This document shows, piece by piece, positions 1 to 64,000 of a DNA stretch of 64,000 nucleotides (position 1 is its first letter; each line of letters opens with the position of its first letter). A model generated the notes under the pieces. The model saw only the letters and a program-made list of their open reading frames with translations, was not told the DNA's origin and searched no databases. The position numbers were made by a program, and so were the translations under genes. The stretch is from Bradyrhizobium sp. sBnM-33. Lineage in GTDB: Bacteria > Pseudomonadota > Alphaproteobacteria > Rhizobiales > Xanthobacteraceae. Location of the stretch: positions 6,758,001 to 6,822,000 of the forward strand of contig NZ_CP136624.1 in NCBI RefSeq assembly GCF_032917945.1. The letters run 5' to 3'.

Positions 1-35
1 CGGAGGGGGGCGTATTCCGAAGGAAGGTTGCCAGA

Positions 36-60
36 GGGAGCGAGTTTTGGACCCGCTCCC
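36..60 (-). terminator. Possible terminator hairpin downstream of the degP-like gene
   Basis: A perfect 7-bp inverted repeat (GGGAGCG ... CGCTCCC) encloses an 11-nt loop, about 65 bp past the protease stop codon. There is no clear U-tract on either strand, so it may only protect the mRNA 3' end. No gene is visible in positions 1-126. Confidence 0.3.
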
Positions 61-126
61 CGGAAGGAGACGTCGGCGGGGGCGACGAATGCCGGCGTAA
101 CCCTCCATCTGGTATCTAGTCCTCGT

Positions 127-1722
127 TTAGCCCTTCGCCAGCGGCACCGCGACGAAGCGCGACGAACCGCCGCTCTTCACGCGCATCAGAACGCTGTTCT
201 TGTTCTCGGTCCGCGCAGCGTCGATTACCTCACGGACTTCGCTTGGGGTGCCGACGGGCTTGCCGGCGACCTCAAGAATGACGTCGCCTTCCTTGAAGCC
301 GCGTTCGGCCGCCGCGCTCTTCGGGTCCACCTCGGTGACGACGACGCCTTCCCTGCCGGCGCCGGCCACGGTGTTGGCGGGGGCGACCGTCAGGCCGAGC
401 TTCGGCACGTCGGTTCCCTTGGTCGCGCCGCCCTTGTCTTCGCGATCGGTGTTGGCCTTAGCCTCGACCGTGTTCGGCAACTGGCCGAGGGTGAGGTTGA
501 CGACCTTGTCCTGGCCCTTTTGCAGCACGTTGAGCTTGACCGCGGTGCCGGGTGCGAGACCGCCGATGGTGCGGGCGAGTTCCCTGGCATCCTTGACGGG
601 CTCGCCATTGACGGCGGTGATGACGTCACCGGACTGGATGCCGGCCTTGGCCGCTGGACCATTGGCCTGCGGCTCCGCCACCAACGCGCCTTCCGCCTTC
701 TTCATGCCGAGACTATCGGCGATGTCGGAAGTCACCGGCTGGATCTGGACGCCGATCCACCCGCGGCTGACCGAACCCTTGTCCTTGAGCTGGGCGATCA
801 CGTTATTGACCGTCGAGGCAGGAATCGAGAAGGCGATGCCGACGCTGCCGCCGGACGGCGAATAGATCGCGGTGTTGACGCCCATCACCTCGCCATTGGT
901 GTCGAACGCCGGACCGCCGGAGTTACCCTTGTTCACGGGCGCGTCGATCTGGATGAAGTCGTCATAGGGCCCGTTGCCGATGTCGCGGCCGGAGGCCGAG
1001 ACGATGCCGGCGGTTACGGTGCCGCCGAGGCCGAACGGGTTGCCGACCGCGAGCACCCAGTCGCCGATCCGAGGTTTGCTATCGGACAGCTTGGCGAACG
1101 GGAAATCCTTGCGGCCCTCAACCTTGATCAGCGCCAGATCCGTGCGCTGATCGGTGCCGATCACCTTCGCGGTGTAGGTCTTGCCGTCGTCCATGGTGAC
1201 TTCGACCTTGTCGGCGCCGTCGACCACGTGGTTGTTGGTCACCGCATAGCCGTCAGGCGAGATGAAGAAGCCGGAACCCTGGCCCGTGACCGGGCCACGG
1301 CCGCCACGCGGTCCGCCGCGCAGGCCGGGCGGCAAGCCATCCGGACCGCCGAAGCGGCGGAAGAAGCGCTCCATCGGCGAGCCCGGCGGGAACGGCGAGT
1401 CATCGTCCTTGTTGGCGCTGTCGTCCTTGGAACTCTTGTCGGCGATGTTGATCTTCACCGAGATCACCGACGGCTTCACGCGCTCGACAATGTCGGCAAA
1501 ACCGATCGGACGCTCGACCTTGCGGACCTCGTTGTTGACCTGCGCGTGCGCCGCGCTGGTGAAGACATCGGCCGGGCCCTGCTGCGGCGAGAAGCCATAC
1601 ACGGCGGCGCCGAGGCCGGCGACCACGGAAGCCATCAGCGCGAACTTGCGCGCGGAGAACAGCGAGCGGCGAGCTGCGCCGTACGACGGTAGCGAAGAAA
1701 GATCGACGGGACGTTCTGTCAT
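127..1722 (-). CDS. degP: DegP/HtrA-type periplasmic serine protease (Do family)
   Basis: This is a trypsin-like protease and chaperone for misfolded envelope proteins, 531 aa. An N-terminal hydrophobic segment (about residues 25-44) is the signal or membrane anchor. The catalytic triad is visible as His165 (TNNHVV), Asp195 (TDLALI) and Ser268 (GNSGGPAF), and two PDZ domains follow at about 290-385 and 415-520. A Gly/Pro/Arg-rich loop lies at about 125-145. The start was set at ATG 1722 because MTERP is preceded by a GGAG box. The frame stays open upstream to 1875, but that part does not look like protein. It is the last member of the minus-strand envelope block that contains cycHJKL. Family assignment is firm; DegP versus DegQ/MucD naming is not. 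Confidence 0.93.
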   Translation of the reverse strand: MTERPVDLSSLPSYGAARRSLFSARKFALMASVVAGLGAAVYGFSPQQGPADVFTSAAHAQVNNEVRKVERPIGFADIVERVKPSVISVKINIADKSSKDDSANKDDDSPFPPGSPMERFFRRFGGPDGLPPGLRGGPRGGRGPVTGQGSGFFISPDGYAVTNNHVVDGADKVEVTMDDGKTYTAKVIGTDQRTDLALIKVEGRKDFPFAKLSDSKPRIGDWVLAVGNPFGLGGTVTAGIVSASGRDIGNGPYDDFIQIDAPVNKGNSGGPAFDTNGEVMGVNTAIYSPSGGSVGIAFSIPASTVNNVIAQLKDKGSVSRGWIGVQIQPVTSDIADSLGMKKAEGALVAEPQANGPAAKAGIQSGDVITAVNGEPVKDARELARTIGGLAPGTAVKLNVLQKGQDKVVNLTLGQLPNTVEAKANTDREDKGGATKGTDVPKLGLTVAPANTVAGAGREGVVVTEVDPKSAAAERGFKEGDVILEVAGKPVGTPSEVREVIDAARTENKNSVLMRVKSGGSSRFVAVPLAKG

Positions 1723-2084
1723 GTTTCTAAAATCTCCGGAGCGTGAATTTCGACGGTGCGGGGCTGGGCACCTGACAGGACGGAAGATGGGGCTTGCCGC
1801 CTTACCGCGCGCTGGCTGGGGAATTAAACTTTTGTAATGCGGCGGCTTATGGATGCGGCAGAATAGCGCAAGCAATCAATGGGTTAGCGCTGGCCGAAAA
1901 ACAACTTTCAGAGGACAGGGCGCTCGCGCCGGGCCAGGCAAGCAGCCAGCCGTCGCAGCTCTGGTAAAACTTACGTTAAGTCAATTAGTGTCACAACCTC
2001 TGCACGAATAAGGAGAGCGTGATTGCGGCCGCCGAAGGCGAACTTCAATCACCGCCGTCAACGACAAGGATCAGGAAGAAAACC
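1723..2084. other. Divergent intergenic region between degP-like gene and hypothetical gene
   Basis: 362 bp with no convincing gene. It must hold the promoters for both flanking genes. An in-frame GTG at 2019 with AGGAG only three bases upstream is an alternative start for the plus-strand gene. Confidence 0.5.
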
Positions 2085-2798
2085 ATGGTCAGCGCCGTTT
2101 CCAGCCAAGCCGCCACATTAAATCCCCTCGCCTATACTGCTCTCGACGGGGACGACAACGCCAGACAGCCCGCATCGAACGCGACGCCGACCGACAGCGA
2201 CCGCGGCCCGGCCACGCAGGTGTCGCTGTCGCGGGACGCGCTGGATCGCGTGAAGGCAGCATTCAAGCAAAGCCCAGACGCCGCACAGCAAGCCGTGAAC
2301 GCCTTGTCGCAAGCAGGCGAGGATCGTTTCCAGGCACACATGCAGGCCATGGATCGCCGGGTAGAATTGATGAAGATCAACGCACAGCTCAGGATGCTCG
2401 ACTGGCGGGAAGAGACCAACAACTCTTTGGCATCCACGATCAAGTCTATGCGAGAGTCCGCTATCAAATGGCAAAATACGACACCGGTGCCGGCAGTACA
2501 GCTCTCGCATGCCGAGATCAGCGCGATTCTGAAGAAGGTCGCGCCGCGCGGCATCGATCCATCCAAGATCGGCGGTGCCGACACCTACTCTTTCGGTGAC
2601 GATGGAAAAATTTACACCTTCCTGAAGGATGGAACGGCTTGGGTGAATGAGGGCGGAGTGCCCACCTCCGAGGAGCAGAAGCAACGAGGTTACCAGGCTT
2701 TCAACGAAACGATGCTGTATTTGTCCACCAGGATTGAAAATCCCGGCGTCTCGCGTGCCGACCTGATCGCGAAGCGCAACGCGCTGATGGTTCAATAG
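2085..2798 (+). CDS. Hypothetical protein, 237 aa
   Basis: I do not recognise the family. No signal peptide or membrane segment is visible. The N-terminal third is polar and low in complexity, residues about 45-120 look helical and charged, and the C-terminal half contains an alternating stretch (DTYSFGDDGKIYTFLKDGTA, about 167-186) that looks like a small beta unit. ATG 2085 was chosen because GGAAG lies about eight bases upstream. GTG 2019 in the same frame would add 22 residues and also has a purine-rich box. It stands alone, divergent from degP, and is followed by a strong hairpin. Codon use matches the neighbours, so it is likely a real gene of unknown role. Confidence 0.7.
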   Translation: MVSAVSSQAATLNPLAYTALDGDDNARQPASNATPTDSDRGPATQVSLSRDALDRVKAAFKQSPDAAQQAVNALSQAGEDRFQAHMQAMDRRVELMKINAQLRMLDWREETNNSLASTIKSMRESAIKWQNTTPVPAVQLSHAEISAILKKVAPRGIDPSKIGGADTYSFGDDGKIYTFLKDGTAWVNEGGVPTSEEQKQRGYQAFNETMLYLSTRIENPGVSRADLIAKRNALMVQ

Positions 2799-2819
2799 CG
2801 GCGGCAGCTCTCAAAGGAA

Positions 2820-2844
2820 CGGCGCAGGAGCTCCTCCTGCGCCG
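2820..2844 (+). terminator. Bidirectional hairpin terminator
   Basis: An 11-bp perfect stem (CGGCGCAGGAG / CTCCTGCGCCG) has a 3-nt loop and lies 22 bp after the stop of the plus-strand hypothetical gene. Pyrimidine-rich flanks on both sides (TTCTCCTTCC on plus, TTCCTTT on minus) would let it serve both the hypothetical gene and the convergent DUF1993 gene. Confidence 0.65.
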
Positions 2845-2977
2845 ATTCTCCTTCCTACAGCTTTAGCTGATCTGGATGCCGTTGATGTCGAACACGAATT
2901 ACCACATCGACGTAATTCTGGAAGTTGGTGATGCGGGCGCGCAACGATCGCGTCCCGACTCGCCGCGCAAACCCGCC

Positions 2978-3502
2978 TCAGCTCTTCTTCATCTTCATCC
3001 GGCCCATGAAGTCCCGCTTGCCGAGCGGCACGCCGTTGGTGCGCAGGATGTCGTAGGCGGTGGTGGCGTGGAAATAGAAATTGGGCAGCGAGAACGACAT
3101 CAGGAAGCCTTCCGCCGTGAAGGGCAGCTTGTGATCGCCGAGATGAAAGACGACGTCGCGGCCGCCGAGCGCGTTGACCGCCTCCGGCGTCCAGTCCTCC
3201 AGAGCCACGCGGGTTTGCGCGACCAATCCCTGCAATCCCGTATAATCATACGGCGTCTTGGACGCGGGCGGACGAAATTCGCCGCTTTGCACGCCCTCGA
3301 TAGCGCCGCGCGAATGCTGGGCGACGGAGATGATCTGGAAGCGCAACGGCAGCATGTCGGGCGCAAGCCGCGCCTCGACCATGGTGTCCGGATCGATGTT
3401 CTTGTCGCGGAAATGAACGAGGCCGCGCTCGAGGAAGCCGCTGACGGCGCCAAGGGTCTGCAGGTAGTTCGCCACGCTGGCGTCGTAGAGTGAAAGGGCC
3501 AT
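2978..3502 (-). CDS. DUF1993 family protein
   Basis: A 174-aa soluble protein with the all-helical look of DUF1993, which belongs to the wider DinB-like four-helix group. Typical features are the N-terminal YDASVANYLQTLGAV helix, the DMLPLRFQI segment, a central VALEDWTPEAV region, and the FYFHATTAYDILR helix near the C-terminus that carries a His. The biochemical role of the family is unknown to me. It is separated from cycL by 76 bp on the same strand and could be co-transcribed with the cytochrome operon. The length is normal and nothing suggests truncation. Confidence 0.85.
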   Translation of the reverse strand: MALSLYDASVANYLQTLGAVSGFLERGLVHFRDKNIDPDTMVEARLAPDMLPLRFQIISVAQHSRGAIEGVQSGEFRPPASKTPYDYTGLQGLVAQTRVALEDWTPEAVNALGGRDVVFHLGDHKLPFTAEGFLMSFSLPNFYFHATTAYDILRTNGVPLGKRDFMGRMKMKKS

Positions 3503-3578
3503 GTCCCGGTTTCCCCCTGGTTATGTTTATTTTGACAGGGGAGTCATAGCTCAAGCCCGCCCGCTTGCAATGGCGGGC

Positions 3579-4076
3579 TCAAGCCTTTTTGTCCGGCGCA
3601 TCGGCTGCGAGCAAGCGCTCCAGCCTCGCCTCTTCCTCCTCCGTCAGATGCAACAGCGAAGGATCGGTCGCGCTGCCGGTATCCGAACGGCGGCGGTTGT
3701 AGAACCAGAGCGCCAGCCCGCCTCCGGCCAACGCGAGCGGCGGCAGCAGCCACAGCAATAGCGTATGCGGCGTGAAGCGCGGCTTCAGCAGCACGAACTC
3801 GCCATAGCGCGCGACCAGAAAGTCGATCACCTGGCTGTCGCTGTCGCCGGAGGCGATCCGCTCCCGCACGAGTAACCGCAGGTCGCGCGCCAGCGGCGCG
3901 TCGGAATCGTCGATCGACTGGTTTTGGCAAACCATGCAGCGCAGCTCGCGCGACAGGTCGCGGGCGCGGGCTTCCTTCGCCGGATCGGCCATGATCTCGT
4001 CGGGCTGCACGGCGTGAGCGGCCGGCGCGGCTGACAGGACGGCAGCAATGAATACGCTGGCAAAGAGCTTCTTCAA
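3579..4076 (-). CDS. ccmH: Cytochrome c biogenesis protein CcmH (CycL)
   Basis: A thiol-reductase component of the System I (Ccm) haem lyase complex. It keeps the apocytochrome CXXCH cysteines reduced before haem attachment. The 165-aa protein has a cleavable signal ending near AHA (residue 22), the diagnostic LRCMVCQNQ motif with Cys47 and Cys50, and one membrane helix at about 104-126 that exposes the thiol domain to the periplasm. The start codon is TTG (4076) with GGAG eight bases upstream, four bases after the cycK stop. It is the last gene of cycHJKL. Confidence 0.96.
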   Translation of the reverse strand: MKKLFASVFIAAVLSAAPAAHAVQPDEIMADPAKEARARDLSRELRCMVCQNQSIDDSDAPLARDLRLLVRERIASGDSDSQVIDFLVARYGEFVLLKPRFTPHTLLLWLLPPLALAGGGLALWFYNRRRSDTGSATDPSLLHLTEEEEARLERLLAADAPDKKA

Positions 4077-4080
4077 CGGC

Positions 4081-6063
4081 TCACTCCGCCGGCTGCAGCG
4101 CGCGGGCGGCCTTGGCAGGCTTCGGCGCGCCGACGCGCAAGCGTCGGTCCGAGAGCGACAGCAGGCCGCCGAACGCCATCAGGACAGGTCCCCACCAGAT
4201 CAGCAGCACCAGCGGCTTGTGATAGATGCGCACCGCGATGGCGCCCTCCGCATTGGTGTCGCCGAGCGAAATGTAGAGCTGGCTGGCGCCGCGGGTCAGT
4301 AGCGCCGCCTCGGTCGTTGACGAGCCCCGTGTGGTGAAGTTGCGCTTCGACGGCGTCATCACCTGGAGCGTCTCGCCGTCGAGCGCAACCGTGAACTGCG
4401 CGATCATCTCACGGAAGTTCGGTCCCTGCCGTTGCGTGATCTCGTCGAGCTTCAACCGATAGCCGGCGACGCTTGCGACATCGCGCGGCTTCATCGTGCC
4501 GATATATTCGCTGTTCCAGGTGGTCTCGCAGACGATGCCGATCAGCGCGACGCCAATGCCGGCATGCGCAAACGCCGTGCCCCAGGTCGCGCGCGGTAGC
4601 CCACGCGCACGGGCCATCGCGGTGGCCAAGGGAACGCGGAACAATCCCGTACGTTCGACGAGATCACTCAAGGCGCCGCCAATCACGAATATCGCAAGCC
4701 CGATCGCCAGCGGGGCCAGCGTGGCTCCGCCATGGGTCCATGCAAACAGCACTGCAATCGCGACCAGCGCCGCGATGCCGGCCGCTGTCAGCCGCTGCGC
4801 CGCGCCGAGGAGATCGCCGCGCTTCCATGCCAGCAGCGGCGCAAACGGCATGGCGACCAGGAGCGGTACGAACAGGGGCCCAAAGGTCAAGTTGAAGAAC
4901 GGTGCGCCGACCGAAATCTTGTCGCCGGTCAGCACTTCCAGCGCCAGCGGATACAGCGTTCCGATGAACACGGTGGCGCAGGCCGAGGTGAGAAAGAGAT
5001 TGTTGAGCACCAGCGCGCCCTCGCGTGAGACCGGCGCGAACAGCCCGCCCTGCTTCAGCGCCGAGGCGCGCCAGGCGTACAGCGAAAGGCTGCCGCCGAT
5101 GAACAGGCACAGGATCAGCAGGATGAACACGCCGCGCGAGGGATCGGTCGCGAACGCGTGCACCGAGGTCAGCACGCCCGAGCGCACCAGGAAGGTGCCA
5201 AGCAGTGACAGCGAAAACGTCAGGATCGAGAGCAGGATGGTCCAGACCTTCAGCGCGTTGCGCTTTTCCATCACGACGGCGGAATGCAACAGCGCGGTGC
5301 CGGCGAGCCAGGGCATCAGCGAAGCGTTCTCGACCGGATCCCAGAACCACCAGCCGCCCCAGCCGAGCTCGTAGTAAGCCCAGTACGAGCCCATTGCGAT
5401 GCCGAGCGTGAGGAAAATCCACGCAACAAGCGTCCACGGCCGCACCCAGCGCGCCCAGGCCGCGTCGATCCGGCCCTCGATCAAGGCGGCGATCGCGAAC
5501 GAGAAAGAGATCGAAAACCCGACATAGCCGAGATAGAGCATCGGCGGATGCACGGCGAGCCCGATGTCCTGCAGCACCGGATTGAGGTCGCGGCCTTCGA
5601 TCGGCGGGCTCGCGATCCGCAGAAACGGGTTCGACGTGACCAGAATGAACAGATAGAACGCAGCCGCGATCCAGCCCTGCACCGCCAGCACATGGGCGCG
5701 CAGCGACAGCGGCAGATTGTTACCGAAGGCGGCGACCAGGCCGCCGAACAGCGCCAGGATCCCCACCCACAGCAGCATCGATCCTTCGTGATTGCCCCAC
5801 ACGCCGGTGATCTTGTAGAGCAACGGCTTCATCGAGTGCGAATTCTCGAACACGTTGACGACGGAGAAATCCGAGTTGACGTGCAGCGTCACCAGGGCCG
5901 TGAACGAGGCCGCCACGAACAGCAATTGCGCCAGCGCCGTGGAGCGCGCGACGTTCATCAGCGCGTGATCGCCCCAGCGCGCGCCCAGCATCGGAACTGT
6001 GGACTGGATCAGCGCAAGTGCGAGCGCCAGCACCAGCGCGTAGTGCCCGGCTTCCGCGATCAC
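4081..6063 (-). CDS. ccmF: Haem lyase subunit CcmF (CycK)
   Basis: A large polytopic subunit of the cytochrome c haem lyase that takes haem from holo-CcmE and ligates it to apocytochrome c together with CcmH and CcmI. The 660-aa length is typical. The [15 protein letters not shown] tryptophan-rich signature of the haem-handling protein family is present at about 235-249, with many membrane helices on both sides. Translation starts at GTG 6063, overlapping the ccmE stop by four bases (GTGA), which implies translational coupling. Confidence 0.96.
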
Positions 6064-6551
6064 TTCGCGGTCCCCTGCACCGGCGCAGATGCGGCCGTGG
6101 CGCCGGGCTTTGCGCCGTAGTCGTCCTTCCAGTGCCCCTGCTTCTTCAGCGCGTCGGCGACGTCCTTGGGCATGTAGGTCTCGTCATGCTTGGCCAGCAC
6201 GGTATCGGCCTTGAATACGCCTGACGCGTCGAGCGCGCCCTCGGCGATGACGCCCTGCCCTTCGCGGAACAGGTCCGGCAACAGTCCCTTGTAGGCAACT
6301 GGTAGCGTGGCGCTGCCGTCGGCGATGCTGAAATTCACGGCAAGGTTGTCGCCGCGCACCAGCGAGCCCGGCTGTACCAGGCCGCCGAGACGGAACCGCT
6401 TGCCGGGTGGGATCTGCTTTTCCGCCGCCATGGTCGGCGTGGAAAAGAACACGATGGAGTCGCGCATCGCGTTCAGCACCAGCGCCGCCGCAACCGCAAG
6501 CACCGCGAGCGAACCGCCGATCATGGTCAAACGCCGCTGCTTGCGCGTCAT
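6060..6551 (-). CDS. ccmE: Haem chaperone CcmE (CycJ)
   Basis: A periplasmic haem chaperone that binds haem covalently through a histidine and passes it to CcmF. The 163-aa protein has an N-terminal membrane anchor (about 8-28), an OB-fold-like body and the C-terminal KHDETYMP motif with His122 and Tyr126. ATG 6551 is preferred over the in-frame TTG three bases upstream because GGGGATATTG gives it a well-spaced ribosome site. It sits 41 bp after cycH and overlaps cycK by four bases. Confidence 0.95.
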
Positions 6552-6592
6552 CAATATCCCCTGCCTTCGTCTTTGGGTTCCGCCATCCAGCT

Positions 6593-7696
6593 CTATCCAT
6601 CAAGCCCGAGATTTTTCAGGCCTTCATTGAGCTGGCGCAAGCGTTCGGCATCGCCCGCGACCGCCTGGCGCGCTTCGGCGCGCGCGCTCGTCGCCTTGTC
6701 ACGTTCGCCCATCACCATATAGGCCCGCACCAGCCGCAACCAACCCTCGACATCGCTGCCGTCCTGCTTCAGCCGCGCCGCCAGCCGATCGACCATGCCA
6801 CGCACCATCATCCCGCGATCGGCCTCGCTCATGTCCCTGGCGGCGGCCATTGCATCGTTGGAGAGCGCCGGCGCGACGGGGGCGCCGACCCGGGTCAGCG
6901 CCGCCTCGACCAGCGGCCGCCACGGCGCGTCCGCCGACGCTTTTGACAGCATCGCCTGCCAGATCGCGGCGGCATCGGCCTTCCGGCCGTCCTGTTCGGC
7001 AGCGAGCCCGAGGAAATAGCTAGCCCTGGGATCGTCGGGGTTTTGCGCGACCGCGCGCTCGAATTCGACCTTGGCATCCGCCGTGACGACGCCGCCCGCG
7101 CTGCCAACCAGCGCTTCACCGAGATCGGAGCGGCGCTCCGCGCTGTCGCCAGCATGTTGAATCGCGTTGCGGTAGGCCCGGACCGCGTCGTCGAAGCGAC
7201 CGAGCCGCGCCAGCACGGGCGCCAGCACGGTCCAGCCGCGACCATCGGTCGGATTTTTCTCCAGATGCGCTTCGACCTGCGCCACCATATTTTCGAGCGG
7301 CTGGCTGGCGTCCGCCATACGGGTGCGTGAGGCGAGCGGGAAATCACCAAGACGCGGCGATCCCAACGCGAGGTAGAACGTCACTGCCGCGATCGGCAAC
7401 CCCACCAGCGCGACGACGGCCGAGGCACGCCGCAGGCCAAGGTTGGCCCGCGCCGGCAGGTTGCGCTCCGCGTCTGCGGCTGCAAGCAGGCGGCGGCCGA
7501 TTTCGACACGCGCGGCTTCGGCTTCGGACAAGCCGATCAGCCCGGCTGCGACATCGCGGTCGATCTCGGCGAGCTGATCCTTGTAGACGACCGCCTCGCT
7601 GCCGCCGGGTTGTGCAGAAGAGCTGCGGCTCAACGGCCAGAGCACGGCAAAAATCGCCGCGACCGTCATCAGCGCGAACACAAACCACAGCGTCAT
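6593..7696 (-). CDS. ccmI: Cytochrome c biogenesis protein CcmI (CycH)
   Basis: An apocytochrome c chaperone of the haem lyase. An N-terminal helix starts at the first residues ([12 protein letters not shown]), a heptad-rich cytoplasmic loop follows, then a second helix at about 93-115 and a periplasmic C-terminal half with TPR-like repeats that bind apocytochrome C-termini. The length of 367 aa is normal for rhizobial CycH. ATG 7696 was chosen because the first membrane helix begins there, although the frame is open to 7783. It heads the operon cycHJKL and diverges from exbB. Confidence 0.94.
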
Positions 7697-8017
7697 CAAG
7701 TAGTTCCCGGGCGGAACGACGCCTTTCAGGCAAGCGCCGATGCGCCGCTTTACACCACCGGCGGTAAGCCCGGCAATTGACAATTGCGGCAGAAAACCGG
7801 GAAGCGGGCCTACCGCCGCCAGCGATCCGGAGTTCCTCGGCGCAGGTCGCCTGGCTTCCCCGCCGAACCGCGGCTCGCAAATCCATCAACGGGAAATTGC
7901 AGCGGAGCCAGCATGCACGAGCGCGGGACCGCGCCCTCTGGCCTAAGTGTTTACACCAAGACGTAGGCGATGCTACACAATAGGGCTGAGACATTAATTG
8001 CGTGCAGAGGCAGATCG
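7697..8017. other. Divergent promoter region cycH / exbB
   Basis: 321 bp with no gene. It holds the start region of the cycH operon on the minus strand and, on the exbB side, the 25-bp MntR-like element at 7953-7977. Nothing else distinctive was seen. Confidence 0.55.
7953..7977 (+). promoter_or_regulatory. Putative MntR operator upstream of exbB-exbD-tonB
   Basis: The core ACGTAGGCGATGCTACA (7961-7977) contains the inverted repeat GTAG-N6-CTAC. The 25-bp element matches the one at 13305-13329 at 21 of 25 positions, including an ACACCAA lead-in. It ends 40 bp before the exbB start. The E. coli MntR site as I remember it has a related left arm (AAACATAG...) and a GGCTA right arm. MntR binding is inferred from this and from the mntR gene nearby. 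Confidence 0.65.
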
Positions 8018-8857
8018 ATGCGACCCTGGAAAGCATTTCGACGTGGCGCTGTTCCGTTCAACCTCTGTCGCAGCGTACCGCTTCTGTCACCTCCGTTGCT
8101 GTTGCTGTCATTTCCGGCCGCCGCCCAGGACGCAACGGAAAGGGCAGCGATCGCGGCTGCAGTGCTGCCCCGCGATCTCAGCCCCTGGGGCATGTTCATG
8201 CAAGCGGACGCCGTGGTCAAAGCAGTGATGATTGGCCTGGTGTTTGCGACCGCGGTCACCTGGACGGTGTGGCTCGCAAAGACGATCGAGCTGATCAAGG
8301 CGCGACGGAATGCCCGACACGCTTTGCGCGAACTCGCCAATGTCCGGAACGTAGAAGACGCCGTGCGGCAGGTGCCCGAGGGCGCGGTTGCCCAGTTGCT
8401 CGAGGGCGCCCTGGCGGAACTCCGATTGAGTACCGATCGAATGGACAAGGAGGGGATCAAGGCACGGATCGCCTCCCGGCTGCAGCAGATCGAGGCGGCG
8501 GCAAGCAGGCGCATCGGACTAGGCACCAGCGTGCTTGCGACCATTGGATCGACCGGCCCCTTCGTCGGACTGTTCGGCACCGTCTGGGGAATCATGAACA
8601 GCTTTATCGGAATCTCGAAGTCACAAACCACCAACCTCGCCGTGGTCGCGCCCGGAATCGCCGAGGCGCTGCTGGCGACGGCACTCGGGCTGGTGGCGGC
8701 GATTCCCGCGGTCATGATCTACAATCTCTTTGCACGCCAGATCGCCTCATACCGGGCGCTACTCGGCGACGGATCCGCAGAGATCACGCGACTGGTCGGC
8801 CGCGAGCTCGATAGCGGTACCATGCTGGTGCGGCGGCACCTCGCAGCGGCGGAGTAG
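8018..8857 (+). CDS. exbB: ExbB-type proton channel subunit of a TonB motor
   Basis: An inner-membrane subunit that, with ExbD, converts proton-motive force into TonB movement. It is a MotA/TolQ/ExbB family protein of 279 aa. After a signal-like N-terminus (to about residue 37, AAAQ) there is a first helix at about 66-84, then the cytoplasmic helical domain, and the signature helices with GPFVGLFGTVWGIMNSF at about 176-192 and AEALLATALGLVAAIPAV. ATG 8018 was preferred to ATG 7970 because 7970 lies inside the operator element. It is the first gene of exbB-exbD-tonB, with exbD five bases downstream. Confidence 0.92.
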   Translation: MRPWKAFRRGAVPFNLCRSVPLLSPPLLLLSFPAAAQDATERAAIAAAVLPRDLSPWGMFMQADAVVKAVMIGLVFATAVTWTVWLAKTIELIKARRNARHALRELANVRNVEDAVRQVPEGAVAQLLEGALAELRLSTDRMDKEGIKARIASRLQQIEAAASRRIGLGTSVLATIGSTGPFVGLFGTVWGIMNSFIGISKSQTTNLAVVAPGIAEALLATALGLVAAIPAVMIYNLFARQIASYRALLGDGSAEITRLVGRELDSGTMLVRRHLAAAE

Positions 8858-8862
8858 CAGCC

Positions 8863-9288
8863 ATGGCCGCCAGTCTGAACCAAGGCAATGGCGATCTCAC
8901 CGAAGTCCATGAGATCAACGTGACGCCTTTCATCGACGTCATTCTCGTCCTGCTCATCATCTTTATGGTTGCCGCACCGCTTGCGACCGTCGATATCGCC
9001 GTCGATCTTCCGGCGTCGAACGCCCAGCCACAGCCGCGGCCCGACAAGCCGGTCTATCTGACCGTGAAGCCGGACCTGTCGCTTTCCGTCGGGAACGAAA
9101 CCGTGGGCCGCGGCGCGCTGCCCGGCGCGCTCGATGCGAGCACCAGCGGCCAGAAGGATACCCGCATTTTCCTGCGCGCCGACAAGCTCGTCCCTTATGG
9201 CGAGGTGATGCAGGTCATGAACATGTTGCGGGCCGCCGGCTACCTCAAGGTCGCCCTGGTCGGAATGGAGCAAGCTTCATCGCCATGA
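8863..9288 (+). CDS. exbD: ExbD-type TonB motor subunit
   Basis: 141 aa. A short cytoplasmic tail precedes the signature EINVTPFIDVILVLLIIFMV helix (about 17-36), whose Asp25 matches the conserved proton-carrying aspartate of ExbD/TolR. A periplasmic domain with the usual ExbD pattern follows (VYLTVKPD..., IFLRADKLVPYGEVMQVMNM). It overlaps tonB by four bases (ATGA), indicating coupled translation. Confidence 0.94.
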   Translation: MAASLNQGNGDLTEVHEINVTPFIDVILVLLIIFMVAAPLATVDIAVDLPASNAQPQPRPDKPVYLTVKPDLSLSVGNETVGRGALPGALDASTSGQKDTRIFLRADKLVPYGEVMQVMNMLRAAGYLKVALVGMEQASSP

Positions 9289-10040
9289 TGCAGCTTGCGG
9301 CCGAAGATCGTTCCGACCTTCGACGATGGATGTTCAGCAGCCTCGCGGTGCTGTGCATCTACGCCGGATTGACCGCCACGCTCGCCACCTGGCGCGACGT
9401 GGACGACAGCGTGGCTGCCGAAACTTCGGGCGCGATCGTGGTCGACCTGGCGCCGCTAGCCGCAGCACCAGCGACGACGCCGACCGACATTGCGCCCGGC
9501 CCGGAGCAGGTGATGTCGGAGGCGCAGCCGGTAGCGAAGCCCGAGGAGACGCCGCCCGATGAAACGCCCGAGTTGCCGCCCGCTCCAAATCCGGACGCCG
9601 CCGTGGCGCTGCAAACCAGGCCGCAGCCTGACGTGACGCCGCAGCAGCAGGCAGCGGCCGCCACGACATCAGCACCGCCCGCGATTAACGAGCGGATCGC
9701 ACCGGTCGCCGTTGCGCCGACCAAGGGTGTGCCGAATGACAAAAATTCGGAGGCCGTGGTGACATGGCGAACCCAGGTCCTCGCTTTGGTCGAAAAGAAC
9801 AAGCGATACCCGGAAACCGCGCGGTCGCGGCGCGAGCAAGGGACGGCGCAGGTGTCGTTCACGCTGGATCGCAAGGGAATGGTTGTCAGCGCGCGGGTAA
9901 CTCAAAGTTCGGGATCCGGCGCCCTCGATGAAGAAGCGCTCGCGCTCCTCAAGCGCGCGCAGCCCTTCCCTGCCCCGCCTGCAACGTTTCCCGGCGAATT
10001 AGTTGTCGTCAGGCAGCCGATCCGCTTCACCGTCAAATAG
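9285..10040 (+). CDS. tonB: TonB energy-transducing protein
   Basis: 251 aa with an N-terminal membrane anchor at about 15-34, a long Pro/Ala/Glu-rich periplasm-spanning linker (about 55-140), and a C-terminal TonB domain. The domain includes the YPETARSRREQGTAQVSFTL region with the conserved Tyr-Pro pair and the usual RVTQSSGSGALDEEAL segment. It contacts the TonB box of outer-membrane receptors. The gene overlaps exbD and converges on the receptor gene, leaving 52 bp between the two stops. The dedicated exbBD-tonB set next to one receptor suggests a private motor. Confidence 0.93.
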   Translation: MMQLAAEDRSDLRRWMFSSLAVLCIYAGLTATLATWRDVDDSVAAETSGAIVVDLAPLAAAPATTPTDIAPGPEQVMSEAQPVAKPEETPPDETPELPPAPNPDAAVALQTRPQPDVTPQQQAAAATTSAPPAINERIAPVAVAPTKGVPNDKNSEAVVTWRTQVLALVEKNKRYPETARSRREQGTAQVSFTLDRKGMVVSARVTQSSGSGALDEEALALLKRAQPFPAPPATFPGELVVVRQPIRFTVK

Positions 10041-10092
10041 AGCGTGCGAAAAGGCTGACTGGTCGTCGAGTTACGGGCATCAGTTCGATGCG

Positions 10093-13000
10093 TTAATCCA
10101 CCACGATCGCGCCGCTGCCAAAGCTGTAGTTGACGCCGAGCCTGACCCCATCACTGGTCACCCGCGTGTTGGCGTCGAACGCAACCGCGGTGTTGACCGC
10201 CACAGGCGGTGTCGAACGCACCGAGCCAAAATCCATGTGGAGATATTCGAGCTTTGCGGTCCAGTTGCCGGTCAGCCGCGTCTCGAAACCGGCGCCGACA
10301 GCCCAGCCGAACCGATACAAGTGCCGATCCAGAGACGCCGTCGTCGCGACACCCGCATTATCGAAACCTGCAACAGCCGTTGACGTCGTTATCTTGCTGA
10401 ACGGAACGCCCGCGGTGGCATAGGCAAGCAGGTCCGGCGTCACAAGCGTTCCGACGCGCCCGCGAACCGAAGCCGCCCAACCCAGACAATAGTCCAGACT
10501 CGCCGTCACGGTGGCATCGAGCGGAGCGAGCGCCGGGTTGCAGATGTTGCCGGGGCAAGCGGTGGTGCTGCTTCCGCGCTGATTGCGATATTCAAAATCG
10601 CCTTCAATGCCTGCCAGCATCCGGCCCGATGTCCAGTTATAGCCAGCCTGTGCCCCAATACTGGCGGTGTCGTGCGTGGACGATAGGCGGGCTCCGGCAA
10701 GCGAGGCACCGGTTGCAGCATCGTTGAACGCAGCGTTGGTAACGCCCTCACCCCGCAAATATCCGACATTGCCGCCGGCATAGATGCCGGCCCAGTTCCA
10801 GGCCGCCGCTTCCTGCGCGGGGCTCTTGTAATAACCGTTGCCGTCCGGCCGTCTCGCCGTGCCGATCCAGGTGCCGGGCGGGCCGCTTGGCCGGTCGATA
10901 CCGTATTTGACGTTGAGAAACAGCTTGAAGCCGCGACCCGGTTGCAGAATCTCGTCCTTGTGAAATTGAACGGAGTTGCGAATGTTGGCGTTGAGCAGAT
11001 TGTCGCCAACTATCCCGGTCGCGACCTCAACCGCGCCCCACGGCGAATCCTTCCAGAACTTCCGGTGCTCGAGCTGCACCTTCACCAAATCGTATCCGGC
11101 GGTCGCCGTATCGAATTGTGGGATGTCATTCTGCGCAAATGCGTGCAACACGCCGACGCGCGCGAACCAATTGTCGTTGCGCCAGTAAACGCCGCCGCCG
11201 AGGCGCATCGGAGGAATGCGCGGCACGTTGCTGCCGTCAGTGAACGTCGCCCGCACAACATCATATTGGCCGTCGAAACCAAGGGTGCCATTGGCAAGTT
11301 GTGCGGCGTCCCACTGCAACGCCAGTTCGCCGCCGCGGAAGGTCGCGTCACGCTGATCATAGTTGACCTGGATGTAATCGGTGCCGGCTCCGCATGACGC
11401 AAACGTTTCCTGGCAGAAGATGCCGGTGGCGCGCGAGAAAATGAATTTCTCGTACGACGTGTAGTAGGCATTTGCGGCTAACCTGAAATCGCCATCCGTG
11501 CGTTTCAAGCCGATTTCCGCGGTCTGCGCGGTTTCGATTCCGAGGTTCGGGTTGCCGATCTTGAACGTCTTCTCCGAGCCATCGGGACCCTGGGCGAACA
11601 GTTCGAGCGCGCGCGGCGCACGTTCGATCCGTTGCAGCGTCAAGCTGGCCACCAGCGAGGATGGAAGATCCTTGATGATGCCGAAGCTGACGCTCTTCGG
11701 TATGAAGTCGAGCTTGGCGGCGGCCCTGCCCGGCTCATCCGGTGGTGGGAGAAAGTTCGGCGGAAAAGTGAATGCTGTTCCCGCGACATTGACTCCCTCG
11801 ATGCGACCCGCCAATTGCGTACGCAGCGTGTCCGTGTGCCTGACTTCATTGAGGAAGTACGCCGCCGCCGTTCTGGTCTGGGCCGGAAGCAAGATCGCCT
11901 GCCCTGCCGTGTCGAGTTGCTGGTAGGCGCCTTGCGCGCCGAAAATGCTGGTCAGCGGACCGATCGGCGTGGCGAACGGCGAAAGCTCGAACTCGAGCTT
12001 GCCCTCGGTCTGCCGATTCTTGAAAGTGGCGGTAATCTCCTGGAAGCCGGTGGTGGCGAGCACCGTCTCATCGTGCCGGTACTCCGAATACCCGGTCCAG
12101 TACCTGATCGCGGCAAGTGCGCTTGCGTCCGGGCGATACTCGCCCTTGGAGCTGATCTTGGTTTGCTCGAGGTCGTTGTGCTGACGGGCATCCGCGGTCG
12201 CAATACCGGGGACGTAGTAGTCGCTAGTGAAGCGCGAGACGGCGATGCCGGCATAACCGCCATCGAAAAGCCAGGAGCCGCCGACCGCCGCGCCTGCGCT
12301 TTGCGAAGCGGAGTTCGGCTGCTTGCCGTTGAAGGCAGGCGCAGGGATCGGCGGGACCAGATACGGGTAACTCGGGACGCTGTAATCGCCGGAGGAGCGC
12401 CCGTAGATGTCGGCATGAACGGCGGCGTTGCGGCCGCCGGCATCCAGCAACAGGCCGCTCTCCCATCCCCTGTTGACGCTTGTCACGCCCGACCTCAGCT
12501 CTGCAGCCACTCCCCCGAGCGGCGCAGCGGTCGGAATCCGGTTGTTGTTGACGTCGACGACGCCGCCGACGGCCTGCGACCCGAAGCGGAGCGCACCCGG
12601 TCCGCGAATGACGTCGACCTTCTGGATGGCGAGAGGATCGATCGGCACCGCGTGATCCTGCGCGATGTCAGACACATCGACCGCACCAACGCCGTTCTCC
12701 TGAATGCGGACCTTTGCGTCCGACAGGCCACGCAAGATCGGGCGCGACGATTCCGTGGCAAGCCCCGCCGAAGTTGCGCCGGGCATATTGGTGAACAGGC
12801 TGCCGAACCCGCCGTTGCTGCTGCCGGTCTGGATCTGGTTGCTTCCGATCGTCGACAGCGGCGCGAAGGGCGGATTGAAGGGCGAGGTCGGGGTGGTGGT
12901 GGGCGTTGGGCCCGGCAGCGGTGCCGCCACGGTCGTCGAACGCCGACCGGGCTCGCCGCGCGCAGCCCGCCGCGCGGGTTTAGGCTGACGCCCCTCGACG

Positions 13001-13260
13001 GTCACTTGCGGCATGTCGATTTCCGTCGGCGCGCCCGGCGTGGCTTGCGGTCCGGCCGGCGCGGTCTGCGACGGAGCCGGCTCCGCCGGGGCTTGCCCCG
13101 CTGCCGGCGGTGCCGGAGCGGCTGGTTCGGCGGGCGGCGCGGCCTGGGGCGCCGATGGCGCGGGCGCTGCGGTCTGCGCGGGCGCCGCGGCGTGGCCCAA
13201 CCAAACCACGGCCAGTGCCGATGTACCCACAAGGGCCATTCGCGTCGCGCGCATATTCAT
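10093..13260 (-). CDS. TonB-dependent receptor fused to a C-terminal Omp25/31-like beta-barrel; predicted manganese receptor
   Basis: An outer-membrane receptor of 1055 aa, about 250-300 residues longer than usual. Order: signal peptide (to about 30), a Pro/Ala-rich spacer (about 30-80), a TonB-box-like MPQVTVEG (about 83-90), then a plug with NGVGAVDVSDIAQDHAV and IRGPGALRFGSQAVGGVVDV. That pattern is shared with ZnuD-type metal receptors. The 22-strand barrel closes near residue 800 with GDNLLNANIRNSV and GRGFKLFLNVKY. From about 823 (WAGIYAGGNVGYL) to the end is a second domain with the hallmarks of the small Omp25/Omp31 surface-antigen barrels (AGYNWTSGRMLAGIEGDFEY, TAKLEYLHMDFG, VRLGVNYSFG). 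Start chosen at ATG 13260; ATG 13254 and TTG 13284 are alternatives. Manganese as substrate is inferred from mntR and the shared operator; zinc or another metal is possible. Confidence 0.88.
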   Translation of the reverse strand: MNMRATRMALVGTSALAVVWLGHAAAPAQTAAPAPSAPQAAPPAEPAAPAPPAAGQAPAEPAPSQTAPAGPQATPGAPTEIDMPQVTVEGRQPKPARRAARGEPGRRSTTVAAPLPGPTPTTTPTSPFNPPFAPLSTIGSNQIQTGSSNGGFGSLFTNMPGATSAGLATESSRPILRGLSDAKVRIQENGVGAVDVSDIAQDHAVPIDPLAIQKVDVIRGPGALRFGSQAVGGVVDVNNNRIPTAAPLGGVAAELRSGVTSVNRGWESGLLLDAGGRNAAVHADIYGRSSGDYSVPSYPYLVPPIPAPAFNGKQPNSASQSAGAAVGGSWLFDGGYAGIAVSRFTSDYYVPGIATADARQHNDLEQTKISSKGEYRPDASALAAIRYWTGYSEYRHDETVLATTGFQEITATFKNRQTEGKLEFELSPFATPIGPLTSIFGAQGAYQQLDTAGQAILLPAQTRTAAAYFLNEVRHTDTLRTQLAGRIEGVNVAGTAFTFPPNFLPPPDEPGRAAAKLDFIPKSVSFGIIKDLPSSLVASLTLQRIERAPRALELFAQGPDGSEKTFKIGNPNLGIETAQTAEIGLKRTDGDFRLAANAYYTSYEKFIFSRATGIFCQETFASCGAGTDYIQVNYDQRDATFRGGELALQWDAAQLANGTLGFDGQYDVVRATFTDGSNVPRIPPMRLGGGVYWRNDNWFARVGVLHAFAQNDIPQFDTATAGYDLVKVQLEHRKFWKDSPWGAVEVATGIVGDNLLNANIRNSVQFHKDEILQPGRGFKLFLNVKYGIDRPSGPPGTWIGTARRPDGNGYYKSPAQEAAAWNWAGIYAGGNVGYLRGEGVTNAAFNDAATGASLAGARLSSTHDTASIGAQAGYNWTSGRMLAGIEGDFEYRNQRGSSTTACPGNICNPALAPLDATVTASLDYCLGWAASVRGRVGTLVTPDLLAYATAGVPFSKITTSTAVAGFDNAGVATTASLDRHLYRFGWAVGAGFETRLTGNWTAKLEYLHMDFGSVRSTPPVAVNTAVAFDANTRVTSDGVRLGVNYSFGSGAIVVD

Positions 13261-13304
13261 CCCCAGCCGATCGCGCTTCAGCAACAGCTATTTGATAAGC
13301 CGCA

Positions 13305-13329
13305 ACACCAAAACGTAGGTAAGGCTACA
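13305..13329 (+). promoter_or_regulatory. Putative MntR operator between receptor and mntR
   Basis: The core ACGTAGGTAAGGCTACA (13313-13329) lies between the divergent receptor and mntR genes and matches the exbB-upstream element at 21 of 25 positions. The GTAG...CTAC arms are palindromic, so one site could control the receptor on the minus strand and mntR on the plus strand. The AAAAC lead and the GGCTA right arm recall the E. coli MntR box. Confidence 0.65.
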
Positions 13330-13489
13330 TGTTAATGCTGGACCGTTATCTGTCAAGATGCTGCGAATGACTCGCAAATGCCAGACGCTCCGCCTGTTGC
13401 AGATCGGCGACAAGCGCCAACTTGCAATGTGGTCGGCAGCACGCCATGGTCGCGCCTCGTCTGAATGGATTCGCCTGGAAGGTGCAGTG

Positions 13490-13963
13490 GTGCGTAAGCC
13501 CTCGACAAATCGGGCCAAGCCGATGCAGCCGCTGCCCGCGGAACAAACGCAGGCGCGCCGCTTCGGAAAGGCACGATCGGCGCGATCGACCGCTGTTCTG
13601 GAAGACTATGTCGAATTGATCTCTGATCTGCTCGGAACGACCGGCGAGGCGCGCCCGACCGACATCGCGCGCAGGCTGGGCGTGTCGCATCCGACGGCGA
13701 TCGACACCATTGCGCGGTTGAAGCGCGAAGACCTGGTTACGGCCCGCCCCTATCGCGGGGTGTTCCTGACCGAAAAGGGTGAGACCCTCGCCAAGCGCGT
13801 CCGCGCCCGTCACCGTCTGGTGGTCGACGTCTTGCTGGCGCTGGGCGTCCCGCAGGAAGCCGCGGAGGCTGATGCCGAGGGCATCGAACATCATGTTTCC
13901 GATGTGACGCTGAAGGCCTTCGCCGAATTTCTTCGCAATGCCAAGGATCGACGCAAGGCATGA
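13490..13963 (+). CDS. mntR: Manganese-responsive regulator MntR (DtxR family)
   Basis: A Mn(II)-dependent DNA-binding repressor, close in pattern to E. coli MntR. An N-terminal winged helix follows the LEDYVELISDLLG helix, with recognition region IARRLGVSHPTAIDTIARL. All six residues that bind Mn in B. subtilis MntR have equivalents here: Asp39 and Glu42 (LEDYVEL), His108 (RHRLV), and Glu130, Glu133, His134 (DAEGIEHH). There is no SH3 domain, as expected for MntR. GTG 13490 is preferred: GGAAGG lies seven bases upstream and it gives 157 aa, near the E. coli length. ATG 13358 and ATG 13523 are in frame. It is divergent from the receptor with an operator-like site between, so autoregulation is likely. 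Confidence 0.93.
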   Translation: MRKPSTNRAKPMQPLPAEQTQARRFGKARSARSTAVLEDYVELISDLLGTTGEARPTDIARRLGVSHPTAIDTIARLKREDLVTARPYRGVFLTEKGETLAKRVRARHRLVVDVLLALGVPQEAAEADAEGIEHHVSDVTLKAFAEFLRNAKDRRKA

Positions 13964-13985
13964 CGCGATAGAATCGAGACCGGCG

Positions 13986-15392
13986 CTAGCCTGCCCTGGT
14001 CGATTTACGCTTGCCGGTCACGGCATTTTCGGCGGCTCTACTCATCAGCGACGCATAGTCATGGCCGAACAGGATTTCGCAGAAGCGGATCGCCGCCTTG
14101 GCCTGCATTTGCCGGTAGGCGCGCGCCCTGGTGTCGGCGCCGCGCAGCGCCTGCACCAGGCTCTCGGTGGAATGCTCGACGTAATGCTGCAGGTCGGAAT
14201 AGGTCCGCAGGGTGACTTCGTTGATGGCGAGTTCGCTGGCATAGGTGCGGCACACCGCCACGAAGTCGATCAGGGCGGCGATCTCTTCGACCTCCGCGGC
14301 ATCGATCTTCGGCGCCGAAGCGATATCCTTGTCGGCACGCTGACGCAGGATGCGGCGGACCCGGCCGGGCACGCTCTCGATCTCCGACCGCAGCGAATTG
14401 GAAATATCGGCCCGGATCGACGTAAGCTGGCGGCCCCACGCGGAATCGTTGCGCAAATCGAGCTCGGTGCGCAAGCCCCGCACGCCATCGTGCAGGATTT
14501 TCAATTGGTCGCCGACATTATCGAAATGGCCGCGCCTGATGTCCGTGCGCAGGCAGGCGGTAAGGAACGAGAGATCGTGCAGCGCGATCGTGACGGCGAT
14601 GCCATAGGGCGTGGCTGCCACGCGAATCTCGTCGTCGGAGGCCGCCATCTTGACCGCGAGACGGATGATCTGCCACGGCGCCGCCAATCGCTGCATGATT
14701 AGCGCCAGCGCGAACGGCAGCAATTGCGGCGTCTGCAACGAGGGCACGTTGAGCGCCGACGTCACGGTGTCGAGCTGGGAGGGCGTCAGCGCCCGAATCT
14801 GGCCGGGAAGCCGGCTGCCGAGCGTCTCCATCGCCTCACGGGCCCGCAGCACCGCGCCGATCGATAATAAATCCTCGACGACATTCGGCGAGCCAATGCG
14901 CGAGAGCGCACGATGCCTGTCCTCGCCCTGCACCGGAGTGGCGATCTTGACGATCGCCTCGGCTGCGGCGAGTTGGAATTTGCGGGTCGCGGCTTCGAGA
15001 CCTGCGGTGGAGCCGCTCAGCCTGATCTCGTTGAGTGTCGTTTCGAATGCACGCACGGCTTCGGGCGCGCCGTCGCGGCCCAGCCATTGCCAGACCGGCA
15101 GCAGCGACGCGCGTCGGATCTGCCCGGCGCGCACCGGAAAATTGCCCTCGACGAGAAACGGCTCGAGCGGACCGTACAACAGCCGCGCCGGATCGTCCGT
15201 CCGCGGACGCGCCTCGTCGTCTTCCTCGGTCCCACGCACGACTTTGCGCAACTGCTCGAGCACGAAATTGGCGACGGCGAGGTCTTCCCCGCGCTCGATG
15301 GCGCGCTCGAACTCCCGCATCAGCAGCGCCTGCGATTGAGGCGGGAGCTGGGCGAGATAGTCCCTCAGCCGCTCTGTCGATGTCTGGCTCAT
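13986..15392 (-). CDS. Conserved hypothetical protein, 468 aa
   Basis: No named domain recognised. The protein is soluble and mostly helical, with no signal peptide or membrane helix. The N-terminus (RLRDYLAQLPPQSQALLMREFERAIERGED) looks like a helical pair, and an acidic patch TEEDDEARPRTDD at about 54-66 is followed by a long Leu/Ala/Arg-rich body that may form helical repeats. From memory, similar proteins occur widely in Bradyrhizobium and Rhodopseudomonas. It converges on mntR with 22 bp between stops and follows the histidine kinase on the same strand after a 162-bp gap. A degenerate TTAA-N7-TTTA lies about 75 bp upstream. Function unknown. Confidence 0.75.
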   Translation of the reverse strand: MSQTSTERLRDYLAQLPPQSQALLMREFERAIERGEDLAVANFVLEQLRKVVRGTEEDDEARPRTDDPARLLYGPLEPFLVEGNFPVRAGQIRRASLLPVWQWLGRDGAPEAVRAFETTLNEIRLSGSTAGLEAATRKFQLAAAEAIVKIATPVQGEDRHRALSRIGSPNVVEDLLSIGAVLRAREAMETLGSRLPGQIRALTPSQLDTVTSALNVPSLQTPQLLPFALALIMQRLAAPWQIIRLAVKMAASDDEIRVAATPYGIAVTIALHDLSFLTACLRTDIRRGHFDNVGDQLKILHDGVRGLRTELDLRNDSAWGRQLTSIRADISNSLRSEIESVPGRVRRILRQRADKDIASAPKIDAAEVEEIAALIDFVAVCRTYASELAINEVTLRTYSDLQHYVEHSTESLVQALRGADTRARAYRQMQAKAAIRFCEILFGHDYASLMSRAAENAVTGKRKSTRAG

Positions 15393-15554
15393 TCGCCTGG
15401 TGTGGATATGTTTGTGTCACGCGGACGGCAAAGCGCGTCCACCGCCGATTTTAGAAGTGTGCGCGTTAAGAAGCCGTTTAGGAATAACGAAATCGCCCCG
15501 GGCAGTGCCGGATAGCACCGCTTCAATCCCAGGTAATTCGGCCCGATAAGGCGT

Positions 15555-17027
15555 TCATATCCCCGGCAACACCAGCTCTGCCCGCAGCCCGCCGATCGGG
15601 GCATCGCCCAGGACGAGGCTACCGCCATAGAGGGCGGCGAGATCGACCACGATCGAAAGCCCAAGCCCGGAGCCCGGCTTGGATTCGTCCAGGCGCTGGC
15701 CGCGCCGGGACACCTGCGCGCGCTCGGCAGCGGACAATCCGCGGCCATCGTCATCGACAATGATGCGCAACCGCGGCCCGGTGCCTGATACCGCCGGCGA
15801 TTCCGCGCGCACCTCGATGAATACCTGCGAGGCCGCCCATTTGCAGGCATTATCGACCAGATTGCCGGCCATCTCCTCAAGATCCTGGCGCTCGCCGCGG
15901 AACTTTGCCCGCGGGTCCGCCTTGACCACGATCGTGACGCCGCGATCCCGGTGGATTTTTTCCATGGTCCGCCGCAGCGCCTCGATGGCGGGCGCAACCT
16001 CGGTGACGGTGCCGACGATGGTGACGCGCGCGGCGATACGAGCGCGCTCGAGGTGATGCGCTACCTGATCCCGCATCACAAAAGCCTGCTCCAAAACCTT
16101 GCTCGCAAAGGGATCCACCGTGTGGGCGGAGGCCTCGTTGACGATCACGGACAGCGGCGTCTTGATGGCATGGGCAAGGTTGCCGACATGGGTGCGGGCG
16201 CGCTCGACGATCTCGCGGTTGGCGTCGATCAGGGCGTTGGTCTCGCGCGCCAGCGGCGCGATCTCGACCGGAAATTGGCCCTCAAGCCGTTCGGCGCGTC
16301 CGGAGCGGATGTCGGCGATCGACTCCGAAATGCGCTTGAGCGGCGCCAGCCCGAAGCGGACCTGGAAGATCGTGGTCAGGAGCAGCACGATCCCGAGCGC
16401 TGCGAAGGTGCCGCCGAGGTAATAATCGAAGGCGCGGATTTCGTCGAAAATCTCGGATGCGTCGCCGGCCACGCTGACCAGAAACTTGCCGTCGGCGCCG
16501 AGGTCGACCGGCCGCTCGACCACCCTCAGATCCTGGCCCTCTGGACCGTCGACGTAGCCGAGACGGATTCCGGCCGGGGTCAACTCCGCGCCGATATCCT
16601 CGAGCTTCGGCAGCTTCTTGTCCCACAGCGAACGCGAGGCCTTTGTTTCGGCCTTCTCGTCGGTCCGGACGATCTGCCAGTACCAGCCGGACAAGGGCAG
16701 CTCGAACAGCGGTTCGCCGAGCGACTGGAACTGGTGCTCAGGCGGCTCGTCCGGCGTTGCGACTTCGGCGATCAGGGTGCGGAGGTAGAGGTTGAGGCGG
16801 CGGTCGAAGGCGCGCTCGGTCGCGTTCCGGTAGACCGATGACAGGATCACGCCGGTGATGACCAGGATCACGACCACCCACGCGGTCGCCGACAGGAACA
16901 ACCGCGTGGCGAGCGAACTTCCGCGCATCAGAACAAGATCCCGAAAAGCGTATCCCCAGGCTCCAATCCTGCGGATGGAGACCGGCCTTCGGATAAGATC
17001 ATGCTCGAATAAAAGAGCAAGGCTCAT
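15555..17027 (-). CDS. Two-component sensor histidine kinase (PhoQ/FeuQ-like)
   Basis: A membrane sensor kinase of 490 aa. The first membrane helix (about 45-65) and a second (about 207-227) bracket a periplasmic sensor of about 140 residues. A HAMP-like linker follows, then the phospho-acceptor helix with HAIKTPLSVIVNEA (a degenerate H-box of the PhoQ type, Lys rather than Leu after HAI). The ATP-binding domain shows N (NACKW), G1 (DDDGRGLS) and G2 (GSGLGLSI) boxes. Start 17027 overlaps the regulator stop by one base (TGATG), supporting coupled translation; MRGSS at 16928 is an alternative just before the first helix. In other Rhizobiales a FeuP-FeuQ pair lies next to the cyc/degP genes, so this is probably its counterpart. 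Confidence 0.9.
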   Translation of the reverse strand: MSLALLFEHDLIRRPVSIRRIGAWGYAFRDLVLMRGSSLATRLFLSATAWVVVILVITGVILSSVYRNATERAFDRRLNLYLRTLIAEVATPDEPPEHQFQSLGEPLFELPLSGWYWQIVRTDEKAETKASRSLWDKKLPKLEDIGAELTPAGIRLGYVDGPEGQDLRVVERPVDLGADGKFLVSVAGDASEIFDEIRAFDYYLGGTFAALGIVLLLTTIFQVRFGLAPLKRISESIADIRSGRAERLEGQFPVEIAPLARETNALIDANREIVERARTHVGNLAHAIKTPLSVIVNEASAHTVDPFASKVLEQAFVMRDQVAHHLERARIAARVTIVGTVTEVAPAIEALRRTMEKIHRDRGVTIVVKADPRAKFRGERQDLEEMAGNLVDNACKWAASQVFIEVRAESPAVSGTGPRLRIIVDDDGRGLSAAERAQVSRRGQRLDESKPGSGLGLSIVVDLAALYGGSLVLGDAPIGGLRAELVLPGI

Positions 17028-17698
17028 CAGGCGCCCGGTGACGGCGGCGTCAAGAGATAGCCGAGCCCACGCACGGTCTGGATGATATCGACATCGAGCT
17101 TCTTGCGGATGCGGCCGACGAACACCTCGATGGTATTGGAGTCGCGGTCGAAGTCCTGGTCGTAGAGATGCTCGACCAGTTCGGTGCGCGACACCACGCG
17201 CCCGGTGTGATGCATCAGATAGGCCAGCAGCCGGTACTCGTGCGAGGTCATCTTGACCGGATTGCCTGAGACGCTGACCCGCCCGGTGCGGGTATCCAGC
17301 GAGACCGGGCCGCAGGTCAGTTCCGACTGGGCATGGCCGGTGGAGCGGCGCAGCAGCGCGCGAATGCGCGCCAGCACTTCTTCGAGGTGAAACGGCTTTG
17401 CGACATAGTCGTCGGCGCCGGCATCAAAACCCTGCACCTTGTCGCTCCAGCGGTCGCGCGCGGTGAGGATCAGGACTGGCATGGCGCGGCCGTTGCGGCG
17501 CCAGGCCTCCAGGACCGAGATGCCGTCCATCTTCGGCAGCCCGATGTCGAGCACGACGGCGTCATAGGGCTCGCTGTCGCCCAGATAGTGCCCCTCCTCG
17601 CCGTCGAACGCGCGATCAACCACATAACCGGCATCCGTCAAAGCCGTCGTAAGCTGACGGTTGAGATCCGGATCGTCCTCAACGACAAGCAGGCGCAA
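17027..17698 (-). CDS. OmpR/PhoB-family response regulator (PhoP/FeuP-like)
   Basis: 223 aa. The receiver domain has the acidic pair EDD (7-9), phospho-acceptor Asp51 (VVLDIGLPKMDG) and the conserved Lys in ADDYVAKPF. A winged-helix DNA-binding domain follows (TSHEYRLLAYLMHH, SNTIEVFVGRIRKKL, QTVRGLGYLL). The start is read as TTG 17698 because TTGGAGG sits directly upstream with ideal spacing; TTG 17710 in the same frame would place that box inside the gene. It is coupled to the downstream kinase by TGATG. The target genes are not evident from the window. Confidence 0.92.
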   Translation of the reverse strand: MRLLVVEDDPDLNRQLTTALTDAGYVVDRAFDGEEGHYLGDSEPYDAVVLDIGLPKMDGISVLEAWRRNGRAMPVLILTARDRWSDKVQGFDAGADDYVAKPFHLEEVLARIRALLRRSTGHAQSELTCGPVSLDTRTGRVSVSGNPVKMTSHEYRLLAYLMHHTGRVVSRTELVEHLYDQDFDRDSNTIEVFVGRIRKKLDVDIIQTVRGLGYLLTPPSPGA

Positions 17699-17958
17699 GC
17701 TGGCCTCCAATAGTGAGCCCTACAATATCAGTTCTCATGATGAGGCTCAGCGGGGTGAACGGGCCATGAACGAGGCACACCGGGCAGTGTGACTTTTTCG
17801 TCATGACGCTTTCCGCGGGCCGGGCGCGCCCGCAAACCAAACGCCTAACATGCCCGATTGGATACCCCAAGGGGGCCCGGCATACGGCAACGGCTCCCGA
17901 ACGGTGGGACCCCCTTCCCGGCAGCGCGGGTAAACACCGCGCAGGCTCGGTCAGTCTC

Positions 17959-18111
17959 TTACGTGCGGAAGAATACGAACCAGACGATGCCAAGGATCAA
18001 AATCGCGAGCCCGGTCGATACCGTCAGGAGTGCAAGGACGGACGGACCGGGTTCAGCTTGGCGCGCCTCGGTCGGGGTTTCGACGATCTGGCCATGTCGT
18101 TTCGTTGCCAT
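17959..18111 (-). CDS. Small single-pass membrane protein, 50 aa
   Basis: A short gene with a good GAGGTC ribosome site seven bases before ATG 18111. The first 24 residues are polar (ATKRHGQIVETPTEARQAEP) and the rest forms one strong membrane helix (VLALLTVSTGLAILILGIVWF, broken here as residues 25-45) ending in FFRT. Similar tiny membrane proteins are common in Bradyrhizobium, as I recall. It lies alone between the response regulator and ku. Role unknown. Confidence 0.6.
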   Translation of the reverse strand: MATKRHGQIVETPTEARQAEPGPSVLALLTVSTGLAILILGIVWFVFFRT

Positions 18112-18371
18112 GGGGACCTCTTCGAGTAAGTGCCTGTAATGTCAGCGAATGCTCCGACACCGCCTGGGAAAGCAACGCATGATCGAAAGTGATGTTCCGG
18201 GCGTTTGGGCCGTGTCGCGCGGCCGCCATGTTCAAAAGGTCGCAGGCGCGCCGCCGAGCCGGCCCGCTCGACGGTTAACGCCGTTGCTAGATTCCGTAGC
18301 CCGGCATGTTTGAGAGAGGGACATCCGATGGTATTCTTGCCGGCCGTCTGTTGCGTTTTCGGAGTATCCCC

Positions 18372-19355
18372 ATGGCCCCCCGCGCCAATTGGAAGGGTTT
18401 TCTGCGCCTGTCGCTCGTGACCTGTCCTGTCGCCCTCTATCCGGCGACCTCGGACACCGAGAAGGTCTCGTTCAACCAGATCAACCGCAAGACCGGCCAC
18501 CGCATCAAATACGCCAAGGTCGACGCCGAGACCGGCGAGGAAGTCGCCAACGAAGACATTATGAAGGGGTACAAGATCGACACCGACACCTACATCGAAG
18601 TGTCGAAGGACGAGCTTGACGACATCGCGCTGGAATCGACCCGCACCATTGAGATCGACGAATTCGTTCCGAAATCCGATATCGACGGCCGCTATCTGAT
18701 CCGTCCCTATTATCTGGTGCCGGACGGCAAGGTCGGCCACGATGCGTTTGCGGTGATCCGCGAAACCATCCGCAGCATGGACAAGGTCGCGATCGGCCGC
18801 GTGGTGCTGACCAACCGCGAACACATCATCGCGCTGGAGCCGCTTGACAAGGGATTGATGGGAACGCTGCTGCGCTACCCTTACGAGGTCCGTAGCGAGA
18901 AGGACTATTTCGAAGACATCCAGGACGTGAAGATCACCAAGGATATGCTTGATTTGGCAAAGCATATTGTCGAGCAGAAGTCCGCCTCATTCGAGCCCGA
19001 ACAGTTCGAGGACCGCTACGAGCAGGCGCTGATCGACCTGATCAACCAGAAGCGCAACGGCCTGACAACCAAGACCAAGGCGGCGCCGAAAACCACCGGC
19101 AACGTCATCAACCTTATGGACGCGCTCAAGCGCAGCCTCGCCAGCGAAAAGGAAGCCGCCCCTGCCAGGGCGCAGGAGAAAGCCCAAGAGAAATCCAAAG
19201 GCAAGAAGCCGCGCAAGGCTGCTGCTGGCCAGCGTGAAATGCTGTTGCCAATCAGCGGCAACGGCAAGCGCGCCGCTAAGGAAGCGCCGAAGGAAGCTCC
19301 GAAAAAGGCGGAGAAGCCGGTGCGCACCGCCGCCCGCACCAAGAAGGCCGGATGA
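18372..19355 (+). CDS. ku: Ku protein (non-homologous end joining)
   Basis: A homodimeric DNA-end-binding ring protein of bacterial NHEJ that normally recruits LigD. 327 aa. The N-terminus MAPRANWKGFLRLSLVTCPVAL is the classic Ku start, the ring domain includes YLIRPYYLVPDGKVGHDAFAVIRE, and the basic Lys/Ala-rich C-terminal tail (about 240-327) is the usual DNA-binding extension. ATG 18372 has GGAG eight bases upstream; the frame is open from 18306 but that part is not Ku. No ligD is present in the window. Confidence 0.96.
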   Translation: MAPRANWKGFLRLSLVTCPVALYPATSDTEKVSFNQINRKTGHRIKYAKVDAETGEEVANEDIMKGYKIDTDTYIEVSKDELDDIALESTRTIEIDEFVPKSDIDGRYLIRPYYLVPDGKVGHDAFAVIRETIRSMDKVAIGRVVLTNREHIIALEPLDKGLMGTLLRYPYEVRSEKDYFEDIQDVKITKDMLDLAKHIVEQKSASFEPEQFEDRYEQALIDLINQKRNGLTTKTKAAPKTTGNVINLMDALKRSLASEKEAAPARAQEKAQEKSKGKKPRKAAAGQREMLLPISGNGKRAAKEAPKEAPKKAEKPVRTAARTKKAG

Positions 19356-19387
19356 TCGGGCAAGGAGCGCGATAGCATCCAGCCGCG

Positions 19388-19624
19388 ATGCCCTGGTCGA
19401 CGCCGTTCGACGATCCGATAACGCTTCGCGGCGGAGGCAGGCTCGTGACGCTGCAGCAGGCCGCCGACCATGTCATGGCATTGCCGGAAAATGTGCAGCA
19501 CGAGGCGCACTGGCAGATCGCGGTCGAGAATCTGATCAACGCGGCGGAGACCGGCGGCGGCTGGCTGATGTTTGCGCGAATCGCGATGATGCGGGCTCTC
19601 AATGCGGACGGGAACGGCAAATAG
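19388..19624 (+). CDS. Small conserved hypothetical protein, 78 aa
   Basis: A soluble 78-aa protein (MPWSTPFDDPITLRGGGRLV...) with a Leu/Gln/Ala-rich middle (TLQQAADHVMALPENVQHEAHWQ) and a C-terminal helix. From memory, proteins of this kind are scattered in several copies through Bradyrhizobium genomes, but no function is known to me. It starts 33 bp after ku on the same strand and could be read through from it. The ribosome site is weak. Confidence 0.6.
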   Translation: MPWSTPFDDPITLRGGGRLVTLQQAADHVMALPENVQHEAHWQIAVENLINAAETGGGWLMFARIAMMRALNADGNGK

Positions 19625-19632
19625 CGCCGGTT

Positions 19633-19806
19633 TCAATCCCCGCCACCATCCCCGTCCCCGCTGCCAAAGTCCAACCCGCCATCGCAATTGCCAGACGACC
19701 GGTCGTTGACCATCCAATCGATCGGCAGGGCTGCGACCAATATCACGGCGAACACGCGCCACGGATTTTGCTGGACATAGGTCAGGATTGGCGGACCCCA
19801 AGTCAT
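19633..19806 (-). CDS. Small membrane protein with Asp/Gly-rich tail, 57 aa
   Basis: A weakly supported short gene. It begins MTWGPPILTYVQQNPWR, has one hydrophobic segment (VFAVILVAALPIDWMV, about 18-33) and ends in a low-complexity Asp/Gly tail with one Cys (GNCDGGLDFGSGDGDGGGD). A TTG at 19824 six codons upstream has GGAG very close and is an alternative start. It follows the Flp-type pilin gene on the same strand after 51 bp, so it may belong to the pilus locus. Confidence 0.4.
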   Translation of the reverse strand: MTWGPPILTYVQQNPWRVFAVILVAALPIDWMVNDRSSGNCDGGLDFGSGDGDGGGD

Positions 19807-19857
19807 CAACAGCGGCCCAAACAACAGCTCCAGCGTGATGTCTGTGCGGGCTTCCCG

Positions 19858-20022
19858 CTATTTGAGCGAGGTGCTGACGTCGGTGAATTTGGTGCTGAGC
19901 ATGCTGCCGACGCCGTTGACGGCGGTGACGATCACGATGCTGATGCCGGCCGCAATCAGGCAATATTCGATGGCGGTAGCACCGCTTTCATCGTCGACAA
20001 ATCGTTCCAGTAATCGACGCAT
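19858..20022 (-). CDS. Flp/Fap-type pilin
   Basis: A 54-aa type IVb (Tad) pilin precursor. A short basic/acidic leader (MRRLLERFVDDESG) ends at the prepilin peptidase site, followed by ATAIEYCLIAAGISIVIVTA, with the conserved Glu five residues after the cleavage point and a hydrophobic assembly helix. The usual Gly after IEY is Cys here. AGGAG lies seven bases before ATG 20022. No tad/cpa secretion genes accompany it in the window, so it is a solitary pilin copy. Confidence 0.85.
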   Translation of the reverse strand: MRRLLERFVDDESGATAIEYCLIAAGISIVIVTAVNGVGSMLSTKFTDVSTSLK

Positions 20023-20238
20023 GGACAAACTCCTGTCGACGCTCCCCGAAATTCTCCCGCGCCATATTGCTTAAACTCTAGGTCGGAACGGTTGAAGAGG
20101 CCTTGCCGAACAGAATGAACGATTGATTAAGGCTGACGAGGAATCCCGCCCCGGATTCCTACGGTACGGAAAATTTACCATCGATTGTGTGCCGACCGGC
20201 CACCCTCGCCCGATCGGCGTCTTGCGGAGTGAGCGCAC

Positions 20239-20406
20239 ATGATTGCGCAGAAGCGCGAACCGGGAAGGAATTACATCGGTCTGTTGCACGATGAGACCGA
20301 GGAGCAGCGCGTTGCCGACATCTCCACGGCCGCGAACTACCCTATCTTGGATCAGATACTCGACCTGATTGCGGCGATGTTCAGCCGCCGCAGCGGAGCG
20401 AGGTAG
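20239..20406 (+). CDS. Possible small protein, 55 aa
   Basis: An ATG-started frame with GGAG about eight bases upstream encodes a soluble, charged peptide (MIAQKREPGRNYIGLLHDE... to AAMFSRRSGAR). The middle is acidic (DETEEQRVAD) and the C-terminus basic. It fills an otherwise empty gap before the porin terminator. No family recognised; it could be spurious. Confidence 0.35.
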   Translation: MIAQKREPGRNYIGLLHDETEEQRVADISTAANYPILDQILDLIAAMFSRRSGAR

Positions 20407-20435
20407 CCACCCCGCCCGCCGCGGTGTTTGAACAA

Positions 20436-20460
20436 CGGACCGGGCAATGGGCCCGGTCCG
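20436..20460 (-). terminator. Rho-independent terminator of the porin gene
   Basis: A 10-bp GC-rich stem (CGGACCGGGC / GCCCGGTCCG) with a 5-nt loop is followed on the minus strand by TTGTT. It lies just past the porin stop codon at 20472. Confidence 0.8.
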
Positions 20461-20471
20461 AGGCTTCGTTC

Positions 20472-22055
20472 TTAGAAGTTACGCTGGGCGCGGAACTGGA
20501 GCAGGACGGTGTCCTGATCCTTGAACTCGTAAAGCGCGTTCGGCTTCGGAGCGGTTGCCGTGAACACCGACGAGCCCGACATCTTCTGATCGAGGTGGAA
20601 CCATTGGACTTCGCCCGAGAATGTCAGGTTCTTGACCGGGGTCCAGCGGGTCACGACGCCGAGCTGCGAGACGTTGAAGTCGGGGTTGCAGCTGTAGGTG
20701 CCAGCCGCGGAGGCAACACCGGTCTGACCCGGATGGCTGGCCGCAAAGGCGTTGCAATAAGCGCCCTTGGCCGTCGTGGTCCCCGCACCCACCAGGTTGT
20801 CGTCGGCTCCGCCGTCATACCTCACGGCGGAATAGCTGCCGAACAGGGCGGTCGACCAGTTCGGATTCCAGTTGTGATTGAACGCGCCGCGGACACCCCA
20901 GGCCGTCGTCAGGACGATACCGCCGGTACCGGCCGCGCCCGGGAAATAGACGCCGTCGGTGGTCGCGCCGAAGCCAACGCTCTGGTAGCCGAAGCCGCTA
21001 TCGCCGAACATCGCAAAGTTCGGCGAGGAGCCGCTCGTGGAGATGACATACTTGGTGGCGCCCTTGGCGTAAGATGCGTCGATCTTGATGTCGTCGCCGG
21101 CACCGGTCGGAAGGTTCTTGATCTGCAACGCCGCCATCACCGCGCCGCCCCACTTGCTCTCGGGGTGGCCGCTGATTTCGGAAAGCCCGGTCGGCGCGGC
21201 GCCGGCGCCCAGCGTGTTGTACGAACCGCTCACTTCATGCGCGGCAGCCGAAAGCTGGAACAGACCCCAGGCCTGATCCACCCGGATTCTGCCGACGATG
21301 TCGGGCGCGTGCACGCCGGCATAGGCGTTCGATCCGGTTCCGTTGGCGCCGATCGCCGAGGGGATGCTCAGGTTGTAGACAGCGGTGCGATCCCACACGA
21401 TGGGGTCGTCGAGACCGATCGAGGCTGACACGCCATTTCCGAACTCGGCAGTATACTGAATGTTGTTGACGCCGGTGTCGGTATTTTGGCCGCCGAGCAA
21501 GTTGGAGTTGATATTGCCCGGGAAACCTTGCCACGGCGTGGCATAGGCCGAGGCGGACTTACCGAAGGTGAAACCGGCGAACTGAATGAAGACGTATTCG
21601 ACCGCGACATAGCCGCCGCCGGCGGTCGACAGCGAATTCGCACTGAATGGCAGAGTCGGATTGACGCTGCCGCCACCGACATTGTTGAACTGGAAGTCGC
21701 CCTGGCCGAAGGTGCGGACCACACCGTACTCGGTCGCGGTACGGGTATCGATCGTCAGCGCCATACGGGAGCGGGCGACAAAGGAATCGCGATAGCGGTT
21801 TTGCTGGCCGAGGTCGCCGTTCCAGGCCGGGGTGCCGTGCGCCCCGCCATTGAAAGTGACGTCCGCACGCAGATAACCGCCGATCTTGATGCAGGTGTCG
21901 GTGCCCGGGATGTAGAAGAAGCCCGCGCCGTAAAGCGAGCAGATCCTGACATATTCGACCGCCTTGGCCTTGACAGGAAGGTCAGCCGCCTGTGCCCCGC
22001 CCAAGGCGATCAGCCCTGCCGCCGAGCTGAGAATTAAAGTCCGCGCCGTTTTCAT
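20472..22055 (-). CDS. Rhizobial general porin (Omp2b/RopA-like)
   Basis: A trimeric outer-membrane porin of the alphaproteobacterial Omp2 family. 527 aa with a clear signal peptide (cleavage at AQA-ADLPVKAK, about residue 23), the family N-terminus VEYVRICSLYGAGFFYIPGTD including the CIKIGG motif, alternating beta-strand pattern throughout, and a C-terminal Phe preceded by FRAQRN, the outer-membrane insertion signal. It has a strong terminator and a long leader with a 14-bp direct repeat. Several paralogues per genome are usual in Bradyrhizobium. Confidence 0.94.
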   Translation of the reverse strand: MKTARTLILSSAAGLIALGGAQAADLPVKAKAVEYVRICSLYGAGFFYIPGTDTCIKIGGYLRADVTFNGGAHGTPAWNGDLGQQNRYRDSFVARSRMALTIDTRTATEYGVVRTFGQGDFQFNNVGGGSVNPTLPFSANSLSTAGGGYVAVEYVFIQFAGFTFGKSASAYATPWQGFPGNINSNLLGGQNTDTGVNNIQYTAEFGNGVSASIGLDDPIVWDRTAVYNLSIPSAIGANGTGSNAYAGVHAPDIVGRIRVDQAWGLFQLSAAAHEVSGSYNTLGAGAAPTGLSEISGHPESKWGGAVMAALQIKNLPTGAGDDIKIDASYAKGATKYVISTSGSSPNFAMFGDSGFGYQSVGFGATTDGVYFPGAAGTGGIVLTTAWGVRGAFNHNWNPNWSTALFGSYSAVRYDGGADDNLVGAGTTTAKGAYCNAFAASHPGQTGVASAAGTYSCNPDFNVSQLGVVTRWTPVKNLTFSGEVQWFHLDQKMSGSSVFTATAPKPNALYEFKDQDTVLLQFRAQRNF

Positions 22056-22449
22056 TATTACAGTCTCCTGTTCGCGATGCCCCGCGACTTCTGCAAGTTG
22101 TGTCCCGCGATGCCCCGCGTTTCATGCAAATGCATGCGCACACACCTAGTGCAAAAATCTCCAGTGAGAATGACAAGACCGTGAAGCCGCTTCGGTTGGC
22201 CGGCGGCTGTGATTTTTTCGCAACGCAGCAGCGTCGAAGCAGAGTCAAAACGATCCACTTTCGCTCAAGCTCGGGCGCTCACAGCAAGAATATTCTCCCC
22301 GCTTGCCTCATCTTTTGGCTTGAGCGGAAAAACGCATATCAGCACTTCCCAACGTACGCGCATCCGCGCTTTACCGAGTCGGAAAATCCTGTCCAACTGT
22401 CGCAAATCGGCTGGACCAAACCGGCCTGTATCGAGGGGAGAAGACCGTC
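22056..22449. other. Divergent intergenic region porin / ThDP enzyme
   Basis: 394 bp with no gene. The porin side contains two copies of CGCGATGCCCCGCG, described separately. The remainder is lower in G+C than the genes and probably carries both promoters. Confidence 0.5.
22073..22119. repeat. Tandem 14-bp direct repeat in the porin leader
   Basis: CGCGATGCCCCGCG occurs at 22073-22086 and 22106-22119, 33 bp apart (about three helical turns). Each copy is followed a few bases later by TGCAA. They lie 18-64 bp upstream of the porin start, a location that fits an operator or mRNA leader element. Confidence 0.6.
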
Positions 22450-24084
22450 ATGAAGCTCGGCGCCGCCATTGCGGAAATCATGAAGCGGGAGGGAATCGAA
22501 ATCCTCTGCGGCTATCCGGTCAATCATCTCATCGAATATGCCGCCAATGCCGATATCCGCCCGGTGATGGTGCGGCAGGAGCGCATCGGCGTGCATATGG
22601 CGGACGCCATCTCGCGCGTCACCTCCGGCCGCTCAATCGGTGCGTTCTGCATGCAGCACGGGCCCGGCGCCGAGAACGCGATGGGCGGTGTGGCGCAATG
22701 TTACGGCGAGTCCGTCCCCGTGCTGGTGCTGCCGATGGGCTATGCGCGACGACTCGCCAATATCGATCCGAACTTCAATTCCAGCCAGGCGATGAAGGCG
22801 TTCTCGAAATCGTCCGAGCCGATCAACATCGCGGCGGAAGTCTGCAACATTTTCCGCAGAGCCTTTACCAAATTGAAGAACGGCCGCGGCGGACCGGTGA
22901 TCGTCGAAATCCCCGCCGATATGTGGAACGAGGAAGTGCCGGAACCTTTGAACTACACACCGGTGCTGCGCACCCGCTACGGTGCGGATCCCGTGCATGT
23001 AAAGGAAGCCGCGGCCCTCCTCGTCGCAGCGAAGCGTCCGGTGATCTATGCCGGCCAGGGCGTGCATTACGCAAAGGCCTGGCCGCAGCTCAGACGGCTG
23101 GCCGAGCGCCTCGCCATTCCCGTCACGACCAGCCTTGGCGGCAAGTCCTCGTTTGCGGAGACGCATCCGCTATCGCTGGGTTCGGGCGGTCTTGCCGTGC
23201 CGCGCGCGGTGCCGAAATTTTTGGGCGACGCCGACGTGATCTTCGGGATCGGCTGCTCGTTCACCGAGACCTCGTTTGGCATCGCCATGCCGAAGGGCAA
23301 GACCATCATTCATTCGACGCTCGACCCGAACCATCTCAACAAGGATGTCGAAGCCAAGGTCGGTCTGGTCGGCGATGCCGCCCTGGTTCTCGATGCCTTG
23401 CTGGACGAGATCGGCAAGACCGTTACGTCCGATCGGGATGCAACCGCGGTCGCCGCCGGGATCGCTGCTTCCCACAAGGAATGGCTGGCGAAATGGATGC
23501 CGAAGCTGACACATAACGACGCGCCGCTGAACCCCTATCGCGTTTTGTGGGACCTGCAGCACACCGTCGACATCAACAACACCATCATCACTCACGACGC
23601 CGGCAGCCCGCGCGACCAGCTCTCGCCGTTCTGGAAATCGGTCGAGCCTTTGTCCTATATCGGCTGGGGCAAGACCACACAGCTCGGCTACGGCCTTGGC
23701 CTTGCGATGGGCGCCAAGCTGGCAAAACCCGACAAGCTCTGCATCAATGTCTGGGGCGATGCCGCGATCGGCTTCACCGGCATGGATTTCGAGACCGCGG
23801 TGCGCGAACGCATCCCGATCATGTCGATCCTGCTGAACAATTTTTCCATGGCGATCGAACTGAAGGTGATGCCGATCTCGACCGAGAAATACCGTTCCAC
23901 CGACATTTCCGGCGACTACGCCGCGATGGCGCGCGCCTTCGGCGGCTATGGCGAGCGGGTGACGAAACCGGAAGACATCATCCCCGCCATCAAGCGCGGT
24001 ATCCAGAAGACGCAGGAAGGCGTGCCGGTGCTGCTGGAATTCATCACCAGCAAGGAGACCGAGGTTTCAAGGCCGGGGACCTGA
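22450..24084 (+). CDS. Thiamine-diphosphate-dependent enzyme (acetolactate synthase-like), substrate unknown
   Basis: 544 aa with the three-domain layout of the acetolactate synthase/benzoylformate decarboxylase superfamily. The N-terminal pyrimidine-binding domain has the catalytic Glu44 (VRQERIGVHMADA), the central domain shows a degenerate Rossmann region (VIYAGQGVHYAKA), and the C-terminal domain has the ThDP/Mg motif starting GDAAIGFTGMDFE and ending LLNN (about 435-465). The usual FAD-binding residues are not obvious. Start ATG 22450 follows GGGGAGAAGACCGTC. It is divergent from the porin and stands alone, so context does not define the substrate; keto-acid decarboxylation or carboligation is the family-level expectation. 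Confidence 0.85.
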   Translation: MKLGAAIAEIMKREGIEILCGYPVNHLIEYAANADIRPVMVRQERIGVHMADAISRVTSGRSIGAFCMQHGPGAENAMGGVAQCYGESVPVLVLPMGYARRLANIDPNFNSSQAMKAFSKSSEPINIAAEVCNIFRRAFTKLKNGRGGPVIVEIPADMWNEEVPEPLNYTPVLRTRYGADPVHVKEAAALLVAAKRPVIYAGQGVHYAKAWPQLRRLAERLAIPVTTSLGGKSSFAETHPLSLGSGGLAVPRAVPKFLGDADVIFGIGCSFTETSFGIAMPKGKTIIHSTLDPNHLNKDVEAKVGLVGDAALVLDALLDEIGKTVTSDRDATAVAAGIAASHKEWLAKWMPKLTHNDAPLNPYRVLWDLQHTVDINNTIITHDAGSPRDQLSPFWKSVEPLSYIGWGKTTQLGYGLGLAMGAKLAKPDKLCINVWGDAAIGFTGMDFETAVRERIPIMSILLNNFSMAIELKVMPISTEKYRSTDISGDYAAMARAFGGYGERVTKPEDIIPAIKRGIQKTQEGVPVLLEFITSKETEVSRPGT

Positions 24085-24097
24085 GGGATCCCTCCCG

Positions 24098-25672
24098 TTA
24101 TTCTGCCATCTCCGCCGGTGTCGAGGGGCCGGCCAGCGGCCGCTCCTCCATCGCGATGATGCAAAGCGCAGCGCAGGCCAAGAGCGCGGCGGCGGCGCCG
24201 AACACATAACGGAATGCGGTGATCATGTCGGCGACGGGGATCGCGTTCGCTGGGCCGCGATGTTCGCCGAGCGATATTCCCGCCCCCAGCGCCATCAACA
24301 GGATCGCACTGAATGCCGCGACCGTGAACGACGACATCAGCGCGCGGAAGAAATTCATCGCGCCCGTGACGGTGCCGATCTGCGGGCGTGCCACCGAGTT
24401 CTGCAGTGAGACCACGCTGACCGGAAACGTCGTGCCGAGCCCGAGCGCGAACAGCGACAGGACGATCAACAAGCCCCACAGCGGCAGCACTGTCACGGTC
24501 AGCACCATACCGAAGATCGCCGCCGCCGAAGTGCCTGCGATGGCCACGCGCTTGTAGTGCTTGGCGCGCGCCATGGTCCGTCCGGCGATCGCGGCACCAC
24601 AGGTGGAGATCGCGGCGAGCGGAATCAGCGCCAGCCCGGCTTCGCTCGCGGTCAGATGATAGACGACCTCGTAATACAGCGGCAGATGCACGGTCAGCCC
24701 GGTGATGGCGCCAAGCGCGCAGGCACCCGCCACCATGGCGTATGGCGCTACCGTCCCACCAAGGAGCGGCAACGGCAGGAACGGCTCTTCGGCATTGCGC
24801 GCGTGCCAGACAAAGGCGAGCGCCAGCGCCACAGAGGCGCCGATCATCGCCATGATGGCGGGCGACAGCCAGGCATAACGGTTGCCGCCCCAGGTGAGCA
24901 CCAGCATGACCACGACCGCAGACGCCATCAGCAGCACACCGCCGAGCCAGTCGACTTTGCGGCGGCGGTGGAACACCGGGATCTTGCCCATCTTCGGCAG
25001 CAGCAGAAACAGCGCGCCGACCGCAAGCGGCACGTTGATCCAGAAGATCATCGACCAGTGCAGATGCTCGGCGAACACGCCGCCGAGCACAGGGCCCATC
25101 AGTCCAGCCGCCATCCAGACGCCGCTGAAATAGGCCTGATACTTGCCGCGCTCGCGTGGGCTGACCACGTCGGAGATCACGGTCTGCACGACCGGCATGA
25201 TGCCGCCGCCGCCAAGCCCCTGCAGGCCGCGCGCAACGATCAATACCGGCATGTTGGGCGCCACCGCGCAAAGAATCGAGCCGACCGTGAACAGGGCAAG
25301 CGAAACCGTGATCATGACGCGGCGGCCGTAGATGTCACTCAGCGTGCCGAACACGGGTGCGACCGCGGTCGAAGCCAGGAGATAGGCGGTGATGACCCAG
25401 GACAGGTTGCTGACGTCGTTGAACTGGCGGCCGATGGTCGGCAGCGCCGTCGCCACGATGGTCTGGTCGAGCGCCGCCAGGAACATCGTCAGCAGCAGGC
25501 TCATCAGGATGGTGCGGACCTCGTCCGGGGTCAGCGGCGCGGGCGGCGCAATCGGCGGCGCATCGCTGATCTCGATGACCTCTGTCGTGATGCGCGAGAG
25601 TTCGCCGCCGATATCGTCAGGCAATGTCGTCTGGTCGGCAGGCTCACGGCCGTGCCGCTGGTGCTGGTTCAT
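24098..25672 (-). CDS. DHA2-family multidrug efflux MFS transporter (14 helices)
   Basis: A proton-driven drug exporter of the EmrB/QacA type, 524 aa. A polar N-terminal tail of about 50 residues precedes the first helix (LLLTMFLAALDQTIVATALP, with the DHA2 motif LDxTIVNVALP-like), motif A appears as GTLSDIYGRR, motif C-like ARGLQGLGGG follows, and about 14 helices are visible. ATG 25672 was taken as start because the frame upstream encodes nothing like the family; its ribosome site is weak. It converges on the ThDP enzyme gene. No periplasmic adaptor (EmrA-like) is adjacent. Confidence 0.9.
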   Translation of the reverse strand: MNQHQRHGREPADQTTLPDDIGGELSRITTEVIEISDAPPIAPPAPLTPDEVRTILMSLLLTMFLAALDQTIVATALPTIGRQFNDVSNLSWVITAYLLASTAVAPVFGTLSDIYGRRVMITVSLALFTVGSILCAVAPNMPVLIVARGLQGLGGGGIMPVVQTVISDVVSPRERGKYQAYFSGVWMAAGLMGPVLGGVFAEHLHWSMIFWINVPLAVGALFLLLPKMGKIPVFHRRRKVDWLGGVLLMASAVVVMLVLTWGGNRYAWLSPAIMAMIGASVALALAFVWHARNAEEPFLPLPLLGGTVAPYAMVAGACALGAITGLTVHLPLYYEVVYHLTASEAGLALIPLAAISTCGAAIAGRTMARAKHYKRVAIAGTSAAAIFGMVLTVTVLPLWGLLIVLSLFALGLGTTFPVSVVSLQNSVARPQIGTVTGAMNFFRALMSSFTVAAFSAILLMALGAGISLGEHRGPANAIPVADMITAFRYVFGAAAALLACAALCIIAMEERPLAGPSTPAEMAE

Positions 25673-25833
25673 GTCGAACGCAATATTGTTCTGCGCGGCC
25701 AACGCCGCCGAGATGGAATCGCCATATGCGAGGCACCATAGAGGGCCGTTTCCCTTCGCGGCAGCACCCTCCACGCATAGGAGCATCCCGCAAGCAGGTC
25801 GTCGCGTTTCCGTGATCGGAAAAGGGCTTGCGT

Positions 25834-26349
25834 TCAGACCTTCGGCCGCTTCTTGAGCCGCGCCCGCTTCGGCAACATGGCCGGCCATTGCACGATGTGG
25901 TCCTCTAGCTCTTCATCGGGGATCTCGTCCTCGGTGCCCTGGACCCGCCCGCGCACCGAAACGCCGGCCTCATGCACGGTGTTGGGATCGCCCGAGATCA
26001 GCGGATGCCACCAATAGAGATCGCGTCCCTCGGCGACCAGCTTGTAGCCGCAGCTCGGCGGAAGCCAGGTCAGGCTGCGGACATTCTCGGGTGTTAGGCG
26101 GACGCAATCCGGAACCTTGTCGGAACGGTTCTGGTAGTCCTTGCACGTGCACAGGCCGGAATCGAGCAGCTTGCAGGAAACATGGGTAAAGTAGATTTTC
26201 CCGGTATCCTCGTCTTCGAGCTTTTCCAGGCAGCAGCGCGCGCAACCGTCGCACAGGCTTTCCCATTCGGCGCTGGACATCTCCTCCAACGTCTTGGTTT
26301 TCCAGAAGAAACCCTCCTGACCGGAAGGCGATTTGCGCGGCGCGGTCAT
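25834..26349 (-). CDS. YcgN/UPF0260 family cysteine-cluster protein
   Basis: 171 aa. It has the family's Cys pattern: [15 protein letters not shown], then [29 protein letters not shown] and PPSCGY, as expected for a zinc- or iron-sulfur-binding protein (CxxCxxCC group). Also typical are the N-terminal [11 protein letters not shown] and the central [22 protein letters not shown]. The physiological role of the family is not established to my knowledge. ATG 26349 was chosen because the known family N-terminus follows it. Confidence 0.9.
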
Positions 26350-26624
26350 GCAATCAGTCGTTTCCTCGGGTCGGTCGGTTGCGGCCCTTCTAGGAGGTCC
26401 GCCGACGGGGGCGCAAGCGGGGCTCACTACGGAGCCAAAAGCCTGCAGCAGCGTTAGGGCTGACCACCAAAATGGTGAGCGAGAGCATTGGTTTATAGCC
26501 CCCGCTCGGATAGAACAATGGCGAGTCCCCGAGGCCGTAAAAGCGCCTTGGGTTTGCCGCAACGTCCAAGCAAGACGTCCCGACCGGCCCCGCCGGGCGC
26601 GACTAGAACAGATCAAGGGCTCCG

Positions 26625-28910
26625 GTGCGCCAGATCGTACCTCCAGACTTGAAGCAGAAGATCCGGAACTTCTTTCTGGATCTGGACGCGCGTATCGACT
26701 CGACGCTGTTCTCGTCGGGCAAGGGCCTGCGCGAGCTGTACGAGCGCTACTCCACTTTCATGGACCGCTTCTATGTCGGCCGCTGGAAGCGCTGGGTCTT
26801 CATCGAACCGTTTTCGGAAGCCGCCACGATCGGCCTTGCCGGGCTGATCGTGATGTTGGCGCTGGCGATCCCGGCGTTTCGCGAAACCGCCGATGACGAC
26901 TGGCTGAAGAAGTCCGATCTCGCGGTGCAGTTCCTCGACCGCTACGGCAACCCGATCGGCAACCGCGGCATCAAACATAACGACTCGATCCCTCTGGAAG
27001 ATTTTCCGGACAATCTGATCAAGGCGACGCTCGCGACCGAAGACCGCCGCTTCTATGAGCATTTCGGCATCGACATCCCCGGTACCGCGCGCGCGCTCGT
27101 CACCAACGCGCAGGCCGGCGGCGTACGCCAGGGCGGTTCTTCGATCACGCAGCAATTGGCGAAGAACCTGTTCCTCACCAACGAGCGCACCATCGAGCGC
27201 AAGGTGAAGGAAGCTTTCCTTGCGATTTGGCTCGAGACGCGGCTGACCAAGAACGAAATCCTGAAGCTATATCTGGACCGCGCCTATATGGGCGGCGGCA
27301 CGTTCGGCGTCGACGGCGCGGCGCATTTCTATTTCAACAAGTCGGCGCGCGACGTCACTCTGGCGGAATCAGCGATGCTGGCCGGACTGTTCAAGGCGCC
27401 GACCAAATATGCCCCGCACATCAACCTGCCCGCCGCCCGCGCCCGCGCCAACATCGTGCTCGACAACCTCGTCGATGCCGGCTTCATGACCGAAGGCCAG
27501 GTGTTCGGCGCCCGGCGCAACCCGGCCTTCGCCGTCGACCGCCGCGACGAAAACTCGCCGAACTACTATCTCGACTACGCCTTTGAGGAAATGCGCAAGC
27601 TGGTCGATACCTTCCCGAAATCCTATACCGAGCGCGTGTTCGTGGTCCGCACCGCGATCGACATGAATGTGCAGCGCGCCGCCGAGGAAACGGTTGAAAA
27701 CCAGCTCCGCCAGTTCGGCCGTGACTACCACGCGACGCAGGCATCCGTCGTGCTTGCCGATCTCGACGGCGGCGTCCGCGCCATGGTCGGCGGTCGCGAC
27801 TACGGTTCGAGCCAGTTCAACCGCGCGACAGATGCCTATCGGCAGCCGGGCTCATCATTCAAGCCCTATGTCTATGCCACGGCACTTTTGAACGGCTACA
27901 AGCCCTCTTCGATCGTGGTCGACGGCCCGGTCTGCATCGGCAACTGGTGCCCGCAGAACTATGGCCACTCCTATTCCGGCTCGGTGACGCTGACCCAGGC
28001 CATCACCCGTTCGATCAATGTCGTGCCGGTGAAGCTCTCGATTGCGCTCGGCGGCAAGGTGGCGAACCCGGCCAAGGCCGGGCGCGCTAAGATTACCGAG
28101 GTGGCACGCCGGTTCGGCCTCACCGCCCCGCTGCCGGATACGCCGTCGATGCCGATCGGCTCCGATGAGGTCACTGTGCTCGAACACGCAGTCGCCTACG
28201 CGACCTTCCCGAACAAGGGCAAGGCGGTGAAACCTCATGCGGTGCTGGAAGTGCGCACCGGCGCCGGCGACCTGGTCTGGCGCTTCGACCGCGACGGCAA
28301 GAAGCCGGTGCAAGCCATTCCTGCCTCCGTCGCCGCCGACATGTCGGAAATGATGAGCCATGTCGTCAGCGAAGGCACCGCCCGCCGCGCCGCGATCGAC
28401 GGCATTCCGACTGCGGGCAAGACCGGCACCACCAACGCCTATCGCGACGCCTGGTTCGTCGGTTTCACCGGCAACTTCACCTGCGCAGTCTGGTACGGCA
28501 ATGACGACTATTCGCCAACCAACCGCATGACCGGCGGTTCGCTGCCCGCGCAGACCTGGCGCGAAGTCATGGTGGTCGCGCATCAAGGCGTCGAGGTGAA
28601 GGAAGTCCCCGGCATCGGCATGGGCACGAAGCTGCCGCAGCCCGTGCTTTCCGCCAGCGCCGCAGCCAACGGCGCGGCACGGGTGCCGGAGACCAAGCCG
28701 GGGCCGCCGCCGGTATTGACCAAGCGCGGCGCGGATATTCTGGTGCGCGTCGAGAAACTGCTCGACGAGGCCGGCAAGGCCGCGGGCAAGACTTCGTCCA
28801 ACGACCAGAAGCAGCCCTCCAAGCCGGTCACATCAGGCGCGCTGGCATTTCCGGAGAACTATGTCGCAGCTGCCGGCGAGCAGGCTGCGCCAGCGGAGCG
28901 GAAGAATTAA
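26625..28910 (+). CDS. Class A penicillin-binding protein (PBP1A family)
   Basis: A bifunctional peptidoglycan glycosyltransferase/transpeptidase, 761 aa. A cytoplasmic N-terminus of about 65 residues precedes the single membrane helix (about 70-87). The GT51 domain has the catalytic Glu in [14 protein letters not shown] and [15 protein letters not shown]. The transpeptidase has SxxK (PGSSFKPY, Ser near 409), SxN (SINVVP) and KTGT (GKTGTTNAY, near 598). The C-terminal 90 residues are Pro/Lys/Ala-rich. Start is GTG 26625. It is a single gene, transcribed away from the YcgN-like gene. Paralogue naming (mrcA or pbpC type) is not decided here. Confidence 0.94.
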
Positions 28911-29062
28911 AAAACATGATCCGGCAGAATCTTAACCGGCGTTCCTCGGAACAGATGCGAAGCGTCCGCCCCGACATGTTCGAAACAAGAGAAGCGCTTC
29001 AGGTTTCGGATGAAGCCGGTTCAAGCGGAATTTGATGCCGTGAGAGTTCGGAGCACTGCCCT

Positions 29063-29641
29063 GTGCGACTGATCTTCATCACCTTGCTGGCATTGGCGCT
29101 TGCCACGGCCGTGGGTCTTGGCTCGACCTACCTAACGGCGACGCGCGGCACTGATCTCGGCACGCTCACCATTGGCGCCTGGACCGCGCGGCCCAAGGCC
29201 GGCACTTCCGAAATCGATCCCTATTCGCGTGCCTCGATCGCCCGCAGCGGTGAACTGCCTGTTGGCACCGGCGACGGCATCGCCTTTACCGCCACCACCG
29301 ACGACAAGGGGAAGCCGCTCGACGGGCGCTGCGACGTCATCGTCAGCGGGGTGACGCCGGCGGCCCGGTTCTGGACGCTGACGCTGTTCGACCGCAAGGG
29401 GCATCTGGTCGCCAATTCGCTGCAACGCTACGGCTTCACCAGCCAGGAAATCGTCCGCGGCTCCGACGGCGGGTTCGAGATCCGGGTGGCCGCGCGCTCG
29501 CGGGCCGGCAACTGGCTGCCGACCGGCGGCATCGAGCGCTACGCACTGATGCTGCGGCTTTACGATACGCCGGTCGGCGTTGCGACGCGCACCCAGCGCG
29601 ACGCGCCGATGCCCGCCATCACCACGGTGAACTGCCCATGA
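29063..29641 (+). CDS. DUF1214 domain protein
   Basis: 192 aa with an N-terminal membrane anchor or signal (about 3-22) and a DUF1214 body (WTARPKAGTSEIDPYSRASIARSGE, FWTLTLFDRKGHLVANSL, NWLPTGG). The family is found next to DUF1254 proteins in many rhizobia and is thought to be envelope-associated; a role is not known to me. Start is GTG 29063. It overlaps the DUF1254 gene by four bases (ATGA), so the two are coupled. Confidence 0.88.
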   Translation: MRLIFITLLALALATAVGLGSTYLTATRGTDLGTLTIGAWTARPKAGTSEIDPYSRASIARSGELPVGTGDGIAFTATTDDKGKPLDGRCDVIVSGVTPAARFWTLTLFDRKGHLVANSLQRYGFTSQEIVRGSDGGFEIRVAARSRAGNWLPTGGIERYALMLRLYDTPVGVATRTQRDAPMPAITTVNCP

Positions 29642-30258
29642 TCCGGCTGCTGTTCACCATTATCGCAGGCGTGCTGCTCGGCGGCGTGGTGCATCTCGTC
29701 AGCGTGCTGGCACTGCCGCGCATCGCGACGCAAGACGCCTATTCGCGGCTGACGCCGATGACCAAAGAGAACGCCGTCACGGCGCTGCCGCTCGCCGAAC
29801 CGAACAACGCGCCGATGCCGTTCATGGACCCCGCCTTTGCGGTCGCGATCTGCCGCTACGACCTCACGGACGGCCCCCTGAAACTCACGGTGCCGGTCAG
29901 CCAGGCCTACACGTCAGTGTCGTTCTATACGCGCAACGAGGTCGCCTATTACGCCATCAACGACCGCTCGGCCGGCCGGAAAGTGATCGAGCTCGACCTG
30001 ATGACGGAAGCGCAGCATTCCGAATTGCCGGAGGATGAGGAAGTCACCGCCGCCGACCGGCTGATCATCGACTCTCCCACCACGACAGGCCTGATCGTGC
30101 TGAAGGCGTTGGCGCCGGAGCCCGGGCTGATGCCGCAAGCGCAAGCCGCGCTCGCGGCGTCGAGCTGCAAGGTGGAGACCGAGCCGCCGCCGGCCAAGCA
30201 ACCCGAACCGCCCGCGCCCGCGCCAGCCCCTGCACCGGCGCCACGATCCAAGCGCTGA
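29638..30258 (+). CDS. DUF1254 domain protein
   Basis: 206 aa with an N-terminal membrane helix (about 3-26) and a DUF1254 core (IATQDAYSRLTPMTKEN, PFMDPAFAVAICRYDLTDGPLKL, SFYTRNEVAYYAINDRSAG). The C-terminal 30 residues are a Pro/Ala-rich tail (PAPAPAPAPAP), likely a flexible envelope linker. It overlaps the upstream DUF1214 gene, and the two products probably act together in the envelope. Function unknown. Confidence 0.85.
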   Translation: MIRLLFTIIAGVLLGGVVHLVSVLALPRIATQDAYSRLTPMTKENAVTALPLAEPNNAPMPFMDPAFAVAICRYDLTDGPLKLTVPVSQAYTSVSFYTRNEVAYYAINDRSAGRKVIELDLMTEAQHSELPEDEEVTAADRLIIDSPTTTGLIVLKALAPEPGLMPQAQAALAASSCKVETEPPPAKQPEPPAPAPAPAPAPRSKR

Positions 30259-30507
30259 TCACGGCCTCGAGCGGGATGGGTTGGAGTCGAATCGTCGCAA
30301 TGAGCGCGAAGCAAACGATCTCGTGTCCCGGACGCAGTGCGGATACTCTTCGGCGGTACACCGCAGGGCCCAGACAAAAAATCGCGAAAACAACCCCATG
30401 CAAAGTAGAGATGCGCGAAAGCCCATTCGCCATGTTTCGAAGCGTGACGGACCTCTAAAGCGGACGTTGAATTGTACGCTTAACCCTGTCGCCTTCTCAG
30501 CATCACT

Positions 30508-30939
30508 TCAGTTCTTCACGACGACAACCAGCGGCTTGTCCCTGGCGGCTCTGCTGTGCACGACCAATGCCTTGACGCTTGCGCTGGTACTTTCATTGCG
30601 GGCGAGATGGACGAGATCAGCCGCGATGATGCCTGCTTCTCCGGCGTTCAGCCGAGTCACGGCCGCTCCTTCGATTTCCACGACAAGGCTTCCTTCGAAC
30701 ACGTGAAGTAATTCCTGCGCACCGGGATGCTTGTGCCATGGAGCGGCCGTGCCAGGTGCGAAGTCGACGACACTGACAATCGTCTCCTGGACGGTTTCGC
30801 CCTGACTTTCTAGATCTTTTCGGAGTATCTGGGTGAGCTTTGGCGCTGTCTGCGTCTGAGCCCAGGCGATCGTTGGCACATATGGCAGCGCTGCTGCCGC
30901 TCCAGCGAGGTAAAGCAATTCACGGCGGATCATTTTCAT
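30508..30939 (-). CDS. Cupin-domain protein with twin-arginine-type signal
   Basis: 143 aa. The N-terminus (MIRRELLYLAGAAAALPYV, ending near AWAQT) looks like a Tat signal, so the protein is probably periplasmic and may be folded with its metal before export. The body is a small single-domain cupin with the first metal motif PWHKHPGAQELLHVFEG (two His and a Glu) and a weaker second motif around DLVHLARN. Start ATG 30939 has GAGAGG upstream; ATG 30933 is alternative. It lies alone between two gaps. Confidence 0.8.
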   Translation of the reverse strand: MKMIRRELLYLAGAAAALPYVPTIAWAQTQTAPKLTQILRKDLESQGETVQETIVSVVDFAPGTAAPWHKHPGAQELLHVFEGSLVVEIEGAAVTRLNAGEAGIIAADLVHLARNESTSASVKALVVHSRAARDKPLVVVVKN

Positions 30940-31161
30940 CTTCTGCCTCTCGGGTTTCTCGGCGGTTGCGGTCCCACGTCTTGCACTTGCGCTAGAAATA
31001 CCGAATGAACCCCTTGCTCGGGCGGAAATTCCGGGAACAGATTCCCCCAGGCAGGCTCTGGACGATGTGCATGATCTGGCATTCCCGATAGAGGCTGCGG
31101 TCACCCTCGTGAAAGGGTTGGACGCGATTCCTTAGCAAGTCGCTTCATGCGGAGCCGAAAC

Positions 31162-31641
31162 TCACCAGTTCGACACTAAAGGCCAGGCTCCGAGCATGAT
31201 CACCGCGATAGCCGCGAGGGCTTCCAGTGCCGATGCGGCACGGATACGGATCGTCTCCCTGCGCACAACGAGGGGCAGAAGCCATGTCCGCGCGAACACC
31301 GCCGCCAGTGGAAGAGTGCAATCGTGAGGGTCATGCCGGCCGCGAAAGCAGCTGACAACAGCAAGCCCCATTTGGACCGAGACGAACGGAAACAGCAGGG
31401 TTACCGCCACGTAGAACGAGCCAAGCGTGGGCACCAGAATGCCGTCCAGCGGCGAAAGGCTGTTTGCCAAGACCGGCGATTGCAGCGCCGCCGTGCTTGC
31501 TTCGCCGTAAAGCGAAACAGCCTGAAAAAAGCTGTAGCCAACCAGCAGGCACAGCAGCAGCAATATCGTCCACAGCGCCCGACCATTGGTAATTTCCCGC
31601 AGCTCCTTTGCGAGCAGCGGCCACAGCGGCGCGCCAACCAT
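31162..31641 (-). pseudogene. Truncated ABC-2 type permease
   Basis: 159 aa starting MVGAPLWPLLAKELREITNGRALW, a normal start for an ABC-2 permease that acts with the ATPase just upstream. One clear N-terminal helix (LLLLCLLVGYSFFQAVSL) and a second (FYVAVTLLFPFVSVQMGLAVV) are present, then the pattern breaks. After about residue 100 the sequence is Cys/Arg/His-rich and un-membrane-like, while another frame of the same DNA gives a hydrophobic LLSAAFAAGMTLTIALF. That suggests a frameshift near 31350. Related permeases are usually far longer. It is probably non-functional. Confidence 0.6.
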
Positions 31642-31646
31642 ATGTC

Positions 31647-32340
31647 TTAGGTGAGTGCAAGAAAAATGTCCTCCAGCGAACCGGCAGGCAGCGAGGCTTG
31701 TGTGCGCAATTCGTCCAGTGTGCCGGATCCGCGAACTCGGCCGTCGGCGAGCAGAATCAGCCGGTCACAGACCCGCTCTGCATCGACCAGCTGATGAACG
31801 GCGAGAATGAATGTTCGGCCGTGAGCGGCATGGTTGCGGAGCACGTCGGCGATCTCGCGCGTTTGCCGCAGATCGAAGCCGTCGAATGGCTCATCCATCA
31901 GCAACACAGGATGCGGCGCCAGCAGAGCCAGCGCCAGCAACAGTCGACGGTTGTACCCTTTCGACAGCGCATGCACGCGCTTGTGGAGAACGGGCCTTAG
32001 CCCCAGTGACGTGACCGTGTCTGCGGTTTCTGCCTTCGATCGCCGGTAGACACCGGCAAAAAACGAGACGACCTGGAAAGTCGCCTCATCGCGATAGGGA
32101 CGCACGCCATCCGGCAGATAAAAGAGCGTTGCGGCGTTCCGATGCAGGCAGCGGCTCGCCATGCCATAAAACGTCTCCTGCTTCAGCGGAAAGGAGGCCG
32201 ACGAGCGTTTCCAGCAGCGTGGTCTTGCCGGCACCATTCGGTCCGATAATGCCGACGACCTCGCCCGCGCCCGCAGAAAAAGATACGCCCTCAATGGCAC
32301 GCGCCTCGCCGTACCATTTCCTCAGATCGATGACGCGCAA
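31647..32340 (-). pseudogene. ABC transporter ATPase with a frameshift
   Basis: Two frames together encode one ABC ATPase. The first (32340 to about 32122) carries IDLRKWYGEARAIEGVSF and Walker A GPNGAGKTTLLE. The second (about 32123 to 31647) carries LPDGVRPYRDEATFQVVSFF, a degenerate signature LSKGYNRRLLLALAL, Walker B PVLLMDEPFDGFD and the switch His region (ILAVHQLVDAERV). The switch point is a four-base T run on the coding strand (A run at 32120-32123); one base fewer would restore the frame as ...RRNALYLPDG. Causes could be a true mutation, a sequencing slip, or +1 slippage at CUU-U. The truncated permease next to it favours decay. The start codon is unclear (TTG 32340). Confidence 0.75.
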
Positions 32341-32397
32341 TGGCAGTGACAGAGTTCTCGCCCGATGGCAATCCTGCGGAGAGCGTTGGAGCGGCGC

Positions 32398-32634
32398 CTA
32401 GCGCTGCTCCTTGACTTTGCCGCTGCTATCGACGACGAGGGACACATCCTTGCCGTCTTTCGTCGCCTTGACGGAAGTGCCTTCGGCGGTGGATTTGATG
32501 TCGCGGATTTGCGAATAGCCTGCCGATTGCAGCTTGGCCACAAGCTCCTCTTGGGTAAGGGCATGAGCGGGCGAGAAGGCGCCAACCATCATAAGACAGC
32601 AAAGGACGGCTTGAGAGAATGCTCGTGCTGACAT
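32398..32634 (-). CDS. Small periplasmic PepSY-like protein
   Basis: 78 aa with a signal peptide (cleavage near AHA-LTQEE, about residue 25) and a mature part that matches half a PepSY domain: LTQEELVAKLQSAGYSQIRDIK, then a beta-rich VKATKDGKDVSLVVDSSGKV. ATG 32634 is preceded by GGAGTAGAGATC. PepSY proteins are often inhibitors or ligand sensors in the envelope; the partner here is unknown. It lies between the decayed ABC genes and the DUF1259 gene on the same strand. Confidence 0.8.
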   Translation of the reverse strand: MSARAFSQAVLCCLMMVGAFSPAHALTQEELVAKLQSAGYSQIRDIKSTAEGTSVKATKDGKDVSLVVDSSGKVKEQR

Positions 32635-32731
32635 GATCTCTACTCCTTCTTGATTGTGAACAGGAGAACTCCGTGGCGGGGCGCGCGGCCAGCATGCCTG
32701 TATCTCATGCAAGAACTGGCAATGCAGGCGC

Positions 32732-33619
32732 TTAGTTCAACGCGACCGCAGCCTTGTCGAGCGCCGCGCGCAGGCCCTTCGCCAGCTTCAAGGCATCGTC
32801 GTTGGCCCAGAAATGGCAGAAGAACAGCCGCGGCTGCTCGTCCAGCATGTGGCTGTGCAGCGCAGTTACCTCGATCCCGTTGCTTCGCAAGGCCCTGATG
32901 ACGGGATTGACCTCGCTGGCCGTCAGAACGAAGTCGCCGGTAATCGCCGCTTTGCCGCCGCCTGTGGGCTGGAAGCCGATGGCCTCGGCGACTCCCATTG
33001 GGCCGACCGGCATGAGCTGCATGCCGCCTTCGCTGATCGGATCGCGGCGCGGCACGGCGAACTGGTAGACGCCGCCATTGTTCTGGCCCTTGACGCCGAT
33101 GATCTGGTCGAGTTGCGCCGTGTCGAGATCGATCGGCGGCGGCGCGCCGGCCGCAGACGCGGTAAGCGGCGTCTTGCTGGCTGAAAGCGCATCGCGAATG
33201 ACCGCCGCAATTTTGACGGGGTCACCATGACCGCCGACATGCATGTAGAAGGTCGCGGGACTGGCGCGCAGCACATGATTGTGCACGGCGGTGATCTCAA
33301 GCCCGCCTTCAATCAGTTTGAGCATCACCGGATTGATCTCGGTCTCCAGCAGTACGAGATCGCCCATTGCCATAACTCCGCCATGGGCCGGCTTGAACGC
33401 GACCCAGCCGCCCAGCGCGAGCGCCGGTTTGATCGCAACGCCGTCGAGCGTGACGGAGAGGTCGGTGCGTGGGAATCCGTAGCGGTGCACGTCGCCGGTC
33501 ACCGCCGCCTTTCTGCCCATGACATCATCGACCTTCTGCCAGTCGATGTCCTGCGACCTTGCCGCCGCACTGAGTGAGACCGCGACGAGCAATGCGGCGA
33601 GATATTTGAGGATGCGCAT
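32732..33619 (-). CDS. DUF1259 domain protein (periplasmic)
   Basis: 295 aa with a signal peptide (about 1-22) and two related DUF1259 halves. Each repeats the pattern WQKVDDVMGRKAAVTGDVHRYGFPR / LDQIIGVKGQNNGGVYQFAVPR, then EINPVM...GLEITAVHNHVLR / EVNPVIRALRSNGIEVTALHSHML, with His-x-His motifs in both. The paired histidines suggest metal or ligand binding; no activity is known to me. It follows the 84-aa gene with no gap (TAG directly followed by ATG). Confidence 0.88.
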   Translation of the reverse strand: MRILKYLAALLVAVSLSAAARSQDIDWQKVDDVMGRKAAVTGDVHRYGFPRTDLSVTLDGVAIKPALALGGWVAFKPAHGGVMAMGDLVLLETEINPVMLKLIEGGLEITAVHNHVLRASPATFYMHVGGHGDPVKIAAVIRDALSASKTPLTASAAGAPPPIDLDTAQLDQIIGVKGQNNGGVYQFAVPRRDPISEGGMQLMPVGPMGVAEAIGFQPTGGGKAAITGDFVLTASEVNPVIRALRSNGIEVTALHSHMLDEQPRLFFCHFWANDDALKLAKGLRAALDKAAVALN

Positions 33620-33874
33620 CTATCTGTCCTCCAGGATGAGATTGCCGACAGGCTGTGCAGCATCGGGCATGAGCAGGCTACCGCTCGTCTGCATCAAGCT
33701 CAGCGCCAGAGAGAACCCTTCGCGAACGCTTTCGGCGTTGCCGCAATAGACGACGGTCGAATCGACAGTGACGGGCTGGTGGCCGGGTTGACTGGACGGC
33801 AGCACGGCAATGTTCGCAAGTTCCGTATCGGAGCTCGCCGTCGCAACCGATGTGCGTGGCCTTCGTTCGTCCAT
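33620..33874 (-). CDS. Hypothetical 84-aa protein coupled to DUF1259 gene
   Basis: A small soluble protein (MDERRPRTSVATASSDTELAN...). No signal, no recognised domain. A strong AGGAGG seven bases before ATG 33874 sets the start. Its stop touches the DUF1259 start, so the two are an operon and likely work together. The lack of a signal peptide contrasts with its exported partner. Confidence 0.65.
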   Translation of the reverse strand: MDERRPRTSVATASSDTELANIAVLPSSQPGHQPVTVDSTVVYCGNAESVREGFSLALSLMQTSGSLLMPDAAQPVGNLILEDR

Positions 33875-34054
33875 ACGCAACCTCCTCGACAAAGCGAGTG
33901 CTGCGCAGAGCTTGGACGATCACCGTCTGATGGGGAGTCTGCATGTCCCCGCGAATCTTCTACCGCGGAGCGCATCGCACGTGCAAGGAATCGGCTGCGG
34001 CGAAAATCACAAGCCCGTGCGCATTTTTGCCAGCGACGACTGGAACTTTTCGGA

Positions 34055-34984
34055 CTACGTCGTGAGGGCCGCCCGCCCTTTCTTCTGGAGCTGGCGCAGA
34101 TCGCTTGCGGCTTCTGCGAGCAACCAGTCGCGAAAGGTCACGATTTTTGGCAGCGCCGCGGTCGCCTTCGGGCAGATGATCCAGTACGTCCGGGACAGTG
34201 GCAGCGATTGCGGAAATGGCCGTACCAGCCGACCATTAATGAGATCCCATGCCGCCAGTGTCGTGCGCGCGAGCGCGATGCCCTGCCCATTGATGGCGGC
34301 GTCGATCACCATGCTGGCGCGGTTCAACACCGGGCCGTGCGTAACGTCGGCATCGTCGATGCCTGCCTCCTGCAGCCAGTTTCTCCAGTCGGCCCGACTG
34401 TCCATGTGGATCAGCGGAAACTTGAGGATGTCGGCGGGCTTGCTCAGACGACGGCGCCCGGACAGCAGCTTTGGACTGCATACGGCGAATAGTTTTTCCG
34501 GACTCAACCTGACCGTATCGAGGCCGGGCCAATTGCCGTCGCCATGTCGAACCGCCAGGTCGACTTCCTCGCGCGCGAAGTCGACGTGATGCAGCGTCGC
34601 AGACACCCGCAGATCGATGCCGGAATGCGCCTCGGCAAAGTGACCGAGTCGATGCACCAGCCATTTGGCGGCAAAATCCGGCGACGTGCTTACTGTGAGA
34701 ACGCCGGCGTTCTGCCGCTCGAGCAGCCGTTCTGTACCGATGGCGATGCGATCCAGCGCGTCGCGCACGACGGTGAGGTAGTCGCGGCCTGCCTCGGTGA
34801 TAATGAGGCGCTGACGCTCCCGGTTGAATAACTTGACGGCAAGCTCGGCTTCGAGCGCCTTGACCTGGTGACTGACCGCACCTTGCGTCACGCAAAGCTC
34901 TTCCGCGGCGCGCGTAAAACTCTCATGCCGGGCCGCGGCTTCGAAGCTTTTCAGGGCGTTCAATGGTGGAAGGCGCGGGCGCAT
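34055..34984 (-). CDS. LysR-family regulator, GcvA-like
   Basis: 309 aa with an N-terminal winged helix-turn-helix (LNALKSFEAAARHESFTRAAEELCVTQGAVS, broken here into its LysR motif, about 7-40) and a periplasmic-binding-protein-like effector domain of the GcvA group (VSTSPDFAAKWLVHRLGHF, DLAVRHGDGNWPGLD). It is divergent from the DUF1127-GST pair with 119 bp between, the usual layout for LysR control of neighbours. Effector unknown. Confidence 0.92.
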   Translation of the reverse strand: MRPRLPPLNALKSFEAAARHESFTRAAEELCVTQGAVSHQVKALEAELAVKLFNRERQRLIITEAGRDYLTVVRDALDRIAIGTERLLERQNAGVLTVSTSPDFAAKWLVHRLGHFAEAHSGIDLRVSATLHHVDFAREEVDLAVRHGDGNWPGLDTVRLSPEKLFAVCSPKLLSGRRRLSKPADILKFPLIHMDSRADWRNWLQEAGIDDADVTHGPVLNRASMVIDAAINGQGIALARTTLAAWDLINGRLVRPFPQSLPLSRTYWIICPKATAALPKIVTFRDWLLAEAASDLRQLQKKGRAALTT

Positions 34985-35103
34985 TGTACGACTTCATGAG
35001 GAAAACTAGGGCAGGCACGAGAAAGGATGCTTTGCGGGAAAAACCCCGCCGACACTATTAGAGCGGCTCCAACGCAGCATTTCACGAGACTTGGAGCTTG
35101 TCG

Positions 35104-35346
35104 ATGTCAACTTTCATTACCGATCGCCACGCATTCCCGGCGCTCCAGGCGGGTGATCCACCTGCCCGAAGTCATCAATCAAATTCCGGACCGGCAACAG
35201 CCATTCATCGATGGCTTGACTGGGCCGAACGACGCCGGCAGCGCCTCGCGCTGCGGGAGCTTGCCGATGACAAGCACTTTCTCGACGACCTCGGCCTGAC
35301 GCGCGAGCAGGCGCTGGACGAAGCCGCCAAGCCATTCTGGCGCTGA
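35104..35346 (+). CDS. DUF1127 domain protein
   Basis: 80 aa. The C-terminal half is a DUF1127 helix pair (HRWLDWAERRRQRLALRELADDKHFLDDLGLTREQAL, at about 37-73) rich in Arg and Leu. Small Arg-rich DUF1127 proteins can bind RNA and affect phosphate and stress responses in related bacteria. ATG 35104 has GGAG about seven bases upstream. It is the first gene facing the LysR regulator and is 24 bp ahead of the GST gene, so likely co-transcribed. Confidence 0.85.
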   Translation: MSTFITDRHAFPALQAGDPPARSHQSNSGPATAIHRWLDWAERRRQRLALRELADDKHFLDDLGLTREQALDEAAKPFWR

Positions 35347-35370
35347 CTAACAATTCACAGGAGAAACGAG

Positions 35371-36060
35371 ATGTCCGATCCGATCGTCTACGGTTTTCCG
35401 CGCAGCACGTTCGTAAACATCGTCCGCCTGATCCTGACGCACAAGGACGTGGCCTACAGTTTTCACGACCTCGAGCCTGTGATGGGCAAGCCTGACCATC
35501 TGGCGCTGCACCCGTTCAACCGCGTTCCAATCCTCAGGCACGGCGATCTCACCGTCTATGAGACGAGCGCGATCGCCACCTATGTGGATGAAGCCTTCGA
35601 GGGTGCGCGCCTGACGCCAAAGGATGCCCGCGCGCGGGCGCGCATGAACCAGTGGATCAGCGCGGTCAATTCCTATTTCTACCCGTACATGATCTACCAT
35701 GTGACCCATGAGCGCCTGGTTTTTCCCGAGCTTGGCATTGCATCCGACGAGAAGGTCGTCACGCATGCGCTGCCCAAGGTCGAAAACGCGCTTGCGGTCG
35801 CCGAGCGCCAGCTTGGGCACGGCGAAAACTTCCTGCTCGGCTCGGAACTCACCATCGCGGACTTCTATCTGCTGCCGGCCACCTTTGCGTTCAGCCTGAC
35901 CGCCGAGGGGCAGTCGATGTATCCGAAGTTCCCGGCATTCTGCCGCTGGCGGGAACGGATGGACAATCTGCCGGCGACGCAAAAGGTGCGCGCCGCCGTC
36001 ACGCGCCTGCCGATCGAACACGCCCGTGAATGGGCGAATTCGCACCGCCCGAAATACTGA
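35371..36060 (+). CDS. Glutathione S-transferase family protein
   Basis: 229 aa with a thioredoxin-like N-terminal domain (IVYGFPRSTFVNIVRLILTHKDV, NRVPILRHGDLTVYETSAIATYVDE, where Val-Pro and Glu-Thr-Ser are the glutathione-binding positions) and a helical C-terminal domain (LTIADFYLLPATFAF). The catalytic residue would be Ser12 or nearby. A proper AGGAGA site precedes ATG 35371. Substrate unknown; LysR-linked GSTs are often detoxification enzymes. Confidence 0.92.
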   Translation: MSDPIVYGFPRSTFVNIVRLILTHKDVAYSFHDLEPVMGKPDHLALHPFNRVPILRHGDLTVYETSAIATYVDEAFEGARLTPKDARARARMNQWISAVNSYFYPYMIYHVTHERLVFPELGIASDEKVVTHALPKVENALAVAERQLGHGENFLLGSELTIADFYLLPATFAFSLTAEGQSMYPKFPAFCRWRERMDNLPATQKVRAAVTRLPIEHAREWANSHRPKY

Positions 36061-36254
36061 GCGAGCCGACAACGAGACACCTTGCGGTTGAGGATTGTCG
36101 TCGCTAGGTTTCAGAATACGGGGAAAACACAGGCTCCCCGCCAGACGGCCCGCCGTCCAAGCCCTGTGCAACGCTCCGCATTTTGGAGGTGATTGCACGT
36201 GGACGGACACTCGCCAGCCATTGGACAAACGTTGCGCGGTGACATGAGGTTATC

Positions 36255-37151
36255 ATGTCGCTGAAGCCCGTGAGAGTGATCGAAATACCGGGCGCGACCG
36301 GCAGCGCGTTCGATCACGGCGTCTTCGATGCCAAGAGCCGCCGCGTCTTCATTGCGCACACCGCGCGCAGCACGATCGAAGTGATCGATCACGACGCCGG
36401 GCGTCACATCGCGACGCTGCCGGGATTTCCCGGCGCGGCCGGCGCCGTTGCCGACGATGGAGAAGTCCTCGTCACCAATCGCGGCTCGGCGTCGCTTGCC
36501 TGGCTGGACGCCTCGACGCTGCAAACCAAAGCCGTGATCGAGACCGGCGCGAGACCGAACGGCGCGGCGATCGTCAAACGGCTGTCGCTTGGCATCGTTG
36601 CCTGTATCGGGGATGAGCGCGACCCGCCGACCCTACAAGCGTTCCACCTGCATGACGGCAGCCGGAAAACACTGAACTTGCCGGGCCGCCCGCGCTGGTG
36701 TGTCACCGATGCTGCGGCCGAACGGCTGTTCCTATGCATCCGCGAACCCTCGATGATTCTCGTCGCAAGCCTGCCCGATCTGAGCCCGATCGCCCAATGG
36801 CGGCTGCCGTCGGGCGGCGCGCATGGTCTCGACATCGATCATGCATCAGGTCGCCTTTACGCGGCCTGTGACGACGGCGCGCTGGTCGAAGTCGATAGCG
36901 ACTCCGGCGAGATCACCAACGTCTGGCCGATCGCCGGCCCGCCCGATGTCACGTTCTTCAACCCGGCAACCGGTGTGGTTCACGTCGCGATCGGGGAGCC
37001 TGGGCTTGTCGAAACCGTCGATCCTCGCACCGGTCACGGCATGCAGACCGCTACCGGCGCCGACGCTCATACGACTGTGCTGGTGCCACCGGACCAGTTG
37101 TACGTGATCTCGCCCACGCATGGCGGAATTCTTGTCCTTTCGGACGCCTGA
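36255..37151 (+). CDS. YncE-like beta-propeller protein
   Basis: 298 aa with repeating blocks typical of YVTN/YncE seven-bladed propellers (RRVFIAHTARSTIEVIDHDAGR, RLFLCIREPSMILVASLPDL, GRLYAACDDGALVEVDSDSG, GVVHVAIGEPGLVETVDPRTG). No signal peptide is visible, so it may stay in the cytoplasm, unusual for YncE. The ATG follows a weak ribosome site. The ChrB-domain gene begins 38 bp after its stop, suggesting the propeller serves the same stress response. Confidence 0.8.
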   Translation: MSLKPVRVIEIPGATGSAFDHGVFDAKSRRVFIAHTARSTIEVIDHDAGRHIATLPGFPGAAGAVADDGEVLVTNRGSASLAWLDASTLQTKAVIETGARPNGAAIVKRLSLGIVACIGDERDPPTLQAFHLHDGSRKTLNLPGRPRWCVTDAAAERLFLCIREPSMILVASLPDLSPIAQWRLPSGGAHGLDIDHASGRLYAACDDGALVEVDSDSGEITNVWPIAGPPDVTFFNPATGVVHVAIGEPGLVETVDPRTGHGMQTATGADAHTTVLVPPDQLYVISPTHGGILVLSDA

Positions 37152-37189
37152 TGTCCGTGCGGACACAAAGACTGGAAAGGAGACTCAGC

Positions 37190-37654
37190 ATGAAATGGAT
37201 CACCCGCGAAAAGGTCAAGGTAGATCGGGTCGCCTGCCCGTGGCTCATCAAGAAGTTCGTCGATAAGGACGCCGAGTTCGTGTTTGTGCCTGCGGAGAAG
37301 GTGATGACGGAGGCTAAGCGCCTCGATGCCATTCCCTACGACGTCAAAGACGTCGAGCTTGGCCATCACGGCAAGGAATGCTCGTTCGAAGCAATCCTGA
37401 AGAAGTACAAACTCACCGGCGACCCCGCTCTGGTGCTGCTGGGGCGGATCGTTAACGGCGCCGACACCGACAACACGTTGTACCATCAGCCGGAAGGACC
37501 GGGCCTGGAAGCTGTCGCCGAAGGCTTCCGGCATCTCGGCTTCAAGGATGACCACGCACAAAATGCGGCGGAGTGGATCGTCTACGACGCGCTCTATGCG
37601 TATTGCCAGGAGATGATAAGGCGCGGCAAGCCGCACGGCGACTTCATGAGTTGA
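37190..37654 (+). CDS. Chromate resistance protein, ChrB C-terminal domain only
   Basis: 154 aa matching the C-terminal domain of ChrB: MKWITREKVKVDRVACPWLIKKF, then DAEFVFVPAEKV, GHHGKECSFEAIL and LGRIVNGADTDNTLYHQPEG. Full ChrB has about 310 residues with an N-terminal sensing domain, absent here. Stand-alone versions are common and usually annotated as chromate-resistance proteins, though many may have other roles. AGGAG precedes ATG 37190. No chrA transporter is present in the window. Confidence 0.88.
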   Translation: MKWITREKVKVDRVACPWLIKKFVDKDAEFVFVPAEKVMTEAKRLDAIPYDVKDVELGHHGKECSFEAILKKYKLTGDPALVLLGRIVNGADTDNTLYHQPEGPGLEAVAEGFRHLGFKDDHAQNAAEWIVYDALYAYCQEMIRRGKPHGDFMS

Positions 37655-37777
37655 TGCTCGTTTACTATCGCTTGAGCACCAAGGGTGGGTATGATACAGA
37701 AATCACTCGGGCCATTGACAACCGCCCTATGAGCTCCCGCAGCCAAGCGTTGTTTCGCTCCATTACGGAGGTGAAAC

Positions 37778-38038
37778 ATGTCTTGCGGCAGCACGACCTG
37801 TAATTCAACTAACACTCTCGGCGCAGCTTCACCCGTTTTTCCGGATCTTGGATGGTCCTGGAAAATCCTGCTTGCGTGGCTGGCCCGAGTAGCACTGTGG
37901 TGGGAACGACGGTGGCAGTACAGGGAACTTCTCGAACTTGATGACCGGCTGCTAGCCGACATCGGCATGTCCAGGACGGTCGTCGAAGAAATACACAACT
38001 CTTCTTTGTATGAGCGTGCGTGGCGCGACAGCAAATGA
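37778..38038 (+). CDS. DUF1127 domain protein with Cys-containing N-terminus
   Basis: 86 aa. The second DUF1127 protein of the window. The domain (RELLELDDRLLADIGMSRTVVEEI) is C-terminal; the N-terminus has two Cys (MSCGSTTCNST) followed by an amphipathic Trp-rich stretch (WSWKILLAWLARVALWW). GGAGG lies seven bases before ATG 37778. The stop overlaps the next gene's ATG (ATGA), so it is coupled to the sugar-binding-like protein gene. Confidence 0.85.
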   Translation: MSCGSTTCNSTNTLGAASPVFPDLGWSWKILLAWLARVALWWERRWQYRELLELDDRLLADIGMSRTVVEEIHNSSLYERAWRDSK

Positions 38039-38739
38039 CAATCCAATGTTCTCCATGGATCCGCGGATATCGGGCTGGTCCCATCAGACCAGCTCTCCTC
38101 GCGTTTCTCGCCGCTTGTTTCCTCGCGGACGTGGGACTGTTCGCGTTCGCACAAACAGGAGCCGTCATGATCGCTATCGATCGCTTGACGCTGGGGTCAC
38201 GGCCTGCAGGATTCACCTTCGCGCGGACCGGACGGGGAGCCGAAGGCGAATGGACCGTTACCGCCGATCCGACCGCGGCCGCAGGGCGGGCGATCGAGCA
38301 GACTAGCACCGATCGCACGGACTACCGCTTCCCGCTCGCGATTCACGAGAACTTTTCCGCCGCCAATGTGGCGGTCGAACTCCGCTTCAAGGCGGTCGCC
38401 GGCAGGATCGATCAGGCCGGGGGCATCGTGGTGCGGCTCCAGGACGCCGACAACTACTATGTCGTCCGCGCCAACGCATTGGAAGACAATGTCCGCTTCT
38501 ATCGCGTCGTCCAAGGCAGGCGCGAGCAATTGAAGGGCGCCGATTTGCGGATCACGGCGAACGAATGGCACAGTCTCGGTCTGCGCGCCGAGGGCGACCG
38601 GTTCTCTGTATCCTATGACGGCAAGATGCTGTTCAGCGTAACTGATCGCACTTTTGCTGAAGCAGGCGGGGTTGCGCTCTGGACCAAGGCCGACAGCGTG
38701 ACCCGTTTCGACCGGATCGCGATCACTCCGCTGCCGTAG
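38035..38739 (+). CDS. Exported concanavalin-like (DUF1080/LamG-type) protein
   Basis: 234 aa. A signal or anchor segment (ALLAFLAACFLADVGLFAFA, about 22-41) precedes a beta-rich domain with typical laminin-G/DUF1080 motifs (GGIVVRLQDADNYYVVRANALEDNVRFYRV, broken into its parts; EWHSLGLRAEGDRFSVSYDGK). Such domains bind glycans or act as passive jelly-roll modules. The gene overlaps the upstream DUF1127 gene by four bases. No enzyme active site recognised. Confidence 0.8.
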   Translation: MTIQCSPWIRGYRAGPIRPALLAFLAACFLADVGLFAFAQTGAVMIAIDRLTLGSRPAGFTFARTGRGAEGEWTVTADPTAAAGRAIEQTSTDRTDYRFPLAIHENFSAANVAVELRFKAVAGRIDQAGGIVVRLQDADNYYVVRANALEDNVRFYRVVQGRREQLKGADLRITANEWHSLGLRAEGDRFSVSYDGKMLFSVTDRTFAEAGGVALWTKADSVTRFDRIAITPLP

Positions 38740-38987
38740 CCTTGGGCGTAAGTTCGGACGTCCGCTCACGACCGGGTCGAGCCAGCAGCAAGTCCGGCCA
38801 TGTCCGGAAAGCGGAAGTAAATTCAGAACATTGGCGGCACCATCGCTGGCCATTTCGGGTTGATGGGGCCGCCGCGAACGTGACCCAAGCTCCAAAACTG
38901 GAGCCTCGAAAACTCGCGGCAAGCTATCTGGCGTTGATCAAGCTTGCATCAATCCGAATCTGGCTGCGTGCTAATGAGTCCACGCCT

Positions 38988-39761
38988 CTACCCCTTCACC
39001 GTCACCGCGCGCCCGATCACGGGCTGGGCGGCGACCGGCGGATTGGCCGTTTGCGCTGCGAGTTCGCCGATCAGGCGGTCGGCGTCGGCGGCGATACCGT
39101 CCGGCGCGTGGATCACCAGCCGCTCCAGCGCCCAGCGATACGATGAAATGCGCCGCTCCAGGCATTGCTGGACCCATTGCACGATCAGCGTGTTCTCTTC
39201 AATGCGCGCGATCGCATCTGCCTGTTCGCGCGGCGACAATTCCGACACCATCTTCAGGCTGGCGCTGCGCTTGCGGTCGAGTTCTATGACGCGGATCGCG
39301 GAGGCAAAGAACGGCTCGAACCTCGTGATGTCGTTGCGAACGTCCTCGATCAACTGCTGATAACGCGAGGTGTGCGAGCGGTGCGGCTCGTCGAGCAAAG
39401 CGCGGCCGTAGGTGGTGCGGTCGAACACCACCTTTTGCCGCCATGGCGAAGGCAATGGCTGGTAATCGCCGAACACGCTCTTCCAAGCCGGCCGCGAATG
39501 CGGCGGTTCGATCAGGGGATAGGCGAGATCGCGAAGCTGGCGTTCGTTTTCGGTGAGTTGGAAGTGTGAAGGCTTGAGGCCAACGCTGGCCGTGGCCTCG
39601 GCCCCCAGCCAGCGGTGCATGTCGTCGTTACGCATATCGGCGCGGGTGCGGCCGAAATCGCCGCCGCTGCAACCGCCGAGCGCTGCACTCACAACAAGCA
39701 ACATGAGAGCCGAGTGTGACCGAAGCCCGGTGGTCCGGATCGGGAGGCGCAGCTCCGGCAT
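38988..39761 (-). CDS. Probable lipoprotein, 257 aa
   Basis: A lipoprotein signal with lipobox LGGC (about residues 27-30, VSAALGGCSGG) is followed by a helical, Arg/Glu-rich body (ERQLRDLAYPLIEPPHSRPAW, RYQQLIEDVRNDITRFEPFF). From memory it resembles a group of conserved rhizobial lipoproteins without known function. ATG 39761 is the best start; TTG 39872 in the same frame would bury the signal. No ribosome site is strong. Confidence 0.7.
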   Translation of the reverse strand: MPELRLPIRTTGLRSHSALMLLVVSAALGGCSGGDFGRTRADMRNDDMHRWLGAEATASVGLKPSHFQLTENERQLRDLAYPLIEPPHSRPAWKSVFGDYQPLPSPWRQKVVFDRTTYGRALLDEPHRSHTSRYQQLIEDVRNDITRFEPFFASAIRVIELDRKRSASLKMVSELSPREQADAIARIEENTLIVQWVQQCLERRISSYRWALERLVIHAPDGIAADADRLIGELAAQTANPPVAAQPVIGRAVTVKG

Positions 39762-39777
39762 TTCAAAGGTCCGTCGT

Positions 39778-39978
39778 TCAGGGGCGCCGACGGCGACGGC
39801 GACCGGGCGCTGTCCCCTCTTCCGGCCCGCGTCCGTCGCCGGTTTCGCCGGCTTCGCGTTCGATGCGGACAACGGGAAGGATCAGCACGGTTCCCAGACC
39901 ATCGCGTGGAGCGCCATCCATGGTTGAGCCCGGCCGTCGCGAAGCCATATCCGCCGGGAATTCAATGATGGTGCCCAT
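39778..39978 (-). CDS. Small Arg-rich-tailed protein, 66 aa
   Basis: MGTIIEFPADMASRRPGST... with a hydrophobic strand-like middle (GTVLILPVVRIER) and a basic tail PGRRRRRRP. From memory, near-copies of this 60-70 aa pattern occur in many Bradyrhizobium genomes. GGAAT lies just before ATG 39978. It points away from the DUF2336 gene, and one CtrA-type box lies 72 bp upstream of its start. The lipoprotein gene follows on the same strand after 16 bp. Confidence 0.65.
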   Translation of the reverse strand: MGTIIEFPADMASRRPGSTMDGAPRDGLGTVLILPVVRIEREAGETGDGRGPEEGTAPGRRRRRRP

Positions 39979-40049
39979 ATTCCGTTCTCTCTGGTTGCCG
40001 CGGTCACGATTTTGACCGGCGACATGCCATTATTCAGAACAGAACGTGG

Positions 40050-40064
40050 TTAACGGCATCTTAA
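40050..40064. promoter_or_regulatory. CtrA-type box 1 (TTAA-N7-TTAA)
   Basis: TTAACGGCATCTTAA is a perfect match to the full CtrA site of Alphaproteobacteria. It sits 72 bp upstream of the minus-strand 66-aa gene and 149 bp upstream of the DUF2336 gene. Confidence 0.75.
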
Positions 40065-40145
40065 TTTGTGCAGGCGGTACAGTTACGGGCTCCGCGGCCC
40101 GCCAAAAGCTCACATTTTATCGGATTTCTTCAGGGGCTGTTTTCC

Positions 40146-40160
40146 TTAACCAACTCTTAA
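40146..40160. promoter_or_regulatory. CtrA-type box 2 (TTAA-N7-TTAA)
   Basis: TTAACCAACTCTTAA is a second perfect TTAA-N7-TTAA site with the preferred TTAACC left half. It lies 53 bp upstream of the DUF2336 start, a usual promoter-proximal position for CtrA activation. Confidence 0.8.
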
Positions 40161-40212
40161 AACGCCCTGCGTAGGCTGACGCGAAGGATGATCGAAGTCG
40201 CGTACACCTGAC

Positions 40213-41190
40213 ATGACCGCAGCTCCATTGTTTCCCGGATTCGACGGGCTGATGACGCTCTCGCGCCGCGAGGGCGTCGATATCCGGCCGACTTTACTGC
40301 GCGTGCTGACCGATCTTTATGTCCAGACCAGCGCCCATTCCGCCGACGAGGAGCGGCAGTTCGTTGAACTGACGTCCCGCCTGATCGACCAGGTCGACGA
40401 CGCCACCCGCGCGGCGGTGCGGGCGCGCCTCGCGATCTATCCGGCGACGCCGGCCGAGATCATGGACAGGCTCGGCCTGCGGCGTGCGCACCCCGACCAG
40501 CCCCTGCCGCTCGCGGCTGCGATTACCGCTACCCCGACCGACGCGCCGACCGTGAAGGCGCCGACCGAGGTGCAGTTGCGGATGGCCTCCAACCTGGCAA
40601 TGCGGCCCAACGATGCTGCCGAAATCAGCGATATGTTCTTCGCGGCCGGTCCCAGCGAGCGCGCGCTGATCCTGCACAACATCGCCGATACGCCGCTGAA
40701 GGCCTCGGCGCGAATTCCCGCAGCCCGCGCCGCCCGCGCGCTTCATATCCTGGAGATGGCCGCGTTCGCCGAGGACGCCGAAAACTTCGCGCTCGAACTC
40801 GGCGACGCCCTGATCCTGCCCTCGCGGATCGCAACGCAAGTTGTCAATGATCCCGGCGGCGAGCCGCTGGCATGCGCGGCGAAGGCACTCGACATGCCGA
40901 GCGCAATCTTCCAGCGCGTGCTGCTGTTCCTCAATCCGGAATTCGGCTCATCCGTGCACAACGTCTATCGCTTGTCGCGACTCTACGACCGTTTGAGCGA
41001 ACGATCCGCGCTCGTCATGCTGGCCGCATGGCGCGGCTCGACCATGGCGGTCAGCCGCGCCAAATATCGCGCCGCGCTGTACGACGAAGAACGGCACCGC
41101 GCGCGTGCGGCGGGGTCGCAAACACGTCCCGCGGTGCAGCCTGGAACCGCGCCGGCCACACGCACCGGCACCGACGGCTCAAAGCGCTAA
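40213..41190 (+). CDS. DUF2336 domain protein
   Basis: 325 aa. The DUF2336 domain is an alphaproteobacterial helical domain, seen here as MTLSRREGVDIRPTLLRVLTDLYV followed by repeated Ala/Leu-rich helices (ARAALHILEMAAFAEDAENFA region). No signal or membrane helix. The last 40 residues are Ala/Arg/Pro-rich and probably disordered. The promoter carries two CtrA-type boxes, which suggests cell-cycle control. The gene ends by overlapping the convergent DUF1491 gene by four bases. Confidence 0.88.
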   Translation: MTAAPLFPGFDGLMTLSRREGVDIRPTLLRVLTDLYVQTSAHSADEERQFVELTSRLIDQVDDATRAAVRARLAIYPATPAEIMDRLGLRRAHPDQPLPLAAAITATPTDAPTVKAPTEVQLRMASNLAMRPNDAAEISDMFFAAGPSERALILHNIADTPLKASARIPAARAARALHILEMAAFAEDAENFALELGDALILPSRIATQVVNDPGGEPLACAAKALDMPSAIFQRVLLFLNPEFGSSVHNVYRLSRLYDRLSERSALVMLAAWRGSTMAVSRAKYRAALYDEERHRARAAGSQTRPAVQPGTAPATRTGTDGSKR

Positions 41191-41531
41191 GCTTTCGCCA
41201 GATCCAGGAAGTGCCGCCCTGCGCGGTCTTCGGTCTCGACGATCCAGGCGTCGGGATCGAAACGGAGTTCCTTGACGAGACGCTCCTCGACCGATTGCTC
41301 GGGCACCGGCTGCGGCGAGGCCGGCGCGAACAGCCGCTCGGCCGGGCGGCTCTCGTCGTAGACGGTCTGCGGCGCGGGCGCATACAGCATGGCGTTGCCG
41401 TCGAGCAGCGCCACCTTGACGAACACCGCCCCCGCCTCCTCCGCCCCGCGCTTGCGCACGGCGCCAAAAATTCCCTCCGTCTGGCAGCGGCGCAGGTAAG
41501 CGGCCACCCAGATGCTTGATTTTAATCGCAT
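41187..41531 (-). CDS. DUF1491 family protein
   Basis: 114 aa matching DUF1491: RLKSSIWVAAYLRRCQTEGIF near the start, then GAVFVKVALLDGNAMLYAP and the C-terminal FDPDAWIVETEDRAGRHFL. A small soluble protein, probably cytoplasmic, of unknown function and common in Rhizobiales. It lies 33 bp after the peptidoglycan-binding gene on the same strand. Confidence 0.88.
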   Translation of the reverse strand: MRLKSSIWVAAYLRRCQTEGIFGAVRKRGAEEAGAVFVKVALLDGNAMLYAPAPQTVYDESRPAERLFAPASPQPVPEQSVEERLVKELRFDPDAWIVETEDRAGRHFLDLAKA

Positions 41532-41564
41532 GGAAGCGACGATAGGCCGACGAGCGGACGGAAT

Positions 41565-42291
41565 CTAGTCGATCGGATGCCCGATCATCGCCGCGAGCTC
41601 CTTCACCAGCCGATCGGACATCTGCCCGGTCACCGGGAGCTTGCGGTCCCGCTCGAATTTCGAGATCGCGGCTTGGGTGTCCGCACCGACCGCCCCGGTC
41701 GGCTTCAACTGGCCGTAGCCATATTGCGTCAGTGCGCGCTGCACCGCCGCCACGCGACGCGCGCCGGCGCTTTGCCCATTTGCCGGAATCGGTGCCGGCG
41801 GTCGCACCACATTGGCAGGGGCCGCGGCGGGTGCGCCGGTCGACTTGACCACCAGATTGGTCATCGGATCGGCGTTCTTGGAATCGTTGTTCCTGGAGTC
41901 GCTCCTGGGCTCGGCGCTCTTGATCTCGATGTGTTTGGGATCGGCGCCCCTCACCTCGACCGGCCTGATTTCCGGCGGATCTAGATCGGCTGGCCGTGCG
42001 GTCAATTCGACGGGGCGCGGGCGCGGCAGTGGGTTCACGGCGGCAGCTTGCGGCGCCGGCAGCGTCACGACAGAGCCGAACATCGGCGAGGGATGGCGGC
42101 CGGCTTGCAGAAACAGCGCATTGGCGACAATAGCGCAGATTGCGGCAGCCGCGAGCAGGCCTGCGATCATGTCTTTCGGACTGTGCAGGAGAATGCGCAC
42201 CACGAGGCCGCGCTCTTCCTCCGCTTCGATCGCAACCGCTTTCGCGCCGCGACGGCGGCGGCGCGGCATCTCGTCATCGTCGTCAATACGC

Positions 42292-42299
<8 letters not shown>
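41565..42299 (-). CDS. Membrane-anchored peptidoglycan-binding domain protein
   Basis: 244 aa. A basic N-terminus (MPRRIDDDDEMPRRRRRG) precedes one membrane helix (about 46-64), a long Pro/Ala-rich periplasmic linker (about 70-165), and a C-terminal PG_binding_1 domain (VAAVQRALTQYGYGQLKPTGAVGADTQAAI, broken into its repeat, and FERDRKLPVTGQMSDRLV). It is tethered in the inner membrane and probably holds the cell wall. It overlaps the histidine-kinase gene upstream by eight bases, so the two are co-translated. Confidence 0.88.
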
Positions 42300-44103
<1,804 letters not shown>

Positions 44104-44528
44104 GGCTCTCGCGCTTCGGCTTGTTCGTCAGACAGACGCGCCGGAACGCCCCCTCAATCTTTGCGTCACCGTGTCAGAGTGAGCTTAAGCGAACGCTAAG
44201 GCCCGGCGCATGGCCGACCAACAACGCACATCCGCGGAGGTTTGACGTCTCACGCGACGGTCATTCGACCCGGATGGTGAACGACAGGTTTCCAGCGCGG
44301 TCGAAACTATGGTTTCGAAATGGTGGATACGCGAGCGGCGCGAACTTTTCGCGCGGCGCTGGTCGTCAATCGAAAATTTACGCCGAATCGAATCGTTGCG
44401 GTTTTCAGAAAATTTTCGGCGATTTTACCTCAATGCAAACACTTGCGATTTATCGAGGGCTGTTAGTCAGAAACAAAGCTAGCGGACTTAACCGCAACAC
44501 AACCATAAGAGACGACCGGGGTCGCGAG
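44104..44528. other. Divergent intergenic region, kinase / DUF5330 gene
   Basis: 425 bp with no convincing gene. It holds the CtrA-like box at 44185-44199 and an AT-richer stretch around 44350-44500 that is a plausible promoter for the plus-strand gene. An ATG at 44433 (MQTLAIYRG) in frame with the DUF5330 gene was considered too far upstream. Confidence 0.45.
44185..44199. promoter_or_regulatory. CtrA-like box (TTAA-N7-CTAA)
   Basis: TTAAGCGAACGCTAA matches seven of the eight fixed bases of the CtrA consensus and lies 82 bp upstream of the DivJ/PleC-like kinase start. Confidence 0.5.
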
Positions 44529-44960
44529 ATGTTTTTTCTGCTTCGCATGGCATTCTGGCTCGGGCTCGTGCTCGTGCTGTTGCCCAGAGAAAAGACGGCT
44601 GAATCGGACAAGGTGCCGCAGATCGGCGCGTCCGAAGCCGTATCGGCTGCGACCGCCGCCGTCTCCGACATGGGCCAGTTCTGTAGGCGCCAGCCGGCGG
44701 CCTGCGAGGTCGGTGGCCAGGCCGCCACCGCGATCGGCCAGCGCGCCCAGGACGGGGCCCGCCAATTGTACAAGATCATCACCGACAAGAAGCCGGAGCC
44801 TCCCACCGTCCCCGACAAGAAGCCCGACCATACCAGCTCAATCGGCACCGCCGGCGACGCCGAGGCAGTGATCGCGGCCGCCTCGCCCGCCGACGCGCTG
44901 ACGGAGGACGATATGGCGATCGAATGGCGGATGCCGCGGATGCCGTTGGCTTCAAAATAA
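44529..44960 (+). CDS. DUF5330-like membrane protein
   Basis: 143 aa with an N-terminal membrane helix right at the start (MFFLLRMAFWLGLVLVLLP) followed by a periplasmic part: ASEAVSAATAAVSDMGQFCRRQPAACEVGG with two Cys, then GARQLYKIITDKK. This pattern matches a conserved rhizobial family that I recall as DUF5330. The C-terminus is acidic (LTEDDMAIEWRMPRMP). ATG 44529 is set by the membrane helix. Function unknown. Confidence 0.75.
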   Translation: MFFLLRMAFWLGLVLVLLPREKTAESDKVPQIGASEAVSAATAAVSDMGQFCRRQPAACEVGGQAATAIGQRAQDGARQLYKIITDKKPEPPTVPDKKPDHTSSIGTAGDAEAVIAAASPADALTEDDMAIEWRMPRMPLASK

Positions 44961-45041
44961 GGCCGCGGAACCGGGTCCGTTCCGTCGCTTTCGTTCAATC
45001 CGCATCCTATATAAGACTTACGAAAACTGATGCGGGCCAAG

Positions 45042-45470
45042 ATGACGATCGACGAAATCAGAGATAATTTCGAGCTGCTGGAGGAATGGGACGACCGCTA
45101 CCGGTACGTCATCGAACTCGGCCGCATGCTCGACCCGATGCCGGAGGCCGAGCATTCCGCGGAGAACAAGGTCAATGGCTGCGTCAGCCAGGTCTGGCTT
45201 TCCCGGCAGATCGACCGCAGCGGAAACGGCGAACCGCGGCTGAAATATCTGGGCGACAGCGACGCTCACATCGTGCGCGGCCTGATCGCAATCCTGCTCA
45301 CGCTCTATTCCGGCCGCACCCCGCAGCAGATCCTTTCAACCGATGCGCTCGCGGTGTTCGACGAATTCGGATTTCGCGAGCACCTGACGCCGCAGCGTTC
45401 CAACGGCCTGCGCTCCATGGTCGAGCGCATCCGCTCCGACGCGCGCGAGGCGCTTGCCGCGGCCTCGTGA
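45042..45470 (+). CDS. sufE: SufE-family sulfur acceptor protein
   Basis: 142 aa. A cysteine-desulfurase partner that receives persulfide sulfur for Fe-S cluster assembly. The conserved active Cys is at Cys47 in NKVNGCVSQVWL; MTIDEIRDNFELLEEWDDRYRYVIELG (start shown in part) and FGFREHLTPQRSNGLRSM are diagnostic. ATG 45042 was chosen since MTIDEI is the usual family start; ATG 45030 is in frame. No other suf genes are nearby. Confidence 0.92.
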   Translation: MTIDEIRDNFELLEEWDDRYRYVIELGRMLDPMPEAEHSAENKVNGCVSQVWLSRQIDRSGNGEPRLKYLGDSDAHIVRGLIAILLTLYSGRTPQQILSTDALAVFDEFGFREHLTPQRSNGLRSMVERIRSDAREALAAAS

Positions 45471-45511
45471 CCACCGTCATCGCGACCGTTGGCTTCTCGC
45501 AATAACCGGGC

Positions 45512-45925
45512 TTACTTCCGCTTCCGCGCCTGCTGGCCGAGGCCCATCTTCTTGGCGAGTTGCGAGCGCGCCACCGCGTAGTTCGGCGCCACCATGGGAT
45601 AATCCGGCGGCAGGCCCCATTTGTCGCGGTATTGCTCCGGCGTCATGTTGTACTGCGTGCGCAAGTGACGCTTCAGCGACTTGAAGCGCTTGCCGTCCTC
45701 CAGACACACCAGATATTCCGGCGTCATCGACTTCTTCACCGACACGGCCGGCTTGGCTGGCTCAAGCGGCGTCTCGGGCCGGCCGCTCGACACCCGCATC
45801 AGCGCGGCATGGACCTGGCTGATCAGGTTCGGGATTTCCGAGGCCTGGGTCGGATTGTTGCTGAGATAGGCCGATACGATATTGGCGGTCAGTTCGACGG
45901 CCGTTTTGCCGGCGGAATCGGTCAT
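45512..45925 (-). CDS. mucR: MucR/Ros-family transcriptional regulator
   Basis: 137 aa. A nucleoid-associated-type regulator of exopolysaccharide, motility and cell-cycle genes in rhizobia. The zinc-finger region reads YLVCLEDGKRFKSLKRHLRTQYNMTPEQYRD (about 75-105): the first Cys, Asp, and the first His of the Ros finger are kept, but the second His (usually THY) is Gln (TQY). Some Mesorhizobium homologues are known to bind DNA with altered or absent metal ligands. The N-terminal oligomerisation region (ELTANIVSAYLSNNP) is normal. It converges on sufE. Confidence 0.93.
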   Translation of the reverse strand: MTDSAGKTAVELTANIVSAYLSNNPTQASEIPNLISQVHAALMRVSSGRPETPLEPAKPAVSVKKSMTPEYLVCLEDGKRFKSLKRHLRTQYNMTPEQYRDKWGLPPDYPMVAPNYAVARSQLAKKMGLGQQARKRK

Positions 45926-46105
45926 GGCTCAACCTTTGGGATCACGAATGCATCTGTCGACCACACGGTTCTGACAGTATCCAATCACGGCAATACATCG
46001 GCGGAATCTCGTACGACTTGGCAAATATGGACGAACTACCGGGAAACTGACAAGAACGGCGGCGCTTTATTTTCAACAACCACTCTCGCGGCAAGTATTG
46101 CCGGT

Positions 46106-46969
46106 TCAGGACCGCTGATCGAGATGCGCGCGCAGTTCATCGATCGAGGCGAAGCGCATCATCCCCTCCGGCATCTGGGCCTCGATCGAACCGTCGGAGT
46201 AGAGGGAATATGCCATGCCATCGACGACGCCGGACTTCAGCACCGTCACCGCCGGCTGATCCTCCGTGCGCGGCGGTCCACCATTGGCTTCCGCCGGCGC
46301 CGGGGGTGTGCGGCCGCCGCGGCGCTGCAGCGGGGTTTCACTGGGTTTTGCGCGCTCCGCTTTCGGCCAGGTTTCCTCGAACGACGCCCGTGGCGGTTCG
46401 GCCGGCTCGACCGGCGGCACGGCGGGTGGATTGGAACGAAGGTCCGATGACAAAAGGTCCGGCGGCAGCGGCTCACTGGCGCGCCCCTGCGCGCGCTCGC
46501 GCTCTCTTCGCGACGTCGAAGAAAACAGCAAATTGCGCTTCGGTTTCGGAGCCGACGGTGCGGGTTCGGGGTGTGTCGGCTCCGGGATCGGGTGATCGCG
46601 CAGGACAGCCTCGTTCTGCCAAGGCGGCGGCACCGCTGGCGAGAAAGGCGGCGGTGCTGTTGGGGGGAATGGTCCGGGACCAGTGGGCTGATCGGCGGCC
46701 GGGAAACCGCCTTCGAAGGGAGCGAAATCCCGCACCGCGGCCTCGCCGCGCGCTTCAGACACGCCAGCGCCGAGCCGCCGCGCAACGTTCTTCAGCTCCC
46801 GGACCGCTATCCAGAGCGCGAGCATGATCGCGCCGGTGCAGACGCCGATCACGCCGGCGATGATCAACGTGTTGCCGGTGCTGAATTCCTTGATCGGGAT
46901 CCCGAAGCCGATCGCCAGCAGCCCCGCCAAAACGAGGCCGATCGCGGCGACCAACATAACAACCATCAT
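46106..46969 (-). CDS. Membrane protein with Pro-rich linker and C-terminal domain, 287 aa
   Basis: Two membrane helices (about 3-23 and 33-54) are followed by a Pro/Arg-rich disordered linker (about 75-235, e.g. PFPPTAPPPFSPAVPPPW) and a short folded C-terminus (SGVVDGMAYSLYSDGSIEAQMPEG, RFASIDELRAHLDQR). The C-terminal pattern recurs in Bradyrhizobium proteins, as I recall, but no name is known to me. ATG 46969 and ATG 46966 are equivalent. Probably an inner-membrane protein of unknown role. Confidence 0.7.
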   Translation of the reverse strand: MMVVMLVAAIGLVLAGLLAIGFGIPIKEFSTGNTLIIAGVIGVCTGAIMLALWIAVRELKNVARRLGAGVSEARGEAAVRDFAPFEGGFPAADQPTGPGPFPPTAPPPFSPAVPPPWQNEAVLRDHPIPEPTHPEPAPSAPKPKRNLLFSSTSRRERERAQGRASEPLPPDLLSSDLRSNPPAVPPVEPAEPPRASFEETWPKAERAKPSETPLQRRGGRTPPAPAEANGGPPRTEDQPAVTVLKSGVVDGMAYSLYSDGSIEAQMPEGMMRFASIDELRAHLDQRS

Positions 46970-47309
46970 TGAACTAACCCCTCAGCCGCGCCCGAAACGC
47001 TCGCAAGCCGCCCAACGCCACGATACCGTCATATTGTGCGCATCGCCACCCGCCAAATTGCACACTGGGTTCCGCATAGCGTTGTTCGGTTACAGGAATC
47101 CCGGTCGCGGGTGTTTCGTGCCATTCAGGTGCCGTTCACTCCGGCGCCCGTAGTTTTACCACCTACCAATTACTGCCCTTTTGTTGCATTGCATCAGGGA
47201 TTTACGCCACAATTCCCAATTACTTGGTAATGGAACTGAGCTATATGGGTACCCGGGGAATGAGGCTCAAGAATATCCAAGCTGGGCCATAGGGGACTCT
47301 GGGCTACCA
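46970..47309. other. Divergent intergenic region before glycosyltransferase 39
   Basis: 340 bp, noticeably richer in A+T than its flanks from about 47150 on. No gene is visible. A short inverted repeat ATTAC-TTG-GTAAT lies at 47219-47231, 79 bp before the glycosyltransferase start, and may be a promoter element. Confidence 0.4.
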
Positions 47310-48959
47310 ATGTCATCCATCACGACTTCTGCCCTCGATACGCCTTCACGGCGCTCGTTGGAGCGGACCTGTGACGACCTTGCCATCTTCGTGCTGGCCG
47401 TTGTCACCCTCGTCGCTGGCCTGACCTTCCGCGACTATGGGCTGGGCTGGGACGACTACACGCACGCCGAATATGCCGATCTGCTGCTGCGGATGTACGG
47501 TTCCGGCTTCAAGGATACCGGCGCGCTGTCGTTCGCCAATCTCTACATGTATGGCGGCGGCTTCGACATGGCGGCCGCCCTGCTGCACAAGGTCATCCCG
47601 CTCGAATTGTTCGAAACGCGCCGCCTGCTCGGCGCCGTCGTCGGCCTGATCGGTCTTGCCGTGACCTGGCGGCTGGCGCGGCGCGTCGGCGGCCCGCTTG
47701 CCGGGCTCGCGACGCTGCTCTTGCTGGCGCTGTGTCCGACCTTCTACGGGCACATGTTCATGAACCCGAAGGACGCGCCGTTTGCCGTCTCGATGGTGAT
47801 CCTGATCCTGGGTCTGGTGCGCCTCGCCGAGGAGTATCCCGCGCCTTCGCCGCGAACCATCCTGATCATAGGCCTCGGCGCCGGCCTCTCGATCGGCTGC
47901 CGGATCCTCGGCGGGCTGGCGGTGGTCTATGCGATGGTGGGCTTCGTCCCGCTGTTGATCGAGGACGTCCGCACGCAAGGCTCGCGCGAGGCGATCCGCC
48001 GCTTCGCCCATGTCGTGTACGTGCTGCTGCCCGGCCTCGTGCTCGGGTACCTGATCATGGGCCTGGTGTGGCCGTGGTCGATTATGGAGCCGGACCACCC
48101 CTTCAAGGCGCTGACCTATTTCTCGCATTTCTTCGAAAAACCGTGGAAGGAAATGTTCGACGGGGCGCTGGTCTCGGTGCCGGACATGCCATGGTCCTAC
48201 CTGCCGACTCTGTTCGCGCTGCAGCTTCCCGAGATATTGCTCGCGCTTCTGCTCGCCGGCGTCGTCGGCAGCTTTATGTCGCTGTCGCGCGTGGACGTGG
48301 CAGCGCGCCGCAAGACCATCTTCCTGATGTTGACGCTGGCGGCCACGCTGCCGCTGGTGATCGCGATGGTGAAGCGGCCGGCGCTCTACAACGGCATCCG
48401 GCATTTCGTTTTCGTGATCCCGCCGATGGCCGTGCTAGCCGGCGCATCGTTCGCCTGGGGTATGAACTGGCTGAAGAACAATCACCGCCGGTGGCAACCG
48501 GCGGCGCTAGCGGTGTTCACGTTCGGCCTGCTGTTGCCGCTCAGCGAGATGATCCGCCTGCACCCTTACGAATACACCCACTTCAATCACATCGCCGGCA
48601 CCGTTCGCGGCGCCGACAAGATGTTTATGCTGGATTATTGGGGGCTGGCGCTGAAGCAGGCTTCCGACGGTCTGCGCGAAGAGCTGGTCGAACGGCAGGA
48701 ATTCCCTCCACAGGGACGCAAGTGGAAGGTCGCGGTGTGCGGCCCGCAGCGCCCGGCGCAGGTGGCGCTCGGTCCCGACTTCACGATCGGCTGGGACAGC
48801 CAGTCGGCCGACTTCGCGATGACGCTGGGCGAGTTCTACTGCAAGGGCCTCACTGCACCGGTCATGGTCGAAATCAAGCGCGACGATGTCGTGTTCGCGC
48901 GCGTCTATGACATCCGCGGCCGCGCCATCTCGACACTGCTGGCGATTCCAGCGCCGTAA
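47310..48959 (+). CDS. GT39-like polytopic glycosyltransferase
   Basis: 549 aa with about 11-12 membrane helices. The first periplasmic loop has the acidic motif DYGLGWDDYTHAEYADLL (about 36-53), matching the catalytic Asp/Glu region of ArnT/PMT-type transferases that use polyprenyl-phosphate sugars. Family clues include RRLLGAVVGLIGLAVTWRLARRVGG and PTFYGHMFMNPKDAPFA. ATG 47310 was chosen, since upstream sequence has no protein character. Sugar and acceptor unknown; lipid or protein glycosylation in the periplasm is the family expectation. Confidence 0.85.
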   Translation: MSSITTSALDTPSRRSLERTCDDLAIFVLAVVTLVAGLTFRDYGLGWDDYTHAEYADLLLRMYGSGFKDTGALSFANLYMYGGGFDMAAALLHKVIPLELFETRRLLGAVVGLIGLAVTWRLARRVGGPLAGLATLLLLALCPTFYGHMFMNPKDAPFAVSMVILILGLVRLAEEYPAPSPRTILIIGLGAGLSIGCRILGGLAVVYAMVGFVPLLIEDVRTQGSREAIRRFAHVVYVLLPGLVLGYLIMGLVWPWSIMEPDHPFKALTYFSHFFEKPWKEMFDGALVSVPDMPWSYLPTLFALQLPEILLALLLAGVVGSFMSLSRVDVAARRKTIFLMLTLAATLPLVIAMVKRPALYNGIRHFVFVIPPMAVLAGASFAWGMNWLKNNHRRWQPAALAVFTFGLLLPLSEMIRLHPYEYTHFNHIAGTVRGADKMFMLDYWGLALKQASDGLREELVERQEFPPQGRKWKVAVCGPQRPAQVALGPDFTIGWDSQSADFAMTLGEFYCKGLTAPVMVEIKRDDVVFARVYDIRGRAISTLLAIPAP

Positions 48960-49063
48960 GTCGGCAAGAGCATAACTGCCACCCGTGATGCCTGCCTTGC
49001 TGGCCATCCGGCACAGGGCTAGGCTAGCTCCCGAAATCAACAATTTTCGGGAGAAGCCACGCC

Positions 49064-49843
49064 ATGTCGCCAGCCGAAGCTCGCCTGAAACAAGTTCCAT
49101 CCGGCATCACGGATGCCGAGTGGAACCAGCGCGTCAATCTCGCCGCCTGCTATCGCCTCGTCGCGCTCTATGGCTGGGACGATCTGGTCGATACCCACAT
49201 CTCGGCGCGCGTGCCCGGCCCCGACCATCACTTTCTGATCAATCCTTACGGCTTGATGTTCGAGGAAATCACGGCGTCGAGCCTGGTGAAGGTCGATCTC
49301 CACGGCAACCAGCTCAGCGAGAGCGAATACAGCATCAACCCGGCCGGCTTCACCATCCACTCGGCGATCCATGAGGTGCGCGAGGATGCCGGCTGCGTGC
49401 TCCATCTGCACACGCCCGACGGGACAGCGGTGGCGAGCTGCATGGAGGGCCTGCTGCCGATGAACCAGACCGCGCAGTTCGTCACCCACGATCTCGCCTA
49501 CCACGATTACGAAGGCGTGGCGCTGGACCACGACGAGCGCCCGCGGCTGCAGAAGGACCTCGGCAACAAGAACCACATGCTGTTGCGCAACCACGGCACC
49601 CTCACCGTCGGCCGTTCGGTCGCCGCCGCCTTCGAGCGCATGTACCATCTGGAGCGGGCCTGCACGATGCAGGTGCGCACGCGCATGCTGGGGCCCACCG
49701 CCTACCCGATCGAGCAGGCCGTGATCGACAAGAACGAGCGGCTGTTCGCCAACGCCGATTTCGCGGAACGGCGCTCGACCGAGCTGGTATGGCCGCCGCT
49801 GTTGCGCAAGCTCGATCGCATCGATCCGAGCTACAACAGCTGA
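49064..49843 (+). CDS. Class II aldolase/adducin family protein
   Basis: 259 aa. The zinc-binding class II aldolase fold is visible through VALYGWDDLVDTHISARV, the metal histidines in VLHLHTPDGTAV, the HGTLTVG loop and the PYGLMFEEITASSLVKVDL region. Such proteins cleave or epimerise sugar phosphates or decarboxylate related acids. A GGGAGAAGCC box precedes ATG 49064. The NAD-dependent epimerase gene follows 24 bp later, so the two likely form a short sugar or sugar-acid pathway. Confidence 0.9.
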   Translation: MSPAEARLKQVPSGITDAEWNQRVNLAACYRLVALYGWDDLVDTHISARVPGPDHHFLINPYGLMFEEITASSLVKVDLHGNQLSESEYSINPAGFTIHSAIHEVREDAGCVLHLHTPDGTAVASCMEGLLPMNQTAQFVTHDLAYHDYEGVALDHDERPRLQKDLGNKNHMLLRNHGTLTVGRSVAAAFERMYHLERACTMQVRTRMLGPTAYPIEQAVIDKNERLFANADFAERRSTELVWPPLLRKLDRIDPSYNS

Positions 49844-49867
49844 GCCCGAAGAGAAGGTCATCGCGGC

Positions 49868-50851
49868 GTGACGGTACTGGTGACCGGCAGTTCCGGCCAT
49901 CTCGGCGAGGCGCTGATGCGTACGTTGCGGGCGCAGCGGCGCGAGACCATCGGTATTGACGTTCTGCCCGGCGTGTTTACACACCACGTGGGCTCGATTA
50001 CTGACCGCGCGTTCGTGCGCCGCTGCATGAACGGCATCACGACCGTGCTGCACGCCGCGACGCTGCACAAGCCGCACGTGGCTACCCACAGCCGCCAGGA
50101 ATTTATCGACGTCAACATCACCGGCACGCTCAATTTGCTCGAAGAAGCCGCGGCAGCCGGCATCACGGCATTTGTCTACACCAGCACCACAAGCGTCTTC
50201 GGCGAGGCGCTGGTGCCACCGCCGGGCGAGCCGGCGGCCTGGATCACCGAAGATGTCACGGCCGTGCCGAAAAACATCTATGGCGTCACCAAGGCCGCCG
50301 CGGAGGATCTGTGCCAGCTCTTTGCGCGCAATGACGCGATTCGCACCATCGTGCTGCGCACCTCGCGCTTCTTTCCCGAAGAGGATGACAATCGCGCGAC
50401 ACGCGAGGCCTACACCGACGCCAACATCAAGACCAACGAGTTCCTCTATCGGCGCGTCGATATCGAAGACGTGGTCAGCGCGCATCTTTTGGCGGCCGAC
50501 CGCGCGCCATCGACTGGCTTCGCGAAATACATCATCAGCGCCACCACGCCATTCTCACGCAACGACACGGCGGAACTGCGCAACGACGCGCCGCGTGTGG
50601 TCCGCCGTTACGTGCCGGAGTTTGAGGCTGAATTTGCGTGGCGCGGCTGGAGGATGATTCCAGGCATCGATCGCGTCTACGTCAACGACCGCGCACGTGC
50701 CGAACTCGGCTGGCAGCCGCGCCATGATTTCCGCGCGCTGATTGCGCGGCTGCAGGCCGGCGGGGATATCCGCAGTCCGCTCGCGCGCGAGATCGGCAGC
50801 AAGGGCTATCACGACCGCGTCTTTCGCGAGGGACCCTACCCGGTGGAGTGA
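49868..50851 (+). CDS. NAD(P)-dependent epimerase/dehydratase (extended SDR)
   Basis: 327 aa. It has a Rossmann motif TGSSGHLGE (about 6-14), a conserved Asp (GIDVLPG), the active-site Tyr-x3-Lys YGVTKAA with the upstream Thr/Ser (TSTTSVFGEA), and a substrate domain with VDIEDVVSAHLLAA. Start is GTG 49868 with AAGGTC upstream. It pairs with the class II aldolase gene and is followed by a strong terminator. The substrate, probably a nucleotide sugar or sugar acid, cannot be set from sequence alone. Confidence 0.9.
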   Translation: MTVLVTGSSGHLGEALMRTLRAQRRETIGIDVLPGVFTHHVGSITDRAFVRRCMNGITTVLHAATLHKPHVATHSRQEFIDVNITGTLNLLEEAAAAGITAFVYTSTTSVFGEALVPPPGEPAAWITEDVTAVPKNIYGVTKAAAEDLCQLFARNDAIRTIVLRTSRFFPEEDDNRATREAYTDANIKTNEFLYRRVDIEDVVSAHLLAADRAPSTGFAKYIISATTPFSRNDTAELRNDAPRVVRRYVPEFEAEFAWRGWRMIPGIDRVYVNDRARAELGWQPRHDFRALIARLQAGGDIRSPLAREIGSKGYHDRVFREGPYPVE

Positions 50852-50931
50852 CGGCGCGAGAGATATCCGGTGGACAAGCCGCGCGGATGCGCTAAACTGC
50901 CTGTCACACACCCTCTACACGTCTTGAAATC

Positions 50932-50966
50932 AAACGCCGTCCAATCCCGGGCGGCGTTTTTATTTT
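50932..50966 (+). terminator. Rho-independent terminator after the epimerase gene
   Basis: An 8-bp stem (AAACGCCG / CGGCGTTT) with a 12-nt loop is followed by TTTTTATTTT, a classic U-tract. Confidence 0.9.
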
Positions 50967-50976
50967 AAGTAGCTCC

Positions 50977-51102
50977 GTAGGGTGGGCAAAGCGACTTGTC
51001 CGCCGTAGCTCGCAGAGCGAAGGCGGAAGCGTGCCCACCATCAAAAGACCGGCTCACCGGCTAGACGGTCGGCACGTCGCTTCGCGCCTTTGCCCACCCT
51101 AC
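50977..51102. repeat. 126-bp rhizobial intergenic palindromic repeat
   Basis: The arms GTAGGGTGGGCAAAG (50977-50991) and CTTTGCCCACCCTAC (51088-51102) are perfect inverted copies of 15 bp. The interior carries CGC-rich imperfect repeats such as GCGTGCCCACCATC. This element, with the same arms, is widespread in Bradyrhizobium intergenic DNA as I recall. It lies between the terminator and the dipeptidase stop codon. Confidence 0.85.
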
Positions 51103-51112
51103 CGCTCCCGCG

Positions 51113-52513
51113 CTACTTCCCCTCCGCGAACGCGCCCAGGATCCGCGCCCAGGAGCGGATACCCTTGTGATAGCTCTTCAGGTCGTACTTCTCGTTCGGC
51201 GAATGAATGTTGTCGTCGTCGAGACCGAAGCCGACCAGCACGGTGTCGAGACCTAACGTGCGCTTGAAATCCGCCACGATCGGAATCGAGGCGCCGGAGC
51301 CGATCAGGAGCGCCTCCTTGCCCCACTCGTCCGTCAGCGCGCGCTTGGCGGCCGCCAGCGGCCTCATGTTCCAGTCGAGCGCAATCGCCGGCGCGTTGGA
51401 ATGGTCGGTGAACTCGGCCTTGCAATCGGCGGGCACGCGCGCCCTGACGTAATCGCGGAAGGCTTTTCGGATTTTCTCCGGATCTTGTCCCTCCACCAGC
51501 CGGAACGAAACCTTGGCGGAAGCTTCCGCCGGGATTACCGTCTTCGAGCCCTCGCCGGTATAGCCACCGATGATGCCGTTGATGTCGCAGGTCGGGCGCG
51601 AGGAAACCTGTTCGATCAGGAGGCGATCCTTTTCACCGGCCGGAATGGAAAGGCCGATCGGCTTCAGGAACGATTCCGGCGTGAGGTTGAGATTCTTCCA
51701 CTGCGCCAGGATGTCCGACGGCAGGTCTTTTACGCCATCGTAGAATCCGGGAATGGTGATGTGGCCGTTCTCGTCATGCAGGCCGCCGAGAACGTTGGTC
51801 AGCACCCGGATCGGGTTGCGCGCGCCGCCGCCAAAAATGCCGGAATGGAGGTCGCGATTGGCGGCCTTGATCTTGACCTCGTCATAGACGAGCCCGCGCA
51901 GCGAAGTCGTGATCGCCGGCGTGTTCTGGTCCCACATACCGGTGTCGCAGACGAGCGCGAAGTCGGCCTTCAGATCAGCCTTGTTCGCTTCCAGGAACGG
52001 CACGAAGTTTTTCGATCCGATTTCCTCTTCACCCTCGATAATGATGGTGATGTCGACCGGCAGCGATCCTGTGACCTTCTTCCAGGCGCGGCAGGCCTCG
52101 ACGAAAGTCATCAACTGGCCCTTGTCGTCCTCGGCGCCGCGCGCGACGATGATCTTGCGGCCGTCGGCATGGTCGGTGACAACAGGCTCGAACGGCGGCC
52201 GGTGCCACAAATTGAGCGGATCGACGGGCTGCACGTCATAATGTCCGTAGAACAGCACGTGCGGCCGGCTGCCCCCGCCGCCATTGGCTTTCGCGACGAT
52301 CGCCGGATGCCCCGCCGTCGGCCTCACCTCGGCCTTGAAGCCGAGCGTCGCGATATCCTTTGCCAGATGATCGGCGGCCGCCTTGCAATCGCCGGCAAAA
52401 GCCGGATCGGCCGAGATCGACTTGATCCGCAACAGCGCGAACAGCCGTTCAAGGCTGTTGTCGAAATCGGCGTCGATGTGATCGAGGACCGGCTGAATCT
52501 TGGCGTTGGACAT
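51113..52513 (-). CDS. M20-family dipeptidase
   Basis: 466 aa metallopeptidase of the CNDP-type M20A group. The metal motifs are visible: HYDVQP (about 91-96), ARGAEDDKGQL with the second metal ligands, the catalytic Glu pair EGEEEIGS, and CDTGMWDQ. The dimerisation or lid domain follows with HSGIFGG. It probably cleaves dipeptides or related amides in the cytoplasm. It lies seven bases after the GT87 gene on the same strand; a functional link is not obvious. Confidence 0.93.
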   Translation of the reverse strand: MSNAKIQPVLDHIDADFDNSLERLFALLRIKSISADPAFAGDCKAAADHLAKDIATLGFKAEVRPTAGHPAIVAKANGGGGSRPHVLFYGHYDVQPVDPLNLWHRPPFEPVVTDHADGRKIIVARGAEDDKGQLMTFVEACRAWKKVTGSLPVDITIIIEGEEEIGSKNFVPFLEANKADLKADFALVCDTGMWDQNTPAITTSLRGLVYDEVKIKAANRDLHSGIFGGGARNPIRVLTNVLGGLHDENGHITIPGFYDGVKDLPSDILAQWKNLNLTPESFLKPIGLSIPAGEKDRLLIEQVSSRPTCDINGIIGGYTGEGSKTVIPAEASAKVSFRLVEGQDPEKIRKAFRDYVRARVPADCKAEFTDHSNAPAIALDWNMRPLAAAKRALTDEWGKEALLIGSGASIPIVADFKRTLGLDTVLVGFGLDDDNIHSPNEKYDLKSYHKGIRSWARILGAFAEGK

Positions 52514-52519
52514 GGCTTG

Positions 52520-53842
52520 TTATCCCTGGCTGCGAGCCTTGTTGTTAGCGTCAAGTTGTAGCTCGCCCGCGGTGTGAGGCAAGGCAACTTCTGCGGCAGG
52601 CGGATGCAATATGTGCCAGACCAGGCCCGCCACCAGCAGGACGGTGGCGGCGAGATTGTTGCCATAGGCCTGCAGATCAACCGGGAACAGCGGCAGCGAC
52701 AGGCACAGCAAGCCGCCCGCAACGGCGAGCAACATCCATGTCCCGGTTTTGACCGGCGGGCGCGGATCGTAAGCGGCGCGGTGGAGCAAAACAGTGATCG
52801 GGAAGAATAGCCACAGGAAGTAGTATTGCCGGGCCAGCGGCGAAGCTACCGTGATCAGGCAAAACAGGATGCCGATCTCTTCGGCATCCGACCGTTCCGT
52901 GCGGCGCAAGGCCGGCGGCATGACAGCGAGATAGCCGAGCCCGATCGCGAGCGAGATCGCCACGACGATCCAGTTCGCCGTCCTGAAATCGACGTCGATG
53001 ATGTTCATCGTGCGCACGGGCTTGGCCGGATTGTCCTGGTTGTAGTTGATCGGCCGCGTCAGCCGGTGCGTCACCGCGATGATTGACTGGTTGACCCACG
53101 ACCAGTTTTGCTCGTCTCGCTGCCCGAACCCCTTCTCCGAACTCGAACCCACCATGCCCTGGTACCAGGTCCTCAGTTCCGTGACATTGTGCTGGAAGCC
53201 GCGAAACGGCGCCGGCAGCACGAACAGAAACAGGCCGATGAAAACCAGCATGCTCGCGGCTGCCGCCCACTGTCTTCGCCACACCAGATAAGGCAACACC
53301 GCGACCGGAAACACCTTGATCGCGGTAGCGAGCGCGAACATGCTTCCTGCCATCCAGCCACGGTGATCGCGCAACAGCCAGAATCCGTAGAGCATCAGCG
53401 CCAGCAGCACGAGATTGGGCTGGCCAAGGTCGAACATATCGAACACGAAGGTGACGGTGACGAAGCCGGGCAGTGCTTCCAGCCATGGCCCGGGCTTGTG
53501 CCCTGATCCCGCCATCGCGTGCGAGAACTGGGCTGTCATCCACCACGCGACGATGTTGAGAAATGACAGGCAAAGATAGAGTGGGATCTTGCCAAACCAG
53601 CTCGGGATCGCCAGCAGCACTGCCGACAGCGGCGGATAGATGAACTCGAAATAGGTGCCGGGGTCGTCAGGGTAGAGATTCTTGCCCTGCAACACCTGCT
53701 GACCGGCCCAGAACCAGAGCGGATAGTCCTTGGTCTTGCCGTTGCCCCAGATTTCCGGGACCAGCACGTCGGCCGTCAACGCGATGCAACAGACCAGAAA
53801 CAGGATATCGAGCGGTCTTCGTAGCGACGGATATCTCAGCAC
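52520..53842 (-). CDS. GT87 (DUF2029)-family membrane glycosyltransferase
   Basis: 440 aa with about ten membrane helices. The first periplasmic loop has FEFIYPPLSAVLLAIP, and the family's YPPL and DFLVYW-like pattern (KDYPLWFWAGQQVLQGKNLY) is clear. The family includes mannosyltransferases that use polyprenyl-phosphate sugars. The product is inner-membrane. It precedes the dipeptidase on the same strand and is the second polytopic transferase in the region. Confidence 0.88.
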   Translation of the reverse strand: MLRYPSLRRPLDILFLVCCIALTADVLVPEIWGNGKTKDYPLWFWAGQQVLQGKNLYPDDPGTYFEFIYPPLSAVLLAIPSWFGKIPLYLCLSFLNIVAWWMTAQFSHAMAGSGHKPGPWLEALPGFVTVTFVFDMFDLGQPNLVLLALMLYGFWLLRDHRGWMAGSMFALATAIKVFPVAVLPYLVWRRQWAAAASMLVFIGLFLFVLPAPFRGFQHNVTELRTWYQGMVGSSSEKGFGQRDEQNWSWVNQSIIAVTHRLTRPINYNQDNPAKPVRTMNIIDVDFRTANWIVVAISLAIGLGYLAVMPPALRRTERSDAEEIGILFCLITVASPLARQYYFLWLFFPITVLLHRAAYDPRPPVKTGTWMLLAVAGGLLCLSLPLFPVDLQAYGNNLAATVLLVAGLVWHILHPPAAEVALPHTAGELQLDANNKARSQG

Positions 53843-53917
53843 ACGCTCGTTCCGGATTCAGAGGAGATTACGTCGCAGCTCTTCACGCGAACCGACTGCC
53901 ATTCGCTCGAAAAAGTC

Positions 53918-55543
53918 CTATCGCCGCAGCAAGCCGCCGAGCGCGCCACGCACCAGCGCGCGACCAACTGAACTGCCGAGCGATCCACCAACGGATTTGC
54001 CGAGATCGGCGACAATGCCGCCGACCACCCTGTTGGTGACGGACCGGGTAACGTCTCGCGCAATCACCTGCCCCGTCGACAGCCTGCCGCGCTTGACGTT
54101 GGTGCCGAAAATCGTGCCGACGATCGAACCGATCTGGCCGAGAATTCCGCCGCCGCCAGCGCCACCATCTTGCCCTTCCGCAGGCGCCGCCGTCGTAGCT
54201 ACCCGCTTCTGCAGCATCTCGTAGGCGGATTCGGCGTCGACCGCGGTGTCGTATTTGCCCTTGACCGGGCTGTTGCCCATGATCGCCTTGCGCTCTTCCG
54301 GCGTGATTGGCCCGATCCGCGCTGTCGGCGGCCGGATCATGACGCGCTCGACCATGGTCGGCGTGCCACCGCCTTCAAGGAACGACACCAGCGCCTCGCC
54401 CTTGCCGAGTTCCATGATGACGCGAGCGGTGTCGAGCTTTGGATTTGGCCGGAAGGTCTGCGCCGCCGCGTTCACCGCCTTCTGGTCGCGAGGCGTGAAG
54501 GCGCGCAACGCGTGCTGCACGCGGTTGCCTAACTGGGCCAGCACCTTGTCCGGCACGTCGATCGGATTTTGCGTGACGAAATAGACGCCGACACCCTTGG
54601 AGCGGATCAGCCGGACCACCTGCTCGATCTTATCGAGCAATGCCTTCGGTGCATCGTTGAACAACAGGTGCGCCTCATCGAAGAAGAACACCAGTTTCGG
54701 CTTCGGCAGGTCGCCGGCTTCCGGAAGCTCTTCGAACAGCTCCGACAGCATCCACAGCAGAAAGGTCGCGTAGAGCCTCGGGTTCTGCATCAGCTTGTCG
54801 GCGACCAGAATGTTGACTATTCCCCGGCCATCGCTGTCCGTCTTCATGAAGTCTTTCAGCAAAAGCGCTGGCTCACCGAAGAATTTAGTGCCGCCCTGGT
54901 TTTCCAGCACCAGAAGCTGGCGCTGAATCGTCCCGATGGTCGCCTTGCTGACATTGCCGAAGCTTTGCGCGGCCTTCCGGATTTCGGCCAGCTCATCCTC
55001 CTCGGCATCGGGCCCCTTTCTGCCGCCAACTGGCGCGATCGCATCCAAGAGCGATCGCAGATCCTTCATGTCGATCAGCGTCAGACCGTTTTCATCCGCT
55101 ACACGGAATGCGACGTTGAGGACGCCTTCCTGCACGTCGTTCAGGTCGAGCATTCGCGACAGCAAAAGCGGTCCCATTTCCGTCACGGTGGCGCGAACCG
55201 GATGGCCCTGCTCGCCGAACACGTCCCAAAACACGGTCGAGAACTGGTCGGGCTGGAATTTAAGGCCCATCTCGCCGGCGCGCTTGAGAATGAAGTCCTT
55301 TGCTTCACCGACTTCAGCAATTCCGGACAGATCGCCCTTGATATCGGCCGCGAACACGGGAACACCGGCGCGGGCAAAGCCCTCCGCCATCACCTGCAGC
55401 GACACGGTCTTGCCGGTGCCGGTCGCGCCGGTGACGAGGCCATGCCGATTGGCAAGCGCCAGCGTCAGCCAAGCCGTCTGTTCGCCTTTTCCGATGAAGA
55501 TCTTCTCGTCGGTATCGGCCGTCTTGTTATCAGAAGTCACCAT
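53918..55543 (-). CDS. HerA-like (DUF853) ATPase
   Basis: 541 aa, AAA-type motor of the HerA/FtsK superfamily. Walker A is GATGTGKTVS (about 39-48), Walker B lies in LVFFFDEAHLLF, and an arginine finger region follows in VRLIRSKGVGVYFVTQNP. The C-terminus is a Gly/Arg-rich tail (VGGSLGSSVGRALVRGALGG) that could contact membranes or nucleic acids. DUF853 proteins are widespread and their role is unclear. Start ATG 55543 has GAAGAGGCG upstream. Confidence 0.9.
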   Translation of the reverse strand: MVTSDNKTADTDEKIFIGKGEQTAWLTLALANRHGLVTGATGTGKTVSLQVMAEGFARAGVPVFAADIKGDLSGIAEVGEAKDFILKRAGEMGLKFQPDQFSTVFWDVFGEQGHPVRATVTEMGPLLLSRMLDLNDVQEGVLNVAFRVADENGLTLIDMKDLRSLLDAIAPVGGRKGPDAEEDELAEIRKAAQSFGNVSKATIGTIQRQLLVLENQGGTKFFGEPALLLKDFMKTDSDGRGIVNILVADKLMQNPRLYATFLLWMLSELFEELPEAGDLPKPKLVFFFDEAHLLFNDAPKALLDKIEQVVRLIRSKGVGVYFVTQNPIDVPDKVLAQLGNRVQHALRAFTPRDQKAVNAAAQTFRPNPKLDTARVIMELGKGEALVSFLEGGGTPTMVERVMIRPPTARIGPITPEERKAIMGNSPVKGKYDTAVDAESAYEMLQKRVATTAAPAEGQDGGAGGGGILGQIGSIVGTIFGTNVKRGRLSTGQVIARDVTRSVTNRVVGGIVADLGKSVGGSLGSSVGRALVRGALGGLLRR

Positions 55544-55868
55544 CGCATCGCCTCTTCGCGCGCCGGGGGATTTGGTGGCGATCATATCGCATCCTGCCCG
55601 CCGATTGAAACGGTCAGCGATACATACGTGAGCATTCGCCCGCCTGTTCGTTCATGCTTCTCATACTTTTTTCCGACCTTTGGCAGAAAAGTCGAGAGCG
55701 CAGCGCAACAAGTCAGCGTGAATCCGGCATTCACTCTTGCATTGCTGCAACACTCGCGACTCGATCTAAGCCTTCGCACGCGCGGATCGCTTGTATTTCA
55801 GATCGCAGGAGCTCAAGATCAATTTAGAAGTACACGACCCGGTTAAACCGGTTGGGGACGGGGCAAAT
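55544..55868. other. Divergent intergenic region HerA-like / 122-aa gene
   Basis: 325 bp with no gene supported. The frame of the plus-strand gene is open upstream to 55791, but that part lacks protein character. Nothing else distinctive was seen. Confidence 0.4.
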
Positions 55869-56237
55869 ATGGACGAACTGGTAGGACAGCTGGCCTCCAA
55901 GGCCGGCATCGATCGCGCTGTCGCTGAAAAAACCATCGGCATCGTTCTGGGTTTTCTCCGTAACGAGGGCCCATCCGACAAGGTTCAGGCCGCCCTGATC
56001 GACCAAATTCCGGGTGCCGAAGCCGCCATTGCGGCTTCTAGCAGCAATGGCGGCTTCGCGAGGCTGATGGATGGAGGCTTGATGGCGGTTGGCACCAGGC
56101 TGATGGCGCTCGGTCTGGGCATGAGCGAGATTCAAAACGTGGCGCGTGAACTTTTCAGGTTCGGTCGCGACAAAATCGGAGCAGATCAAATGGGCGAAAT
56201 CATTTCAGGGACACCGGGTCTCAGCCAGTTCGCATAG
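55869..56237 (+). CDS. Small helical protein, 122 aa (DUF2267-like)
   Basis: MDELVGQLASKAGIDRAVAEKTIGIVLGFLRNEGP (first part given by motif) looks like the helical DUF2267/DUF2780 type: a two-helix unit followed by VQAALIDQIPGAEAAIAA. The C-terminal half is Gly/Met-rich (GGLMAVGTRLMALGLGMSEIQ). The role is unknown; related proteins are stress-associated. GGGG precedes ATG 55869. The DUF4332 gene follows 52 bp later on the same strand. Confidence 0.7.
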   Translation: MDELVGQLASKAGIDRAVAEKTIGIVLGFLRNEGPSDKVQAALIDQIPGAEAAIAASSSNGGFARLMDGGLMAVGTRLMALGLGMSEIQNVARELFRFGRDKIGADQMGEIISGTPGLSQFA

Positions 56238-56289
56238 TCGTCTTGGTGAGCACTTCGGCCCGGGCACATTCTTTTTTTCATCTGGTATC

Positions 56290-56697
56290 ATGACTTATCC
56301 CCTTTCCGAGATCGACGGCTTGACCGCCTACTCTGCCTCGAAACTGAAGTCGTTGGGCATTCGCACGACTGATGCGCTGTTGGAAGCCGCTCGCACCGTG
56401 AAAGGGCGCAAGTCGCTCGCAGCGAAGACCGGCATCAGCGAGCAGCAACTGCTGGAATGGGCCAATTTTTCCGACTACATGCGCATTCCCGGGATGGGCA
56501 AGGCCAAGGTGGGCCTAATGCGTGCCGCAGGCGTCACCACGGTACGCGAACTCGCCCATCGCAATCCGGCGCGACTTGCCCAAAACATGAAAGACGTGAA
56601 CACGAAGCGCAAACTCGTCCGGGTTTTGCCCTCCGAACGATCTGTCGAGCAACTGATCGAGCAAGCGCGCAAGCTGCCGCCCAAAATTAGCTATTGA
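56290..56697 (+). CDS. DUF4332 domain protein
   Basis: 135 aa with the DUF4332 helix-hairpin-helix pattern: DGLTAYSASKLKSLGIRTTDALLEAA, then EWANFSDYMRIPGMGKAKVGLMRAAGVTTVRELA (both shortened to their motifs). The tandem HhH-like units resemble the non-specific DNA-binding ends of helicases, so binding to DNA is an inference. It is a stand-alone soluble protein. ATG 56290 follows TCTGGTATC with a weak ribosome site. Confidence 0.8.
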   Translation: MTYPLSEIDGLTAYSASKLKSLGIRTTDALLEAARTVKGRKSLAAKTGISEQQLLEWANFSDYMRIPGMGKAKVGLMRAAGVTTVRELAHRNPARLAQNMKDVNTKRKLVRVLPSERSVEQLIEQARKLPPKISY

Positions 56698-56781
56698 AGA
56701 TCAGCAACTGAAGCGCCAGGCCGCCCGCGGTGCCGGCCCTCACGCCTTGACTCGGCGGCGCGGACCGCGCAAAGCGACCGC

Positions 56782-57639
56782 ATGATGGCAGCCAAGCCCA
56801 GACCTCCCGCTGCGTCCGGTCCGGCCGGTCAATCGGTGCTGCCTGCGCTGCTCTCCAAGCCCTATCCGGCGGTGATGGGCGTCCTGAATTTGACGCCTGA
56901 TTCATTCTCCGACGGCGGTCAATTCGCCGCCCCGGAGCGGGCGCTGGCCCAAGCCCGGCGGATGATCGCCGAGGGCGCCGATATCATCGACATCGGCGCA
57001 GAATCCACCCGGCCCTACGGATCGGAACCGATCTCGGCGGAAGAGGAATTGAAGCGCCTGCAGCCGATACTGTCCGACGTCGTCGCGCTCGGCATTCCCG
57101 TGTCGATCGACAGCATGAAATCGGCCGTGGTTGCCTGGGCGCTCGATCAGGGCGCCGCGATCGCCAACGACGTCTGGGGGCTGCAGCGCGATTCCGGCAT
57201 GGCCGGGCTGGTCGCGGAGCGTGGCGCGCCCGTCATCGTCATGCATAACCGCGAGCGCGCCGATACTGCTGTAGACATCATGGAGGATATCGCCGCTTTC
57301 TTTGCGCGTTCGCTCGACATCGCCGCAAAGGCGGGAATTTCATCCGACAAGATCGTGCTCGACCCCGGCATCGGCTTCGGCAAGACGCCCGATCAGAGCA
57401 TGACCGCGCTGGCGCGGCTCGGCGAGCTGCACTCGTTCGGGCTGCCGCTGTTGGTCGGCGCCTCACGCAAGCGTTTCATCAGCACGGTGACGCCGTCGGA
57501 ACCACATCAGCGCCTCGGCGGTTCGATTGCCGCCCATCTGCTGGCGGCCCAGAACGGGGCGCGGATCATCCGGGCGCATGACGTCGCCGAAACCGTGCAA
57601 GCGTTGCGTGTGGCCGCAGCAATCAGGGAACAGGGATGA
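56782..57639 (+). CDS. folP: Dihydropteroate synthase
   Basis: 285 aa. It condenses p-aminobenzoate with 6-hydroxymethyl-dihydropterin diphosphate in folate synthesis and is the sulfonamide target. Signature motifs are GVLNLTPDSFSDGGQF (about 33-48), IIDIGAESTRPYGSEPIS, DPGIGFGKT and LVGASRKRFIS. It overlaps folB by four bases (ATGA) and heads the folP-folB-folK operon. Confidence 0.97.
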   Translation: MMAAKPRPPAASGPAGQSVLPALLSKPYPAVMGVLNLTPDSFSDGGQFAAPERALAQARRMIAEGADIIDIGAESTRPYGSEPISAEEELKRLQPILSDVVALGIPVSIDSMKSAVVAWALDQGAAIANDVWGLQRDSGMAGLVAERGAPVIVMHNRERADTAVDIMEDIAAFFARSLDIAAKAGISSDKIVLDPGIGFGKTPDQSMTALARLGELHSFGLPLLVGASRKRFISTVTPSEPHQRLGGSIAAHLLAAQNGARIIRAHDVAETVQALRVAAAIREQG

Positions 57640-58007
57640 GCGATACGATCTTCATCACCGGCCTCGTCATCCATGCCCGCCATGGCGTAATGGAGCACGA
57701 GACCAGAGTCGGGCAACGGTTCGTGATCGATCTCGAACTCTCCATCAACTTGTCAGAGTCCTCGCACTCTGATCGGCTGTCCGACACCGTGTCTTATGCC
57801 AGCGTGGTCGAGACCGCGACCGCCGCGTTCACGAACACCAACTACAAGCTTTTGGAGCGTGCGGCCGGCGCCGTTTCGGACGCGATCTTCGCGGCATACC
57901 CACGCGTCCATGCGGTCAAGGTCACGGTCCACAAGCCGCATGCGCCGATCGCCGAGATCTTCGAGGATGTCGGCGTGGTGCTGATGCGCACGCGGCAATC
58001 GCCCTGA
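57636..58007 (+). CDS. folB: Dihydroneopterin aldolase
   Basis: 123 aa. It makes 6-hydroxymethyl-dihydropterin for folate synthesis. The family tunnel-fold signatures are IFITGLVIHARHGVMEHE and FVIDLELSIN at the start, then DTVSYASVVETA and the C-terminal VHAVKVTVHKPHAPI (about 90-104). Length typical. It overlaps folP and is followed by folK after one base. Confidence 0.96.
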   Translation: MSDTIFITGLVIHARHGVMEHETRVGQRFVIDLELSINLSESSHSDRLSDTVSYASVVETATAAFTNTNYKLLERAAGAVSDAIFAAYPRVHAVKVTVHKPHAPIAEIFEDVGVVLMRTRQSP

Positions 58008-58008
58008 C

Positions 58009-58500
58009 ATGGCTGACGTCCTGATCGCGCTCGGCGGCAATGTCGGCGACGTTCGCGCGACGTTCAGGAAGGCCATTTCCAATATATGCGGCATGACGCA
58101 GGCGGCGTTGCTCGCCCGTTCCTCTGACTACATCACCCCGCCCTGGGGCGAGGAACACCAGGCGCCCTTCATCAATGCCTGCATCGAGATCGAAACCAGC
58201 CTTGATCCGCATGCGCTGCTATTCACGTTGCACAAGATCGAGAAGAAATTCGGCCGCGACCGCGCTGATGAGACGCGCTGGGGTCCGCGCACCCTCGACC
58301 TCGACTTGATCGCCTATGATGACGTTAGCCTCGACAAGCCGGAACTGACGCTGCCACACCCCCGGCTGTTCGAGCGGGCTTTTGTGCTGGTGCCGCTCGC
58401 GGAAATTGCGCCCGACCGTATCATCGCGGGACGCCGCGTTAGCGATGTGCTGGCTCAGCTTTCAACCGAGGGCATCCAGCGGTTACCTGACCACGATTGA
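58009..58500 (+). CDS. folK: 2-amino-4-hydroxy-6-hydroxymethyldihydropteridine pyrophosphokinase
   Basis: 163 aa. It pyrophosphorylates 6-hydroxymethyl-dihydropterin before FolP acts. The start VLIALGGNVGDVRATF and the signature RWGPRTLDLDLIAYD (about 87-101) with LTLPHPRLFERAFVLVPLAEIAP are diagnostic. Start ATG 58009 lies one base after the folB stop. Third gene of the folate operon. Confidence 0.96.
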   Translation: MADVLIALGGNVGDVRATFRKAISNICGMTQAALLARSSDYITPPWGEEHQAPFINACIEIETSLDPHALLFTLHKIEKKFGRDRADETRWGPRTLDLDLIAYDDVSLDKPELTLPHPRLFERAFVLVPLAEIAPDRIIAGRRVSDVLAQLSTEGIQRLPDHD

Positions 58501-58592
58501 GCCCGAAAAGACCCAAAACACTGTTTGGCTTGACGGCCGCCCCGTGGCAATTTCCGGCCAAATCAAGAGACGACCAGGGAATAGTGGGCTGG

Positions 58593-60455
58593 ATGACCAA
58601 TACTGACGAGCTGACTTTGGCCGCGGAGTTTCCGCCGGCGACCTATGACGACTGGCGCAAGCTGGTCGACGGGGTGCTGAAAGGCGCGCCATTCGAGAAA
58701 CTGGTCAGCAAGACCTCCGATTGGTTGAAAATCGATCCGATCTATCGCCGCGCGAAAGGTGCCACACCAGTTGCCGGCCGTGCCGCCGCTGCTCCCTGGC
58801 AGATCATGCAGCGGATCGATCATCCCGACGCCAAAGTGGCCAACGCGCAGGCACTGCACGATCTGGAGAACGGCGCTACGGGGCTGACACTGGTGTTCGC
58901 TGGCGCCAATGGCGCCCACGGGTTTGGATTGGATCCTTCGGCCGAAGCAGTCGAAGCCGTCCTCGACGGCATTTATCTCGATGCCGGCATCGGCGTCGAG
59001 CTTCAGATCGGTCCGCAGTCCAGAATGGCGGCCATTCAGGTCGCCGAATACATCAAACGCAAAGGGCTCGATCCCGCGGCCTGCGATATCCGTTTCGGTC
59101 TCGACCCGGTCGGATCCTGTGCGGTATCGGGCTCCAGTCCCTATAGCTGGGACGAAATCGTGCCCGCGGTCACCAGCGCCATCAAGAGCTTCGCCGCGAT
59201 GGGCTTCAAGGGCCTGTTCGCAGCCGCCGATGGACGGATAATCCATGATGCCGGAGGATCGGAAGCGCAGGAGCTTGCATTCGTGCTCGCCTCCGGCGTC
59301 GCCTATCTACGTGCCACCGAGCAGGCTGGCATCGCGCTCGAAGACGCGCAAGGGATGGTCTACGCGCGGCTTGCCGCAGACGCGGACCAGTTCCTGACGC
59401 TGGCGAAATTCCGCGCGCTGCGGCTGTTGTGGGCGCGGATCGAACAGGCCTGTGGCTTGGCGCCCAAACCGTTGTTCATCGCCGCCAATACCGCCTGGCG
59501 CATTCTGACGCAGCGCGACCCTTATGTGAACATGCTGCGCGCGACGATGGCGACCTTCTCCGCTGGCCTCGGCGGCGCAAACGCCATCACCGTATTGCCG
59601 CACACGCTGGCCCTGGGATTGCCCGATCCGTTCGCGCGGCGCGTGGCGCGCAACACGCAACTGGTGCTGTTGGAAGAATCCAATCTCGCCAAGGTGAGCG
59701 ATCCGGCAGCCGGCTCCGGCGGCATCGAAACGCTAACGCGGCAACTCTGCGAAGCTGCATGGTCGCTGTTCCAGGAAATCGAGAAGGCCGGCGGTATGTT
59801 CTCCGCCCTCGAACAGAACCTGATCCAGAAAAAGGTCGCCGCAACGCGGGCCGCGCGCGAGTTCAACGTCGCCAAGCGGCGCGACGTACTGACCGGCGCC
59901 AGCGAATTTCCGAACCTGCATGAGGACGAGATCGCCGTGCTGGAAGCTACGCCGATCGTGCTGCCACCCTATGGCGAGGCCAAGTACAAGTTCGACCCGC
60001 TGCCGCCGATGCGGCTGGCCGCGCCGTTCGAGGCGCTGCGCGACAAATCGGACGAAAAGCTCAAGTCATCTGGCGCGCGGCCAAAGATCTTCCTCGCCAA
60101 TCTCGGCTCGCCCGCCGACTTCACCGCCCGCGCCACCTTTGCGAAGAGTTTCTTCGAGACCGGCGGCATCGAGGCGCTCGACACGCAAGGATTTGCGGAT
60201 CCTGCAGCACTCGCTGCCGCATTCACGGCGTCCGGTGCGGAAATTGCCTGCCTGTGCTCGTCCGACAAGGTCTATGCGGAACATGCGGCACCCGCCGCAA
60301 AGGCCCTTCAAGCGGCCGGCGCCAAGCATATCTATCTGGCAGGGCGGCCCGGCGAACAGGAGGCCGCGCTGCGTTCTGCCGGCGTCGGCGATTTCATCTT
60401 TGCCGGCGGCGACGCGCTGGCGATGCTGCAGGCCGCCTGGCAGCGGATGGAGTGA
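58593..60455 (+). CDS. mutA: Methylmalonyl-CoA mutase, small (beta) subunit
   Basis: 620 aa. The non-catalytic partner of the heterodimeric B12-dependent methylmalonyl-CoA mutase. The TIM-barrel-like N-terminal domain is kept (FPPATYDDWRKLVDGVLKG near the start). The C-terminal B12-like domain lacks the DxHxxG cobalamin motif, as expected for the small subunit. ATG 58593 matches the usual family N-terminus; GTG/other starts further up are less likely. The catalytic subunit lies downstream after a GFA gene. Confidence 0.93.
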   Translation: MTNTDELTLAAEFPPATYDDWRKLVDGVLKGAPFEKLVSKTSDWLKIDPIYRRAKGATPVAGRAAAAPWQIMQRIDHPDAKVANAQALHDLENGATGLTLVFAGANGAHGFGLDPSAEAVEAVLDGIYLDAGIGVELQIGPQSRMAAIQVAEYIKRKGLDPAACDIRFGLDPVGSCAVSGSSPYSWDEIVPAVTSAIKSFAAMGFKGLFAAADGRIIHDAGGSEAQELAFVLASGVAYLRATEQAGIALEDAQGMVYARLAADADQFLTLAKFRALRLLWARIEQACGLAPKPLFIAANTAWRILTQRDPYVNMLRATMATFSAGLGGANAITVLPHTLALGLPDPFARRVARNTQLVLLEESNLAKVSDPAAGSGGIETLTRQLCEAAWSLFQEIEKAGGMFSALEQNLIQKKVAATRAAREFNVAKRRDVLTGASEFPNLHEDEIAVLEATPIVLPPYGEAKYKFDPLPPMRLAAPFEALRDKSDEKLKSSGARPKIFLANLGSPADFTARATFAKSFFETGGIEALDTQGFADPAALAAAFTASGAEIACLCSSDKVYAEHAAPAAKALQAAGAKHIYLAGRPGEQEAALRSAGVGDFIFAGGDALAMLQAAWQRME

Positions 60456-60457
60456 GC

Positions 60458-60925
60458 ATGACGGAAAACAGCCACAAGACAGTCCTGACCGGCGGCTGCC
60501 AGTGCGGCGCCATCCGCTTTGCGGTGTCGAAAGTGCCGCCCAAGGTCAGCATCTGCCATTGCCGGATGTGCCAGAAGGCATCGGGCGCCCCCTTCGCCTC
60601 CCTCGCCGATATCGAGCACGAGCATTTCACCTGGACCCGCGGCAAGCCGGCGACGTTTCAGTCCTCCTCCATCGCCGAGCGCGATTTCTGTCCGGCCTGC
60701 GGCACGCCCCTCACCTACCGGTTGATTGGCGGACCCCGGATCGAGATCATGACCGGCACGTTTGACCGCCCGGACCTGGTGGTGCCGACACGGCAATATG
60801 GAACGGAATCCCGGCTCGGCTGGGTGGTCGGTATCGCCAATCTGCCGAGCCAGACCACGCAGCAGAATTACGGGCCGGAGAAGATGGCGACCATCGTCAG
60901 CCACCAGCATCCGGATCACGATTAG
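60458..60925 (+). CDS. GFA-family (glutathione-dependent formaldehyde-activating-like) protein
   Basis: 155 aa with the family zinc ligands: GGCQCGAIRF (about 11-20), ICHCRMCQKASGAPF and CPACGTPLTYR. GFA proteins are Zn-binding; the namesake activity is doubtful for most members. It begins two bases after the mutA stop and ends 42 bp before mutB, so it is likely part of the same transcript. Its position inside the mutase operon is unusual and its role there unknown. Confidence 0.92.
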   Translation: MTENSHKTVLTGGCQCGAIRFAVSKVPPKVSICHCRMCQKASGAPFASLADIEHEHFTWTRGKPATFQSSSIAERDFCPACGTPLTYRLIGGPRIEIMTGTFDRPDLVVPTRQYGTESRLGWVVGIANLPSQTTQQNYGPEKMATIVSHQHPDHD

Positions 60926-60967
60926 GGATTGGCGGCCTTCGATTTCACATGTGCTATGATGGGAACC

Positions 60968-63124
60968 ATGAGCCGTATACCGAACTTCGCAGACGTCGCC
61001 TTTGAAGCCACCGCGCCCGCGCAGCCCGCCGGCAGCGCCGAGCCGTGGCTGACCCCCGAGGGCATCCCGGTAAAGCCCACCTACAGCGAGACGGATCTCG
61101 AAGGCATCGACTTCCTGGAAACGTGGCCCGGCGTCGCGCCCTATCTGCGCGGCCCCTACCCGACCATGTACGTCAACCAGCCCTGGACGATCAGGCAATA
61201 TGCCGGCTTCTCGACGGCGGAAGATTCCAACGCCTTCTACCGGCGCAATCTTGCGGCCGGCCAGAAGGGTCTTTCAGTCGCGTTCGATCTCGCCACCCAC
61301 CGCGGCTACGATTCCGATCATCCGCGCGTGTCTGGCGACGTCGGCATGGCTGGCGTCGCGATCGATTCCATCTACGACATGCGCACGCTGTTTGCGGGCA
61401 TTCCGCTCGACCAGATGAGCGTGTCGATGACCATGAACGGCGCGGTGCTGCCGATCCTGGCGCTGTTCGTGGCGGCCGCCGAGGAACAGGGCGTTCCGCC
61501 GGAAAAACTGTCGGGCACCATTCAGAACGACATTCTGAAAGAATTCATGGTGCGCAACACCTATATCTATCCGCCGGCGCCCTCGATGCGGATCATCTCC
61601 GATATTTTTGCGTACACCTCGCAAAGGATGCCGAAGTACAATTCGATCTCGATCTCCGGCTACCACATGCAGGAAGCTGGAGCGACGCAGGATCTCGAGC
61701 TCGCCTATACGCTGGCCGATGGCGTCGAATATCTGCGCGCGGGCCTTGCCGCCGGCCTCGATGTCGACCGCTTCGCGCCGCGGCTGTCGTTCTTCTGGGC
61801 GATCGGCATGAACTTCTTCATGGAAGTCGCCAAGATGCGCGCCGCGCGGCTGCTCTGGGCAAAACTGTTGAAGCAGTTCAACCCGAAGGACCCGCGGTCG
61901 CTGTCGCTGCGCACACATTGCCAGACGTCCGGCTGGTCGCTGACCGCGCAGGACGTCTTCAACAACGTGATGCGCACCACCATTGAGGCGATGGCGGCCA
62001 CCCAAGGGCATACCCAATCGCTGCACACCAATGCGCTCGACGAGGCGCTGGCGCTGCCGACGGATTTTTCGGCCCGCATCGCGCGCAACACGCAATTGTT
62101 CCTGCAGCAGGAAAGCGGCACCAACCGCATCATCGATCCCTGGGGCGGCTCCTATTACGTGGAGCGGCTGACGCGCGACCTCGCGGTGAAAGCATGGGGA
62201 CATATTCAGGAGGTCGAGGCGCTTGGCGGCATGGCAAAGGCGATCGAAGCCGGCGTGCCGAAGCTGCGCATTGAGGAAGCTTCCGCCAAGACGCAGGCTC
62301 GAATCGACGCCGGCAAGCAGGCCGTGATCGGCGTCAACAAGTACAAGCCTGTCAACGAAGCGCCGATCGACGTTCTTAAAGTAGATAATTCCAACGTGCG
62401 CCGGCTGCAGATCGACAAGCTGAAGCGGCTGCGCTCCGAGCGCGACCAGAAAGAGGTCGATCAAGCGTTGGCCGCGCTGACGCGCAGCGCCGGCGAAGGC
62501 AACGGCAATCTGCTGGCGCTGGCGATCGACGCGGCGCGTGCGAAAGCCACCGTCGGCGAAATTTCGGACGCGATGGAAAAAGTGTTCGGGCGTCACCGCG
62601 CCGAGATCAAATCCATCACCGGCGTCTACAAGCGGGAGGCGTCCGCCATGTCCAACCGGGTCGCAAAAGTGCAGGCGCTGATCGATGCGTTCGAGACGGC
62701 CGAGGGCCGTCGGCCTCGCATCCTCGTCGCCAAGATCGGCCAGGACGGCCATGACCGCGGCCAGAAGGTGATCGCATCCGCCTTTGCCGACGTCGGCTTC
62801 GACGTCGATATCGGGCCGCTATTCGCCACCGCGGACGAGGCGGCGCGGCAGGCGGTCGAGAACGACGTTCACATCCTCGGCGTCTCATCGCTGGCGGCAG
62901 CGCATCTCACGGCCGTGCCGGAGCTCAAGGCCGCACTGAAGAAGCATGGCCGCGAGGACATCATGATCATCATTGGCGGCGTGGTCCCGCCGCAGGATTA
63001 CGACGCGCTATATGCGGCCGGCGCGGAGGCGATTTTCCCGCCTGGCACCGTGATTTCGGATGCCGCCGAAGAGCTGATCCACAAGCTCAATGCCCGGCTC
63101 GGCCATAGCGAGGCGGCGGAGTAA
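60968..63124 (+). CDS. mutB: Methylmalonyl-CoA mutase, large catalytic (alpha) subunit
   Basis: 718 aa. Interconverts succinyl-CoA and methylmalonyl-CoA with adenosylcobalamin, feeding propionate catabolism or polyhydroxyalkanoate and ethylmalonyl-CoA pathways. Barrel motifs ([38 protein letters not shown]) carry substrate-binding residues. The C-terminal cobalamin domain has DGHDRG (DxHxxG, near residue 593) and the GGVVPPQDY region. Start ATG 60968 follows GGGA. The small subunit is upstream. Confidence 0.97.
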
Positions 63125-63161
63125 CCCTCCGCCGGGTTCAGGCTCTTCCAAAGGATAATCC

Positions 63162-63959
63162 TTGCGCGGCATTGCATTCCCCACGCTCATCCGGACAATT
63201 GGTTTGGCGGGCGCCATCGCATGTACTGCGGCGCTGCGCATGGCGTCTGCCGCCGAGCCGAAGCCGGATTTTTCCATCAAGACCAAGTGGGTCGAAGCCA
63301 GCATCTTTCTCGACGCGAAGATCAAGACCGATCCAGCCCTGGCGGCGAACTGCCTGGCAGAAGGAAAGGCTTGGGCCACAAAGAACCGCGCCGATGCCGA
63401 CAAGGAACGCAAGCAGGATCCGGACCTCTTCCGCAACGCGTGGTCGTTCGAGCGAAAATACGAGACGCGCTCGGTTGTCGATGGACGCTATGTCAGCATC
63501 ATCAGGACCGACTACAAATATACTGGTGGCGCGCACCCCAACAGCTCGTCCGACACGATCCTGTGGGATAAGTCAGCGGGCAAACGCATCAGCATCCGTC
63601 CGTTCTTCACCGAAACGGCCGACAACGGCCCGACGCTGAAAGCAATGCGGCAAGGCGTTATTGCCTCTCTCACGGCCGAGAAAAAGAAACGCGGCGCGGA
63701 AGGCACTGATACCAGCGCCATCGAAAGCATCGAGCCAAAACTTCTCAAGATCGGGCCAGTCGCACTGGCGCCATCGACCGAGGAAGGCAAGAGCTCCGGC
63801 CTGAACTTTTACTACGCACCTTATGCGGTCGGCTCCTATGCCGAAGGCGAGTATGTCGCCTTCGTGCCGTGGGAGATGTTGAAGCAATATCTGACGCCGG
63901 AAGGCGTCAGGATTTTCGGCGGTGCGCGACCGAAGGAAGACGAAGACCGGCCGCAATGA
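63162..63959 (+). CDS. Exported DUF3298 (RsiV-like) protein
   Basis: 265 aa. A signal peptide ends near SAAEPKPD (about 30). The body has the PdaC/RsiV-type DUF3298 pattern: YVSIIRTDYKYTGGAHPNSSSDTILWD, where GGAHPN is typical, then the FYYAPYAVGSYAEGEYVAFVPW C-terminal stretch (given by motif). Such proteins are periplasmic and some bind lysozyme or sugars. Start is TTG 63162 with AAAGGA seven bases upstream. It follows mutB after 37 bp and may be the last gene of that transcript. The window ends 41 bp past it. Confidence 0.85.
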   Translation: MRGIAFPTLIRTIGLAGAIACTAALRMASAAEPKPDFSIKTKWVEASIFLDAKIKTDPALAANCLAEGKAWATKNRADADKERKQDPDLFRNAWSFERKYETRSVVDGRYVSIIRTDYKYTGGAHPNSSSDTILWDKSAGKRISIRPFFTETADNGPTLKAMRQGVIASLTAEKKKRGAEGTDTSAIESIEPKLLKIGPVALAPSTEEGKSSGLNFYYAPYAVGSYAEGEYVAFVPWEMLKQYLTPEGVRIFGGARPKEDEDRPQ

Positions 63960-64000
63960 CGGCCGCACCATCAAGCAGCACGGCGGCCTAGCGCTCGCTC

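Follow-up and report, generated by a model that had tools for sequence, protein, structure and literature searches.

exbB, exbD, and tonB, a gene for a TonB-dependent receptor (TBDR), and mntR lie side by side in the 64,000-nucleotide stretch of Bradyrhizobium DNA analyzed here (the window). Profile scores agree with the gene assignments made for this cassette in the initial annotation, which are as follows.

8018..8857, + strand: exbB (TIGR02797, 304.5 bits; cut-off, 206.2)
8863..9288, + strand: exbD (TIGR02803, 206.8 bits; cut-off, 152.95)
9285..10040, + strand: tonB (C terminus, PF03544, 4e-17, and TIGR01352)
10093..13284, - strand: TBDR of the ZnuD type, 1,063 amino acids (PF07715 and PF00593)
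13358..13963, + strand: mntR (NF008273, 208.7 bits; PDB MntR 2h09, 121.6 bits)

The mechanically called ORF of exbB opens at 7970, within the first of two candidate MntR boxes, and the start conserved in aligned loci is the ATG at 8018. For the TBDR, the likely start is 13260 or 13254, and that of mntR is uncertain, with candidates ranging from 13358 to 13523. Profile matches and a structure model place a plug, a TonB barrel, and the motor genes at the cassette. The cassette stays together although its surroundings vary: at 24 of 32 loci, at least one side has flanking genes in common with the window, and the other 8 carry none of the four flanking genes tested.

The mntR product exceeds the cut-off of NF008273, the E. 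coli-type MntR family (153 bits), and is the only MntR in the genome to do so; its identity is supported by passing this equivalog cut-off. When the protein was aligned with Bacillus subtilis MntR, residues D83, E86, H152, E174, E177, and H178 faced D8, E11, H77, E99, E102, and H103, which we take to be the metal ligands of the B. subtilis regulator. The alignment thus confirmed the claim that all six Mn ligands are present.

The receptor and its metal site

The TBDR had been described as ZnuD-like, and the Neisseria zinc receptor ZnuD, itself TonB dependent (PDB 4rdr, 4rdt, and 4rvw; PMC4557270), was indeed its best PDB match by sequence (E value, 2.9e-32) and by fold. We located the following features within the receptor gene.

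12652..12657, - strand: codons of Asp210 and His211 (ZnuD Asp99 and His100), invariant in 121/121 aligned proteins
12067..12069, - strand: codon of Glu406 (ZnuD Glu340), invariant in 121/121 aligned proteins
11581..11583, - strand: codon of Asp568, in the place of ZnuD His499 (Asp in 37/121, His in 84/121 aligned proteins)
10120..10821, - strand: eight-stranded barrel (OMP_b-brl), residues 822 to 1055, fused to the TBDR (PF13505, 7.8e-15)

The TBDR keeps the Asp-His pair of the ZnuD plug and the Glu ligand of its barrel, but the four-ligand set Asp, His, Glu, His is incomplete, the fourth ligand being Asp568. The receptor also differs from ZnuD in its extra C-terminal barrel and in having no counterpart of the His-rich loop (chain residues 256 to 314 of ZnuD). 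It scored 205.3 bits against the NCBIfam ZnuD cut-off of 950, and a His-type paralogue in the same genome likewise fell below it (214.1 bits). The structure model does not give the geometry of Asp210 and His211, since its pLDDT is below 50 over residues 1 to 215.

The fused barrel, a second beta-barrel domain that the initial annotation did not include, shows eight strands in the structure model (residues 833 to 1054), and relatives of the TBDR carry up to four such barrels. In a literature search on this receptor-plus-barrel fusion, an unusual outer membrane architecture, none of the 12 papers listed out of 577 concerned it, as judged by titles and the beginnings of abstracts. Our guess is that the fused barrel is probably an accessory, for surface metal capture, for anchoring, or as a side channel. 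Eight-stranded barrels that seemed to stand alone beside mntR (loci L185, L033, and L035) turned out to be the N-terminal portions of OprB-family porins.

Candidate MntR boxes

The intergenic regions contain two operator-like palindromes and putative promoter elements.

7950..7955, + strand: candidate -35 hexamer of exbB, TTTACA, recognized by eye in a block conserved in 30 aligned loci
7961..7978, no strand: candidate MntR box 1, ACGTAGGCGATGCTACAC (pattern match; core conserved)
13313..13330, no strand: candidate MntR box 2, ACGTAGGTAAGGCTACAT, in the TBDR-mntR gap (pattern match; core conserved)
13329..13356, - strand: candidate TBDR promoter, TTGACA-16-TAACAT (consensus scan), whose second hexamer touches box 2

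Box 1 ends 39 bp ahead of the likely exbB ATG. The consensus promoter scan missed the candidate exbB -35 hexamer, and its hit ahead of the TBDR is weak on its own (1 found versus 0.8 expected by shuffling); the TGTCAA block at that candidate promoter is conserved in aligned loci.

Boxes 1 and 2 are two of only four matches to the strict pattern RYGTAGN5GCTACRY in the 9.18-Mb genome, in which the reversed control pattern gave 17 matches. The third match (C1:1438122) has no ORF of at least 100 amino acids within 100 bp, and the fourth (C1:5248174) lies 11 bp past the end of a 476-amino-acid ORF. A looser pattern, allowing two mismatches, was not enriched in the window (6 seen versus 7.65 expected by shuffling). 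Across the genus, at least one strict match was found in 94/265 genomes and MntR in 40/265, and genomes without MntR also contain the strict pattern. The case for the boxes therefore rests on their position and conservation. The exact core of box 2 was found in 31/32 TBDR-mntR gaps and that of box 1 in 29/30 exbB upstream regions of loci with the motor, and both cores persist down to approximately 65% protein identity. Among loci without the cassette, 44/76 score at least 14/18 for the palindrome within the 600 bp before mntR, and seven further ones carry its strict form before mntH. Both candidate boxes thus match, in sequence, the palindrome at mntH and mntR of other taxa. This match, together with conservation at the cassette, favors the earlier proposal that the two sites tie these genes into one regulatory unit.

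Two receptor types and their regulators

An orthologue of the TBDR occurs in 34/265 genomes of the genus, all of them among the 40 with MntR; it was found in 34/40 genomes with MntR and in 0/225 without. We placed 82 receptors, including that of the window, in their genome context: 47 carry Asp-His-Glu-His (His type) and 35 carry Asp-His-Glu-Asp (Asp type). These quartet counts leave out the partial receptors of L240 and L251, L216 was dropped as no receptor ORF was found there, and His-type relatives with fused barrels lie outside the in-context set. A Zur-type box precedes 41 of the 47 His-type receptors and an MntR box none, whereas 32 of the 35 Asp-type receptors have an MntR box and none a Zur-type box, counts that are far from independent because the genomes are related, and for which the MntR box consensus was drawn from the same loci later scored with it. 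The best Zur-box score among the 35 Asp-type receptors was 11/17. For the MntR box, 6/24 Asp-type scores equaled 14, the top value among shuffles. Nine Asp-type loci of the genus scored low, eight of which have a strict site inside an over-long mechanical ORF; L159 retains only a degenerate palindrome. Both types coexist in the genome studied here, where the Asp-type TBDR has a His-type paralogue and the latter carries a Zur-type box.

With the window set aside, complete exbB, exbD, and tonB genes lie beside 31 of 34 Asp-type loci versus 1 of 48 His-type loci, so the suggestion that the receptor has its own motor is upheld as gene linkage. L175 and L178 retain the TBDR, the box, and mntR, with the motor not nearby.

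Well-supported branches of the receptor tree force two His/Asp changes. The association of Asp with MntR in Bradyrhizobium and genome G734 counts as a single event in evolution. The other origin of the Asp type comprises L259 and L260, two genomes of one genus. No MntR box was found over 900 bp upstream of the L259 receptor or in the 36 bp of upstream sequence available for L260; thus, the Asp type is not always paired with MntR. An order-level search gave a match in 7/397 genomes, 5 of which carry an already known Asp-type receptor, and a family-level search, run next, gave a match in 63/391.

As a separate observation made by eye, L259 and L260 contain an inverted repeat, TGCGATTAGTTCGCA, close to the receptor start, which may be a Mur or Fur box.

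Alternative readings

One alternative is that the TBDR has come under MntR but still serves zinc, or both Zn and Mn broadly, with Asp568 altering no more than affinity. Aspartate also binds zinc and iron, three of the four ZnuD zinc ligands are kept, and ZnuD is the best match in both sequence and fold. Yet the Zur-type box is absent from all 35 Asp-type loci and present at 41 of 47 His-type loci, the genome retains a His-type paralogue that carries one, and the TBDR does not have the His-rich capture loop of ZnuD, all of which make this explanation unlikely. The initial annotation had held that zinc could not be excluded. This caveat is narrowed, as the one substituted ligand tracks MntR boxes instead of Zur boxes, but it is not removed. 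Somewhat less probable still is the import of a different ligand (Fe2+, a chelated metal, or a metallophore complex) within a Mn-dependent program, an idea in keeping with the linked economies of Fe and Mn and with a weaker similarity of the TBDR to haem receptors. Against it, the four-ligand site corresponds to the one in ZnuD, which is a free-ion receptor, with three of the four places invariant, and no metallophore synthesis genes were recognized among the ORFs of the cassette.

That the genes and palindromes are chance neighbors rather than one unit could be argued from the unenriched loose pattern and from the strict matches in MntR-less genomes. This we regard as very improbable, given that half of the strict matches in 9.18 Mb sit exactly in the two promoter gaps, that the boxes are conserved, and that TBDR and MntR co-occur.

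A proposed manganese-starvation module

We favor, with a probability of about 0.7, the reading that the cassette is a manganese-starvation module whose receptor was retuned from zinc to manganese. The manganese assignment made earlier is strengthened by the likeness of the boxes to other mntH and mntR palindromes and by the presence of MntR in 34/34 orthologue genomes. When Mn is ample, Mn-loaded MntR would occupy the box at the exbB promoter and that between TBDR and mntR, turning off the receptor along with the motor operon; it would probably tune mntR as well. Mn scarcity would release MntR from the boxes. The TBDR would then capture Mn2+ in a buried site formed by Asp210 and His211 of the plug and Glu406 and Asp568 of the barrel, and the co-made ExbB-ExbD-TonB complex, driven by the proton gradient, would open the plug and let Mn2+ into the periplasm. 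From there, Mn2+ would be taken up by the inner membrane Nramp importer MntH, which is probably under another Mn sensor, Mur. The ancestor would have been a zinc receptor in which Asp replaced His as the fourth ligand, giving a harder oxygen donor better suited to Mn2+, with control handed from Zur to MntR. The sequences show the gene content, the boxes with their conservation, and a ligand substitution that sorts with the type of box; from these we infer Mn as substrate, repression, energized transport, and any role of the extra barrel.

The published systems compared here are taken as they appear in parts of the cited papers. One is the MntR-controlled TBDR-pTFP module of Stenotrophomonas maltophilia, reported in 2026, in which a TBDR likewise adjoins mntR and has an MntR box in its promoter (PMC13217887). 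The Stenotrophomonas receptor has a CQNC motif in its plug and a periplasmic thioredoxin-fold partner (PMC13217887), whereas the plug of our TBDR has no CQNC, there being no Cys in residues 143 to 242, and no thioredoxin-fold partner gene adjoins it, its neighbors being mntR and, on the exbB side, exbB, exbD, and tonB. MnoT of Burkholderia is described as a TonB-dependent Mn transporter; the route proposed here would likewise be a TonB-dependent entry of Mn, but MnoT is supplied by TseM, a secreted Mn-binding protein (PMC9334652). MnoP, an outer membrane protein of Bradyrhizobium that mediates Mn import in proteoliposomes, shares outer membrane Mn entry and the genus but is described without a motor (PMC9334652, PMC6011978). 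Caulobacter ZnuK, ZnuL, and ZnuM are alphaproteobacterial TBDRs under a metal repressor, and their printed Zur site has the form seen at our His-type paralogues; they pair zinc with Zur, in contrast to the TBDR with its MntR box (PMC4176598). The part of PMC5343134 consulted does not mention MntR. TBDRs that transport Mn (MnoT) or stand under MntR (Stenotrophomonas) are already known, and the cassette adds a variant to them.

A broader proposal, to which we give a little less than even odds, is that a single His-to-Asp change, made at least twice, may turn a ZnuD-type zinc importer into an energized Mn importer, each time beside a dedicated ExbB-ExbD-TonB motor and, in Bradyrhizobium, also MntR. 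Here, the importer would be welded to an Omp25-like eight-stranded barrel belonging to the metal-entry machine. A single polypeptide would then place two barrels, and up to five in relatives, next to each other in the outer membrane.

The passage of Mn across the outer membrane is poorly known. If our reading is true, an energized, MntR-controlled route would be a second mode of Mn entry in Bradyrhizobium besides MnoP (blr0095). The contrast within one genome between an Asp-His-Glu-Asp receptor with an MntR box and an Asp-His-Glu-His receptor with a Zur-type box makes the metal selectivity of TBDRs testable by one reciprocal substitution, and Asp versus His at the fourth ligand may serve as a sequence rule to predict Mn or Zn receptors.

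Organization of the cassette and architecture of the receptor

The initial annotation had placed motor genes, a TonB-dependent receptor (TBDR), mntR and two operator-like sites together, and our analysis confirmed this observation, with the genes and boxes located as claimed:

7961..7978: box 1, preceding exbB
8018 (conserved ATG of exbB), plus strand: exbB, exbD and tonB
10093..13284, minus strand: TBDR, 1063 aa, convergent with exbB-exbD-tonB
13313..13330: box 2, in the TBDR-mntR gap
mntR, divergent from TBDR

A search of the genome, a single contig of 9,184,954 bases, returned the cassette MntR as the only MntR match above the family cut-off. A 468-aa ORF (13986-15392) without a Pfam match separates mntR from a histidine kinase gene; this ORF is the conserved right-hand neighbor of the cassette in one clade.

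The domain search assigned to the receptor a plug (residues 143-242), a TonB barrel and an OMP_b-brl domain (822-1055). In agreement with the last assignment, the AlphaFold model (mean pLDDT 68.8; below 50 for residues 1-215) has eight more strands at 833-1054 beyond the large barrel. The best four PDB matches in Foldseek were ZnuD chains, with the copper transporter OprC ranking behind. Close relatives carrying names were mostly Bradyrhizobium, with a few Rhizobiales MAGs.

Conservation of the cassette

MntR was present in 40 of 265 genus genomes, and we examined the neighborhoods of all 40, the own genome being represented by the window; given the kinship of the genomes, these and the following counts are far from independent. 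TBDR adjoined mntR in 32 of the 40 loci. The strict box core (RYGTAGN5GCTACRY) was found in the TBDR-mntR gap of 31 of these 32, the exception (L159) being degenerate, and upstream of exbB at 29 of 30 motor-bearing loci (all except L149); two TBDR-mntR loci (L175 and L178) had no motor genes nearby. When the exbB upstream regions of the 30 loci were aligned, the outstanding block was the box with its promoter-like surroundings. In genomes G062 and G257, mntR is at a contig start and TBDR on a different contig, and the remaining six genomes had mntH as a neighbor (L172, L179, L182, L183), a porin (L185) or nothing recognized (L184, L264). A TBDR orthologue (a 237-aa part matching at E ≤1e-120, against 5e-68 for the match ranking next) occurred in 34 genus genomes, all within the 40 bearing MntR, and in none of the 225 MntR-less genomes. 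Flank genes of the window were common to 24 of the 32 loci on at least one side, and the other 8 had none of four tested flank genes within the fetched stretch; one relative, P0034, is named as plasmid-borne. The cassette stays together in different genomic surroundings.

Form of the two boxes

As a comparison set we used the best 80 mntR loci of other genomes, out of a larger number; 4 contained the whole cassette, 76 lacked it, and MntH was encoded at 52 of the 80. Many of the 76 had a palindrome of the form ATGTAGCCnnGGCTACAT close to mntR or mntH. With a consensus that we had derived by visual inspection of these very loci, scores of at least 14/18 were obtained within 600 bp before mntR in 44 of the 76 (L033 and L035 being near-identical). 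When each locus was shuffled 20 times, the highest score was at most 14. In seven more loci (L040, L044, L054, L057, L058, L061, L062), it was mntH that the strict palindrome preceded. The boxes of the window share the form of these palindromes and are candidate MntR boxes. The pattern RYGTAGN5GCTACRY has 4 matches in the own genome, 2 of them at the cassette, and at least one in 94 of 265 genus genomes; since some of these lack MntR, a lone match proves nothing.

According to a Stenotrophomonas study, a TBDR is expressed there in an MntR-dependent manner, but that receptor is of the CQNC type, unlike the TBDR of the window (PMC13217887). MnoT and MnoP are cited in PMC9334652. In the open-licence literature, which does not include the 2006 regulon paper, the titles and abstract openings of the matches listed revealed no study of the cassette, of the His/Asp switch in ZnuD-type receptors or of a receptor-barrel fusion.

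The fourth metal ligand and the type of box

The zinc ligands of ZnuD are Asp99, His100, Glu340 and His499 according to PMC4557270, of which a simulation passage prints D90. They are chain residues 113, 114, 354 and 513 (constant offset of 14), and in HMMER alignments Asp210, His211, Glu406 and Asp568 of TBDR face them in gap-free stretches. We aligned 121 proteins, namely, the window protein and the best 120 of 2302 matches, only candidates sharing most words having been scored. Within this set, the first three places (Asp, His, Glu) were invariant, and the fourth was Asp in 37 (the window protein and its 36 best matches) and His in 84. Eight columns, that of the fourth ligand among them, split the two groups at ≥90%. 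On an 83-row tree, which was built by a quick method, rooted at its midpoint and includes several long branches, Asp at the fourth place needed two changes, even with the starred branches alone; His is probably the older state.

The genomic context was analyzed at 92 loci (40 from the genus, 45 from the family/order search with L264 left out, and 7 paralogue loci), of which 84 had a receptor ORF and 82 a full ligand quartet. The Zur form follows the sites that PMC4176598 gives for znuK of Caulobacter and others; shuffle maxima were 14 for the MntR box and 13 for the Zur-type box. Among 47 receptors with His at the fourth place (His-type), the Zur-type score reached at least 14/17 in 41 and was lower in six (four at 13, L217 at 11, and L220, with 288 bp upstream, at 7), while the MntR-box score peaked at 13/18. 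For the 35 Asp-type receptors, the highest Zur-type score was 11 of 17, and the MntR-box score was at least 14/18 in 24, six of them at exactly 14. The 11 lower-scoring Asp-type loci included 8 with a strict box and L159 with a degenerate one; no MntR box was found in the upstream regions of L259 and L260 (only 36 bp for the latter). Stricter initial patterns had matched 22/47 His-type (Zur-type box) and 23/35 Asp-type receptors (MntR box). Across the 82 receptors, the regulator's box type and the fourth ligand go together.

With flank lengths that varied, complete motor genes adjoined 31 of 34 Asp-type loci (window not counted) and 1 of 48 His-type loci (L217). The Asp-type exceptions were L175 and L178, without motor genes, and L259, cut by a contig end; of the other His-type loci, L222 had a TonB-like match and L245 a fragment of ExbD where its contig ends. 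L259 and L260 (G851 and G837, another genus of the family) hold a second, separate Asp-type receptor with exbB adjoining and without MntR; exbD-tonB also lies beside the receptor in L260, and in L259 the start of the receptor has an inverted repeat, TGCGATTAGTTCGCA, nearby. The His-type receptor at L217:1619-5862 (G035), whose branch in the tree is long, has its own exbB-exbD-tonB and a Zur-type score of ≤11/17.

Box form, conservation and ligand comparison support and sharpen the earlier interpretation of the cassette as a candidate MntR-controlled manganese system, whose mechanism is a proposed one.

The fused C-terminal barrel

Raw barrel profile matches in the 121 proteins (best 120 of 2302 matches plus the window protein) numbered 0 in 15, 1 in 66, 2 in 14, 3 in 13, 4 in 12 and 5 in 1; a number of these matches are halves of a single domain split in two. 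Merged by length, the counts were 0 (15), 1 (30), 2 (14), 3 (24) and 4 (1) for His-type and 1 (35) and 0 (2) for Asp-type proteins, where some rows may be fragments. The extra barrel was absent from every His-type receptor examined in genome context. ZnuD-like relatives P0062, P0070, P0077, P0082, P0091 and P0096 have two to four tandem C-terminal 8-stranded barrels (four stretches by Pfam in P0091) in a single polypeptide of up to 1783 aa.

At three TBDR-less loci (L185:4959-7842, L033:818-3494 and L035, the last two near-identical), an OprB-family porin with an N-terminal OMP_b-brl barrel of the same kind as that of TBDR is divergent from mntR. MntR-box-like palindromes lie in between, making these porins candidates for MntR control. 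There is a hint that the barrel module takes part in metal entry, only a hint because such barrels are common among outer-membrane proteins (953 matches).

Predicted control of metal uptake in the own genome

A TBDR paralogue of 820 aa (44% identity; contig C1:3059086-3061548, L207:5087-7549) lacks the extra barrel and has the quartet Asp-His-Glu-His. A Zur-type box, ACGTTATAATGTAACAC, is located ∼515 bp upstream of the paralogue and separated from it by a small ORF. The paralogue is a candidate zinc receptor of this genome.

The genome also contains four Fur-family genes and three Nramp genes, the best of which scores 459 bits. No strict MntR box was found at this Nramp gene, but TGCAAATGAGTTGCA, a form with just two occurrences genome-wide, lies 30 bp before its start. 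Judged from its form, this site is probably a Mur box; mntH of R. leguminosarum is Mur-controlled (PMC5575495). The sole other TGCAAN5TTGCA palindrome (C1:7444230) is just before a 151-aa ORF with a signal-peptide-like stretch (L186:3731-4243), possibly another Mur target. With a Mur-like site and no strict MntR box at the Nramp gene, the inner-membrane importer and the outer-membrane TBDR module therefore seem to be under different manganese sensors.
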